Part shown: positions 1 to 64,000 of the stretch, piece after piece
Layout: the number at the start of each line of letters is the position of its first letter
How positions within the stretch are numbered: position 1 is the stretch's first letter
NCBI GenBank assembly: GCA_030272585.1
Contig: BSYQ01000007.1
Coordinates: 5,274,001 to 5,338,000, forward strand
Length of the DNA: 64,000 bases
Origin: Bryopsis sp. KO-2023
Taxonomy: Eukaryota > Chlorophyta > Ulvophyceae > Bryopsidales > Bryopsidaceae
Direction of reading: 5' to 3'
The notes under the pieces: model-generated
What the model saw: only the letters and a program-made list of their open reading frames with translations
Databases searched by the model: none
Told to the model about the DNA's origin: nothing
Position numbers and translations under genes: made by a program

Positions 1-1307
1 CGTTTTTTCTTGCTGCACAGTCGAGTCCCTTCACAAGCAGTTTACGACGCTAAACCCCTCCCTCACTCTGGGATAACCCATAGGTTTTTCTGTTCAAGAA
101 CTAACACCGGAGTAGCAAGCCCACGAACTGCTGTGCAAAGACTGCAGCGGTCCATCACACGCCAAGGACGACATTTTATAACTCTCACTGATCCTTTTAA
201 TTTTCGGTCGAAACTTCCTGTCCTGCCGTCCAAAGCCGATCATGTTAGGATTAGTCAGCGAACAAGCAGAAGCCAGGAAAAACATAGAATGTGAAACACA
301 GGGCCCTGGACCAACAGAAATGACGACAGCTGGGAGGAGCAGCGAGCGCCGGCCGCTCCGACCACATAACCCCTTAGCATTTGAAAGTATCTCCGAGCCG
401 CAACGACAGCCTCACAAAGAGGAAGGGATTTTTTGGCCCACACATTCGCCCGCGATCCTACCACAATTTTTGTCTATCTTCGGTGCAGCACTGAGGAAGC
501 GTGCGGGACTCCCTCCAGCAAAATGTTTTGTAGTGGTGGATTGATTGGAGCGGATTTTTTCGTGGTGCAGGCAGTCTGGACAAGGACGGCCCCAGTTTTC
601 TTCTGCTGGTTCCGCTCATCGCTCCTTTTCCTTTCCATGATTGAGTGGACCTGGATGGTAGGTTGAGTGTGATCGATGCCAACAGCGACATGGCGTGCAA
701 GGGTATTTTTAAACCCGTCAAAAACTTCACCAAAAAGCTTCACACTCATGGTTTTTTTTTCCTGATCACCCTTTCGCAGCTTTGAGAGAGTGGGTTTGGA
801 AAGCAAGGCGACACACACACACACAGATCGGTGCAAAACAGCATTCCCTATATTTCCACAGTAAAAAAATAGATGTGCAGACTTGGAATATTACAGGTAC
901 CAACAAAAGCGTGCGTTCCAAGACAGGTCCTCTACAACCCTCTCAACTAAAATTAAAAAAAAAACAGAAAAGCAGAGGCACTTTGCTGGTCACACCCCAT
1001 GGATCATTTTCCCTGCCTGCCAGTAACGACTTCGATCCACTGCTGATCAGGGGTACGGCAAATCCCCCCAACACCCGTTTTAGTTACAAAAACTCTGTGC
1101 CCAAGAATAGCAACTTGCGCTTGTGAATGCTTACGGGAGCGCTTCTGCTGTTTCCCAGAATAAGGCTCATTCCTTTCTTTTTTGTTTGTTTTGCATGTTC
1201 TCTCTTTGTTTTTTTTTTCTTCTCGTAAGTAGTGTGGGTTCAAAAATACGACCCTCCAATGTTTCTTTGACAAAAACAAAAAAAATTGGCGCTCTCGGGG
1301 CATCACT
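1..1307. other. No supported gene; possible minus-strand exon at about 640-747
   Basis: No convincing gene is seen. On the minus strand an open stretch begins with an ATG near 747 and reads MSVKLFGEVFDGFKNTLARH before a possible GT donor near 646. No matching downstream exon could be linked to it, so it is left as a candidate only. A short CA repeat lies near 812-824. The 3' end of the plastid-type gene lies just to the right, so part of this stretch may be its 3' untranslated region. Confidence 0.3.
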
Positions 1308-2425
1308 TCATTTGGAAAACTCGTCTTTGTTGAGAACGAATCTCCAGACAAGGAAAGATCCAATCAAAAACGCAGCTGCCGATGGGGGAGCGATGAGCAG
1401 GCCCACCGCATCAGGGTCGGTTGCGGACTGCATCCACAACGACACATACTCCAGATTTAAGAAAAGATTATTTTATTTTATTTTTTTTTTCTCTTATTAT
1501 TGAATCAGGGGTGCCCCGAACAAGATGCTAAAGAACGAACAAGTGCACCAAGAATCTCTGAGTTTCTGATTGGATACCCAAAATCCAGACATAAATATTT
1601 TTCCCTCCTCCCCAATTGCGCCAGAAGACTGCACTTGATCCAGATATGTGTATTTTCCCCCCAATGGCAAAAACATGCCCAGGAAAGATCTGGCTCGAAT
1701 TCACCAAGATCTCATCTTGATTCCAAAAATAAACTGTTGAATGCACACCTTTTGATATCCTGTGTATGCTGCATAAGTCAACACGGAGATCCACACTCCG
1801 AGCTGGAGGTACGTCCCGAAAAACTTGCCCATCATGCTACCTTCAGGCTCTTTCTCGTCAGTGCTTTCAGGATTACTGGCGGTCGTTTTCGGCGGTGTCT
1901 GAAAAACACCAGAAAACAAATCCTTCGGTGATAAAGTTTATTTTCAAGTTATGGGAAAAAAAATTGTGGGTCGTGGTAAAGCTCCCTCCTTCCTAACATC
2001 ATTTCATATATCCCCCCCACCACTGAGAGCAAAAAAAAAAAGAAAAGGGAAAAATTCAGAAAATTTGCAGAATGCAGAGGTCCTCGACGTAAATGTCAAC
2101 TCTCAACTCTTGCCCCTTTTCTATGGTTTTCCAAAAGACAAGAGCACCCACGTCGCTGCCAGCGTGGCGCAGAGGACAAAAACAACAATCAGACTGCTAC
2201 ACTCAGCAAAAGTATACGAAAGAAACACAGGAACAGATTCTTTACCTCTGGAGTTTTTTCAGGCTCGTTCGCGCTGGCTCTCAGAGACAAACTCCTTCGT
2301 GAAGACAAAGGCGCGAAAACGCGTTTGGCTTGTAGACTCGTCGGAGCCACGGATCTCTTTCGCAGCTGCACGGCCTGTTGGCCAGCCACTGGTAGGCACT
2401 GCTTCAAAGAGAGCTGGGTGGCCAT
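1308..2425 (-). CDS. Small plastid-targeted-looking membrane protein, 156 aa, 3 exons
   Basis: The model is complement(join(1308..1448,1749..1898,2246..2425)); all three exons join in phase 0 with GT-AG borders. Exon 1 (60 codons) starts MATQLSLKQCLPVAG and is rich in Ser, Arg, Lys and Ala with almost no acidic residues up to about residue 50, which is typical of a green-type chloroplast transit peptide. Residues 61-80 are acidic. Two hydrophobic segments follow: about 86-105 (FFGTYLQLGVWISVLTYAAY) and about 127-147 (GLLIAPPSAAAFLIGSFLVW). The tail is short and ends NKDEFSK. It is probably a small plastid (thylakoid or envelope) membrane protein with two spans. I do not recognise the family. 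Its start lies 231 bp from a transposon insertion that occupies its upstream region. Confidence 0.75.
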
Positions 2426-2656
2426 GGCGAAGCACCACTCTGGGAAACGAAGGGGGGAAGAAAACGAGAAGAAACGAAAACGAGACGAAAATTCGGGGCT
2501 GGTGGGGAATAAAGTCATCAAGATTCAAGACCAAATCTTGCGTTTGCACGTGCCTGCGCGTGTCACGTGGGTACCCACGTCATCAATTTCCCACTTTTTG
2601 GAGTAACGGAGCGCAACACGTCACGTAATAGCCGTCTGTCCTGTGTGGTGGTGTCG
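2426..2656. promoter_or_regulatory. Left part of a divergent intergenic region, cut by transposons
   Basis: This is the region 5' of the minus-strand plastid-type gene. With 13961-14100 it forms the original spacer of about 380 bp between two divergent genes (ATGs at 2425 minus and 14101 plus). It contains a close repeat of the core CACGTG/CACGT (near 2555-2580), reminiscent of G-box elements of plant light-regulated promoters. That reading is an inference from the motif alone. Confidence 0.4.
2650..2656. repeat. Target-site duplication of element 1, left copy
   Basis: GGTGTCG directly precedes the left end of element 1 and is repeated directly after its right end (8338-8344). It is a 7-bp direct repeat, as expected for a single transposition event. 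Confidence 0.8.
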
Positions 2657-3977
2657 GAGTTATCTGACAGGGCTAAAATTGGGGGGAGGAGCTCCCACGT
2701 TGTGACCTAAAATCCAGGGGAGGACACAGTGACGGCACGTCCCATTTGTCCGACCAACGGCGACGCCTCCATGTCGCACCTGAACGCGAATCTCAAAACA
2801 GCTCCAGCATCGCAGCTCCCCCAGCACTGCCTCGCCCTCACACTGTCGAGACGCGACAAACAACTCGAGTTGTGGACAGTGAGGGTATTGTGATGTCAGG
2901 CATGGACGAAGTCGGGGTCGTAGTAGTGGGGGTAAACCCGAAACACGCCCAGTGGAAATTCGTCGATTTCTTGAGTGTTCACAGGAACTGGGCTTTTCGA
3001 GGTGGATAGCAGTGACGATGATATGGCTGAGTTGGCGAGGTTGAGGGCGCAAAGGCAGTCCAGTCCAGGAGGAACGAAGGTGATATGTCTTTTTTTCTGT
3101 TTTGTTGAAGAGTAGGAGTGGTTTCAACCAGATTCCATCAAATTTCCATTTCGATTCCATCTAGTTTCCATCGGAAGGACTTCACAGGGACATGTCTGGT
3201 TCCCCTTTGGATTCTGTGTTATTTATATTGGTGAATTATTATGCAGGTTTTCCCCAATCCGGAGGATGACTATGAACATGGCATGAGGGCTCACTTCCCG
3301 GCCACTTTTAGTGAGCGACCATCAAATCCGTACACCAAAAATTCTGAAAAAGAAAATTAGAAAAACTGGAAAACTGGAATAATAAAAATAAAGTACACAA
3401 GGTAGCGGAGGTTGCTTTGAGAGTAGGGGTGTGAAAGAGACAATCTTAGAGTAAGAAGTTGAGGGTTTGGAATGCAGGCCGGAAAGCGGCGGAGGGCCCT
3501 GAAATCATGAAGCTGCATGAAAATATGAGAAGAGGGCAATCAACAAAAGATGACAAAACTGACGATGGTGGCGAAATCGCCCCTGAAGAACAGAATCCCG
3601 TGTCTTCTTCACGTGGTAGGTGAACTCACACCCACCCATCAACTCTCACCAGTTTGCCATCAAGTGGAGAAACTACGTTTCTGCTGCCTGCACGTGCAAT
3701 TTATTTTTCTTATCGAAAATGCAAGACACCTGTCCGATCAATGAAGGGAGATTGATCAAACTCAATTTGTCCTAAGCGAAATCCTTGTATTTTCTCTCAT
3801 TTTGACGGGTCGAAATACCCATGAGTTATGTTTCTCTGTTCTCCCCAATACACTGCTGGGTTGAATTATTCTAAATTCACAATGTGCAGATGAAACGGTT
3901 TGGCCACCTGTGGACGATGCCAGTCCCTCTTGGGATGGTATGAATGACGATGAGGATGACGACGACCCCTACATGCT
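2657..3977 (+). repeat. Left terminal inverted repeat, element 1
   Basis: The inverted partner is 7017-8337; paired positions sum to 10994 throughout, so there is no length change between them. The inner end coincides with the codon triplet ...TACATGCT, where the WDR70-like exon jumps to different sequence in the two arms. Most of the repeat is captured exon-intron sequence, so the transposon's own terminal signal may be only the outermost bases. Confidence 0.9.
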
Positions 3978-4462
3978 AAGGGAGAAGGATTTGATGGATC
4001 AAGTGAAAGCACGGAGACCCGATCCTGGGATGGCTGTGTCTGGCTTGGGGAAGGGTGGCAAATTGGGGGCCACTGGTGGAACCTTGCTTACTCAGCATCT
4101 GTTGAGGAGAAGAGTAAGCGAATCGACCTGGACGAAAACCTCTTTTCAAAAAACCCCATGTATATATTTCAAGTGACAAGCTTCTCAGTTTTTGTTCCAT
4201 TATATGCGTTTTTCTCATTAGACATAGCCAGTGGCACACTCCTGCGATTCAAGTTTTGAAAGCTGTACGTATATGTTCCCAGGGGAAGATGATGTCAGTG
4301 GATGAGGAGCGCGACCCAAGAGAGGCTCTCCTCAGACATGCCAACGAGAAGGATGCATTTTCATTGTGCACGGCAGCCTACAAAAAGACCCAGCCCGAAC
4401 CCATATTCGCTGATGTTGAGGAAGAGGGCGAAGAGGATGAAGCGGACAGAAAGGGGGATTAA
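2985..4462 (+). pseudogene. WDR70-like gene with the WD40 domain deleted (N-terminal exons joined to C-terminal exons), copy 1
   Basis: Consecutive exons join in frame: 2985-3079 (SSDDDMAELARLRAQRQ), 3246-about 3310 (VFPNPEDDYEHGMRAHF), about 3475-3616 (RKAAEGPEIMKLHENMRR, then an acidic stretch), 3891-4113, and 4283-4462. In the fourth exon, DDDDPYML runs directly into REKDLMDQVKARRPDPGM at 3977/3978. The last exon reads RDPREALLRHANEKD and AYKKTQPEPIFADVEEE and stops at 4462. This end resembles the C-terminus of WDR70, including the GGTL, PREALLRHA and TQPxxxFA motifs. The whole WD40 propeller is missing. The frame stays open across the junction, so a mini-protein could be made. The first coding exon upstream of 2985 could not be fixed. 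Confidence 0.75.
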
Positions 4463-6303
4463 CGATCAAGGGTTTGGGAAAAATATATAGTTTTGGGGGG
4501 AGATGTGATAAGGGCAGTGTATACTTTCTCGACATAAAAGCTGTCTGACTTGGCGATGCTTTGTGCAATTGGAGGCAGTTTTGGACCTTATAGAGGCTCA
4601 AGTATTGTCTGCTGTGCAGTTCTGCGGCTTGTTTTGGGTCATTGTGTTGGATGAGAACATGTGAAGGGCTGGAGAAAGACGGGGTTGTGGTGCCTTGCTC
4701 CGACACCCACCTCGCCGATTCAAATTCACAATCCAAAGTCCGATCGCATTGGTCCCCTACTAATCGATTTCCCATAGCTTCCCATCAGCCAACAGGCACC
4801 AAGGCATTCATTACTTTTGAACCGTCCGTATCAAAGATACCAATAAATATACAAATATGTATTTTGTTTCCAGTCCAATTTCTTGTATCATGGTCCAAGA
4901 TTTCTTGTTCTGAATTTGAAAGGTAATGTGGATCAAGGATGTGGCAAGACCAAGCTGGATGGATCGATGCATATAGCAGTTGGTCATTTGAATTAATCAA
5001 AACGAGCAAACTAAAGTTTGCTGCAACTGGTCTTGGATCACCAAAGTTCGCAAGAAATTTCGATGTTTGCTTTTCGATAGAAAACATTTCTGGTAACTAG
5101 GGGGAGACCTTCCCCATTGCTGTATTTCAAACTGGTTGTATTTTTCCTCAAAAATTCACAAAGCAGGAGTATATCAGTCCGTCCCAGCACACCTGATATT
5201 CTGAGTCAATGAGAGCTGTACACCCTTTCAAGTTTTCTCCAAGGGCAAGAGAACATATGATTTCGACAAGGAATTCAATAGGGATGATTATCAAGAGGAG
5301 TTGCTATCAACAGCCACATTTCAACACTACTTTCTGGGTGCACTGATTCTTCGATCAACCAAGGAATTCCATTGAGTCTCACTGGCAATCAATCAAGAGC
5401 GCTGCAAGGTGAAGCAAGGGTGCAGATATCGAGGATCAAAGTTGTGCTTCAGCCAATACGTCCTTGCCGGAAAACCAAGCATCAGGAAGAGCTAAGAGTT
5501 CAGTTGGAGGTTCCATTTTTGCAGATCCGTGTCAAGTGTCAGGGATCACTCCCCTTCCATGGGAATGCAAAAAAAAAAAAAAATGGTGAAAAAAGGATCA
5601 ATTCAGAATTTAATTTCCGAGTTCTTTGCAATTTGACCTGCCAAACAACCTGGTATGCATACATGGCTCGGACCCCCCACATGGAATTTTCTGTAGCAAG
5701 CTCTTTTGTTGCCTGGTGGTCTAAAAAAGGTTGTAAACTGACTGTGTTGAAATTTTCTGGCCTGTAACACATTCCTCGATGATCATTAGTAACGACAGGC
5801 AAATTAAGCGCTTCTTTGAAAGGGGGTGAGTTGCTTAACTATTGTTGTTTGGTTGATTTCCATTCTGTCTAGGTTCTTTGTTGATGTATTATTATCTTCC
5901 AACTTCCAATCTTTTCAAGAATAATGAAGCCCAGATCAATGATTTTCTTTGGGGTAGTCAGCCAGAAAACACCAATTCTGAATTTGACAGTAAATTGTTG
6001 AGACTCAGGCATCGCTTGATGAAAGTCATGATGTCTGAGAAGCCAATCCACTTCTTGGTCTACTCTTAACACCTTTGTGAAGCGAAACAGTGGGGAATTT
6101 CAATACGAGTCACAGCACAGTTCTGGAATCCCGAACAATGAAGTCCAGATGTAAGGATTCAACACTTCAAAAGACTACATGCCTGCAACCTGCTACGATT
6201 CTGCTAAAAATAGATGGATAACAAGATCCTGACCACAATCATTTCCACCTGCCGGCCATAATCGTCGCGATTCTTTTTGTTTCTCCGTCTGTGTACTTCT
6301 TGC
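4463..6303. other. Interior of element 1 with no recognised gene
   Basis: This is AT-rich sequence following the WDR70-like stop codon. It presumably includes a captured 3' untranslated and flanking region. The open frames here (for example 4642-4926 and 5372-5767) have unremarkable composition and match no family I know. A run of about 13 A lies at 5569-5582. The same sequence is present inverted in element 2. Confidence 0.5.
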
Positions 6304-6918
6304 TTAACTCATCCCTTCCGCTGGTATTTCAACTGAATTCGCATTCCCTCCAGGCTGCACATGAGTGAAATCCACTCTCTCCCCACTGAAACGGGGTTTG
6401 CTCCTGCCAATCAAATCCCTCCAGTTCGGCACACCATGCCCAGCTTCAGGTCCAAATGCCAGGCTGTCCCTTCCTCCAGATTTTTCATATCCATGTAGGA
6501 GCTGAGCAGGTTTATACTGGTTGGATCGGTTGCTGTGCCAGTTGGACGTTGGTTCCAAATAACCTCTGGCTTCCTCTGATAGGAGGCTTTTCCACCGGCC
6601 AGGCTGACGTGGAATTTTATATTTATCGAGTAGCGAGTCCATCGGAACATCATGCGTAGTTTTCACTCCTTTCGGACAGCTCCTGCTTGGCTCAATCCCC
6701 GCAGCCGACAGGTTCAAAGGCTGGCCATAGGAATGCACATTTTGTGCAGAGGGGAACTGATCGCATGCATCCCCCAAAACCTGACCAGGTGCATGATTTT
6801 CCTCATTGTGCCTTTCTTGAGGAATGACAGAGAAGGGAGCGGACCTTGGCCGATGGTAATTTGAACGAAATGAACTCACAGGGGGCTGTGGTGCACTTGG
6901 AGAAGCAGTTGACACCAT
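6304..6918 (-). pseudogene. Captured 3' fragment of an unidentified gene, copy 1 (about 204 codons)
   Basis: This open frame of 615 bases on the minus strand follows the WDR70-like fragment in a different frame. It opens MVSTASPSAPQPPVSS and ends ...NSVEIPAEGMS. The second half (DSLLDKYKIP, GVPNWRDLIGRSKPRFSGE) has coding-like composition. The switch from WDR70 to this frame occurs near 6916, without an obvious intron. The simplest reading is that it is the end of a second host gene fused during capture. I do not recognise the family. The same frame is intact in element 2 at 9699-10313. Confidence 0.5.
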
Positions 6919-8009
6919 AGTCGTAGGAACCCGTGACGATTCTAGCCCCGGATCGATCGACGTCCAAAGACACTACTTTTGTGTGTCCTTTCAAAACAGC
7001 CTCATGAGTGATGGGCAGCATGTAGGGGTCGTCGTCATCCTCATCGTCATTCATACCATCCCAAGAGGGACTGGCATCGTCCACAGGTGGCCAAACCGTT
7101 TCATCTGCACATTGTGAATTTAGAATAATTCAACCCAGCAGTGTATTGGGGAGAACAGAGAAACATAACTCATGGGTATTTCGACCCGTCAAAATGAGAG
7201 AAAATACAAGGATTTCGCTTAGGACAAATTGAGTTTGATCAATCTCCCTTCATTGATCGGACAGGTGTCTTGCATTTTCGATAAGAAAAATAAATTGCAC
7301 GTGCAGGCAGCAGAAACGTAGTTTCTCCACTTGATGGCAAACTGGTGAGAGTTGATGGGTGGGTGTGAGTTCACCTACCACGTGAAGAAGACACGGGATT
7401 CTGTTCTTCAGGGGCGATTTCGCCACCATCGTCAGTTTTGTCATCTTTTGTTGATTGCCCTCTTCTCATATTTTCATGCAGCTTCATGATTTCAGGGCCC
7501 TCCGCCGCTTTCCGGCCTGCATTCCAAACCCTCAACTTCTTACTCTAAGATTGTCTCTTTCACACCCCTACTCTCAAAGCAACCTCCGCTACCTTGTGTA
7601 CTTTATTTTTATTATTCCAGTTTTCCAGTTTTTCTAATTTTCTTTTTCAGAATTTTTGGTGTACGGATTTGATGGTCGCTCACTAAAAGTGGCCGGGAAG
7701 TGAGCCCTCATGCCATGTTCATAGTCATCCTCCGGATTGGGGAAAACCTGCATAATAATTCACCAATATAAATAACACAGAATCCAAAGGGGAACCAGAC
7801 ATGTCCCTGTGAAGTCCTTCCGATGGAAACTAGATGGAATCGAAATGGAAATTTGATGGAATCTGGTTGAAACCACTCCTACTCTTCAACAAAACAGAAA
7901 AAAAGACATATCACCTTCGTTCCTCCTGGACTGGACTGCCTTTGCGCCCTCAACCTCGCCAACTCAGCCATATCATCGTCACTGCTATCCACCTCGAAAA
8001 GCCCAGTTC
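6916..8009 (-). pseudogene. WDR70-like N-terminal exons running into the first WD repeat, right arm of element 1
   Basis: This is the inverted copy of the N-terminal exons at 2985-3977. Here DDDDPYML continues as PITHEAVLKGHTKVVSLDVD and SGARIVTGSYDYG, which matches the start of the WD40 domain of WDR70 proteins (an H-x-x-x-V-S-x-L-D-x-D-x-SGAR-x-VTG-x-YDY pattern). This arm therefore keeps the natural continuation, while the left arm carries the deletion. Coding sequence of WDR70 type ends at YDYG near 6916, where an unrelated frame begins. The two arms converge toward the element centre. Confidence 0.75.
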
Positions 8010-8337
8010 CTGTGAACACTCAAGAAATCGACGAATTTCCACTGGGCGTGTTTCGGGTTTACCCCCACTACTACGACCCCGACTTCGTCCATGCCTGACA
8101 TCACAATACCCTCACTGTCCACAACTCGAGTTGTTTGTCGCGTCTCGACAGTGTGAGGGCGAGGCAGTGCTGGGGGAGCTGCGATGCTGGAGCTGTTTTG
8201 AGATTCGCGTTCAGGTGCGACATGGAGGCGTCGCCGTTGGTCGGACAAATGGGACGTGCCGTCACTGTGTCCTCCCCTGGATTTTAGGTCACAACGTGGG
8301 AGCTCCTCCCCCCAATTTTAGCCCTGTCAGATAACTC
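7017..8337 (-). repeat. Right terminal inverted repeat, element 1
   Basis: It pairs with 2657-3977 over 1,321 bp. The inner end is at the ATGCT/AGCAT shared between the two arms. Confidence 0.9.
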
Positions 8338-8344
8338 GGTGTCG
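8338..8344. repeat. Target-site duplication of element 1, right copy
   Basis: GGTGTCG immediately follows the right end of element 1 and repeats 2650-2656. Six unduplicated bases, ATTGGG (8345-8350), separate it from the next duplication. Confidence 0.8.
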
Positions 8345-8350
8345 ATTGGG

Positions 8351-8357
8351 AATAAAG
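8351..8357. repeat. Target-site duplication of element 2, left copy
   Basis: AATAAAG directly precedes element 2 and is repeated directly after it at 13961-13967. Confidence 0.8.
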
Positions 8358-9656
8358 GAGTTATCTGACAGGGCTAAAATTGGGGGGAGGAGCTCCCACG
8401 TTGTGACCTAAAATCCAGGGGAGGACACAGTGACGGCACGTCCCATTTGTCCGACCAACGGCGACGCCTCCATGTCGCACCTGAACGCGAATCTCAAAAC
8501 AGCTCCAGCATCGCAGCTCCCCCAGCACTGCCTCGCCCTCACACTGTCGAGACGCGACAAACAACTCGAGTTGTGGACAGTGAGGGTATTGTGATGTCAG
8601 GCATGGACGAAGTCGGGGTCGTAGTAGTGGGGGTAAACCCGAAACACGCCCAGTGGAAATTCGTCGATTTCTTGAGTGTTCACAGGAACTGGGCTTTTCG
8701 AGGTGGATAGCAGTGACGATGATATGGCTGAGTTGGCGAGGTTGAGGGCGCAAAGGCAGTCCAGTCCAGGAGGAACGAAGGTGATATGTCTTTTTTTCTG
8801 TTTTGTTGAAGAGTAGGAGTGGTTTCAACCAGATTCCATCAAATTTCCATTTCGATTCCATCTAGTTTCCATCGGAAGGACTTCACAGGGACATGTCTGG
8901 TTCCCCTTTGGATTCTGTGTTATTTATATTGGTGAATTATTATGCAGGTTTTCCCCAATCCGGAGGATGACTATGAACATGGCATGAGGGCTCACTTCCC
9001 GGCCACTTTTAGTGAGCGACCATCAAATCCGTACACCAAAAATTCTGAAAAAGAAAATTAGAAAAACTGGAAAACTGGAATAATAAAAATAAAGTACACA
9101 AGGTAGCGGAGGTTGCTTTGAGAGTAGGGGTGTGAAAGAGACAATCTTAGAGTAAGAAGTTGAGGGTTTGGAATGCAGGCCGGAAAGCGGCGGAGGGCCC
9201 TGAAATCATGAAGCTGCATGAAAATATGAGAAGAGGGCAATCAACAAAAGATGACAAAACTGACGATGGTGGCGAAATCGCCCCTGAAGAACAGAATCCC
9301 GTGTCTTCTTCACGTGGTAGGTGAACTCACACCCACCCATCAACTCTCACCAGTTTGCCATCAAGTGGAGAAACTACGTTTCTGCTGCCTGCACGTGCAA
9401 TTTATTTTTCTTATCGAAAATGCAAGACACCTGTCCGATCAATGAAGGGAGATTGATCAAACTCAATTTGTCCTAAGCGAAATCCTTGTATTTTCTCTCA
9501 TTTTGACGGGTCGAAATACCCATGAGTTATGTTTCTCTGTTCTCCCCAATACACTGCTGGGTTGAATTATTCTAAATTCACAATGTGCAGATGAAACGGT
9601 TTGGCCACCTGTGGACGATGCCAGTCCCTCTTGGGATGGTATGAATGACGATGAGG
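8358..9656 (+). repeat. Inverted repeat of element 2, arm shortened at its inner end
   Basis: It corresponds to 7017-8337 of element 1 but lacks the innermost bases because of the 78-bp deletion. The partner arm is at 12640-13960. Confidence 0.85.
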
Positions 9657-9701
9657 TCGATCGATCCGGGGCTAGAATCGTCACGGGTTCCTACGACTAT
9701 G
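8686..9701 (+). pseudogene. WDR70-like N-terminal exons with an in-frame 26-codon deletion, element 2
   Basis: Exon order and splice sites are the same as in the right arm of element 1. The fourth exon reads SPSWDGMNDDE and then VDRSGARIVTGSYDYG. The 26 residues from DDDDPYML through KVVSLD are missing, exactly 78 bp and in frame. The deletion removes the start of the first WD repeat and the inner end of the terminal repeat. It is the only large difference between the two elements. Confidence 0.75.
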
Positions 9702-10313
9702 GTGTCAACTGCTTCTCCAAGTGCACCACAGCCCCCTGTGAGTTCATTTCGTTCAAATTACCATCGGCCAAGGTCCGCTCCCTTCTCTGTCATTCCTCAA
9801 GAAAGGCACAATGAGGAAAATCATGCACCTGGTCAGGTTTTGGGGGATGCATGCGATCAGTTCCCCTCTGCACAAAATGTGCATTCCTATGGCCAGCCTT
9901 TGAACCTGTCGGCTGCGGGGATTGAGCCAAGCAGGAGCTGTCCGAAAGGAGTGAAAACTACGCATGATGTTCCGATGGACTCGCTACTCGATAAATATAA
10001 AATTCCACGTCAGCCTGGCCGGTGGAAAAGCCTCCTATCAGAGGAAGCCAGAGGTTATTTGGAACCAACGTCCAACTGGCACAGCAACCGATCCAACCAG
10101 TATAAACCTGCTCAGCTCCTACATGGATATGAAAAATCTGGAGGAAGGGACAGCCTGGCATTTGGACCTGAAGCTGGGCATGGTGTGCCGAACTGGAGGG
10201 ATTTGATTGGCAGGAGCAAACCCCGTTTCAGTGGGGAGAGAGTGGATTTCACTCATGTGCAGCCTGGAGGGAATGCGAATTCAGTTGAAATACCAGCGGA
10301 AGGGATGAGTTAA
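9699..10313 (+). pseudogene. Captured 3' fragment of an unidentified gene, copy 2
   Basis: This is the second copy of the frame at 6304-6918 and reads the same protein without a stop. Because of the 78-bp deletion, one open frame now runs from about 9645 through this piece (222 codons), but in a different frame from the WDR70 codons. Confidence 0.5.
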
Positions 10314-12154
10314 GCAAGAAGTACACAGACGGAGAAACAAAAAGAATCGCGACGATTATGGCCGGCAGGTGGAAATGATTGTGGTCAGGATCTTGTTATC
10401 CATCTATTTTTAGCAGAATCGTAGCAGGTTGCAGGCATGTAGTCTTTTGAAGTGTTGAATCCTTACATCTGGACTTCATTGTTCGGGATTCCAGAACTGT
10501 GCTGTGACTCGTATTGAAATTCCCCACCGTTTCGCTTCACAAAGGTGTTAAGAGTAGACCAAGAAGTGGATTGGCTTCTCAGACATCATGACTTTCATCA
10601 AGCGATGCCTGAGTCTCAACAATTTACTGTCAAATTCAGAATTGGTGTTTTCTGGCTGACTACCCCAAAGAAAATCATTGATCTGGGCTTCATTATTCTT
10701 GAAAAGATTGGAAGTTGGAAGATAATAATACATCAACAAAGAACCTAGACAGAATGGAAATCAACCAAACAACAATAGTTAAGCAACTCACCCCCTTTCA
10801 AAGAAGCGCTTAATTTGCCTGTCGTTACTAATGATCATCGAGGAATGTGTTACAGGCCAGAAAATTTCAACACAGTCAGTTTACAACCTTTTTTAGACCA
10901 CCAGGCAACAAAAGAGCTTGCTACAGAAAATTCCATGTGGGGGGTCCGAGCCATGTATGCATACCAGGTTGTTTGGCAGGTCAAATTGCAAAGAACTCGG
11001 AAATTAAATTCTGAATTGATCCTTTTTTCACCATTTTTTTTTTTTTTTGCATTCCCATGGAAGGGGAGTGATCCCTGACACTTGACACGGATCTGCAAAA
11101 ATGGAACCTCCAACTGAACTCTTAGCTCTTCCTGATGCTTGGTTTTCCGGCAAGGACGTATTGGCTGAAGCACAACTTTGATCCTCGATATCTGCACCCT
11201 TGCTTCACCTTGCAGCGCTCTTGATTGATTGCCAGTGAGACTCAATGGAATTCCTTGGTTGATCGAAGAATCAGTGCACCCAGAAAGTAGTGTTGAAATG
11301 TGGCTGTTGATAGCAACTCCTCTTGATAATCATCCCTATTGAATTCCTTGTCGAAATCATATGTTCTCTTGCCCTTGGAGAAAACTTGAAAGGGTGTACA
11401 GCTCTCATTGACTCAGAATATCAGGTGTGCTGGGACGGACTGATATACTCCTGCTTTGTGAATTTTTGAGGAAAAATACAACCAGTTTGAAATACAGCAA
11501 TGGGGAAGGTCTCCCCCTAGTTACCAGAAATGTTTTCTATCGAAAAGCAAACATCGAAATTTCTTGCGAACTTTGGTGATCCAAGACCAGTTGCAGCAAA
11601 CTTTAGTTTGCTCGTTTTGATTAATTCAAATGACCAACTGCTATATGCATCGATCCATCCAGCTTGGTCTTGCCACATCCTTGATCCACATTACCTTTCA
11701 AATTCAGAACAAGAAATCTTGGACCATGATACAAGAAATTGGACTGGAAACAAAATACATATTTGTATATTTATTGGTATCTTTGATACGGACGGTTCAA
11801 AAGTAATGAATGCCTTGGTGCCTGTTGGCTGATGGGAAGCTATGGGAAATCGATTAGTAGGGGACCAATGCGATCGGACTTTGGATTGTGAATTTGAATC
11901 GGCGAGGTGGGTGTCGGAGCAAGGCACCACAACCCCGTCTTTCTCCAGCCCTTCACATGTTCTCATCCAACACAATGACCCAAAACAAGCCGCAGAACTG
12001 CACAGCAGACAATACTTGAGCCTCTATAAGGTCCAAAACTGCCTCCAATTGCACAAAGCATCGCCAAGTCAGACAGCTTTTATGTCGAGAAAGTATACAC
12101 TGCCCTTATCACATCTCCCCCCAAAACTATATATTTTTCCCAAACCCTTGATCG
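10314..12154. other. Interior of element 2 with no recognised gene
   Basis: This is the reverse complement of 4463-6303; nothing further is recognised. Confidence 0.5.
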
Positions 12155-13632
12155 TTAATCCCCCTTTCTGTCCGCTTCATCCTCTTCGCCCTCTTCCTCA
12201 ACATCAGCGAATATGGGTTCGGGCTGGGTCTTTTTGTAGGCTGCCGTGCACAATGAAAATGCATCCTTCTCGTTGGCATGTCTGAGGAGAGCCTCTCTTG
12301 GGTCGCGCTCCTCATCCACTGACATCATCTTCCCCTGGGAACATATACGTACAGCTTTCAAAACTTGAATCGCAGGAGTGTGCCACTGGCTATGTCTAAT
12401 GAGAAAAACGCATATAATGGAACAAAAACTGAGAAGCTTGTCACTTGAAATATATACATGGGGTTTTTTGAAAAGAGGTTTTCGTCCAGGTCGATTCGCT
12501 TACTCTTGTCCTCAACAGATGCTGAGTAAGCAAGGTTCCACCAGTGGCCCCCAATTTGCCACCCTTCCCCAAGCCAGACACAGCCATCCCAGGATCGGGT
12601 CTCCGTGCTTTCACTTGATCCATCAAATCCTTCTCCCTTAGCATGTAGGGGTCGTCGTCATCCTCATCGTCATTCATACCATCCCAAGAGGGACTGGCAT
12701 CGTCCACAGGTGGCCAAACCGTTTCATCTGCACATTGTGAATTTAGAATAATTCAACCCAGCAGTGTATTGGGGAGAACAGAGAAACATAACTCATGGGT
12801 ATTTCGACCCGTCAAAATGAGAGAAAATACAAGGATTTCGCTTAGGACAAATTGAGTTTGATCAATCTCCCTTCATTGATCGGACAGGTGTCTTGCATTT
12901 TCGATAAGAAAAATAAATTGCACGTGCAGGCAGCAGAAACGTAGTTTCTCCACTTGATGGCAAACTGGTGAGAGTTGATGGGTGGGTGTGAGTTCACCTA
13001 CCACGTGAAGAAGACACGGGATTCTGTTCTTCAGGGGCGATTTCGCCACCATCGTCAGTTTTGTCATCTTTTGTTGATTGCCCTCTTCTCATATTTTCAT
13101 GCAGCTTCATGATTTCAGGGCCCTCCGCCGCTTTCCGGCCTGCATTCCAAACCCTCAACTTCTTACTCTAAGATTGTCTCTTTCACACCCCTACTCTCAA
13201 AGCAACCTCCGCTACCTTGTGTACTTTATTTTTATTATTCCAGTTTTCCAGTTTTTCTAATTTTCTTTTTCAGAATTTTTGGTGTACGGATTTGATGGTC
13301 GCTCACTAAAAGTGGCCGGGAAGTGAGCCCTCATGCCATGTTCATAGTCATCCTCCGGATTGGGGAAAACCTGCATAATAATTCACCAATATAAATAACA
13401 CAGAATCCAAAGGGGAACCAGACATGTCCCTGTGAAGTCCTTCCGATGGAAACTAGATGGAATCGAAATGGAAATTTGATGGAATCTGGTTGAAACCACT
13501 CCTACTCTTCAACAAAACAGAAAAAAAGACATATCACCTTCGTTCCTCCTGGACTGGACTGCCTTTGCGCCCTCAACCTCGCCAACTCAGCCATATCATC
13601 GTCACTGCTATCCACCTCGAAAAGCCCAGTTC
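12155..13632 (-). pseudogene. WDR70-like gene with the WD40 domain deleted, copy 2
   Basis: This is the mirror copy of 2985-4462, with the same exon chain and the same PYML/REKD junction (near 12640). One codon next to the donor of the fourth exon differs, giving Thr where copy 1 has Arg. The C-terminal exon is 12155-12334. The frame is open as in copy 1. Confidence 0.75.
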
Positions 13633-13960
13633 CTGTGAACACTCAAGAAATCGACGAATTTCCACTGGGCGTGTTTCGGGTTTACCCCCACTACTACGAC
13701 CCCGACTTCGTCCATGCCTGACATCACAATACCCTCACTGTCCACAACTCGAGTTGTTTGTCGCGTCTCGACAGTGTGAGGGCGAGGCAGTGCTGGGGGA
13801 GCTGCGATGCTGGAGCTGTTTTGAGATTCGCGTTCAGGTGCGACATGGAGGCGTCGCCGTTGGTCGGACAAATGGGACGTGCCGTCACTGTGTCCTCCCC
13901 TGGATTTTAGGTCACAACGTGGGAGCTCCTCCCCCCAATTTTAGCCCTGTCAGATAACTC
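12640..13960 (-). repeat. Inverted repeat of element 2, full-length arm
   Basis: It is equivalent to the left arm of element 1 and ends CTGTCAGATAACTC, followed by the AATAAAG duplication. Confidence 0.9.
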
Positions 13961-13967
13961 AATAAAG
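13961..13967. repeat. Target-site duplication of element 2, right copy
   Basis: AATAAAG repeats 8351-8357. Native sequence resumes here and runs to the start codon at 14101. Confidence 0.8.
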
Positions 13968-14100
13968 GGCTGGCTTGCTGAAAATTTTACTGGAAGGATT
14001 TCCTGGATGCTGGAGAATTGTTTGGTTCGGGGTTGACCTAGCTGCTACAGACCGCTTCCGACAGAGACAACCGCTTCGCGTATCTTGAAAAAAAAAAATC

Positions 14101-14837
14101 ATGGCTGAACGCAAGCTTGTCAGGAGCTGTCTTTCCGAGCGGCTCAGGTCCGACTTCAAGGAGAACGCTAACAGCCACTTGCCACGTCGTGATGTCTACC
14201 GTCAGGACTCTATCAACGCGCAAGTAAAGCAGTGGTAAGGGCATTGAACGGATCTCCTGCGCGTTTTGACGTCATCGGTGCGGGTGGGTTCGTTCAACGT
14301 GACTCGTCGAGGATTTTCTTTTCGTTTTTTTTTAATTCCGCTGCACGGAAGCTGTTTGTTGCGTTGTCGGAAGCGCGTGTTCCGTCTCGTTGCGAAGTTT
14401 TTTTCGTCTTTTGGCTAACGCGACGCAGAACAGTGTTTTGTTGGATGTTTTTTTGCCTTTCGACATTTTTCTCCAAGTCCAGATATTTCGCTGGAGGCTG
14501 GTTACGCTTCTTTTTTTTTTTTCGTTTCCTATTGGCTTCTTTATTTAAAACTATGAGACGACCTGTCTTGAAATTTTCGTCTAATTCGTGTGCGCGCAGG
14601 ACCGCGAAGAGGATCCCGACGGTTGACGTGGGTTCCGAGTTGCAAGCGATTTTCTCTTGCAAGCCTCGCGAGGATTTTTCCGCTGTTTTTGGCTGCTCTC
14701 CCCCCGTCCGCGCGACCAACCCTCTCAGCCGCGACTACCAGTTTCGTAGTTGCGTGTTGGTCAATCCAAACCTTTCGAAAAGGGCTTCTTTGAAAGAAAC
14801 GAGGGAAATATACGCAGCCGTCATGCCAGAAATCTAG
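14101..14837 (+). CDS. Small conserved-looking protein, 123 aa, 2 exons
   Basis: The model is join(14101..14234,14600..14837). The donor is G|GTAAGG and the acceptor GCGCAG|G; the split codon gives Trp. The protein starts MAERKLVRSCLSERLRSDFK and ends REIYAAVMPEI. It is basic in the first half and contains ATNPLSRDYQF near residue 85. Patterns of this sort (NPLxxDxxF) occur in small plant proteins of unknown function. That resemblance comes from memory and is weak. No signal peptide or membrane segment is visible. The open frame that reads through the intron upstream of 14600 is T-rich and non-coding in character. The insertion of two transposons 133 bp upstream has replaced most of its original promoter context. 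Confidence 0.65.
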
Positions 14838-16880
14838 GCCGTCTCTTCCTGTTCTTTTTTTCTTTCTTTTCTTTTTTTTTCTTAATATAACTTTTATTGT
14901 CACCTTTTTATCCTTAATGCTTTTCCTTTTTTTCTTTTTTTTTGATGCCTTTTTTTTTTAATTTCTTGTTTGAATTTACGAGTGAATATCATAGAAAGGG
15001 GGAAAAGAAATCAAAAAGGAATATGTATACACCGCTTTTGCCATATGGAGGGGGTCGGGGGTGTGGGTTCAATTTTGTATGGCTCTTTGTACGAACAAAG
15101 AGACAAAAAAAGAAAGAACAGGTGATTCTATATATATACATGGGTACTCACCTTTGGTCGATTCCAAAGGGGGTTACACCGTTTATAATTTTTTTTTTTG
15201 TGGGTGGGGGTTGTACTTGCAATCAAACAAAAGTCAAAGGAAAAAAAAAGAAAGAAGGAAATCTTGCATGGGGATTGGGCGTTGGTTTTGAGCGTTAAAT
15301 GCTCTCCATAGTAGTGTAGATTGGGCGGTGGGTGGAATTGATAAAGTTGGTGGTGGAGGGTTCAGAGGGGGGTCTCGTGTGTGAGAGCAATTGTGTGTGT
15401 GTGTGAGTGCGTGTGTGTTTGTAGGGGATTTTGGATAAAGACTGGAATGATAAAGAAAAACAAAGGGTCAGTAGTGGGGGAGAGATATTGTGAGCAATTT
15501 GAGAAAGGGGGATGGGTTTTTGACTCTTGTTAAGATCACCCCCCAATTTCTCGGAAATTAGCAGTTGAGAATATAGTTTTTCTTGGCCCAGGGCAGAAAG
15601 ATCCGGTGGTTCAGGGGAAGAAAAAAAAAATCAAAAAAGAGGATTAAAAAAAAATGGGATTATTAAAAGAGAGAGAGAGATTGAGATTGAGAGAGAGAAA
15701 AATGTGTGGAGCGAAAAGTCTGGTTGTGAAAAAAAAAAAAAATCGAGGAAAATATCGCAAGACGTGGTGCATGATTTATATTTTTTTTCTTTGGTGGTTT
15801 GTGTTTTTTTTTTTTAAGGATGGAAATGAAGAAAAAGAAAAAAAGGGTGTTTAAAAAAAAAAAAAAAAAAAGGAGGAGGACAAGAAATGGATTCTTTTTG
15901 TCAGATTAGAGCAACTCTATAGAGATGTTGTGTTTTTCGATGAGGGTGTATGATAGCCAGCTTGGAGGGGGAAAAGAAAAGGTTAAAGAACAAACAAACA
16001 ATCTTATATTAGTTTTCGCTTTTTTTTTTTCGTCTGCTATATCATGATGTTTTTTTGTGGTCTTTTTTTTTGTTTTTTTTTTCGATTTTCTTCAGTGAAC
16101 AGTAAACAAAGGAAGAAAAAGAAAAAAACAATTACAGTTCATTTCAGGAAAAGATCTTTTCCTACATTGACAACACGAAAAAAAAGGAGAGAAAAAAAAA
16201 CTGGAAGAGAGAAAAAAAAAAAAAAAAAAAGAGAGACTCCTCTTGGTGTTTGTTTTTGTTTTTGTTTTTTTTTTATATGACAGGACCAGATTGATATGAG
16301 TGTGAGACAGATAAATGTCTCAGCGTTATGCGAAAACCCAAAAAAAAGAAAAAAGTGAGAGGGGGAGGGGAAAGAGAGTGAGTGAGATTTTAAAAAAATG
16401 AAACATGTTTCCGTTGTGGGGGCCCGCTGTATTTTGTATATTTCCAGCTGTAACAATTATAGGGAATATGTAGATGAAAAAGGTCATGGCTTGGCTCCAT
16501 TGGCCAGCTCGTGCAGGGAGGAAATAGAGGAGAAACGGAGGAAAGGGGAGAAAAAAAGAGAAAAAGGGAAAAAACTACCTGAAAGAATTTTTGAGGGTAA
16601 AAGATCTCTCGGAAAGAAACAAACGAAATGCAAGAGAAAAAGCAATTTTGGGGGGGGGAGGGGGGTTATGGAATTCGAAATGCAAAAGAAGGAAATTCCA
16701 TCAGTGCACCCGCTCTTAATGTTGCTGAGTGATTTGAACTGCGAGGTTTTTCTTTCTCTTCTTTTGTGTATTGTTGTGGGGGAGCATAAGTGATGGTAGA
16801 AGGAGGGTTGTTTTTTTTCTCTTTGTTTTCTTCCTCAGCGTTTTTTTTTTCCTCCTTGTAAGTTCTATTTAATGCTCATC
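14838..16880. other. Low-complexity intergenic stretch rich in poly-T, poly-A and TG/GA tracts
   Basis: There are runs of 8-20 T or A (for example about 20 A near 15851-15870 and about 18 A near 16211-16228), GA repeats near 15668-15700 and a TG repeat near 15391-15420. Open frames here are made of Lys, Phe or Arg runs. A frame at 16398-16793 starts with ordinary-looking residues but soon becomes a Lys/Glu run. I see no gene. Part may be the 3' untranslated region of the gene ending at 14837. Confidence 0.6.
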
Positions 16881-19308
16881 CTGTGTCCGAGCTGATCAAC
16901 ACAGATGGTCGGTCCTTTTGTTTGAGAAGAGTTGTTTTCGACAGGCCAAATTATAAGTCCAACTTGGAGGAAAAAATAAAAATAAGAAGTCAACAATCAC
17001 AGCCAAGTTTAGTAGTTCTGATTCTTTTATTGGACCCAAATGAAATGGTTTCCTTTGTACAGTTTTTTACAATCCTGTCTTCACCGTTCGTTGTTTAGCT
17101 GCGCTTACAGTTTTTCCAAGGGCTCCTAGTTCAAACGGCACCAAAAGATTGTCCCGAATTGAAAATTAGAATGAAAACATTATCACCACTATGGTGGTCC
17201 ACATGTTGTACCAGATCTCTAACTTGCATAACTTGCAAGTGTGGTGTTACAGGGAATCCTAGTTGGACCATAACGCAATGTGTGACGTTTCCATTGCAGT
17301 TCCCATTGCACCGCACGCTGTTTTCCCAGCTGTTTTCCCAGCAGTCAAGGATATTAGTGGAAAAATGGCTTCAAAAAAAGTACATGTTGATCCATAGAAT
17401 GCCACATGGCATTTGTTGGCTTTTACATAATAACAGGCTAAATGAATGATGAAACATGACATTTCCTTCAACAAATCTCAAATCGCGATAGATTTCTGGC
17501 CAGAAAAGATGAAAGCATATTGTAAAATAATGGTTTGTCTTTTAATAGATCCATGCATTTATGCATGGCGGAGAGGATTCAAATCTCTTCCCATTAAGAA
17601 GAAGATGACATGTTCTCTGCAAAAAAAATCAGTTGATGGGTGTCTTGCTAGAAGGCAACCAAAAAATTCTTTTTTTTAGAAATCTATGAACACTGTGAAT
17701 GTTGAATTAAAAAATAGAAATTACACCAATGAGCTGGAACAAAGCTCACCAACCTGACTGTATGCCGACTGAGAATGATTTGACCAGCAGTCCACCCTCT
17801 GCAATCAATTTCAGAGGACAAAACGGCACATGTCCTCAATCAAATTACACATATTTTCCCACATCATGGGTCAACCAGATCTTTTTGATTCTAGTTTTTT
17901 TCCACCCTGGAGGGGTGTTCAAGTATGATTCAATTACTAGAGTTCAAAACTCAATGTAGGGCGAGATGTTTGGTAAAGAATTTTTTGCCATTTTTTGCCT
18001 GTGTTTGATGGAGAATTCCAGGATGAACTTGTGATGGCTTTCCAGCAAAAAAATATATCCCCAGTGTGGAAATCCAAAGTTGGCTTTCGTTCTCTGGCCA
18101 CACTGGAGATATCTTCCCCCACCCCCACCCCACCCCAAGAAAAAACAGCAAAAGAATAGAAAAAGAGAGAAAATTAGGAATTAAGGCATTTGCTTTGTAA
18201 TTTTAGGCAAACACTAAAATCGGCCCCATGATCTGTCGAAAAATCTACATTTCACCGACCAGCCCGTTAAAAAGGAATCCTTAAAAAGAATGATAACCTT
18301 CGAACATTGTTGATTTATTTAGCACTCACAAAACGAGAAGACAAAAAACCTTCATGAGTGTTGGACAGCGATGAGAGGAAAGGTTGCAATTCTGTTTTGG
18401 TCAAATTGGGAAAGGTTCTGTAGGGCACCTACCTGATCAGCAAAACCAACATCCCCAATTCATTTTTTATTTTTTAAATCAACCACACGCAGAAGTCCCA
18501 CCATTACACACAGCTCTTCTCCCTTTTTTTCATCTTTTGTTACATGAGTCCATATTAATTTCCACAATCAATCAAACCAATGTGCAACCCATGTCTATCC
18601 TCGATCAATCTTTTTTCATCTTGCAATTTTAATTGTGGTTTTCCTCACCAGTCGTGAATCAGGCAGTGCTAACCGACGAATGGGGCAACGATAGGGGCTG
18701 CGCGCAGGGGTCCATTTTGTTTGCTGTGACCTCGTTTCGACACTCTCTTGTGGGATCGCCCAATCTCACCCAAGCATTTCGGAAAATTCGAACCCCCCAC
18801 AAAACCCCCAAAAAGATGATGGAACGGTGATGACGGTGCAGGAAAGCGTTTTTTTCCTTACAAACCTAACATGGCCAATAAATCTCCAACCGTCCGCTAT
18901 TTTTCGCACATCCGCCTTCGCCACGTTTTCTTCCAACAAAGATTTCGTTGCTCGCTTGGATCACCGTGAGTTGCCACGCCGAAACACTGTGATTCATTCT
19001 TACATCGAGGGGGAAAAAATCCTGTCCTGAGAAAATCAGGTGAGCAGGAAATCGTCCCTCAAAAATTCCTTGAATTCTCATTTGGGCACAGTAAAATTTT
19101 CCCCTCTCCAGCGTTTTCTTCTGCTCTGTTGATCTTTTCTTTGGATCATGTTCCATTTCAGTTGAAATAAAAAACCTGTCGAAAAAAAAACTGAAAACAG
19201 AGTGAGAATCAACCCATGCACGAAGAGTGTTGAGCCATCAATCTATTCAATTCATGCTCTAAACAAGCTGACTGTGTATGAATCCTCACTCCACATTCAT
19301 GCTATTTC
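16881..19308. other. No recognised gene; may hold 5' untranslated exons of the kinase gene
   Basis: Several short open frames occur, but none has a supported exon structure. A strong donor (ATCAG|GTGAGC) lies near 19039. Possible acceptors lie just before the kinase coding region (TTTCCAG near 19326, TTTGCAG near 19360), so a leader exon upstream is plausible. I could not find a convincing transit-peptide exon. Confidence 0.4.
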
Positions 19309-19368
19309 ATGCCCGCGCTTTCCAGGGTGTGTTTTGCAACCTTCCCTCGCCCTTTGCAGATTGCTCCA

Positions 19369-20719
19369 ATGAGCCCAGTGACTGAATACATATCGTCCAG
19401 CCCGCTGCTCGCCAACTGTGGATTCACAAAGGAGGATGTCGTCGGAAACGAACATGAATGGCTGAAAGTGTCTGCAATGATCAAGCAGCACTTACAGCTG
19501 GAGGAGGAAAACCTCACCCCAGCCCAACGCTCAAGAGTGTATCAATACTACCTCCCACTAGCCATGTGGATCGAAAACTTGTTGGCGGACCACAAAAAAA
19601 CCGGATCTCAGTCGGCCCTTGTGATTGGAATCAGTGCTCCCCAGGGCTGTGGCAAATCAACGATTGTGGAGTGCCTGCAGGCTGTGTTTGAAGGGAGAGG
19701 TGTGAGGAGCGTTTCGGTTTCGATCGATGATTTCTATTTGACCCGAGCGGAGCAAGTGGCCCTGGCTGAGGCGAACAAGGGCAATCCATTGTTGGAGCTG
19801 AGAGGAAACGCTGGATCCCATGATAACCAGTTGGGAACGGATACTTTGAAACAATTGAAAGGTGGCTGTCAATGTGCTGGATTGCATTCAATTCAAGAAA
19901 CAATTGAAAAGTGGCTGTCGATATGCTGGATTGAATTCAATTCAAGATATGCTGCGAATGGGGAAAAGATTGCATGTACCCGCTCAGTCGATTTTGACAA
20001 ACAGAAAATGGAGAAGGGAGACTGTCCCCTCGTTTCTTGTTGGTTATCGCTTTGAGAATGACTTTGCCCTTTGCTTTTTTATTTGATCAGGTTTGGTGGA
20101 GAAAGGTGCGACTGCAAGCGTCCCTCGCTATGACAAATCGAAACACAGTGGCAAAGGGGATCGTGCTGATGCCTCCGAATGGCCCGCCGTAACTGGACCC
20201 ATTGATGTGGTGCTATTTGAGGGTTGGATGCTTGGATTCAAGTCCATCGGCTCCACCAGAGCAGCCGCCGTTTCACCTCACCTTCCTGCTGTTGACAAAG
20301 CTCTCACTCTTTTGGAGGATGCCTGGGACAAATTCGTGGATGTGTGGTTGGTTGTCAAAGTAGGGGACCCAAAGTGGGTTTTCAAATGGAGGCTGGAAGC
20401 TGAACATAAAATGAGACTGACAGGGAAACCTGGCATGTCCGATTCCGAGGTGGAAGATTTTTGCAACCGGTACATGCCAGCCTACAAAGCTTACCTGCCA
20501 GGGTTGTACGATCATGGGCCTACGACCGTCAAGCCAGGGAAATCGCTGATGATTGAATTGGACAACACCAGGTCCCCTGTGGATAAGCAGCCCGCAAGCC
20601 TCGATTCTGTGAAAGGTGCTGTGACTGATGATGCCAAGCCCACCAGCGCTTCTTCCAAAGCTAACACAATGGCCGGAGCTGAGCTTCTGTTGCTCTGTGT
20701 TTTGGTTTTCCTGTTGTAG
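19369..20719 (+). CDS. GLYK: D-glycerate 3-kinase (photorespiration), 373 aa, 2 exons
   Basis: The model is join(19369..19861,20091..20719). This enzyme phosphorylates D-glycerate to 3-phosphoglycerate, the last step of the photorespiratory cycle, normally in the plastid. The P-loop GISAPQGCGKST is at about 87-98. It is followed by SVSIDDFYLT, LLELRGNAGSHD, VPRYDKSKHSGKGDRAD, ILFEGWMLGFK-type and RWRLEAEHKMR-type motifs, in the order of plant GLYK. The split codon across the intron restores LKG-LVEKGATASVPRY. The start is uncertain: an in-frame ATG at 19309 and splice acceptors lie just upstream, and no clear transit peptide is visible. The protein ends with a spacer and a hydrophobic tail, MAGAELLLLCVLVFLL, not expected in this soluble enzyme. 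Identity is very likely; the N-terminus is not settled. Confidence 0.9.
19848..19945. repeat. Tandem duplication across the kinase exon-intron border, period 49 bp
   Basis: GAAACAATTGAAA and the following 36 bases recur once, at 19848 and 19897, with a few differences. The first copy spans the end of exon 1 and the donor site; the second lies in the intron and has an altered donor context (AAAAGTGG instead of AAAGGTGG). Confidence 0.8.
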
Positions 20720-22465
20720 TTGCTCTTTGATGTGGTTTAAGCTGTTTCAGCAATGGGGCATTGGATGTGGAGGAAGAAAAGCCCTTTACAGTTCGATTGC
20801 TTCCATTGCTGTGTTGCCTTTGATTTTTTTTCTACATTTTCCGGGGTGGAGGCTAGTTTTGCTGTATTGTTTTATGGGACTGACTACGTTTTTTTGAGGG
20901 GACCCCATATATTCTTTTTGCGCGAGGGTGCTATTGAACTTGATTCTTTCCTTTTTTTAAATTCTTATGGTCAAGTGTGGATCACCCGGTCCAACCCTGC
21001 TTCGAGGCATCTAAGTTAGTTGAGAATGGAGGACTTCGGAAACCTCCCAGTCTTGCAATATTTTTTGCCAATCAGATGAAATGAAAGAGAATTGCACCCT
21101 TTTGGACCAATTCAAGCAAGTATGGCAGCCAGGTGGACTGGAGCTTGTTGATCGCTCCCCAGTCTATGAATCGCTCCCCAGGGTATGTGTAAAAAAAATA
21201 GAAATAAATAAAATAATAATAATAAAATAAATAAAATAAACCTGTGAATTGTCTAAGGAGTTGGTGACAGGCGGTAGTCGAGGAAAACATGCATAAAACT
21301 CCAGGCGTCCAAGTAACCCAAGCCTCTCTTCCCATTTTTACATTTGCATCTCAAGCACCATACAACCCACTAAATGTTAAGAAGGGCTTTTCCCTTCAGC
21401 CTGTCATCCCCACCCAGGGACCCAAAGAACCCAAAGAGAAACAAACTACCTCTTTCGTCTGATTAAACCAAGAACATTCAATCAAATCTTCCACCAAGGA
21501 CACTGCATTGATTTTCATGTCTCTAAACATTTTCATCCTTTCTTCCCTCCCTGAATCCCTCCATATCTATTTCTGTCTCTCTGACCACCCGTCGATCTCC
21601 GATTCCCTGGTTTCCAACGAACTGCTGTTTTTTTTTCTGGTCCTCCTCTACTGTTTACACGATACTGTTGATTCCCTTACTGGATTTCTTCATCTCTCCA
21701 TGTTTTGAAAATCATTCTAGCATTGCCCAACCTTCATTTGGGACCCTTCTTCTTTGAGCTCCCTCTTTTTTCTTTTTGTTTTCCCGTCCACACCTTTTTT
21801 TTTGGATAGAAAAGAAATTCTCTTGTTCCTTTGAATAAAACTCATCTCATGAAACTGGAGCATACAGGCCATCATCCAAACTGCTTTTACGACCCGGAGA
21901 AACACCACCCCAGCTGACTGTCTGTCAGACAGTGTCTGAGCTGCACTTCCAAATTTGATAGAAGGAACACGTCCACCTCCTCAGCTCCAACATCTACTTT
22001 CAATGCACCTTTTGAATACCTAGGAGGCCTCCTGGTCGATGCCCCTTTCCATAGACTCTCAGATGGCAGTCAGAAGTGACAAGCCACAATGAACGCCATT
22101 TCCCCTTGCCACTGTTTTAAGATCAGGTGGTGAAAAAGCAGGAGCTTTCCCAGCCGCCACCAAGGCCAGCAAGAGATCTGCAGGACAGTAAGCCAAAACA
22201 CCAAAACATAAGAATCCCCACCCCCCAGCCATCCACCAAAGGAGCTGAATGAATTAGATATGGTTGACTGGTCGCTTGCCTTTGTCTTGGCCCTCAAATG
22301 TCTCGACTTCATTCTGGAAGAAACAAAAGCAGCCCACCTGACCTGCAAGAAAACCATCCAGTTTCTGGAAAGAACAATATATGGTTGTATTATCCAGCAC
22401 CCAAGAGAGAACGAAAGAATAGGAGGGTTCAAAAGAGACACCAGGCGCTTAAGTGAACTTACCCT
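20720..22465. other. Intergenic, no recognised gene
   Basis: This contains an AT-only stretch (AATAAAATAAAT repeats near 21200-21240) and pyrimidine-rich DNA around 21500-21800. Open frames such as 22260-22661 overlap the next gene antisense and are not supported. Confidence 0.5.
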
Positions 22466-23050
22466 TCACCTCATCCACCTTAACTCCCTTCTAACACGCT
22501 TGCGCATGCGACGGGCGTCACGACGGATGTCTCGCTGCAGGTCAGCATCAACTGGATCCTCCCCAAGAACTGGCGGAAAAAAACAAAACGGCAAGGTTCG
22601 CAGTCAGTATCGATCGATGAACGGATACAAACACGGAGGTCGGAAAAACGCTTTCGAGTGACATACCATCTTCGCCATCGTCGTCTTCGCGCCTTCTCCT
22701 TCGGTTTTCTCGAGTCGGTGGTGGTGGAGGTGGTGGTGGAGGTGGTGGAGGGGATTCCACCACGTCTGGCGCCGGCGGAAGATTCTCATCTCCTTCGGGG
22801 ATGTCCTCCACGAAGTCTTCGCCCTCCAACGCCCTCCGAAGAAGCTGACCTATTTCATCAATTAAGGCCTACGAAGAAGACGATCCGATAAGTATCGAGC
22901 TGAAGTGTATGAAAAACGAAGAAACGAAGAAAGTCGACGCACCGCTGGGTTCGTCATATCATCCAACGCCCGATGCTGATCTCGAAAGCGGGAACGCAAC
23001 CGGTTACATATCCGGCCAGCAAGCTCAAGCACCAACTCGTCGCTATCCAT
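22466..23050 (-). CDS. Small acidic, proline-rich protein, about 140 aa, 3 exons
   Basis: Exons are approximately 22943-23050, 22667-22868 and 22466-22578 (complement), with GT-AG borders and continuous frame. Exon 1 reads MDSDELVLELAGRICNRLRS and looks helical. Exon 2 continues ALIDEIGQLLRRALEGEDFV, then an acidic stretch, 12 consecutive Pro, and a basic-acidic TRENRRRRREDDDGED. Exon 3 is a highly charged helix (DIRRDARRMRKRVRRELRWM) before the stop. No membrane segment or signal is seen. I do not recognise it. The poly-Pro run between charged helices suggests a scaffold or binding role, which is inference. A perfect donor (G|GTAAGT) lies just after the stop, so the 3' end could be spliced differently. 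Confidence 0.55.
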
Positions 23051-23967
23051 TTCTCTCGACTCGGCTCTTGCTTCTCTCCTTGACGGCGCGAAACAAAGGC
23101 AAACAACAAACTTTGAGACAGAAACAGGCGAGGTTGGCCTTTTTGACACGGCGGCTGCAATGGACTTCATTATACTGATGATTGGACGTTGATGTGACAT
23201 TGTATACGGCTGTCCCTCCCACCATGCAGTTTCTGAAAATGTTTTCATTGGACAAAGATGACTTCTCCACATATGCACACCAATATCTCATTGATTGAAT
23301 GAAAAGTAGTGTTTACTCTCTATTTCTTCTTCTAGGTTTGAATTTTCTTTCCTTCTTTCTAATTGCTTTTTTTTGGGGGGAGACCAGGGAAAATATTTCT
23401 CCGGCACGAAGGTACCAGGAGGTGGAAATCTGCCCTCCGACTCATGAGCTTATGAAGGTTTTTTTTCTTCCAATTAATACTCTGTTCTTGTTGTTACATC
23501 CAACGTTCCTCGCACTACTGCAGACCAGAAAATGCATCCCACCCAACTACAACCAACTTCACTATTTTTTCGTTTCGTTTTTTTTCGATTGCGTGAAAAG
23601 CTCTAATACATCGCACTCCACCCCTCCTACAAAAAAGATGAAAGAAAAAGAAAGAAAAAGCCACCAACAGAGATGGACATGGATCTATGAGAAGAGCAAC
23701 CAACTGCCCCCAAAAAAACCAGACTTTCTGCAATCATATCCTCCTTTGGGCCAACTCACTTTTTTTCTTTTTTCCCCTCACAACACATTCAAATCCATCC
23801 ACATCAGACATCAAAATCAACCCGTAGCCCAGCCGGAAGGTAAAAAAAATTAGCCAAAACCAAACAAAACACATCCTCACAAAAGAAAGCACCCCCCTCA
23901 ATGATTTCCACCCGCTCGACCCCAGCCTGACCCCCCTCCTCCTCCATCACCACCACCACCGAGAGCT
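23051..23967. other. Intergenic, no recognised gene
   Basis: This region lies between two minus-strand genes. It is AT- and pyrimidine-rich with several poly-T runs; the open frame at 23299-23853 has no coding character. Confidence 0.5.
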
Positions 23968-26900
23968 TCACTGATCCACAACCTCATCAGTTTCTGGATC
24001 AGTGAGCTCAAGGTCCCTCTCCTCACTGGTTTTCCTCCTCTTCGCCCCGCGCCTGTTGGTTTTCTTGGGCGCCGGGTGCGTCTTCATGGCGATCGAGGTC
24101 AGCTCACCAGATAGGATCTGGTACGCCTCCCTCGCCGCGAAGAACATCATGGCTACCCCCTGGAGCTTGTCCAAGCCGGCATCCCTGTCGACGCTTGCCA
24201 AGCCCCGGAGCTTCTTCGCCAAGTGGAAAATCTGACCCGCAGATTCCGGAGGAACGAAGTCGACGGCGACCTACCAGAGCATGGATATTCAATTCTGTCA
24301 GGATCTGTGGGGAATGATCGGTTGGACACCCCACCCCACCCCTCTTCCCTCTTTTTTCTTTCAAGAAAACCACAGCAAAGCAAAGAAACACAGTCCATAC
24401 CTTGATGCAGCTCTTCAGATTTCGAACTTGGTGTGGGACGCCGGCTGGGATATACACAGCTTCATTGACGTGCTGCTCCACGTGCCAAAGATGAACACCA
24501 TGATTGGCCGCCAATGCCGCTCTGTCCTGTGATCGAAGCTGGAACATTTGCTCCAGAATGGGGTTGATAACTCCATGCTTTCGCACGGGCAGTCCGTTGT
24601 GGATGAATTCGTTCTGGAGCATCTTCAGATACTCCGACACCAAGGGGACATCCTCTCTTCGAACCAAGTCCCACACAGCTCCGGCATTTCCATAGCTGTC
24701 AGGGAAAATCGAAAGAATGTGAATGAGCGCACATGAGCTGCCATTAGGTTTAAATTCAAGTTTTGTCATGCAGTTTAAGGCAAAAAATATCTCAAACTTG
24801 TTTTCCTCTATCGAATGGAGCATCAACCACACTTGCCAAAAACGATTCACAACCAGACGATCTCCTTTTCAAATTTCATTTTGGAATAGCAAAACCGAAA
24901 ACACACATCCGGCGGGAAAAAAAACCCACAACACCACAATATATGATATATGTCCTCTATCCGTCTCACCTCGGCGCTTCCCACAGGTCATCCCCCAGTC
25001 GAACTTTTTCCTCCGTGTCTTCCTCTGGGCGAGAATAAGCATTCAGCAGGACATTCATAGCATCGGACATGTCCACATGCAATTTTGTCACGGAGTCCCC
25101 CTCCCCTGGATGCTCCTGCTTTCTTCCCAAGGCGATGTAAGTTTTCGGGCCGAGATCGGGGGGCAGGCAGTTGTCAGGGAGCGCTCTGTACATGTTGAGG
25201 GATCCCCAGGTGGGGTTGGTGTATTCTTTCATCGGCAGCATTTCCATGAAATCTTGATTGTGGCGTTTCAGTCTGTCTCGGAAGTGCTCCTCGGGGGGCC
25301 AGTCTTTCACCTTCAGCATTGCTTTGGGCACTGTGGATTGGACAGCGAAATCACCGAAACGGTTTGAAACGGTGTTTGAAATATGGAGATCGTGTGTTTT
25401 GAGTAAAAACCACAAAATATCGCATGATGTAAAATATCAATGTGTGTAAAAAATAAAAAAATAAATAATTGAATTGAATTGAATAACTTAGATTATTTAA
25501 TTGAAGTACTAAATCTAAGGAACAAATTTGTTAAGTGAATATGTCCCAACACGTGTCCCATCGCTATAATCGCGTGCATAAATCTATTCACTTTAATCTA
25601 AACTACCCCCCTTTTTCAATTTTTTTTTTCTTTGTCGATTTACCTTCTTCCGATTGATAATCTTGGAAGAAGGCTTTCTGAGGGAGTTGAAATTCCCCCC
25701 AACACTGAGTGCAATCAATGACAGTCACATCAGTGACTTTAGCCGCCACTCCATAAAACTTGTTCCCTTTCTCCACCACAGCTCGGCACATCGTCTGAAC
25801 CACAAAACCCCCAAGAATTCTTAAAAACAAATCAGGGCCCCGTAGGTCAGACTCGGAATGCTGGTTTCAGGAGTACTCCGCAATAATACTGAGCAGGACA
25901 AAAACACAGATGATGCCAACAGGCATTCCCCCCCCCAAAAAAGACGGTCGAGCATGTTCACCCTTCACCACCCCAAAATCGTGAAACAACACACATTGAG
26001 CCAGACAGGGCCCCAATTTTTTTTTTTTTCCGTAGCAAAAATATACCAAAAAAAAAGAAGCCTTTGCCTAGTCTTTATTTTATTCCCCCCAAACCCCCTC
26101 CTTCTCATTCAACAAACCTCAGGTCTCCAATCCATAACCCCTTTGACATTTCTGACGATTACGGGTTCCCCTCTCCGCATGCACTCCTGAAACACCTGAT
26201 GCGCTTCATTGCTGTTTTCGAGGTCGGCCGATGTAGGGCAAAAGATATACTTCTTCTCGGGATCGGGATGAGTGGAACAAACTCTAAGCATGCTCCTATC
26301 CACTCGCTTAGACCAGTGCACCTGATTGGATCCCTCGCATGATGCTGGCGCTAGAAGAACAAAACAAAAAAATGACATAAGACGAAGGTGGAGTGGTCTG
26401 ATAATTTGCACCGTTGTGATAATCCAGTTGTGATAATCCAAAAGCTACATCTGGTTTTTTTGACCAGATTCTATTTTTTTTGGCAAAGCAATGGTTACCT
26501 GTTGTATCGTCGCTCGGATTTTTGCTCCAAAAAGGTCCACTTGCAGTAACCTTGCAATCGCCATATTCCTGCATCAAGATTGAAAAAGGTTGGTACTTAA
26601 TTTGGAAACATCAAAAATCACGGACGAACTCTGGAAAAGGACTTTCCCCCCTTCAACAAAATTAAAAAAATAAAGTCTTTGAACTGACAAACAGCTCCTT
26701 CAATTTTATTTCTGCTGTGAATTTTAATTTTAATTTTCTCTTTGAATGCTTTTCACATCAATTGGAAAATGTCGTCCAAGGCTTGCCTTCTAAAAAGAAA
26801 AAAAAAATAGGATGTCTGGCAAATCAATCCCACTGCAGTACAGGTTTTTTTTCCCCCCTCAATGCACCTTTCATACATATATTTTTTTTAAAGACTTTTT

Positions 26901-29900
26901 TTTGAGGAAGGGAAAAAAACCATTTGTAATTTTACCTTGATGATCGATCTGAGGTCCTCCAGAATTTCTGGTTTCAACTGCCTTCTGATTTTCAGAGGTG
27001 AAGTGCATGTTGGGCAATTGGATCCACCGAAAATTTCCCTCACTTCCCCACAGCAATTGATGCAAAAGTCAAATGCACAATTTTCACACGATCTGAAAAC
27101 GACGAAAAAAACAAACAAAAAGACATCGAATGGATGAGTGAATGAATTATTTTGTTACAGTTGGAGAAGTTAATAACATTGAAAAAAAAAAAGTTCGTAC
27201 CGAGAAGACGATACACAGACATATTTGCTGGACTCGAAAAAAAAAATCAAGAATAAATAAATACAGAAAAAATAAATAAACAAACAAATAATGAATATAT
27301 GCATATACATATACATATACATAAATAGGTGGGTGGGTGTTTATTTCATTTTTTGTAAACACTGATTGGATCCTTTCAGAGCGAAAAAAAAATCGAAACC
27401 TCTTTTCTGCTCATCTGTTCTGCGATAAGTAAAAAACACACATCCACTTCGCAAGGTTGACCTTGGTGCCACCAGAGCAGCACATCATATCACAAAAATA
27501 CATATATCAAAATTATAATAAATGATTAGGGAAATATACTTGAACAGGTCAGGAATGCTCGTGGAACATCGGTCGCAATTGATCCGTCTGGTGCCTGTGG
27601 GTTCCACTTCGACATCCTCCAATTTCATGCCAGCATCAGCATCAGCAAGCTACAAAAAATCGCAAAAAAAAAAAAACAGGAGTTAGATTTATTTATTTTT
27701 CTTCCCTTGATGGTGCCGGGGAGGGCTCACCTCTCTGCAGTTTGTATTCAAAAGAGACTGCAAAAACGAGAGATATATCAACCAAAACTGCGAAAAGAAA
27801 TAATATATATATATCTATCCTTGATGGTGCCGGGGAGGGCTCACCTCTCTGCAATTTGTATTCAAAAGAGACTGCAAAACTAGAAATAAATTGACTAACC
27901 ATAACAGTGAAAAGAATATGAAAAAAAAAAGGTCTCACCTCCTTGTCGAAGGATGCCAAGACCTCCTTGATGAGACCCCCCGTACATTTCAAAACGTGTT
28001 CTGCGAGCGTTTTGGACATTTTTTCCGAGCGTTGGGGTACGGTTGGATTGAACTGAACTCGCAAGCAACCTCGACAATTGCAAAAACCCCTGCACCTGTA
28101 TACAAGGGGAAACCAAAAAGAAATACAGAGATGCATCGTAAGCAGTGGGGTTTGGAGGGGCGTCGAAACGAGATGAAAACGTGAAATTGTGGAGACACCG
28201 TAAAAAAGAAAGTTAAAAAAAATAATAAAAATAATAATAATATATATATATATATATATATATTTGAAAGAGAACAATATAAAAGCCCCCACACCAATCC
28301 CATTGAGACAAGTGTCAAACTGTTCCAGTTGAACACTATACAAAACACTAAACCGAACATGAAAAATATTAAAAATGTTTATTCTAGATCTTTTTTCTGT
28401 CAACCTTTTATAAATCTATCGGGTTCCATCCATCTTTTGGAGTGAAAGAAATTGAATTGGATTGGTTTTGACTGATTTGTTTATTACCTGGGGCACTTCT
28501 CCATGATGTCTTCATAAGCAATGCCAATGTAGTATTTATCACAGCACCTTGCAAAAAAAAAAATCGATCGGAACATTAGCACACATTCAACCAACACATA
28601 CTTTATATAATGGCGAGTGGAGCACTGCTTCTGTTGCTCAACTTGCATTCAATTTCCTTTGAAAGAAAAAAGGGAAAAAAAAAACATTCATAACACCTCA
28701 TCATATTTCCCTTTCAAAGAAATGACATGCGATGTGTTATAGTAGTGAAGCTGTCTATGTCAGTCTGCTTTATTTCTCATTGTTGAAAAAAAATTAAAAA
28801 ATGGGGGGAGCATGTTGAATAAGATATGTGCCAATGTCGAGCCATCGTTTTTTTTTCGTTCTTCCTTTCACTGAATATTGAAACAAGATATTAAAGAGAA
28901 AAGAATGCCAACTTTCTTTTTCACTGGTAAAATGTTTGTATGAAAAAAGGGGAGGGGGGGGGGTACTTGAGTTTATAGAGAAAAAAGACATATCGCTCAT
29001 CCTGTGCTAAGTTGGTGTTGGGAAAAAATAAAAATAAAAAATGTACAGAGGGAACAGCGAATAATTCGACGTTTTTTTTTATGATTAGCTCACCTTCGGC
29101 AATACGATGCTTTGCATCCTTCTTTCCCTGTTTTGCATGTGAAAGTGATGTGCTGATCTTGACATTGGTGGCATGATTTGCTTATCTGCATGCCATTCTG
29201 TTTGAACCAAAAAGAAACACCCACAGATATCAGTGTTTTTTTTTTTTTTTTGAAAGATCCCCCCCCCCCTTTGAACAGGAAATAATCATAAGATAGACCC
29301 CCACCGAAAACCACAATGTGCTGCTGAAAGCTGGACCTCACCTCATCCAGAACTCTTTTCTTGCCCAATGGCTGCCCAACTGCATACACAGCACCCCCTT
29401 GCCCCAACACGACGCCACCTTCACCAACTGGTGCTGTAATAATCGGTGCCTAGACATCCACACCAAAACAAAACAAAATATTATGTATGGATCCAAAAAT
29501 GACATCCTGCTGAGTACAAGACAGCAATCCCGATAAAATCTTGTGCAAAAAAAAAAAGGAGGGCTGAGGAATCTCATCGTTCATTCTCAATGTTGTTGCT
29601 TTTTTTGTGCTTTCAGAATTTGCCCACCGGTTTCCTGTCTGCATGGCCATCATCCCCATTGATCGCATCGTTTGTATCCGGCATTCTGTTGTCTCCATTG
29701 ACTGCCCTGTTTTGAGTGGCTTGGGGCATTTTGGAAGCTTCCGCCCCGGCTGGCTCCACGTCGTCCAGATCGTGGCAAGTCTGACTTTCCAGGCTTTTGA
29801 TGGCTGCTTGGAAAAAAGTCCCCTTCGAAGCGACAGCATTTTTGCCTTCCTCTGCCAACGCACCCTCTTCCTCCTCTTTTGCCTCAGCGATCTCTCCAGC

Positions 29901-31954
29901 GGGGCGTTTCTGTGTAAAAAGGCAAAAAAACAATAAAATAACAAAAAAGCATGCATTTTCTTGAAACGTAATTAGTAAATGGAATTTGATAGATACAACA
30001 GAAAAAATCTGATCCTTCTTTTCGTTCCTGTGGATATGTTTTGGGTGCGAGATGTCCCATCTGAAACCTTTTTTGAAAAAAACATTGAAATGACTGATAC
30101 TAGTCACATTATGAAGCTGCTATTCACTGTTCCAAAGATTCATTTAAATTTTAAAAAATGTACAAAAAATGTATGATTGAAATGTGTTGGAGCTCACCCG
30201 TGGTCTCCCTCTCTTTTTCTTGGGTCTGCCCTGCTGCACCGTAGCTGGTCTGGTCTGCTTTCAAAATTGAGCAAGGGGGGAAATCAAGTATTCAGTCAGC
30301 ATTAGGAACGCAAAAAAAGCAAGAAAAAAAAACCAAACAAGAAAATCAAACAGTCGGCACTCGAAAAAATAAATACAAAAGCAGGAAACCTTTTCGTTAC
30401 TGTTTGTTCGCCCACCGATTGACGGACAGGAGGTAAGCCTTCTCCAGAATTCCCTATTGCAGCAAGACATTCCTGTGCCAGCAAATTTTTATTTTTTTAA
30501 GAAAAACCCCCCAGTGCAGGAAAATAAAAAACAAACAAAAAAACCAAAAAAAAACATCTATTCGTAAGTGAAGTCTCACCGCACGCTCTGGCAGGGGAAT
30601 GTTTGTAAGCCTGCCTAGGTTGCGTCTCCTGAGACACTTCTTGCAAACACAAATATCCTGACATTTGGGGCAACCCTTGCTGATCGCCTCTTCGACCGTC
30701 ATCCCAGAATAATGAACGCATCTGTCCAATCAAAATACAATCAACCTATTCAAACATCCACACAAAGAACCCCCCCCCCAAAAAAAAAAATCGCCAACTC
30801 CACACAAGAACATCTGCTGTTTTTGTTTTTTTTTGGATGTTTTGGTTTCGAAATATTTAGTTACCTAGCACAGTAGGAGGCCCTGCATCCCTTCCCACAG
30901 CTCCAGTAAATGTGCTGACCCTGACATATGTGGCAGCTCTTGGTGATTTGGTTGTCATCCTGCAGTCAAACAACGGGGAAAGAAAAAAAAGTTAAATCAA
31001 GGATGCCCAATTTGTCTGGAACTCGACAATCGATAATCAAAAACAGCATCAAGTCGAAACTGAGGAGCATGCAACCAATCCTTGTGACATTGTGGAAAAT
31101 CAAGCAGTTTCATTTTTTTTCATTTTTTTTTTGTGTTTCAGCATCCCGGTTCGAGAAAAAAGCGAAAATTATATCATCCACCCAACATCGATGCACATCA
31201 TCCAATCATTCGATTAAAACAAAGGAAAATATTTCGCAAAGATGCGAGAAATAGAGATGGCATCTATCATATGTCTTCCAAGATGCATGATTACGCTAAA
31301 TCACACAAATTTCACCATCATTTGTGTAGCCCATTCGTAATAGTGTAATAAGAGTGACGACTCGGCAGGAAATCTTCGACGACTCGCGGCCGAGTGTAAA
31401 CGCCGAGTTCAAGAGGGAGCGTCTAACCGCCCGTTGCGTGCGTTACCCCATACCTTATCATAGAGCTTCTCCTTGTTCGTGTTGAGACCAAGCGGATGCG
31501 ATTCCCCGTCCTTGTCCTCCACCTGAAAGAAAAAAACCCAGAGCGTCATGCATGCAATCGTCAAAACATGTAGAAACGTCGCGACGTGTTTAATTCGCAA
31601 CCGTTTGGGTGAACTAAGGCATGCGCAGAAACGGACGGCGTTTTCTGTCGTCGGTGTCGAGCTAAAACGGCCGTCGCGGTCGTCCAGAGATGTTTCAAAA
31701 CAACTTCCTAGAGCGACTCGAATCGCACCGCCCACTAGAACGAACTCCCAATCCGATTCCAGATGTTTGTTAACAATTCGAAACCTACTCAAAGAGTGTC
31801 ACTGAAAGGAGCCGACGCTCGAACGAAAATAGGACAGACGACCATGTGCACTGCTCGAATAATCTCCCAACTCGGAAATGAAAAAAAAAAAACTTGGGGA
31901 CAAAAAAGTTCACGATACCGTTGGCATGTCGACCGTTTCCTTGATCGCCTCCAT
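23968..31954 (-). CDS. KDM3/JMJ25-type JmjC histone demethylase with tandem CXXC-R1 zinc fingers, 953 aa, 19 exons
   Basis: Exons (complement): 23968-24270, 24401-24695, 24970-25330, 25644-25794, 26118-26350, 26499-26568, 26936-27092, 27540-27649, 27939-28095, 28488-28547, 29094-29197, 29342-29449, 29628-29909, 30198-30254, 30401-30472, 30580-30721, 30865-30959, 31454-31522, 31919-31954. Phases agree throughout. Residues 36-114 and 288-394 each carry a Cys-rich unit of zf-4CXXC_R1 type (SCHICQGQH...CPKCQDICVCKKC and SCHQCQDQH...CPRCRGFCNCRGC). An AT-hook (KKKRGRPR) lies at about 149-156. A RING-like cluster (CDRC, CENC, CINCC, CPTC) lies at 395-483. The JmjC domain follows, with Fe(II) ligands H719 and D721 (KLHVDMSD) and H843 (GVPHQVRN). 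The plant family removes H3K9 methyl marks in the nucleus. The linker exons (30401-30472, 30198-30254) are the least certain. Confidence 0.9.
27707..27879. repeat. Intronic tandem repeat, two 59-bp units 114 bp apart
   Basis: TTGATGGTGCCGGGGAGGGC and the following 39 bases recur at 27707 and 27821 with one or two differences, separated by an AT-rich spacer. They lie inside the demethylase intron between the second zinc-finger unit and the RING-like cluster. On the minus strand each unit looks like a 25-nt exon flanked by CAG and GTGAGC, but using it would break the frame. Confidence 0.8.
28237..28262. repeat. TA dinucleotide repeat
   Basis: A run of about 13 TA units in a demethylase intron, preceded by AAT repeats. 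Confidence 0.9.
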
Positions 31955-33213
31955 CGACCCAAAACGCGCACGGCGAAGTTTCGACTCGGATTCCCGTTCT
32001 CCCGAAACGCGCGAAAACCAGTAGAAGTGAATGGTCTGTTTTTTGCAACCTTGGAATTACGACCACTGCAAAATAAGTTGCTGGCAATTAATGCGGAAGA
32101 TGTTGACTGGGCTGGTTTGCACACCATTTGGCCCAGTCATGTGGTGTTCGTGTGTTTTCCTGCAACTTACAAACCCCCAAAACACTTCAATAAAAAACTG
32201 TCTGCTTGTCTTTTTGTTTGGGGGAAAAACAAATCGATCAAGTCCCTTGGGTTTTGGCAACTTTTCTTTGGGTTGAAAAGTAAGAGTGAACTTGTTCAAG
32301 TGTCAGATTTTTTATTGGAAGTGGGTTCGACATGGTTGAGTATTCGGTTTGAGGAAGAAGAAATGTTTAAATATTGTAATTTTCACAATTTTGGGAAAGG
32401 GCATTCTGGGTGCCAGTGGATCATAACAATTCAGAGGAAGTCAGGGTTGCAATTATCAAGGACCTTCCTCTATCGTTTTAATACAGTACCATAATTTAAA
32501 TTTGTTAATGCTTCATCCCCTTTCATTTTCCTTCATTCCTTCCAAAAATATCGAAAATGGTTTTAAAAAAATAAATTAACTGTCCATGACCCTTTTGCGC
32601 CGACACAATCGCTACAAAACTGCGTTCGCAGGTCAGCACTTCAATTGTTGATAACCTTGTCAAGCTTTTTTTTTCTTTTTCGTTCGACATTTTTTTACGA
32701 CGGGATTTAACTTCATCACCACGTTTGGTCAAGGTTTTCACAGCAGAGCTTCTGAAATGGATCTGTTACTATTAAAGAGAATTTGCAATTTGTCAATTTT
32801 GTTTCACCTGAAATGTTGCACTCCCATTTCATGATGCAGTACAATCCACTGATATTTGGCAAATCATATTCTCCAACAAAACTTCCATTCTAATTTGCCT
32901 ACTCACATATTTTCCTTTTGGCCTTGATCCTACTGATTATCTATTTTCGTAAGATATCGTGCTGCCACCTCTGATATTGCACAACACCGTTTTGATTGTG
33001 TTGTCAAATTGAACTTTTTTCCACATCAAAATTTTTCATGCTTGTCTGTAAAATATTCCTGTTCGTGTGTGAAAAAAACTAAAAAAACCCTGAGGCTCCC
33101 AAAGGGCAGCTAGTTGTGGCAATTTATGAAAAAATGTTGCTACAACAATATATTGCAGCCACAGAGCTCTTGTTGCAACCATAACAAGCCAGCTACATGA
33201 TATCTAAATCAAG
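31955..33213. other. Intergenic region 5' of the demethylase gene, no recognised gene
   Basis: This probably contains the promoter of the minus-strand demethylase gene. A long plus-strand open frame (31763-32494) overlaps demethylase exon 1 antisense, is Lys/Phe-rich and has no recognisable motif. From about 32500 the sequence is AT-rich and without features up to the retrotransposon. Confidence 0.5.
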
Positions 33214-33217
33214 CAGG
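33214..33217. repeat. Target-site duplication (CAGG), left copy
   Basis: CAGG precedes the left LTR and recurs after the right LTR at 40144-40147. Confidence 0.75.
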
Positions 33218-33544
33218 TGTTGGACCGGGTAGAACACAAGTACTGAAAGACAGACATAAGAGCGTCACATCAACAAATCCACACAACGGACACTCATTTC
33301 TAATGAAAGTACTACCACACGATTTGACTCTGAGAGCGATGTCAAATGTGTTGAATCGACTGGTCAGTGCGGGTGAGAGGCCCCATGGCAGTAGGGGTTT
33401 TACGTTAGAAGTACGAGGTATGAGTCAGTGGAGGAAGTGTGAGAGTTGAGTGAGTCGGGAAGGAAAGTCTGTGAACGGGAGTTCGGGGTTGTCTTTTTGT
33501 TGTAAGATTTTTTTTGCGGAAGGCTCGTTCTTCCAGTAACAACA
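33218..33544 (+). repeat. 5' LTR
   Basis: 327 bp, TG...CA type. Its last base is also the A of the polyprotein start codon. The 3' LTR at 39817-40143 appears identical. Confidence 0.95.
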
Positions 33545-36500
33545 TGGTTTCGGAGCGAACAGGGTGGATCCTGGCCTTTGGGGGCTTGGCTCTACTAGCC
33601 GGTATGTCGCTGCTGTTACAGCGACCACCGACGATATCAGATCAAAATGCGGCGCCGGCAACACCAGCCGGAAGGGCGCCAGCAACGTATCCCCCATCAC
33701 CTCCTCCATTCTCTACGCCTCACACGCCCAGAACGTCTCCACACGAGCTCTGGCAGAGGCTGATGTGGTCGATCAGACATCGACACTCACATCGTGCCCT
33801 ACCCTCCCCTTCACCGAACCCCGCTGCTGCGTGGGACACCCTGGAGCTTGTGCAGCTTGCAGACAGGATGCACAAGCTCTGGGGTGTCCTGCGGGGATCC
33901 AACGCCAACCTGGTCGGAGCAGGGATCGCCTCCTCGCTTCTGCTGGGGTACCTACTGAAGTTCCTCGACAAAGGTTCTGCATGGTTACGGCGGCGTAGAA
34001 CAGAGACGGCGATGAGAAGGGAAGTCCTGGAGCTCGGGAGTGCGGCGCCTGCGGCTTCAGTTTCGACGGAGGGATCAGCTACGTTGGACAGACTTCGGCG
34101 GCTGCAACAAACGGAGGAGGAGACAGAGTTGGAGTTCTTGCAGCGGTTTTTCCTGATGTTCTTAAACACGGGACAAGCGGCGGAGGTGGAAGAGGAGAAA
34201 AAAGCGGTCAAGCTACTCGTGGCCCGGTTACCGGGGAGGGTGTTGAGCCGCGTCGTGTTGGAAACAGAGTTCGAAAAACTGACCTTCAGCGGACTTCGGG
34301 AGCTTTTGGATCGAATGAAGAGGAGGACGGAATACAGGGAAGCAGTTCTCGCGGAAGTAAAGAAGGAGGAGGAGGGAAAGGCAGAAGTGAAAGTGGATGC
34401 TAAAGCAGAACCTAAGGTGGGGACGAAAGTTTTGGTGGCGGACAGGCCACCTACTCGGACGGGAGAGATTCCGTACTGCCAGTTTTGCGGGCGGAAGGGG
34501 CACTGGGAAGCGCAGTGCCGGACGAAGAGGAGAGCGCAGGTGGCGAGTGTGGAAGAGGATGCTTTCGGCGAGCTGCTGGAGGCAATACAGCACGAGCAGC
34601 CGTCGTCGTCGTGCCATTCGGTCGCAGCAGGAACGCCCGCCGGAGATACGGTGCGAAAACAACTTCGGGTGAAACTCAGGCTGGAAGGAGAACAGGGAGG
34701 GAGTAACCACCTTTTCGAAGCGTTGGTCGACAGCGGAAGTGGATGCTCCATCATGCCATGGAAGGTATGTCAAAGGCACGGATGGGGAGTCGCTCCTCCG
34801 AAAGGAGTGCTAACGCTGACCGGGTTCAATGGAAGCAAGGAGAGCGTGCGAGGGACGGTGACGCTCGACGTCAAAGTAGGACCGTGGGAGGGGAAGGAAG
34901 TATTTTTGGTTTCGGAAAACACATCCCAGATTATTCTGGGCGTTCCCCTCCTCGCACACCTTTCCCTCACCGTCGACTGCGCTCGCAACTGCCTCTGGGG
35001 CAAGAACGGAACGTCCATCCCTTGCCACGCAGTCATGAAGGTAGGGGAGAAGTCGGGAGAGTTAGAGCGGGGTGTGGTTCGAGTGCTGCAAGACCCCCTC
35101 ACGAAAAAAGGACGCAGGATTCGTTTAGTGGGGAAGGATGGGGAGTTTCGGTTACCCCTGGGTTCGTCGTTGGTTCTGGGACCCTACGCGATTAAAACGG
35201 TTGTTCTTCCTTTTCGAATTACTGGGCCTGGCCTGTTTTCGTTAATGGCCATAGGACAACCCCACAACCTCCTTCACTCTGTGACGACGAACTCCGACGG
35301 AAGAGTTCGACTCACGCTGTATAACGCCCAGTTGGAGGCGAGGATGCTTACTGCAAAACTGTGTTTGGTTAGCTTCAGGGTGGCTGAGGGAACGCCGGTG
35401 GTGATAGAGGAAGGAGGAGCAGAGGAGGAATGTGTCGAACAGGAGGAGGATGGTTTACTGCCCCATGGTTTGGATCTCAGAGAGAAGGAGGAAGTGGAAC
35501 CTGAGGAGGAGGGGTGTTTTGGGATTGAAAAGAAGGGAGATGGAGGATGTCAAACAGTTTCTTTTCCACCACAGGAAGTGGAATCTGAGGAGGGGGGGTG
35601 TTCTGGAATAGAAAAACAGGGAGATGGAGGATGTAAAAAGGTTTCTTTTCCACCACCAAAGAATGACTGTGGGTCACTGGAAGTGTTTGACAGAACCAGT
35701 GGTTCGAAGGGCAGTTGGGGCACAATGCAGTCGAATCAGGACTGTGTTTCACAAACAGGCCAGCTTGCATCTGTTGGACAGCAGTTGAGCCCAGAGGGGG
35801 ACAGTAGAGTACTATCGAATTCTGCCCAAAACAGGGATATACCGACCATCAGTTCCGACTCTGGAGAACAGCATCTCAGTTCAGGGGATGGGTGTGTGTT
35901 ACGGAGTTTAACAACACAGAACAGTGAGGCTGTAGCTACTGAGAATCCAACAAACAGTGCAACACTGAGGAAGAGCCAGAGCACAGCCTCTCTCACAGAA
36001 CTGGATGTGAGTTCTGCTACGCACTATCCACTCAGGGACAGGATTGAGGGGAAGGACTCTGAGAATGAGGGGAGAACACAGACATCAAACACAGACTTTG
36101 AATGTCAGCCCAATAGCTCTAATGCTACTGGACAGTTCATCAGTTCAGATAGGGAGAAGGGAGAAAAGAATTTTGGCTTACACACCAGCAGTTCAGAGGC
36201 TGTACATCACTTACCCAAGTCAGATACTCAGGGAAGGGTACAGCAGTCGAAATTCCACACACAGGAGGAGAATGTAGCTTCTGAGAGTCCTGCAAACAGT
36301 GCTACACTGGGGACAAGCCAGGGTACATTCTCCACCCCCCAGCAGGATCAATGGAGGGACTTACCAAGGGGGAGAGAGGGACGGACATGTGGGGAAGACC
36401 AAGGCACCCAGAGTGTCCTCACACCTAACAGCCTGACTGCACACAGCACTCTGCTGCAAGAAAGCAAAGCTGTAGCTACTGAGAGTCCTACAGACAGGGA

Positions 36501-39500
36501 AACATTGGGACAGAGCCAGAGTACAGTTCAGAGTTCACAAAAGGAAAAAGGGGGCTGCTCACCCAGGGGGGGGGTAGTCGGGGCAGTGGAACAAACACAC
36601 AATGAGGGACAGACTGTAACTACTGAGAGTCCCACTAACAGTGACATACTGGGGAAAAACCAGAGTTCAGTCTCTCACCTTCAAGAGGAAAAATTACTCT
36701 GCTCACCCAGGGGGGGGGTAGGGGGGACAGTGGAACAGGAGCACCTTGATCTCTGGAAGTACTGGGAAGCCCTCAGAGGGAAACCACCAGGCAGAAGTTT
36801 TAGCGAACACACTACATCCCCTTTCTCTCACCTGACGACGATTTGGGAGGAGGTGGCTGACGACCTTCTCGACAACACCACAGCAGTAGGGACAGGGGAA
36901 AGACTCTGGAACGGACATACTGCTACGGTGCAAACCACTCAGGAACAACCTGCCTGCACGTCGGAAACGCAGTCAGAGACGGAGGATACAGGCTCAGTGG
37001 AATACTGGCGACGCGAATTTCCGAACGTGATTCGTGACGACCTTAGCAGAGACGCAAAGGCGACTGCTGCTCCTCTTCGGGTTTGCCACAGGGAGGTGAA
37101 ATGGCGCGTTCCCTTCCACAGGATTCCGCTGCACAACACGGGGATACGGTACTACGCCACCGACGTCGCGCCTAAGGAGATTCGAAAACTGCTTACCTCG
37201 TTGCAGGGGCAAGGCGTCATCCGTCCCCTGGGCGTCGGCGAGCGGGCTCTGTTCTCCCCGGTCCTGTTCCTCCGCAAACCCAATGGCAAAGTCAGGAAAA
37301 CGGTGGACTTCCGCCTCCTGAATTCGTACTCGGACGCCTGGAAGACGTCCCTGCTCCATGTCCGGGATGTGCTGAAGTCGATCCCACCGGAGTGGGACTA
37401 CTTCACCGTCCTGGATCTGGAGCAGGGCTTCTTCCAGGTGGACGTTTGCGACGCCCTCCAACCCCTCTTCGCGTTCGAAACCGGAGAGGGGGATTACACC
37501 TACCTCCGTCTCCCCCAGGGCTGGAACTGTTCGCCAGGGTTGTTCCACTCCCGCATCCGGAGCTCTATCCATGGATACCCCGGTCGTAACTTCGTCGACG
37601 ACCTCATAATCGGCGGAGAAGGCGTCGAAGGCCATGACAGGAACCTGCGACGTGTTCTGACCAGGCTCGACGAAATGGGATTACGGATAAACAGGGAAAA
37701 GGCGGTCGTCAGACAAAAGGAGGTTACCTACTTGGGGTACACGGTCACGAAGGGGAGCTACGGCCTTCGACGCTACGTCGACGACCAAGTGCGTCAGTTG
37801 CCAGAAATGCGCGACGTCAGGGACGTCCGTCAATTCGTCGGCATGCTTAATGTCTGCAGGGGAGTTTGCCCGAATTTCCATAACATCATTCAACCTCTGC
37901 TGGAGCTTCCCAAGGGATCGAATCCGAAACTCATGCAACAGTTGGTGGCAGAAGCATGGAAATCCATACTGACTAATAATGTCAAGTTGGGTAATTCAGA
38001 TTCTGGAGAGTATAATCTGTTTAAAGACTGGTCATCCTCTGGGTGGGGGTATGTTCTGTTCAGAGGTACCCCCTCAGAGGGGTGTATCGTCAGCCTCAAC
38101 AGTCGAAAGTGTGCGGATAAGGGAGGAGAAAAAGTCAGCTCCTATTTGGGGGAGCTTCAAGCTCTAATATGGGCATTGAAATCGGTTTCACAGGTGGTGG
38201 CTGGGGGCCAGCTAACCCTGCACACTGATTCGAACTCAGCAGTGCAAAGGATTACGAAGTTAGCACCGAAAGAAGTCGTGGAGGACATCAGAGTGGTGCG
38301 TCTCTTGGCTTGGTTGGCAGAGAACTACCCCTCCCCTGGAAGGTTGAGGGTTCAATTCCTGCCAGGGACATCTAACCCTTGGGCTGATCTCCTGTCTAGA
38401 TGGTACAGCAGGCCAACACAAACACAAGGGCAGGTGTGTGCACTTGAACCACAAGAGATGCAAATCAGTAAAAACACAAGCATGGAATTAGGAGGATCCA
38501 ACAGATCAACAGAACAGGTGCTGGAGCAGGCTGAGGCAGTGGACTCTAAAGAGAGTGATTCAGGAAGGTCTGGCATGTCAGGAAACACAGAGTTGGGACA
38601 TGCATATACAGGAGGCTCAAGGGGAGAGGAGTTGGGCAAGATAGCGGAAGGGAAAGAGCTGAGCAGAGATCAGCTGGAACGGTTGCACAAGGAGGGACAC
38701 TGGAGCCCACAAAAATTGCTATGGCTGTGTGCACAACATGGATGGAAGGCTAATAGAGGAGATCTGGAGGAAATTCAGAGGTACTGCCAGACCTGCCAGA
38801 GGGTAGCCCCTAAGAAGGAAAAAGAACTTCTTAGGGGAGCTGGGCATCTAACCCACCCTGGTCAAACAGTGGGCATGGACATCATCGGTCCACTACCCTC
38901 TGGTAGGTCTGGCCACAATCATATAGTAGTGGTGGTGGACCACCTCTCTCGTGATTCGATGGTTTGGAAGACAAAGGAGGTGAAGGGGAAACAGGTCAGA
39001 GAGTGTTTAGGTGAGTGGATAGCGACTCATGGATCTCCAGACAACCTATTATGTGATGGAGCTGCCTACTTCCATTCGAAGGACATGAGAGCATGGTACA
39101 AAGACAACCACATTCAGGTTTGGAGGACACCCCCTTATCACCACAGAGCGAATGGAGTGGTGGAGAGGAGGAACAGAGCTCTGATTTCTAAAATCAGAGT
39201 ACTGTTGTTGGATCATGGAGGGTATTGGGATGATTGGCTGCAGAAGGCCAACTGGATGGTCTGCAACATGGTGAATAGAACCACTGGATGGCCACCATGC
39301 AAAGTGTGGACACTATCAAGCAAGGAGTGGGATAGAATTCAACAGAGATTGAAGGAGAGCAGAGAAAAGGTGAATGCACAGAAAAAATTGTCTGACTGGA
39401 ATCATTTTCTGGGAGAGGAGGTCCTTTTATATGATTCAGCAAGGGCTGAAAAAAAGGATCAGAAATTCAGTGCAAGTTGGAAGGGACCATATAAAATAGT

Positions 39501-39612
39501 GGAACTGATTTCCCCCAGTCGAGTCAGGATTGAGGAAATCAATGGCAAACTCAGGAGGGGTAGGAAACCCTTCCTAGAAGTGCACAAATCACAGATCAGG
39601 CACTTCTTCTGA
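33544..39612 (+). CDS. gag-pol: Gag-Pol polyprotein of a Ty3-type retrotransposon, 2,022 aa
   Basis: One frame encodes all proteins. Residues 8-25 and 122-142 are hydrophobic. A zinc knuckle (CQFCGRKGHWEAQC) lies near 311-324. The aspartic protease motif LVDSGSG is near 394-400, with IILGVPLL downstream. Residues about 610-1150 form an acidic and Ser/Thr-rich linker with internal repeats. The reverse transcriptase covers about 1185-1420 with the FVDD catalytic motif at 1350-1353. RNase H covers about 1490-1620 (acidic residues in KDWSSSG, LGELQAL, HTDSNSA and WADLLSR). Integrase has an HHCC zinc site (about 1715-1752) and a D,D35E triad at D1779, D1838 and E1874. A GPY motif (WKGPYKIVE) lies near 1980. 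No stop or shift separates gag from pol, so expression control must differ from frameshifting relatives. Start chosen as the first ATG, at the LTR edge. Confidence 0.95.
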   Translation: MVSERTGWILAFGGLALLAGMSLLLQRPPTISDQNAAPATPAGRAPATYPPSPPPFSTPHTPRTSPHELWQRLMWSIRHRHSHRALPSPSPNPAAAWDTLELVQLADRMHKLWGVLRGSNANLVGAGIASSLLLGYLLKFLDKGSAWLRRRRTETAMRREVLELGSAAPAASVSTEGSATLDRLRRLQQTEEETELEFLQRFFLMFLNTGQAAEVEEEKKAVKLLVARLPGRVLSRVVLETEFEKLTFSGLRELLDRMKRRTEYREAVLAEVKKEEEGKAEVKVDAKAEPKVGTKVLVADRPPTRTGEIPYCQFCGRKGHWEAQCRTKRRAQVASVEEDAFGELLEAIQHEQPSSSCHSVAAGTPAGDTVRKQLRVKLRLEGEQGGSNHLFEALVDSGSGCSIMPWKVCQRHGWGVAPPKGVLTLTGFNGSKESVRGTVTLDVKVGPWEGKEVFLVSENTSQIILGVPLLAHLSLTVDCARNCLWGKNGTSIPCHAVMKVGEKSGELERGVVRVLQDPLTKKGRRIRLVGKDGEFRLPLGSSLVLGPYAIKTVVLPFRITGPGLFSLMAIGQPHNLLHSVTTNSDGRVRLTLYNAQLEARMLTAKLCLVSFRVAEGTPVVIEEGGAEEECVEQEEDGLLPHGLDLREKEEVEPEEEGCFGIEKKGDGGCQTVSFPPQEVESEEGGCSGIEKQGDGGCKKVSFPPPKNDCGSLEVFDRTSGSKGSWGTMQSNQDCVSQTGQLASVGQQLSPEGDSRVLSNSAQNRDIPTISSDSGEQHLSSGDGCVLRSLTTQNSEAVATENPTNSATLRKSQSTASLTELDVSSATHYPLRDRIEGKDSENEGRTQTSNTDFECQPNSSNATGQFISSDREKGEKNFGLHTSSSEAVHHLPKSDTQGRVQQSKFHTQEENVASESPANSATLGTSQGTFSTPQQDQWRDLPRGREGRTCGEDQGTQSVLTPNSLTAHSTLLQESKAVATESPTDRETLGQSQSTVQSSQKEKGGCSPRGGVVGAVEQTHNEGQTVTTESPTNSDILGKNQSSVSHLQEEKLLCSPRGGVGGTVEQEHLDLWKYWEALRGKPPGRSFSEHTTSPFSHLTTIWEEVADDLLDNTTAVGTGERLWNGHTATVQTTQEQPACTSETQSETEDTGSVEYWRREFPNVIRDDLSRDAKATAAPLRVCHREVKWRVPFHRIPLHNTGIRYYATDVAPKEIRKLLTSLQGQGVIRPLGVGERALFSPVLFLRKPNGKVRKTVDFRLLNSYSDAWKTSLLHVRDVLKSIPPEWDYFTVLDLEQGFFQVDVCDALQPLFAFETGEGDYTYLRLPQGWNCSPGLFHSRIRSSIHGYPGRNFVDDLIIGGEGVEGHDRNLRRVLTRLDEMGLRINREKAVVRQKEVTYLGYTVTKGSYGLRRYVDDQVRQLPEMRDVRDVRQFVGMLNVCRGVCPNFHNIIQPLLELPKGSNPKLMQQLVAEAWKSILTNNVKLGNSDSGEYNLFKDWSSSGWGYVLFRGTPSEGCIVSLNSRKCADKGGEKVSSYLGELQALIWALKSVSQVVAGGQLTLHTDSNSAVQRITKLAPKEVVEDIRVVRLLAWLAENYPSPGRLRVQFLPGTSNPWADLLSRWYSRPTQTQGQVCALEPQEMQISKNTSMELGGSNRSTEQVLEQAEAVDSKESDSGRSGMSGNTELGHAYTGGSRGEELGKIAEGKELSRDQLERLHKEGHWSPQKLLWLCAQHGWKANRGDLEEIQRYCQTCQRVAPKKEKELLRGAGHLTHPGQTVGMDIIGPLPSGRSGHNHIVVVVDHLSRDSMVWKTKEVKGKQVRECLGEWIATHGSPDNLLCDGAAYFHSKDMRAWYKDNHIQVWRTPPYHHRANGVVERRNRALISKIRVLLLDHGGYWDDWLQKANWMVCNMVNRTTGWPPCKVWTLSSKEWDRIQQRLKESREKVNAQKKLSDWNHFLGEEVLLYDSARAEKKDQKFSASWKGPYKIVELISPSRVRIEEINGKLRRGRKPFLEVHKSQIRHFF
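33545..33562 (+). other. Probable primer-binding site
   Basis: The sequence directly after the 5' LTR begins TGGTTTCGGAGCGA. Starting with TGG (complement of the tRNA CCA end) immediately after the LTR is the usual arrangement. It lies inside the first codons of the polyprotein. The tRNA was not identified. Confidence 0.55.
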
Positions 39613-39816
39613 GTAGAATGGTGGTGATGAGAGAATAGGTAGGACCAGAAGACATAGTAAACGGAGGAGAGAAGGTTTCTTTTCCATCCGGTGAGGGATG
39701 TTTTTTTTTTTCTGATGAAACACAGTGTAGGAGAAGGCTACACTGGTGTGGAAGTGAGGATATTAGTTTATTCTACCACGAGTAGAACTTTTTCGGAGGT
39801 TTGAGGCAGTGAAGCG
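39613..39816 (+). other. 3' untranslated stretch of the retrotransposon
   Basis: This lies between the polyprotein stop and the 3' LTR. The bases just before the LTR are only moderately purine-rich (GAGGTTTGAGGCAGTGAAG), so the polypurine tract is weak or unusual. Confidence 0.5.
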
Positions 39817-40143
39817 TGTTGGACCGGGTAGAACACAAGTACTGAAAGACAGACATAAGAGCGTCACATCAACAAATCCACACAACGGACACTCATTTCT
39901 AATGAAAGTACTACCACACGATTTGACTCTGAGAGCGATGTCAAATGTGTTGAATCGACTGGTCAGTGCGGGTGAGAGGCCCCATGGCAGTAGGGGTTTT
40001 ACGTTAGAAGTACGAGGTATGAGTCAGTGGAGGAAGTGTGAGAGTTGAGTGAGTCGGGAAGGAAAGTCTGTGAACGGGAGTTCGGGGTTGTCTTTTTGTT
40101 GTAAGATTTTTTTTGCGGAAGGCTCGTTCTTCCAGTAACAACA
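39817..40143 (+). repeat. 3' LTR
   Basis: 327 bp, apparently identical to 33218-33544, followed by the CAGG duplication. Confidence 0.95.
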
Positions 40144-40147
40144 CAGG

Positions 40148-42840
40148 AACAATATCAAGGGAAAAGGGGAGCATCTTGGATTTGCTTATTGGAAGCAAAT
40201 GGCATGCTTTCTTGTTTCCAACGTGCTCAGGTTGGATGCATCACATTGAAAAACTGGTGTTTCGTTTCCTATCTCAAGGGATTTCAGTCAACGCTAACTA
40301 GTGTTCTATACATCTACAGAATACTCCAGCGTTCACCAGTGTTTATTGTAGCGAACAATGGCTTTAGATCTCACTGATAAGTCAGTCAGTCATGAGCAAC
40401 AGATGGTCTGGAACATGCGTACATTACATTAAATCGATTGCTGAAATCCCTGTCCAGCTTCCTCCAATTTTTCTCAGAAGCTGTGGATAGCCCAGCCCCT
40501 GCAGCCACCCAACTCCAGGGAAAGATGAACAAAATGGTGAAGAAAGATGTGATTGGCGATGGGCCATCGCCAATGACTAATCCCCCCAGATTGGGTGAGA
40601 GATTCAGTTTCATCGTTGACAACAAAATCACAACAAACGGCAAAGACGAACGTCAAGTCTGATCATTGTTTTCGGGTCTATTATTTCTTTTCTTTTTTTC
40701 TTTCTTTTTTTTTCCTTTCCTTTTTTCTTGCTTATCTTTCTTTTTCTTCCTCTCTAACCATTATCCATCTAGAAATACCTTTTTTCAAAAAACTAAACAT
40801 GGTAGAATTTTGAGCAAACCCTTCCACTCACTCACCCCCGCATTTTTGGTCAACACGAATAAAATCGTGTGGAGTAAGAATACCCCCCTCCGCAAAACCC
40901 CAAAAGATCCCCTCCAATTTAAAAAAAAATGGGGAAAAGTCTAGCCAGGTCAGCCCCAACACCAATGAATTTTGATCAACTCTAAAATCCATCCAAACGT
41001 CCATCTGATAAAAAAATCGATGAAGACATAAAAATAAGGAAAAAATGAAATAAAAAACCCACCAAAAGGCTCCCTGGCATTTGCATTTTCGATTTTTTTT
41101 TTTCCCTCCTGAAAATTAGCCACGTACTGTAAACAAATATCTACCGTCAAATATTTTGGTCAATTTAAAAAAAAAAGGGGGAGGGCCCACGAAAGAGAGG
41201 AAAAGAAACAAAACATCATCCCCAGTTGGGAGTTTTTCCTTCCAATAATTGACAAACAAAATTGAAAGAATTTTTTGTGCCAAGAATCGACAACCTTCGA
41301 TCTCACTCTTTTCTCTCTTTCCTTTTTTTTTCCCTCCCCCTTGTTTTTGTCACCACCAAGTGGTATAAGAAAAAAAGCAATGCAACTAAGAAAGCTGTTT
41401 TTCCATAGAGCCCCAACCCTCCAATCCCCCCAAAAAGTCACATCCATACCCGCCCCCCCAAAAAAAACCCCTATCATATGCAATACTTCATAAAAGAAAA
41501 GCATCGAGTTCCTACCAGTACATACACTTTCACCGACACTCGGTTCAAATCTCCACCCCCATTTCTTTTCTCTCTCAGCATCCCCCCCCCCCTTTTTTTT
41601 TGAAACAAAAACAACCCCATTTGGAAAGCAAACCACCCTCTTCTCTTCGCCGTCAAATTTCCTTTTCACCCAGATGCATTATTTGGGTGTCTTTTCTTTA
41701 TGGGAAATCACATCGCATCACAACCCCAAGCTGATATAAATTAGTCAAAAATAGAGAGGGGGTTTGCTTTGATGCATCACCACCCACCGTCACAGCAGCC
41801 CCGAAAAACAAAAAAAGAGAGAAAACCTTGAAAGTGTGAGTAAAACAAAAAGCCAGATACCTCTCCAACCTCTTTCCCACAACCCCCTTGTTTTCTCCTT
41901 TTGATTCCGAGTCACCCCACCTTAAATTTTAAAAAATGATGTAAAATTGTGAAATCTCCACCGTTGGGACCGGTTTCAATTGCATAGACTTTTTTTTTTT
42001 CTTCCCCACTTTTTTTTATGATCAATCTCATGCGGATTTTTTTTTCTTCTTTTTTTTCCATTTTCCCCTTTTTACCCCTTACAAAAAGCACTTTGGTTAA
42101 AAACCCACAGTTCACCCCACACCCTCGTCATATCGATTTCTTCTCCAGCCCCACCTCCTTTCCATTATGCTGATTTCTTTTTCTTTTTTTAATGACAGGG
42201 GATTTCATCGCTGCTCCTCCCCCCCCCCTTTTCACAGTCGCCGATAAATGTTTGTTTTTCATTGCCCAGAAGAGCCCCCCCCCCCCTCCAAAAAAAGAAT
42301 AAAACATTTCTTTTAATCCAAAACACGATAGCCACATCTTTGAATTATTTCTATCTTTTTTGTTGCTGCCTTCCACATTTTTTTTCTCTTCTTTTTTTCC
42401 CCTCAAAAAAACTGTGTTGATTCAACAATGTTGAGCAACGGGTTGAAGCGACAGGTTGGCAGAGTTGTTATATAAATCGCACACATTATATTTTTTTTCC
42501 GTAAACGAAAATGTACATTTCTTTCAATCTCAACTGTTTTGTGTTACCTAACGATTTCTCTTTTCCCTCCCTCCATCGCTTATCTTTTTTCTTTTCAGGT
42601 TTTGTCGACGGAAAAAAAAAAGGAGCTGCTTCCTTCCTGTGACCTTTATCATCCCAACCTTTTATCCTGTTTTGGAGATTTTCTTTTCAACATTGGCAAA
42701 ATGCCCACCCGAGGAATGTGCGATTTTCATTGTTATCTTGCTATTCACGACGTTATGCAAACAACCCCCCCCCCTTTTTGTTTTCCCCTCCCAGCCTCGA
42801 AAGAACCCTTTCCAAATGAAAAAGAAAGATCCACGTCACA
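40148..42840. other. Intergenic, pyrimidine-rich, no recognised gene
   Basis: Long T and C runs (for example 41580-41600, 42220-42232, 42278-42290) dominate from about 40680 onward. Open frames on either strand are runs of Phe/Ser or Lys/Gly. The right part is probably 3' untranslated and terminator DNA of the minus-strand ankyrin gene that ends at 42841. Confidence 0.6.
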
Positions 42841-45800
42841 TCAAGAGATTACGCAGCATCCCTCCCTGGTCTTGGGGATTTCAGCCAATTGCTGGCTTTG
42901 CTCCGCAATTTGGGCTTCCATTTCTCGAATCTGAGTCTCCATTTCCTAAAGACACAGCTCCATTAAGTTAGAGCAAATCGAGCAACCACACACCTATCCT
43001 CTTCTTCCAAGTTCCTGTTTCAGTTTCATAAAACCTGCAATTCAAAGAAGGATAAAAAAGAAAACACCACTCGCAGCGCCCCCTCTACCTTAATTTTTTC
43101 GCCCACGTTTCCAGCAGCTGCTTGCTTTTCCACATTTGCCAGCAATGCTTCTATCTGCGTGATGCGGAAAAGAAGGAATTGAAAAACAAAACCTCCGGAT
43201 TATATTTTTATCAGTATTGTATCAAGTACAGACACTCCCCTTCACATCAAATAATTTGACGGGCTTCCGATTCCAAAGCTTTTTTCACTTTCCCCTGAAC
43301 AATTGATTTATTTCTTACCCTGTCTTCCATGACTCTCATTTTGTTTCTCTGGCCTTCGTGAGCATTGAATAACTCCCGCCGCTGCTGTTCATCCTCCAGA
43401 ACGGCACGCCTAGTTGTGAAACCATTTCATCAAACAAATAATCCATTCGAGGATCTAAATTCAAGTTGGAAGCTTTCTTCCACCAATCTTAAAACCAGAT
43501 GTGCCTTTATTTGATCGATTTTGAACCTGTCAGTGAAAAAACCCACAGGATGGGAAAAAGCCCCAAATTTAACAAACTCTCCTCAGAAGGTGCGAAACCA
43601 CCCGGCGCTGAGACATCTCGACCCGCAAACCTAACAGCCCACAAGAATTGTGTATTGAATTTTACGAAAGCGGGAGTTGAAAATTGAACTCACCTCAAAT
43701 CCAATATTTTCGATTCTCTCTGCGACAGTTCTCGATCCTGTTCGGCCTTCCGGCTTCTCTCCAGCTTCAGCTGCTCGTCGAACATTTCCTCGACTCTGTC
43801 CGTTCTCAGAGTGGTTTTAGCAAGCTGGACCTCCAATCTATCCACCTTGAGATGCATTTCTTTGATTTGCTGCTCGCCCACAGAAGACACACCCGCATCG
43901 CTTGGAGTTGCTGGTTCAGGGGTTTTCTCCAGGGCAGCGGTTTCCAGGCGAGATATCCGGAGGGAGACCTATCCTTTCACAGAAACCACAGTTTCAAAAA
44001 AAAAACCAATCGCAATATGTCCACTAAATCCATCAGAAATACACAACTGCATACGCTTGCGTTCGAATGTTTTGGTTTTACCTCAGCCAAATGCTCCTCG
44101 AACTTAGAGCTGAAGCCTGAATTTGCAGCCACCGAGCTTTGCACTGTGGCAATGCTCTCTCGAGTAGAAAACAGCTGTACAATAAAAAAAACAAGCAACC
44201 CTCAACGTCTATTCAAAAGACCAATGCGCAATCGCCCAGAGCTTTTTGGGGGGAGGGGCGTAAACACCCCAGCTGTATTTGCCATATGCTCCACAGTTAC
44301 TGCAAAACTTCAGCAGAATAACCGATCCCAACAACAAACCGCACTTTCCCCAACGGCTGGGCCACACACATGCAAATTTCTTTTCAAATCAATCTATTGC
44401 CAATCCACTGACCTCCTGCTCAAGCTTCCTGACTTGATCCATGATATCATCAATGACGCTTTCATCCACAGAGGGAACGGGCTGTTGGACCGCTGGCTGT
44501 GGTGTGTGAGGAGAGGCCGGCTGTGTGGACTGGGACACGTTTTCACCGCTCCATTTCGCAGAAACACCCTCCCATTCTTTGACTCGATCCAGCACCCTTT
44601 CCAGAGAAGATCGAACGGATTCCCTCCACATATCGACCATTTGTTTCATGTGTTGATATTGTTCCCTGTTCAAGCGGCTTTCATCCCCCAAGTGGCCGAC
44701 CTGAATGAGAAAACCCAGTCAGACACTCTAATAAATCTGTCCGCGATTGGTTTCAATCCTCGTTCATAAATCGTGGTAATACCCTTACTAACACTGTTAC
44801 TAATGTATCAATCCACTGCTCGATACTTTGTTACAATTCTTCTGGAAAGCCACTTCCACACCTCGATGATAATACAACATTTAGAACCACACCCTCGTCC
44901 AAAATACAAAAAGGTCTGTTGGAAGCATGGATGGATTCTGAAAATATTATAATTATGGGTTAGTTTGAATCCACTCACTTGTGGTCGAAGATCACGCAAA
45001 TGTGACTCCTGAAACGCAAGCCTTTGGTCCAATTCGGCCAACTGCCGATCATGGCTCTCCACTTGCACAAACACCTTCTCGCTGCAATCGATGGCTTCTT
45101 TCTTCTCGTGGATATATTCCTGGATCGAATCCAATCTCCCCCCGAGCTCCTGCAACTCTTCTTTCAGCTTCTGGATGGACTGCTCTTGCAGCGCCATCTG
45201 CTTTTTTGGGCCCTTCTGAGCGTTGCCCTCAGCTCGGCGCCTGATTGGGGCAGTTTCGGAGCGTTGAAACCCAGTTCTCTCTGGGCTTCGATTGTCAGGG
45301 GTGGTTTGGGTCCTCTTGAGGCCAACTGGCGAAGATTTTTCACCAAACTTGGGGGAAACCCGGGCACCCGGCGACAGCCTGGGGGCCACACCCAGAGGGG
45401 ATGACCGAGCGTTCTTAACTCCATGATCTGAGGCCAAAGCGTCCTGCAAGTCTTGCCGTTCCTCTGGAACAAGGTCGAAAGCTGTCAGGCCATCCTGCAC
45501 CCAAGCCACGCATTCAGTCTGTTGCTTCTCACTGAATCAAAACAGGAAATCTGAAAACCGCAACGCGCACTGCAAGGGAACATAGCGATCTTCCAATACA
45601 TAGGGACCGATTTCATCCAGTGGCAGTAAGGGGTTCGCACCCCAGCACTGTCGAAAATAGGCACCCTGCGAAATTGGAGTGCAGAAAAACCTCGCTAATT
45701 CTCACTTTGTTTTTGACATCTACTCGGGCACCTGCCGCAACCAGCTCTTTCACCATCTCAGACCCTCCGAGTTTGATTGCCATGTGGAGTGGGGTCTGCC

Positions 45801-46370
45801 CATCGCGGTTTCTGGTGCGTAATGTCACTTTTTTGCCAGCTCCCAAGAGCGACCTGACTGTTTCAACGCTACCGCTCTCACAGGCCAAGTGCAGAGCCGT
45901 GTTCCCGTATTTATCCTGAGCCTCGTACTTGGCCTCATGGGAAAGCAGCACTTTAACTATTTCGGCATGGCCAAGAGAAGCTGCCACATGCAAGGGCGTT
46001 TTATCTTCCTGCACAGGAAAAAGTTAAAATGGTCAGGGAAAAATTTAACAACGAAAAAGTGCAAAGGGATACTCCAACCAGCTGAAACATGCATTGCATC
46101 ATGTGTCAATATGCAGGTCAGGAAACTCCAGGAAAAATGATGACCAAATATCTATCATTGACCCAACAGACTGTTTCAACCCTAACTGCTGCAGAGCCAA
46201 CGAAACTGAGAAAAAAAACCCTCCCCACCGACGCAAAGACACAATGAATAATATCAGGAGAGATTACTCACCCCGCCGTTAACTACCAGCACGCAGTTCG
46301 GGTTTACCGCCAGCAGGCGTTTCACCGCAGAGGCGTTGCCCTTCTCGATTTCCTTCAAAATATTCGACAT
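42841..46370 (-). CDS. Ankyrin-repeat and coiled-coil protein, about 622 aa, 9 exons
   Basis: Exons (complement, some borders within one base): 42841-42945, 43089-43154, 43319-43409, 43694-43969, 44082-44174, 44413-44700, 44980-45527, 45706-46008, 46272-46370. The start reads MSNILKEIEKGNASAVKRLL. Residues 10-134 form about four ankyrin repeats (DKTPLHVAASLGHAEIVKVL, GNTALHLACESGSVETVRSL, GQTPLHMAIKLGGSEMVKEL). A Ser/Pro/Arg-rich segment with repeated SP motifs lies at about 170-230, followed by long coiled coils (LKEELQELGGRLDSIQEYIH; MHLKVDRLEVQLAKTTLRTD) to the end, with a Pro/Gln linker near 370. It is probably a cytoplasmic or cytoskeletal scaffold. The SP motifs may be phosphorylation sites. 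I do not recognise a named family. The acceptor of the third coding exon (TGAG|AAG) is unusual and uncertain. Confidence 0.8.
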
Positions 46371-48027
46371 CTCTGAAACGCACGCACAAGAACGTCAGTA
46401 ACGCCGCAGCAACGAAGACAAAATAACCCTCGTGACGCCGTCTTCCCGTGGGGAGAATCAAAATTTCCGAAGCGATGTCAACTCTAGGAAAACGAAAAGT
46501 GCTGCACGAAGTTCTGCGATCGGTTTCCCTTTCAGGCGTCATAAGCGTCACGTCACAAGTGTCCCCGTCGCGAGTCATGCGTCAAAAAATACCCCGCCAC
46601 AAGACGACAACAAAAGCTCAACAAAGGATCACAAGCATGGCGTTCTCGATCACCCGCCATCGTTCGATTCTCCTGCAGCGTTCGCTCGGAGCGAGTTAAC
46701 GTATATTTTCCTCGTTCTGACCGGGGCAGTGGACGGGCACCTCAGGGGCAGTCCACAGCGCTGTCGATCCCCCCCGAACCCTTCCTTTCTTATTTTCGTC
46801 CACACGCGCTCCGAAAAGGGTGTACGGAAAACACACGGTCTTACGTGTTGCTCGAACCCCCCCGAGAGCCGTCCGACGTCCGCAGAAACCTACCTACCTC
46901 CGTTTAATTTCGTTTGCCTCCGTTGCCCAGCCCCCCGCGGTCTACTCTCGATCTCTGCTGCGAATGTTTCGCTGCTTGTTCTTGCCCTCCCGATGGGCAC
47001 TACACCGACGCGCGCAAACGGAGCTGAACGGGACGCTGTGATCACGCCATACGAAAACGGAGGTTTCTCCAAAGAATTAAGTCATGTTCCGTAGTATTTT
47101 CACACAGTGCTTTGTGTGGCGCTGATGGGGAAATTGAAGGCAGTCATACTCGGCGATACAGGTTACACCCATTGGATTTCAGCGTCAAGGGCACCAGCGG
47201 GGAAACTTGGCCGCTGGAAGCGCGGCTTTTTGCTCAACGGTGTGCTCCACATTGCATTCCTTGCCGAATCGGCACGAAAAACGTAACCCTTGGAAATTTG
47301 AGTGTTTCTTACATGCCATTTATTATGGCTCGAAGATCATAATTGCGATCATCAGAAAGCCACCCACACAATACCCAGCAGCTGGGAAAAAGTCAGCTAA
47401 TCACCTCAATAAAGAAACAGGATGGGTGAAAGGCAATACTGGTAGTGCTGGCTCACCTCCACTCAATTCCAATGCATATGCATCTGCATGAAGGTACAGT
47501 AATGCAATCAAAAACAAATAACAATGAGCTGTTATGGTAAGGGCCTAAAATGGAAAACCAACCTTTGATCAGCTTTGGAAATTCTTGTACTCTGTGTTTG
47601 CTAGACAAAATGAGTTATATTATCTGCTACTGTCCAAATCATTCTCATTGCATTGCTTTGAAGAAAAACCGAGCAGATCAAAGACGACAACTTCACAATG
47701 GCAGTGGTAGAAAATAACCATATTTTACATAATCAAGAAGCAAATTATCCCCTCCTGGCTGGCCTGTTCCTACCTACCAACAAACAATCCCCACCAAAAA
47801 TAAAATCTGAACCTTACCCACCCCCCCCTTTTCCCGTTTTAAGCACTTAAATTCTCGGTTGCTTGTTGTTTTCCTTTGTGAGGTTGAGCGGTGCCCTCCA
47901 GTGAAACCTTTACCAATTCTTCTAAAAGGAAGCTAAATATAATAACAGGGATCTCCGGAAACCAACAGTCAGGTCCGTCGTCTTGTTGAATGCAATCTAT
48001 TGATGTCATTGGTGCATTACGGATGGT
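46371..48027. other. Intergenic, no recognised gene
   Basis: The stretch to about 47,000 is GC-richer than its surroundings and CpG-rich, as expected for the promoter side of the ankyrin gene. Plus-strand open frames at 46432-47094 and 46448-46699 (Arg/Ser-rich) are not supported by any motif. From 47,100 on it is AT-rich without features. Confidence 0.45.
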
Positions 48028-51000
48028 CTAAAATTCCGTCGATTCTGTAGAGGATGAACCATACAGTTTTGAATAATCCTCTTTGGTTGATCCACCTGGG
48101 CAAACAAACATGTTTTCATGTTGAAAAAGAGGGAAAAAAAAGTCTGCTCAAGATGTTTGTATTGCCCAACGGATTCACTGAAATTCAGAACATGTGAGAG
48201 TGTTGATGGTTGGCTCCTGATCTCACCTTGCGACCGCACAGCTGCTAACTTCTGTCGACTGACATCCCTGTCCAGATTTTTGATGATCTCCGCAGTCCTA
48301 TTCGATATTTCTACCACATCCTTGATGTCATGTGTAGTTTTTGACATTCTCGTCTTGATAATCCGCCTGAAGCAAGTTTCGACAAAAAAATATCAGCCCT
48401 TCAATGTGGAAAAGCATCACAAACCTGTTTGCCCCGCAACATTTTTGGGAATAAAACAAAAAAGCGATATTCAGCCGTTGAGGACGAAAAGAAAAAAAAA
48501 GTTTGATGTTGAACAATCAATGTGGCGTGTCTTGTCAGAAAACTTCAGTTCTTTTCTTGAATTTTCTGGACAAACTTTTTTCTCCACTTTTTTCACTTCC
48601 ACATCTTTACATTTTTCCCATTTCTTTGACCAATTTTTGCATGCAATGGGGAAAAATACCCTAAAGATGGTTAGTCATCTACGTCATTTCTGGATTGGAT
48701 GCGACTGCATGGGGTTGGGGGGGGGGGGGGAGTTTCCCATTTTTGCTCGTACCAGTTTCATGTTAAATGGAATGCCGGTTTTGGCCATGTTACCTGAATC
48801 TTCTTTGGAGATCCAACACTCGCCCTTGCCATTCTTGTGCCGCATCTTCATCCTTGATTTTGTCTACGGGCTCCACGATGTGCAAATAGCACTGAATCTT
48901 CGCCCTGAAATCAACCCCCCCAAAATCAGCTTGTACACATACAGCTTTACTGCGCTTCCCCATCTTTTTTCAAGTTTTTTTTCCAACAATCGACGGCAAT
49001 TCTCATCTTTCTTTCCCCTTTCTATTAATTGCTTTTTTACTTGTTTTTGCAAACCTTTTTTCTCTTCGGGTCTGGGTGGACATCATTGTTTCGACATCGT
49101 GGATCGCAACAGCCCTCGCTTTAAAAAACGCCATTTCTTGGGCATTTTTTATTCGGTCGTAACTGTCCCCCATCACGGCGATCAACAAATTCAAGATGAT
49201 CACTGCAATGGCAAACATATAAACGACGAAGAAAATGATCCCAGTGAATCTGCTGGGCGTCTCGGCCCCGCTGATATTGATGTTGTACAAAACTTCCAGA
49301 TCGAAATCCCCCAGTGTGAATGCAAACATGGTGACCAGGGTCTGGCCTAGCGTCCCAAACGCCAGCTGAATGTTGTCCAATTCTTCCTCCCTGAGAGTCA
49401 TCTGTCTTTGCACTTCTGGTTTCAGGTGGACCACGTGCCTGCATGAATATCAACTTCAATTAAAAAAGAGCAGTAACTGCTGTACGAAGTAAACCCAAAA
49501 AAAAAGGCCCCAAGGTCACAATACCCCATCGAGATCTTCATTTGAATGCTGCGTGTGCGAAACTTTCCATGCAGCAAGTTTGCTCCGAATGTTTTTGGGT
49601 CATATTTTTGTGGAACCAGCAATAATAAGATATCAAGAATTTAAAAAAAAAATTACTGGAAAAAGAAAAAGAAATTAAAAAAGGCCTCACCTGTACAGCA
49701 CGAAAAAGGCCACCCCAAATCCAAACAAGACCATGAACGCCAGGACGAGAAACGTCGTGATATTGGCTATTATATTACCGATGAAAATCACCAACGGCCC
49801 CGTGGCTTTGAACGCTCTCATGTAATAGAGAATTTTCCACCACAAGAAAATGGCTTCGATCGCCAAAAGGATAGACAACATGACATTGTCTTGTGGACTG
49901 CCCTTAAATTGCACCACAGGGATGACAAACACCAGGAGAATATAAGTCCCAATTTCTGTCCAATTCCATGCAGAATCTCCGTAGTACATAAGGCCTTTCC
50001 AACCGCTGGATGTGACATGAACCCTGATTTGCTGTAATTCTCGGAGCAAATTCAGCAGGGCCAAAAAGGAGCTGCATATCAGCAGGACTATCGCCACGAT
50101 TCCAGCCCAGTGTCGCATCATGTCTCGTTTCGTCGGCCAGTTGTAAGTCCCCATGATGATACTGAATGGAAAAAATGACACAACTCCAGAAAATCACAAA
50201 ACGTGATGCAAGAAATCACACAACATGTATGAGGGGGACACGTTTCGAAAACATAAAATTAAATTAAAATTAAAATTTGAACAAGATTGGGAAAAAAATT
50301 GCCTCAGCAGTGATGGTGTCGTGTTATGTGATTGAACTGATCTGTTCGGATCCTCTCTGTTGTGGATTTTGGTTTTATTTAACACATGAAAGAAAGTGCA
50401 AAAACAAAAGCATAAAATTAAGAAGAGAAAAAAAAACCCAACACCTTGATCACAACCACACCACACACACACACGTCTTACCTATAGATGGTGAACATGA
50501 CGAGCATGACAACATAGTGCAGCATTTCATTCACGACCAGCCGTTTGGCATATTCTTGCCACTTGTAATTGATTATGTAACGTACAATCGGGGAAGAAAA
50601 CGCCGATGAGGGTGAGTTGCCCACCAACAGCGGACTCAACAAGCCTTTGAACCCGATCTGAGCGACGAAGGGATAAGCGATGGATCGAACTTGGGCAGGA
50701 ACTCGAATGCCATGGACATTCTCTGTTCTTTTGTCCCAGTCTTGTTGGATTTGGTAAGCAGGGGCGGTGAGTCGATTGTCTGTCGCAGTGATTACCTCCT
50801 CTCGCAGCTGCCGGAAGACCTCCTCTGGCATCTAATCAATTTTTTTTGTTTTAAAAAAACAGGATTTGCATTCAATAAGATATCACAGCTGTATATGCAC
50901 CGATCATGGCCACCACCGCGTCAAAACACCTCACCTCGATCTTGCAGACATTGGTGAAAATTCGCTCGTCATTCAAGATGTCCTCCATGATGGCTGGGTA

Positions 51001-54000
51001 GGTGTTGCTGATGTCCACCAAGCTTTCTTGCAGAATGAATGCCTTTTCGTGTTCATGCACCAGCCCTTTGACCAGCGCATCATAAATTCGGCGAACAAAA
51101 TCGGGCGATCGGCGCTGGATCGCAAAAACGATTGCGTTTGTTGGCTCCTTACATGGCTGTTCCCCAGACGCTCCGTAGTAATTACTTCCACAGATTGCCC
51201 GAAATCGAATCTGCACCGACACAACTGTTTTAGTGTGGGTTTGGAATGGCCTAAAAAAAAAAAAAAAAAAAAAAAAAATGAAATGAACTCTGGGAAGGAC
51301 TGGAAAGATAATTGATCCATGAATAATCTTTCCCTATGGTCCCCCCCAGGAGTAAAGTGCTTCTCATCAATCACTGATCCCCAAATCTTTTCCATATTGC
51401 ATTCATTTTCATGTTACCTTCATTTCATTATTCAGCCCCCATTCCATCATTGTGCGGAACACCCCAAAATTGAGATCAGCAACAGCATGCATCATGAACG
51501 ACATGCCGGTGGCATCCAGCAAATTGAAAAGCGCAGGTCCGAATCTATCCAACAACGCTTCCAAGAACTCCTTGTCGTCATCCAGCTTATCCATAGCCAG
51601 CATTTTGTAGCTCGGCATCAGGCCGCTTGCAGCATATGAGGTCCAAATCTTGATTTTGTTTTTCTCCGCTGCGCAAATTACCCAGCGTCCGTCAGGGGAT
51701 ATGTTCAACACCCGCGATGGATGGAGGTCGAAGCCTCGAAGGATCCTGGTCTCGCACACTCCGCTTTTGTCAATCAGGTAAATGGCTTTCGACGGCTCCG
51801 GAGAGGCCTGGGCATTCACAACACAGCCGCCAGAATGGTGAGAAATCCATAATCATACAAAAGGTTGTCCCATCTGCTGTGGTTTTGCAGAGTTTCTTTC
51901 TTGTTGCAGTTTTAATGTGATATTGGCTTGGGTAAAAGATGCTCACGCTTTTCTCATCGCTTGCATGGAAACCATCCGTCAAAATCCATCGGCCGTTTTC
52001 AGATATGACCAGGTTATTGGAAACCTGTTCCACCTAAAGCAAGCAAAACCAAAACAAAGATTGTACCTCAAGTCGATGGTTGGCACGGCTAAATTGAACA
52101 GCCCGACGAAATGCTAACACACATCGAATATCACTTGTCCTGCTTAATCAACCCCCCAACAATTATTTAGTGCATGCTTGCCTTTCCTGTTGAATCGCTG
52201 ATGGTTTGAACCGGGGAGAAAGGACCGTATTGTTGAAAAAAAAAATGGCTGGTATTGACAGTCACTACCTTTTCACTCAGTTCTTCTGCAGCGGTCCCAG
52301 GGTTGCAAAACACCAAATCCTCCATTTCATTCCAAGACCCCATCACAGCACACACCCCACTCATGTCCACACTCCCACAACCTGAAACTCGGCCATCCAC
52401 TTTCAATGGGACCTTGTACTCAAATGTGTGAGTGCGCTTCCTGTTCACCAAATCCCATACCTCCACCCTCTGGGGGCTGGGCATTAACAAGCCCTTCTCG
52501 CCATCAGCTGAAAACCGACAAGAGTGTTTTCCCATCCCTCGCTCCGTCACTGACAATTGCTTGACTTTCGAGAATGGCCCCCGTTTCAGAGCTTTCTTTG
52601 CATTGGTTGAGTTCCAGGGCATTTTTGTAAACAACGCCCCCCCTCTCTCGCTCACTGGGGCTGCTACAGGGGCAGGAGCAGCATTAACAATCCAAATCAG
52701 ATCCCCATGATGATCGCACACTACGATGGCTTTCGCCCCAGCAGCGTTTCTGGTGAAACCCATGGTTGCCATAGGGATGGAGCTGCCAGTCTCCGTACCA
52801 ATCTTCACAATTTTCCCCACCCTGCGCAATTTACTGCCCAACAGCTCCCAGAGCGTGACGGTTTGATCCCTGGATAACGTAACTATTTGGTCCCCTTGAA
52901 ACGAAAAAGCAAAACTGTAGATCGTCCTGGAGTGACCATTGACATCAACCGAGTGCATTCTACCACCCTCGAGGTCCCAGACGTGCAGTGAGGACGACCC
53001 AACCCGAAGCACTCCCAACAATCGACCGTTTCCTGAAAACTGACTGATCACAGGGTTGTCCAGGGGAGCACTCACATCTTCGCACACCAGCGCTTCGGCC
53101 AACTGCCCTGGCTTGGATGTGCTGGTGTGGGGACACATCAGCAGAATGCTGTCCGAACCCACGACAGCAAAACTCCCAGCCGTGTGCCCCATGACGATCC
53201 CAGCTTCGTCTCCGATCGCCCATCGAAACTCGATTGGGATATCCAATTTCAGTTCCTGCACACCGAAGGGCCCGTTCACGATCACCCCCTTGTAGTCATT
53301 TCCTGAGAAGATGCCGATCTGTGATCGATTGGTGGTCAGCCCGACCGATCGGAAGTTCTTGACATTTTTTCTCAGGGATTCCTCCCAAGCAAACCGGCTA
53401 GCGAGGGCCCACGAATTTGGGGCCGGATCCACCCCAGTTTTGATGGAGTACATGAAAACACAATTCACGATGTCGTAAAATACGACACTGATCTCTTGAC
53501 CTGAAAAAAAGACACCAAATCAAGAGAACCCCCTTGAATTCAAAAACAAAAAAAACACCGACACTCTCAAGCCGCACAAATCAAACACAATTTTCTCCAC
53601 ACCTGGGGTCCACACACAGCACGCCAATGTCCTGGTCAGAGTCTTGTCAAAATTATCCACAAAATTGCACCAACAGATGTTCCCTCCAGCGGGGTCCTTA
53701 ACGATCGTCTTGTTTCGACCTTCGGTTTGATCCATAGCCGATGCAGCAACTCTCCACAGCATGGCGAATCGGGGCACCGTCTGATTCGACAAAGGCAAAG
53801 GGGGACTCCATGTGACAATGTAATCGCTGATCCTGGACCATGCCGCCAGCCCTCCACTCAATCGAGAGTTTGCAGCTGGCTGGGCTATGAATTCCGGCCA
53901 AACCACTGTCCACCCTTCCAGATTCTTTCGTGCGTCGAGATGGGGAACGAACGAAGCGAAAAAGCTCGTTCCGCTCGGTGAAACTTGGCAATCTGTCAAG

Positions 54001-55260
54001 TAGCTCCCTTCCGGCACCGATTTGGTCACAGCTTTCCCATAGAAAACAGGAATGGTGCTGATCGCTGAACGACAGCCAGAAGAAGATCACCCTCTGACAT
54101 GGTAAAACACTTTGTGGAATTTGATTCACGTACTGGTGCAATTCATGCAATCGCATGCAGGTTAGAATCCTACCGGAAACATTGAACTCGATCCCCAGTG
54201 CTGTTTCCCTTTCCCCAGTGTCGGCTTCTCTGGATGGACCAGCCACCGGGGACCGGCGCTCCACAGCAACAACAGCCTTCAATCCACCGTGTTCAAAATG
54301 AGGTCGGCCCATCACCGGTTTCTCCACTCCATTCTCCTTCCAGAGCGACTCGCAATTCACAAAAGCAGTGCTGCCATTGTGCAAATCCCATACATGGTAC
54401 CTCCCCGTCAAATCGATCGAAGCAACCATGTGATGCTGATTACCCTGGACAACGAATGCGTCTTTTTTGATTTTTTGAAAAAATGGAAAAAGGAGACTGG
54501 CCGCTGCTCATTTTCACAGTGATGGAGCACATCCCTACCATGAAAGAGACATCGGTCACATGGGTTGGGTGCAAATCTAGCTTTTCAAACTCCAGCACCC
54601 CTCGCAAGGCATTCCATACTCGGACCGATCCGTTCTGATAACCAGAGACGATGCGACTGCCGTCGCTGGAGAACTCGCAACAGGTGACCCCGTTTGGATC
54701 GTCCTCAGAATATTCGACAGTGACTTCTTCAGGAAGGGTTTTTGACAAGCTGGCCGGCTGAGGAATTTCCAGGAGAAAAGCAGGCACCCCATTGACGATT
54801 CGAAAATTGTCATAGAACGAGATAGGACCAGGAGTCAATGGAGGGAAATCTGGAAGTATCAACACATGATCAAAGTGAGAAGGTGTTTTCAGAAGTGACT
54901 GCTCGAATATGAAAGACGTCAGGGATCAAGAAGCGTGTTTCAACCAAGAACTCCCTTCTGGAAGTCCACAGATTCTTCGATCGATCATCGATAGGTCAAC
55001 TCATTTGACACTGCTGCCGACCACCTGTTTTAAAGATACACCGAACTACTACTAATGGCTGCTCTACCTCCTGATTTTGACTTTTTCTCCTCCTTCTTTT
55101 CCTCGTCATCTACATCCTCATGGCCATTGTCTCCGACACGATCATACCCAGCTGCCGGCCAAACTCGCCACGAACCCCTCCGGGTTGCTCGAGAGCATAA
55201 TCCTGTGGCCATGCAAGAACAGCATGCATTCAATTGCTTTTTCTGCCCCAAACGGAACAT
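48028..55260 (-). CDS. WD40-repeat protein fused to a TRP-like cation channel, 1,578 aa, 15 exons
   Basis: Exons (complement): 48028-48095, 48227-48366, 48794-48904, 49055-49438, 49525-49548, 49691-50161, 50482-50831, 50935-51210, 51418-51807, 51947-52033, 52269-53500, 53603-54031, 54174-54444, 54539-54849, 55068-55260. Phases agree throughout. Residues about 65-930 hold WD40-type blades (GVTCCEFSSDGSRIVSGYQN, HSRTIYSFAFSFQGDQIVTL, VLNISPDGRWVICAAEKNK). A helical linker spans about 935-1140. Six or so membrane spans follow: near 1160-1180, several in 1190-1335, a pore-like segment LVTMFAFTLGDFD (about 1378-1390), and the last span ending NLLIAVMGDSYDRI, a signature of TRPV/TRP-type channels. 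The C-terminal tail (about 1473-1578) is cytosolic and helical. It is probably a non-selective or Ca2+ channel gated through its WD40 region; gating and location (plasma or flagellar membrane) are inferred. Confidence 0.85.
51251..51279. repeat. Poly-A run of about 26 bases
   Basis: It is a poly-T run on the coding strand of the channel gene, in the intron before the exon at 50935-51210. Confidence 0.9.
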
Positions 55261-56344
55261 GGAGTGTGAATGATTCAAGGCCTGCATGCACTCGCACCTA
55301 TGGTTTTGTCTCGTATTCCTTCGACAGCAACATGGAGAGTGTCCAAAGCATCAAGGATATCTGCCACCACACGACGTACAAATTTAATTTAAATTTAATA
55401 CAACCGAAAAAACAAAAATCCAGTTGAATCGTTTATTTCACTGAACAAGATTCGGGACAAAAAATAGAACTGCAAGGTCTTGTGCATGTCACAATGTACC
55501 CAGAGTAGTGTTTGCAGGGGGGGGTTTCTATCTTTATTTCAATTTTCCCAACAGATTAATGCATGTAAAAGTTTTCACTAGGCAAAACAAATAAACAAAG
55601 CAGATAGCCCAAAATGAATGTTTTCCAAAATTTACAGTGGCGAACATTGGGATGTCTCAGAAGCAGCTTTCCGTTGATTGATGTCTTTACTGGAGGAGGC
55701 TGCATTTTTTCTTGTTTCACAGAGGGTTTTTTTTGTCTTGTTTTGTTTTTTTTTTAAGGGGGGCCTACTGCCGCACACCTGAGCCACTCGGCATAAGTGG
55801 TGGCGAGTCCTTTTCTTGCCCTATATCTTCCTTTGCCAGATAATATTATCGATTCCTTGTTTCGCTGCTGTTGCGAAAATTGTTTTCAATTCGAATTTTC
55901 TGCGTCGTGCGCCAGCGGTTGGCGCATTTGAACATGACAAACGTAACTCTCTCAATCACCATCACGCGAGTTTTACACCCAATGCTGGACTCGGCGACAG
56001 TGAGTTATCTTTTCGGCCTTTTGTTGATCGTTCTCTTCTTTCAACAGTTTTCTTCAGCCTTCCAAACCAAACCAAACCAAAAAATTACATGCGCAGAAGC
56101 CCGGGCCTTCCAAAAAGCTGGACTTGCTTGCGTTTCGACGGAAAGTCGAGCCAACGATTTTCATATCCGCACACACTTTCATCTCTCCCATTTCCCAATC
56201 AAACAAACAAACAAACATCAATTACATTGTGTAGGAGAAACATTCTCCTATTACAACGATCAGTACAAATCAAATGTAACCATGTGTATGTTAATGTTGA
56301 AATTCCATTGGCTTTTGTGTGTACCCACAAAGACACTGAGACCA
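55261..56344. other. Intergenic, no recognised gene
   Basis: This is the 5' side of the channel gene. A plus-strand open frame at 55816-56457 and an overlapping one at 55871-56380 contain several possible splice signals, but their composition is not convincing and neither shows a known motif. Confidence 0.4.
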
Positions 56345-56935
56345 TCAAGATTGCAAAGATGCATAGGTCGATTCAGCTAAATCCAACGAACGTGAAATAT
56401 CTTCAAATAAAGAAGATTGAAAAGAAAAACGTTCCAAAAGTTCCTCTCGCAAAGTAGCATCGGTACTGGAAGCAGGTAGCCTATCCAACCGATCCAGTAA
56501 ATCTTGAATTTGTTGTAAACCAGTTTGAACCTCCTCATATTGAACCCTTAACTGAGAAATCACTGTCTCTAAACGAGAAAAATCCCAATCTGTAATAGAA
56601 GACAACAAAGTCGAATCCAAGGAAAAATCACCAGGAGGAAAAGAAGCCATATGTTCCATTTGAGTTCCTTCATCACGAGAAGAAGCAATAGAAGAAACCA
56701 CCTCTGAACCAGGTTGAATCTCTGGACCCAAAGAATCCGGAACAGAAGAAGCAACGAATCCACTGTGGGCAAATGAAAGTTCTTCAATCACACCACATTC
56801 CAATTTCCCTTCCTTGATCACTGTGCAGGGAAAATCGACCCTAAATCTTGAAACACCCACCAGAACGGCTTGACGACCCTGCTGCCCCCCTGATGTGATT
56901 GAGGACTCGACCATCGTTTCACCACAAGGTGTCAT
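56345..56935 (-). CDS. Hypothetical acidic coiled-coil protein, up to 196 aa
   Basis: This single open frame starts MTPCGETMVESSITSGGQQG and ends STYASLQS. Residues about 115-165 form a strong heptad pattern (VISQLRVQYEEVQTGLQQIQ, LLDRLDRL), followed by a second short helix (REELLERFSFQSSLFEDISR). The first half has no repeats and is acidic. The base composition and even residue use suggest real coding sequence. There is no known motif. It could be a small intronless gene, the last exon of a larger gene, or a leftover of a mobile element; plus-strand gene 57286-58500 begins 350 bp to the right. Confidence 0.45.
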   Translation of the reverse strand: MTPCGETMVESSITSGGQQGRQAVLVGVSRFRVDFPCTVIKEGKLECGVIEELSFAHSGFVASSVPDSLGPEIQPGSEVVSSIASSRDEGTQMEHMASFPPGDFSLDSTLLSSITDWDFSRLETVISQLRVQYEEVQTGLQQIQDLLDRLDRLPASSTDATLREELLERFSFQSSLFEDISRSLDLAESTYASLQS

Positions 56936-57285
56936 ATCCCATGCGCCCGTCCAACCTCTCCTTCGAACGCAACCGTGGCGAAAGTGAACGATCCGACCAC
57001 CCTGTCGGTTTCAGATTTTGTTCACTGCTCCGGAATAAAAGCTGGAATTGGGTTGTGTTATTCGCCAACCTCCCCTGATTCACAACTCGCAAGCTCAGGT
57101 ATTTGTTGCATGGTCTATCTGGAAATTTGAATATGTGTTCTCGGAGGTTATGTGAGCTCCCCAGCGCAAAGTGGAGCTGCAGCGTATCGTTTCGCCCTGC
57201 ACGAACGGGCATATCGGCGGCTCCAGGTAGATGATTCTCAGTCTAAACAACGTAACGCTTGTGATCCCAGATCGGAACCCATCAA
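56936..57285. promoter_or_regulatory. Divergent spacer upstream of the secreted two-repeat protein gene
   Basis: This is 350 bp between the minus-strand hypothetical ORF and the plus-strand gene at 57286. It is more GC-rich than the surrounding DNA. No clear TATA box was identified. Confidence 0.3.
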
Positions 57286-58500
57286 ATGGCGGCGCTTCGA
57301 TTCCTGCTGTCCACCTGCGTCCTGCTGTTGGTAACCCCAACTGAATCGAGGAAGGGCACCACAGCTGGAAGCTTGCCCTTCGATGAACCCTCTGAGGAGC
57401 TGCAATTTTTCACTGACTTTGAGGTCGCAAACGTTTCTGGGGGTATCCCTGCGAACGCTGTCAAGGCAAATTACGGGGTGTACTATGTTTGCTATGGCAA
57501 GATCGGAAAAGTGAGCGCATGGGGGAAATGCAAGGAGGAAGCCGATGGCACGGTGTCGGCCGAATTCGTGCACGGACGCCGGGCCAAGACTCTGGAAAAG
57601 TTCGATGTTTTGGTTTACGGTGATCTGGCCAAAAAGGGGAAAACGTACATCTGGGTGAAGAAGCAGGACTACAAGGATGGATTGGTAGAGTGCCAGCCCG
57701 TTGGGAAAGACTATTACGGTGTGGTCAATACGTATTTGCCAGAGGAGTTGGGGGATTGGACCGTGGGCACTTGGCGAACGGACGACATGGCGTGGTATCC
57801 CGCTCGCGGTTGGGCTAAGTCGCTTAAGGAGGATGATTATCACATCCTTTGCGCCGCAGACAGGTTCTTTTCCAGGACCAGGATGACAACCAGCTTCTTG
57901 GGTGCTGCATTCCCGAAGAATGGTGTGAAAGCGAACCATGGGCTGTTTTCTGTGTGCTACACCTGCCAGGTGGAGGGGGAGAGTCAATGGGGAGAGTGCG
58001 AAGACAGGTTCGAAGGCACCCTCGATTCATTCGTGCACAAGGGTAGGCAGTCGACAGTCGACAGCTTCCAAATTCTCATGCAAATGGGAAAAGCTGAGAA
58101 GTACCGCTATGTGTGGGTGACCTACAGTGCCTGGGCTTCTGGGAATGCTCAGTGCCAGGCTGTGATCCATGGAGATAACGGTCCTCTGAATGTGAGGTTT
58201 CTTGACCAAGCGGGTGGCTGGGCATTGGGTTCCTGGAGATGGACTGATTTGAAAGCTTCAATTCCTTACGGAAAGGAGGCTGTGGATGTGAGTGGCCAGC
58301 TTGCTGATTCGTACATTCTTTGTGTCACGACATCACCCGGTGCTCAATGTTCTCCTACACCGTCCCCCCCTGGCGATGCAATCCTTGAGCTCCCTTCGAA
58401 AGAGGAGATCAAACGAGTCATTACCCAGCATGGATCAGAAGAGTGTGCTTTGAACCGGGCGACAGATCACAAAAGGAATGGCTGGAAGGTTTCTAGTTAG
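57286..58500 (+). CDS. Secreted protein with two tandem DM9-like (DUF3421-like) domains, 404 aa
   Basis: This is an intronless gene, unlike most neighbours. Residues 1-22 (MAALRFLLSTCVLLLVTPTE) form a clear signal peptide. Two homologous halves follow, about 52-190 and 203-350. Each has the pattern AVKANYGVYYVCYG / GVKANHGLFSVCYT, then W-G-K/E-C, EFVHGRRAKTLEKFDVL / SFVHKGRQSTVDSFQIL, a YIWVK / YVWVT strand, a Cys (VECQPV / AQCQAV), a W-T-V/A-L-G-x-W motif and a closing YHILCA / YILCVT. The Y-V-C...G-K...F-E-V-L layout resembles DM9/DUF3421 domains, some of which bind mannose-type sugars. That family match is tentative. The conserved Cys in each half suggest disulfides in the secretory pathway. 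The last 50 residues are a Ser/Pro-rich then charged tail. Confidence 0.75.
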   Translation: MAALRFLLSTCVLLLVTPTESRKGTTAGSLPFDEPSEELQFFTDFEVANVSGGIPANAVKANYGVYYVCYGKIGKVSAWGKCKEEADGTVSAEFVHGRRAKTLEKFDVLVYGDLAKKGKTYIWVKKQDYKDGLVECQPVGKDYYGVVNTYLPEELGDWTVGTWRTDDMAWYPARGWAKSLKEDDYHILCAADRFFSRTRMTTSFLGAAFPKNGVKANHGLFSVCYTCQVEGESQWGECEDRFEGTLDSFVHKGRQSTVDSFQILMQMGKAEKYRYVWVTYSAWASGNAQCQAVIHGDNGPLNVRFLDQAGGWALGSWRWTDLKASIPYGKEAVDVSGQLADSYILCVTTSPGAQCSPTPSPPGDAILELPSKEEIKRVITQHGSEECALNRATDHKRNGWKVSS

Positions 58501-59566
58501 AAACTACTGGGTTGCAGTGCCCATCCATAATGTCCAATATTATTCAGCTATTTTCTCCTCGATGCATCGACTCGTTTTCTGTGTTGGGAGTTTAATTACT
58601 TTCTTTCTTTTTTTCGAAGCCCTGTGATGAGAGCGTGTTGATTGCGGTGCTTTTTCAAGGTCAATTTTCAATAGGCTAATGAACGATGATATCCATGGAA
58701 GTTAAAAATATGATGCTCAGGGATGTGTTTCTGTTGGCCCCATTTTGTGTGATTCGTTAAACCAAAGTGAGAGAATTTGGGGAGGTGATGTTAAGAGGTG
58801 CAGTAGCATGCAGCTTCGGAAACAGCTGTCCTGATAGATTTAGAATTCACTGGCGTTGGGCCACTTTTGCTTTGTTTTTCCATTTTTTCTTTTGGCTTGG
58901 GTCTTAATGGCTGGTTGCAGCTGTGACAGGATGATGCTGAATAACAAGACTGCCAAAGGAACGTTGGAAATAGTGGTGGCTTCTTTTTATTTCGTTGTCA
59001 TTAGAAGATTTTTTTCTGTGCTTTTTTTTTTCTTGGAAGGATGGACTGTTTCCTTCATTTTGCATCCCTTTTTTGAAGTTGCCACAAGATTTCGGTGGCG
59101 GCTGCTTGTTGATATTAGTTTGCATCCCTAGAAAGGAGATGTTGAGGAGCAAATTTGGTTGTAACCATCTGAAAAATAGATGAGAATCATAGCTCTTTTT
59201 TTTTTGGTTTGTGGACATCAAATTTTAGACCCCTTTTTATGCTTCAAAAGAACTGATCCATCCACTTGGAAGTTTCCCATGTTGTGGGGGTGTTTGTTGC
59301 TGCTGAGGGACATTGCCTATCGTGGCGGATAGTAAGTCTGCAATCTCCCGATTTGCAGCTTTTATCCTTGGTCTCCCAAAGGAAAACTGACTCATTTGTG
59401 ACGGCTCCTAGAAAATATACTTGGCAGCCATAAATGCGACACGCGTGGTGGGCGGAAGTTCTATCACACAGATCCAACCATAACAACAGAAAATCAAGAA
59501 CCAGTTGTCACATGGTATTCAAAAATTCGCCTATGCAACCCCCATCAACAAGCACCAGCCCATTGA
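58501..59566. other. Intergenic between convergent genes, no recognised gene
   Basis: This lies between the stop codons of a plus-strand and a minus-strand gene, and so probably holds both 3' untranslated regions. T-rich, with no motif found in open frames. Confidence 0.55.
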
Positions 59567-62126
59567 TCATGAACGTCCCTCGACACTGAGCCTGCCGTAT
59601 TTTCCAGACTCGCCATCCGATGTCGACCCAGCTGTTCTGGAAAATCTTCCAGTGGTGTTCTGGTTAGCTGGAGTTGGCGGCGTGGAAGGCGAGGAAAGAT
59701 GCTCGACACTGATCCCTGCACCCGCCGCCATCAATTCTGTGGACGAACGCAACCCGTGCTTCATGATCGCATCTTGCTCCCTCTTTTTTTTCACAAGCCT
59801 GGCGTTGTGTGCGGCCCCCACAGGATCTGTTGCCAGTATTTGGCTGAAGGAGGAATGAAAGGTATCAATTTCAGGCAATGCGTCCGGTGTAAACATCCGG
59901 ACTGTGGCTGGGTCGGGGGTTGCCGCCGAGAGGAACTCTTTCGTTGTCGACACTTTGGAGTCACAAGACAAGCAAGACGATGCCCCCCTTCTGTTTAGGA
60001 AGACTGCTCTCGCTCCTGGGCTTTTCTCTCTGATCGACTCGGCTAGAACATCGAGCGTGTCTTTGACGTTGTTTCGGAAAGCGTCAAAGTCTTCCTGGGA
60101 AGTTTTCTCGGCAAGCGCCGCCGCAACCTTATCACTGATTGTTTTCAGTCCCTTGAGAATTGCGGCTTGCAGCGTGGACAACCTCGAGGACAGCCGCTTG
60201 TCAATGCGTGCTAGATCCGAACCATCGGCTTTCTCGATCATTGTGTTCACCATCATCTGTTGCATCTCTGCGATGCTGGATTCGGTTTCGTCCCTCATCT
60301 CTTCGATCTGTTTGGTTACGTCGATTTGCTTGGCGGCCGTCAAACGATCTGCTTTCGTCTCGGCCACAGACTCCAAGCGGCTTTGGAGGCCGACCATAGT
60401 TTGAAGCATCTCCTCGATTCTCCGGGACGCGACCTCGACGGCATGGGAAACGGCTGCATCTACGTCCTTCGCTTGGATGGCCTCGTCTTTGTCCTGTTGA
60501 ACGAACAGGACAAAAAACACAACGTTGTTTCTTTTGTCCAGTATTGTTGGGGGCACAAAGAAACAAAACTTCCTCCTTCCTCTCAATCCTGGAGCTTGGT
60601 CGAATGGAAAATCAAAATTCCAAAGAAGTGCCCTTTCTTTGACACAAGCATGCAGACCTGTTTTCCTGCAGATAGCTGGAGAGTTTCTTTGGTCAGCTCA
60701 TCCAATTTCATAAACAGAGGAGTCGTCGCGGCGGAAATCGCACTGTTGGTCTTTTCCATGGACGCCGCCTCTAGCTTTGGTTCCAGTGCTAAAAGCCGCT
60801 CTGTTGAAATTTCTGCCGAGGCCTTCGCTTCCCTCGCGATTTCCTTGACCTCATCCAGATCTTTTCGAACGGGACCCTCAGGAGCATAAAAGCTAGCCCT
60901 CGACTTCAGTTCCGACTCTTCCAGCCGGGTAACCGTGAAATCCCTCAAATAGGTCAGATCCTCCTGGAACTCATGATGAGCCTCCTTTATCTTCAGTGCA
61001 AACATATCGCACAGTCGATTTTCTCCCTCCACCATTTTTGCCTGGACGGTCTCCAGCTCTTTCTGGCAAGTTTCAGACGCAACGGTGGCACTCTTCCCCA
61101 CACTTAACGATTCCTCCACCGCAATGGTCGAAGCGTTGGCTTTTGACAAGGACGCCTCCGCCGTTTCTCTCACGTCCACCACGTCCTTGCTGAGCCGATC
61201 AACAGCCGCTCTTACCTCGTTCACGTTGGATTCCCAGTCCTTCAGCAATATACACACAATTCAGATTCACGATGACCTCCAGAAATGCACGAAAATCTTT
61301 GTCCTCAACACTTGGTCATGTGCAACTTTTTACCGAGGATGTCTTCGATGCATGAATAACTCGTTCAATGTTCTTGCACTGCTCCTTCAGCGAAGACACT
61401 GCCTCTTTGGCTTGTTGGCTCTCGACTTTGGCCTCTTCCACCTCGACGGACAAAGACCTTGTGACCCTCATGCAGTCGTCCATTGCAGAACGATCTAGCT
61501 GAACAAAGAAGCAGTCGCCTTGGCCTCAAATGTACCATCTCTCAATCCACGAACAAAACAACACAACATTCGATTCTCTCGACATGTCTCATTCCTGCAG
61601 TTTGAGGATCAATTGCCAGCAAAAACGCTTCGTATTGTGAATCGAGCACTGGGTTTGGCGGTTATTGTAGCTTTATTACCACTGCAGCGAGAGCCGCAGA
61701 TGCTGGATCTTTGCTGGAACTGGAACTGAGGTTGGTCCTGATGTCGTCCATTCTCTTGTCCCACGCCTTCCATTGCGCTCGGATGTCGTCACCCAAATCC
61801 TCGATATTGGATGCATTCTTCTGTGTCTGGACTTCAATCCTCGCGATTGTGTTGGCAAGAGTGCTAGTCTAGCAGAGCCACGCACTTTGGATCAGATTCC
61901 TCCAAAAGAAAAATGAGGCGGCGCACGTGTCATCAGCCGCTTTGTGGGCTAAACACTGCATGAAGATGTCGATGGCAAAATTGTGTTTGTGGCACATCAG
62001 CACAACCTGGTTCACGACGCGATCCAAGACGGTTTGAAGGGCTGTGGCGTCCACAGCCTGCACCACAGCGAGTTTCCGCACATCTTCGGAGAGTCCGTGG
62101 GTTTGTTCTTGTTGGGGTGGCTCCAT
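59567..62126 (-). CDS. Long coiled-coil protein, 685 aa, 5 exons; possibly DUF4795-like
   Basis: Exons (complement): 59567-60493, 60658-61239, 61334-61498, 61680-61863, 61927-62126, joined in frame. It starts MEPPQQEQTHGLSEDVRKLA. From about residue 20 to 560 it is almost entirely helical with heptad patterns (AIQAKDVDAAVSHAVEVASR, DVVDVRETAEASLSKANAST, SDLARIDKRLSSRLSTLQAA). Near 575-590 it has RGASSCLSCDSKV, followed by a disordered Ser/Thr/Pro-rich tail ending RLSVEGRS. A long coiled coil followed by a CLSCD motif recalls DUF4795 proteins, some linked to flagella. This is from memory and tentative. No signal peptide or membrane span. It would fit a flagellar or cytoskeletal structural protein in a motile alga. 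Confidence 0.8.
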
Positions 62127-62645
62127 TCTAACTAGCGTGGCTTGCTACGAGAGCATCGTACCCTCTATGGTCCTTGGTGCCCATATCATCCACCCAGACC
62201 ACGAGGGATCAGTCAACCAACACAGGTTGACCACCAACTAGCTCCAGGAGGTAGACAATGATGCACCCAAAAAATGGGTGACATGTTGGTTGTCCTTCAA
62301 AGGATGGTCAATACATGTCATCATAGGCATGACATTGACTGGGCAAGGAGAAGACTCCAACAGACACAAAGGGATTGGATTGAATGTTGCAGCGGAGATC
62401 TCAGTTTCTTTCAACAGCCTGTGATGGCCTTGTCCAAATCTTAAAAATACCTCCCGTTCAGCACATCCCCCTATTTTCCCATAGCCCTAAGATGTCTTGC
62501 TGTTGTCCAAGCTTTTCTCTTACAAGCCTGTTCCCAATCTAAAGAATCCGACCGTGGATTCCTGTTTCTAATGCATAAAAATACATGTCACCATACATCA
62601 ACAAAAACCGAAGCCCATTTTGTATTTCTCACCGCACCGACCTCA
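62127..62645. other. Intergenic, no recognised gene
   Basis: This lies between the start of the coiled-coil gene and the stop codon of the glutamine-rich gene, both minus strand. It should hold the coiled-coil gene promoter and the 3' untranslated region of the next gene. No further features. Confidence 0.5.
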
Positions 62646-63567
62646 CTACACATTCACAATACGGTGCCCAGACTGCTGACTCCCACCACCACTCCCATTT
62701 CCATTAGACTGTGGAGCAGTTCTACTGGCACCCGCTGTGCTCACCGGGACCAACATCCCCACCAAACTCTGAGAAGAACCTCCTGGTATTCGCAATAATT
62801 GCGAGGGATGGGCTTGTCGCATAGGCATGGATCCATTTGAATGCACCCCAGGTATTGATTGAGAAGGAGATGGGCTTGGGGTGGCGTTGGCTGGCTCGCT
62901 ACTCACGCTTCCTCCACTCAGAACGTAACCCGCCGGAGGGCCCACCCTCTGAGTCATGCTCGACAACTGTCTGACTGGGCTTTGTAGAGTCACCATGTTC
63001 ATTGTTCCCCCTACTTGCTGTGGAACCATCCTCCCAGAGACGCCCACACCCCCTTCCTGTTTAATCCCCAGCTGACTCGCAGGGGTCAAATAACCGAGCT
63101 GTAATCTCGAATCATTGGCCATCGTCTGCCTTTGATGGAGTTGCTGCAACATGGCTGCATCCTCTGGCCCCCTCACAATCGCCTCTGGTGGCGCCGTTGC
63201 AAGACCCCCAGAAACTCCACGAAGAGCTGCAACATTTTGCAGGTGCTGTACATGATGCTGCTGGGCCTGGTGATGTTGGACCTGCTGTTGCTGAGCCCTC
63301 TGCAATTCCTTCCGCAGCAGTTGAGACAGGACTTGGTTTCTCTGCGCGTTTTGCATTCCCATGATCGCTTGTTTCTGCCCGTCTGGCAATCGATTGAAGC
63401 ACTGTTGGAGCTGGTGCTGAAAAACCTGGCTCGCAACTGGGGAGTTGTTGATTGGATGGGATGGCGAGACCATTGGATGGTGATGGTGGTGGTGACCTCC
63501 TTGGCCAAGGAACCGTTGCTGGTGCTGCTGTTGCTGCTGGTGATGGTGGTGTGGATGGTGTTGGCGC

Positions 63568-63602
<35 letters not shown>

Positions 63603-64000
63603 TTGCTGCCTTTGCTGGTACATTTGCCTTTGCCTCATTAACAGCATCTGCTGCTGAAACATCAAACCTTGCTGGGGACTCTGTATGCAATGAGCAGAGA
63701 AAGCCACCACAAATCAGCAAATACACCCAACAAAATTTCTTGGGACTTGGCCCCCCCCCCCTTTTTAAAAGTTTGAGACTCAACTCCAACCCGATATCAA
63801 ATTTGATACATGTGTATATTTATTTATTTCAATTCTTGTATTATCCAATTCAAGAGGTCCAAAACCGTGGCGATGATTTTTTTTCTTTTTTCGAGAGAGT
63901 TGTTTGGAGGTGGTCTAGTGACAAGGCATACCTGCAACCGGACCTGAGGTGCGTGCCTCCTCGACGCAAGCGTTTGTTTATACGGTGCTGGACCTGCTAA
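62646..64000 (-). CDS. Glutamine-rich protein, C-terminal part (gene continues beyond the right edge)
   Basis: Two exons are seen (complement): 62646-63680 and 63932-64000 (open at the window edge), joined in frame by a GT-AG intron. The last exon begins SPQQGLMFQQQMLLMRQRQM and then has an uninterrupted run of about 15 Gln (63555-63611) and His/Gln-rich blocks. A short helical block FNRLPDGQKQAIMGMQNAQR lies near its centre. The rest is Gln-, Ser-, Gly- and Pro-rich and ends SGHRIVNV. Low-complexity Gln/His/Met sequence of this kind is typical of transcription co-regulators (Mediator, SWI/SNF or SAGA subunits), but no diagnostic domain is inside the window, so no name is given. Confidence 0.7.
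63553..63611. repeat. CAG/CTG-type trinucleotide repeat encoding poly-Gln
   Basis: A run of GCTGTTGCTG-type triplets, mixed CAG and CAA codons on the coding strand, likely to vary in length between individuals. Confidence 0.85.

Follow-up and report, generated by a model that had tools for sequence, protein, structure and literature searches.

The 11.3-kb stretch between positions 2657 and 13960 reads at first as one giant palindrome, and it raises the question of whether a single inserted element was copied in inverted form or whether the same element was inserted twice at almost the same place. We examined the structure within the window, by which we mean the whole stretch of 64,000 nucleotides of Bryopsis sp. 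KO-2023 DNA that was analysed. The palindrome and its borders resolve into the following features:

2650..2656 (no strand): left 7-bp target duplication of copy 1 (GGTGTCG)
2657..8337 (+): element copy 1, 5681 bp
2657..2858 (+): terminal 202 bp of copy 1, with mirrors at 8136-8337, 8358-8559 and 13759-13960
2657..3977 (+): left arm of copy 1, 1321 bp, 100% identical to its mirror at 7017-8337
7017..8337 (-): right arm of copy 1
8338..8344 (no strand): right 7-bp target duplication of copy 1 (GGTGTCG)
8345..8350 (no strand): ATTGGG, six target bases without duplication
8351..8357 (no strand): left 7-bp target duplication of copy 2 (AATAAAG)
8358..13960 (-): element copy 2, inverted relative to copy 1, 5603 bp
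8358..9656 (+): inner arm of copy 2, 1299 bp, 100% identical to its mirror at 12662-13960
13961..13967 (no strand): right 7-bp target duplication of copy 2 (AATAAAG)

The inverted match is long, pairing 2657-6964 with 9653-13960. Relative to copy 1, copy 2 has two base changes and has lost 78 bp (junction 9656/9657), a deletion that crosses the inner boundary of one arm. The coordinates and duplications given for both copies in the initial annotation are exact to the base. Of random pairs of 7-mers drawn from the window, 43 of 200000 were identical; therefore, the presence of two exact duplications at two element borders is not due to chance. We conclude that the palindrome very probably arose when one non-autonomous Pack-type DNA transposon was inserted twice, by separate cut-and-paste events, at points 13 bp apart in the same divergent promoter, with the two copies facing opposite ways. 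Before these insertions, the empty site would have read GGTGTCGATTGGGAATAAAG (GGTGTCG-ATTGGG-AATAAAG, 20 bp).

We searched the genome (91.1 Mb in 28 contigs, from one assembly) for further copies; repeat counts from this search are lower bounds. Introns and a WDR70 gene mark the genome as eukaryotic. Using the first 300 bases of the element, we identified at least four full copies at three places: two in the window, one on C3 and one on C4. The C4 copy (5682 bp) has one indel relative to copy 1 and is flanked by the duplication CATAATC, and the C3 copy (5688 bp; 99.5% identity) is flanked by CTCAGTG. The target duplications of the near-identical copies, GGTGTCG, AATAAAG, CATAATC and CTCAGTG, are all distinct. 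Two 8-kb relatives, on C1 and C2, terminate on both sides in the same 202-bp sequence as the element, with 94-95% identity, and have exact 7-bp duplications of their own (CCAACTC and AGCAAGC). The two 440-bp ends within an 8-kb element are 95.7% alike, although the two 8-kb elements are 99.9% alike to each other. The element has GAG..CTC ends and terminal inverted repeats (TIRs) of at least 202 bp.

A looser end pattern and a further search yielded two more families, and 28 end stretches were retrieved. The looser pattern gave 45 matches, from which five chance-like matches, each with two mismatches, were left out; a control pattern gave 21. All three families share GAGTTA ends, and an exact 7-bp duplication flanks 6 of 6 two-ended copies in family A (the element itself and its 8-kb relatives), 2 of 2 in family B and 5 of 7 in family C. 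Excluded from this set of 15 copies were, for family A, lone ends on C9 and C11 together with an incomplete match on C5; for family B, a copy on C6 whose right end lacks the last 10 bases and a single end on C8; and for family C, a copy with a shortened right end on C2 and single ends at C3:6301430 and on C7, C8, C13 and C15. The end pattern of the element's own family, allowing up to three mismatches, gave 15 matches, of which 14 are known ends; the one other match is a remnant of 20 bases on C11.

That remnant is an isolated, exact match to the right end of the element (bases 419-438 of L070, G000:C11:857500-858500). We saw no further element sequence around it in the L070 region, and it is either a heavily truncated copy or a footprint; a further single end stands ~8.1 kb away, at C11:866057. 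Elsewhere, on C6 (L095/L096, 6164252-6177816), two family C ends stand 13.6 kb apart within an exact duplication, CACCCTC, and delimit either a giant element or an element with nested insertions.

One base bears on the relationship between the two window copies. At element position 1453, the native WDR70 gene, part of which the element carries (see below), has C, as do copy 2 and the C3 copy; G is present in copy 1 and in the copy on C4. The shared derived G indicates, from this one base, that copy 1 and copy 2 are not each other's closest relatives. That copy 1 pairs with the C4 copy, and not with its neighbour, speaks against a single insertion made palindromic by replication or repair, a reading that would readily explain why the copies are inverted and nearly identical, but not why there are two different complete 7-bp duplications, nor why the inverted match does not extend beyond the element; we give inverted duplication almost no weight. 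The initial annotation had argued for two separate transpositions over a replication or repair palindrome, and its argument is strengthened by the flanks of the other copies, on which it had staked a refuting test and against which it holds up: an exact 7-bp duplication is present in 13 of the 15 two-ended copies, with 6 of 7 bases matching in one of the remaining copies and 1 of 7 in the other. A further possibility is that the assembly joined two haplotypes, each with one insertion at neighbouring sites. Only one assembly is involved, and copies that are near-identical across 5.6 kb would favour such a chimera. However, the switch between haplotypes would have to lie within the 20 bp that separate the copies, the insertions have single-copy flanks and lie on a 6.2-Mb contig, and a chimera would still require two insertions 13 bp apart; hence, we consider this improbable, though less so than inverted duplication. 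The single-copy status of the flanks extends over 800 bp on each side of the insertions at the sensitivity of the search, except for 56 bp in the plus-strand flanking gene that are 88% alike to a sequence on C11.

Two independent insertions still leave the spacing of 13 bp to be explained. The flanking genes, both read by eye, are as follows:

1308..2425 (-): divergent flanking gene of ~3 exons, with start codon at 2425 and a transit-peptide-like N terminus
14101..14837 (+): divergent flanking gene, with start codon at 14101

By this reading, the target is the 377-bp gap that separates the divergent start codons at 2425 (minus strand) and 14101 (plus strand), and it reads as a putative divergent promoter that was struck by both insertions. 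The transit-peptide-like sequence of the minus-strand gene, one sequence only, suggests that the host is an alga. The pieces of the minus-strand gene that were tested had no Pfam or PDB match, and the first exon of the plus-strand gene had no Pfam match above the cut-off and no PDB match. For the copies on C1-C4, the neighbouring reading frames had no clear gene starts.

The initial annotation had suggested strong target preference, or a transposase attracted to an existing copy, as the cause of the double hit. The pooled target motif from 13 exact sites is weak and symmetric and lies at the edges of the duplication; its best position has p=0.0005 against 2000 shuffles, a value that is uncorrected for the number of positions and that includes two window sites with shared flanks, which are non-independent. 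Against ordinary positions, the two window sites score at the 87th and 78th percentile by this motif; within the local empty-site stretch, they come 29th and 55th among 293 positions. We therefore reject strong target sequence preference as the main cause, given a weak motif and ordinary window sites. Under uniform targeting, the expected number of insertion pairs no more than 13 bp apart is 1.7e-6 for 4 insertions, 3.0e-5 for 15 and 8.6e-5 for 25, and since target preference is weak, a coincidence within 13 bp is unlikely. Promoter accessibility would raise the expected number of pairs. The double hit would have resulted from an accessible promoter, from a transposase drawn to the resident copy, or from both; the accessible promoter is favoured, and the pull of the resident copy is its main rival.

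Local hops are known for P and Ac elements, and a special case of two separate insertions is that one of the window copies inserted beside its own donor, the other window copy. The very low expectation for 4 and for 15 uniformly targeted insertions is an argument for such a hop. However, copy 1 is closest to the C4 copy and not to copy 2, such that a hop would be possible if the C4 copy later left the site of copy 1; we regard a local hop as a minority possibility, albeit a much more credible one than a chimera. Double insertion of one element has also been described as giving rise to tandem repeats (McGurk and Barbash 2018, as cited in the available text of PMC12628747 and PMC12368964). The situation is alike in that one element is present in two copies at a single genomic site. 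It differs in that those insertions, as summarised in the same two papers, are commonly head-to-tail with the target duplication re-used, whereas here the copies are inverted and the two duplications are 6 bp apart. Inverted copies with two different duplications rule out a tandem double insertion of that type. Our literature search for the classical double P insertions of Drosophila, and for double insertions generally, yielded nothing beyond the papers cited.

To which superfamily does the element belong? In its two scanned reading frames, the element itself has no transposase match, and evidence comes from its relatives. The 8-kb relatives contain an 820-aa frame with a CxC4 domain (2.5e-7, above the Pfam cut-off), and a later exon of family A matches the KDZ (Kyakuja-Dileera-Zisupton) domain at 6.4e-4 (19.9 bits, below the cut-off of 26.6). 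Family B likewise has a CxC4 match above the cut-off (7.5e-12) and an exon that matches the KDZ domain below it (4.8e-5, 23.6 bits). CxC domains are the cysteine clusters associated with the KDZ superfamily. In a third related protein, the Pfam domain scan matched neither KDZ nor CxC. All three related proteins retain the motifs ADG, YDNxCN and AEQ, which we infer to be putative catalytic residues. A search of the 820-aa frame against 5.8 billion proteins returned no relative at E <= 0.001. The 7-bp duplication falls within the 4-8 bp reported for the KDZ superfamily in the available text of PMC12730594 and PMC12810828. Thus, the relatives with the same ends, with their CxC4 and KDZ-like matches and their TIRs, resemble KDZ elements, and we describe the element as KDZ-like, with its lineage within KDZ left unassigned. 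Mobilisation would have occurred in trans, by the KDZ-like transposase of the relatives, as suggested by the shared ends and the equal duplication length.

KDZ elements have been reported in brown and green algae (excerpts of PMC12477816 and PMC8226300), and those of Cryptococcus have duplications of 4-8 bp (excerpts of PMC12810828). In fungi, according to the available text of PMC12730594, Zisupton and Dileera have 8-bp duplications, and Kyakuja elements have 7-bp duplications, CA..TG ends and no TIRs. The 7-bp duplication is common to Kyakuja and the element described here, which differs from it in having GAG..CTC ends with long TIRs; ends of this kind and TIRs of at least 202 bp rule out the Kyakuja lineage as described in fungi.

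Very long inverted arms are also a property of Drosophila Galileo and Foldback, and Galileo, like the present element, duplicates 7 bp (PMC2775673, available text). Membership of a Foldback/Galileo-type family (Mutator or P superfamily) rather than KDZ would suit both the long arms and the missing transposase. However, the relatives with the same ends match CxC4/KDZ, no P or Mutator match was found in the pieces scanned, and the target 7-mers do not fit the GTAGTAC of Galileo; we consider such membership highly improbable. Rather than a classical Foldback element, the element is a KDZ-like transposon that carries pieces of host WDR70.

Most of the interior, and most of the arms, derives from a host gene. 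Matches to the native locus (L023) are arranged in copy 1 as follows:

2871..4625 (+): captured WDR70 sequence, L023 4202-4425, 4780-5678 and 7114-7758, 87-92% identity, with most WD40 coding sequence absent
4626..5111 (no strand): 486 bp without a match in the native WDR70 locus; the genome search found it in the four element copies only, with counts as lower bounds
5112..6909 (+): captured sequence from downstream of the WDR70 coding region, L023 7759-9568, 91% identity
6910..8123 (-): second WDR70 copy, inverted, forming most of the right arm, L023 5788-4780 and 4425-4202

The native WDR70 locus lies on C1, away from the window, and an exon of it matches WD repeat-containing protein 70 in the PDB (1.4e-59). 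This exon is absent from the element, and the coding pieces on either side of it are fused in frame. Comparison of captured and native coding sequence gave dN 0.027, dS 0.119 and dN/dS 0.22 (17 differences over 129 codons in three chosen pieces). This ratio is below the expectation for free drift, which suggests that L023 may not be the direct donor; another allele or lineage may have been the donor instead. With a view to possible RNA interference against native WDR70, 21-mers of the arms were compared with the native locus: 125 of 1301 are present there; none were found in the three native exon pieces, outside which most of the exons covered by the arms lie. Capture of WDR70 would have occurred by template switching.

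As in Pack-TIR and Pack-MULE elements, host gene pieces lie between transposon ends, the source gene is elsewhere, and there are several copies with distinct duplications. The difference is that the captured gene here also makes up the long inverted arms. Gene capture by TIR elements is well known and is documented for MULE, hAT and Tc1/mariner elements in the available text of PMC8277862, a survey of metazoan Pack-TIRs whose main text, in the part available, mentions neither KDZ nor Zisupton. Gene capture is documented for Helitron elements as well, in the text available to us. Among the matches listed by our literature search, which covered titles and the openings of abstracts, we found no description of host gene capture by a non-autonomous KDZ element. 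A KDZ-like carrier with arms made of a host gene would extend gene capture to a little-studied superfamily.

The arms are identical to each other within each of the four copies. The right arm extends 110 bases deeper into the native gene than the left, and the internal junction is common to both arms. The arms would have been extended when the left arm was copied, inverted, onto the right end, probably while native 5679-7113 was still present in the left arm; both features fit this history. In the C3 copy, three arm positions differ from the other copies and have a non-native base, each mirrored in both arms, and we found no unmirrored change in the arms of that copy. The 8-kb elements contrast with this, as their own two 440-bp ends are only 95.7% alike. 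The simplest reading is that of arm-to-arm conversion within the foldback, to which the mirrored changes point directly, and arm identity would have been maintained by gene conversion of this kind.

The element is a foldback, Pack-type and KDZ-like, that was inserted twice at one hotspot; these kinds are already known, and the variant is new. Two insertions 13 bp apart represent a testable case for distinguishing a hotspot from self-targeting, and a standing palindrome with a 20-bp centre bears on the survival of such structures in chromosomes. A more speculative scenario, which we consider unlikely, is that a KDZ-like transposase sitting on the ends of a copy already in place draws in the following insertion, inverted and only a few bp away, such that foldbacks seed giant palindromes, and that the arms, which consist mostly of WDR70 sequence and would be kept identical by conversion, might be a source of long double-stranded RNA with matches to parts of native WDR70.

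Scanning the window against Rfam and for tRNAs gave no hits. A long CCCCTT minisatellite (L050, ~420-770) adjoins the gene for a more distant relative of the transposase. Within the window, a 49-bp unit is present in two tandem copies at 19848-19947, with 92% matches.
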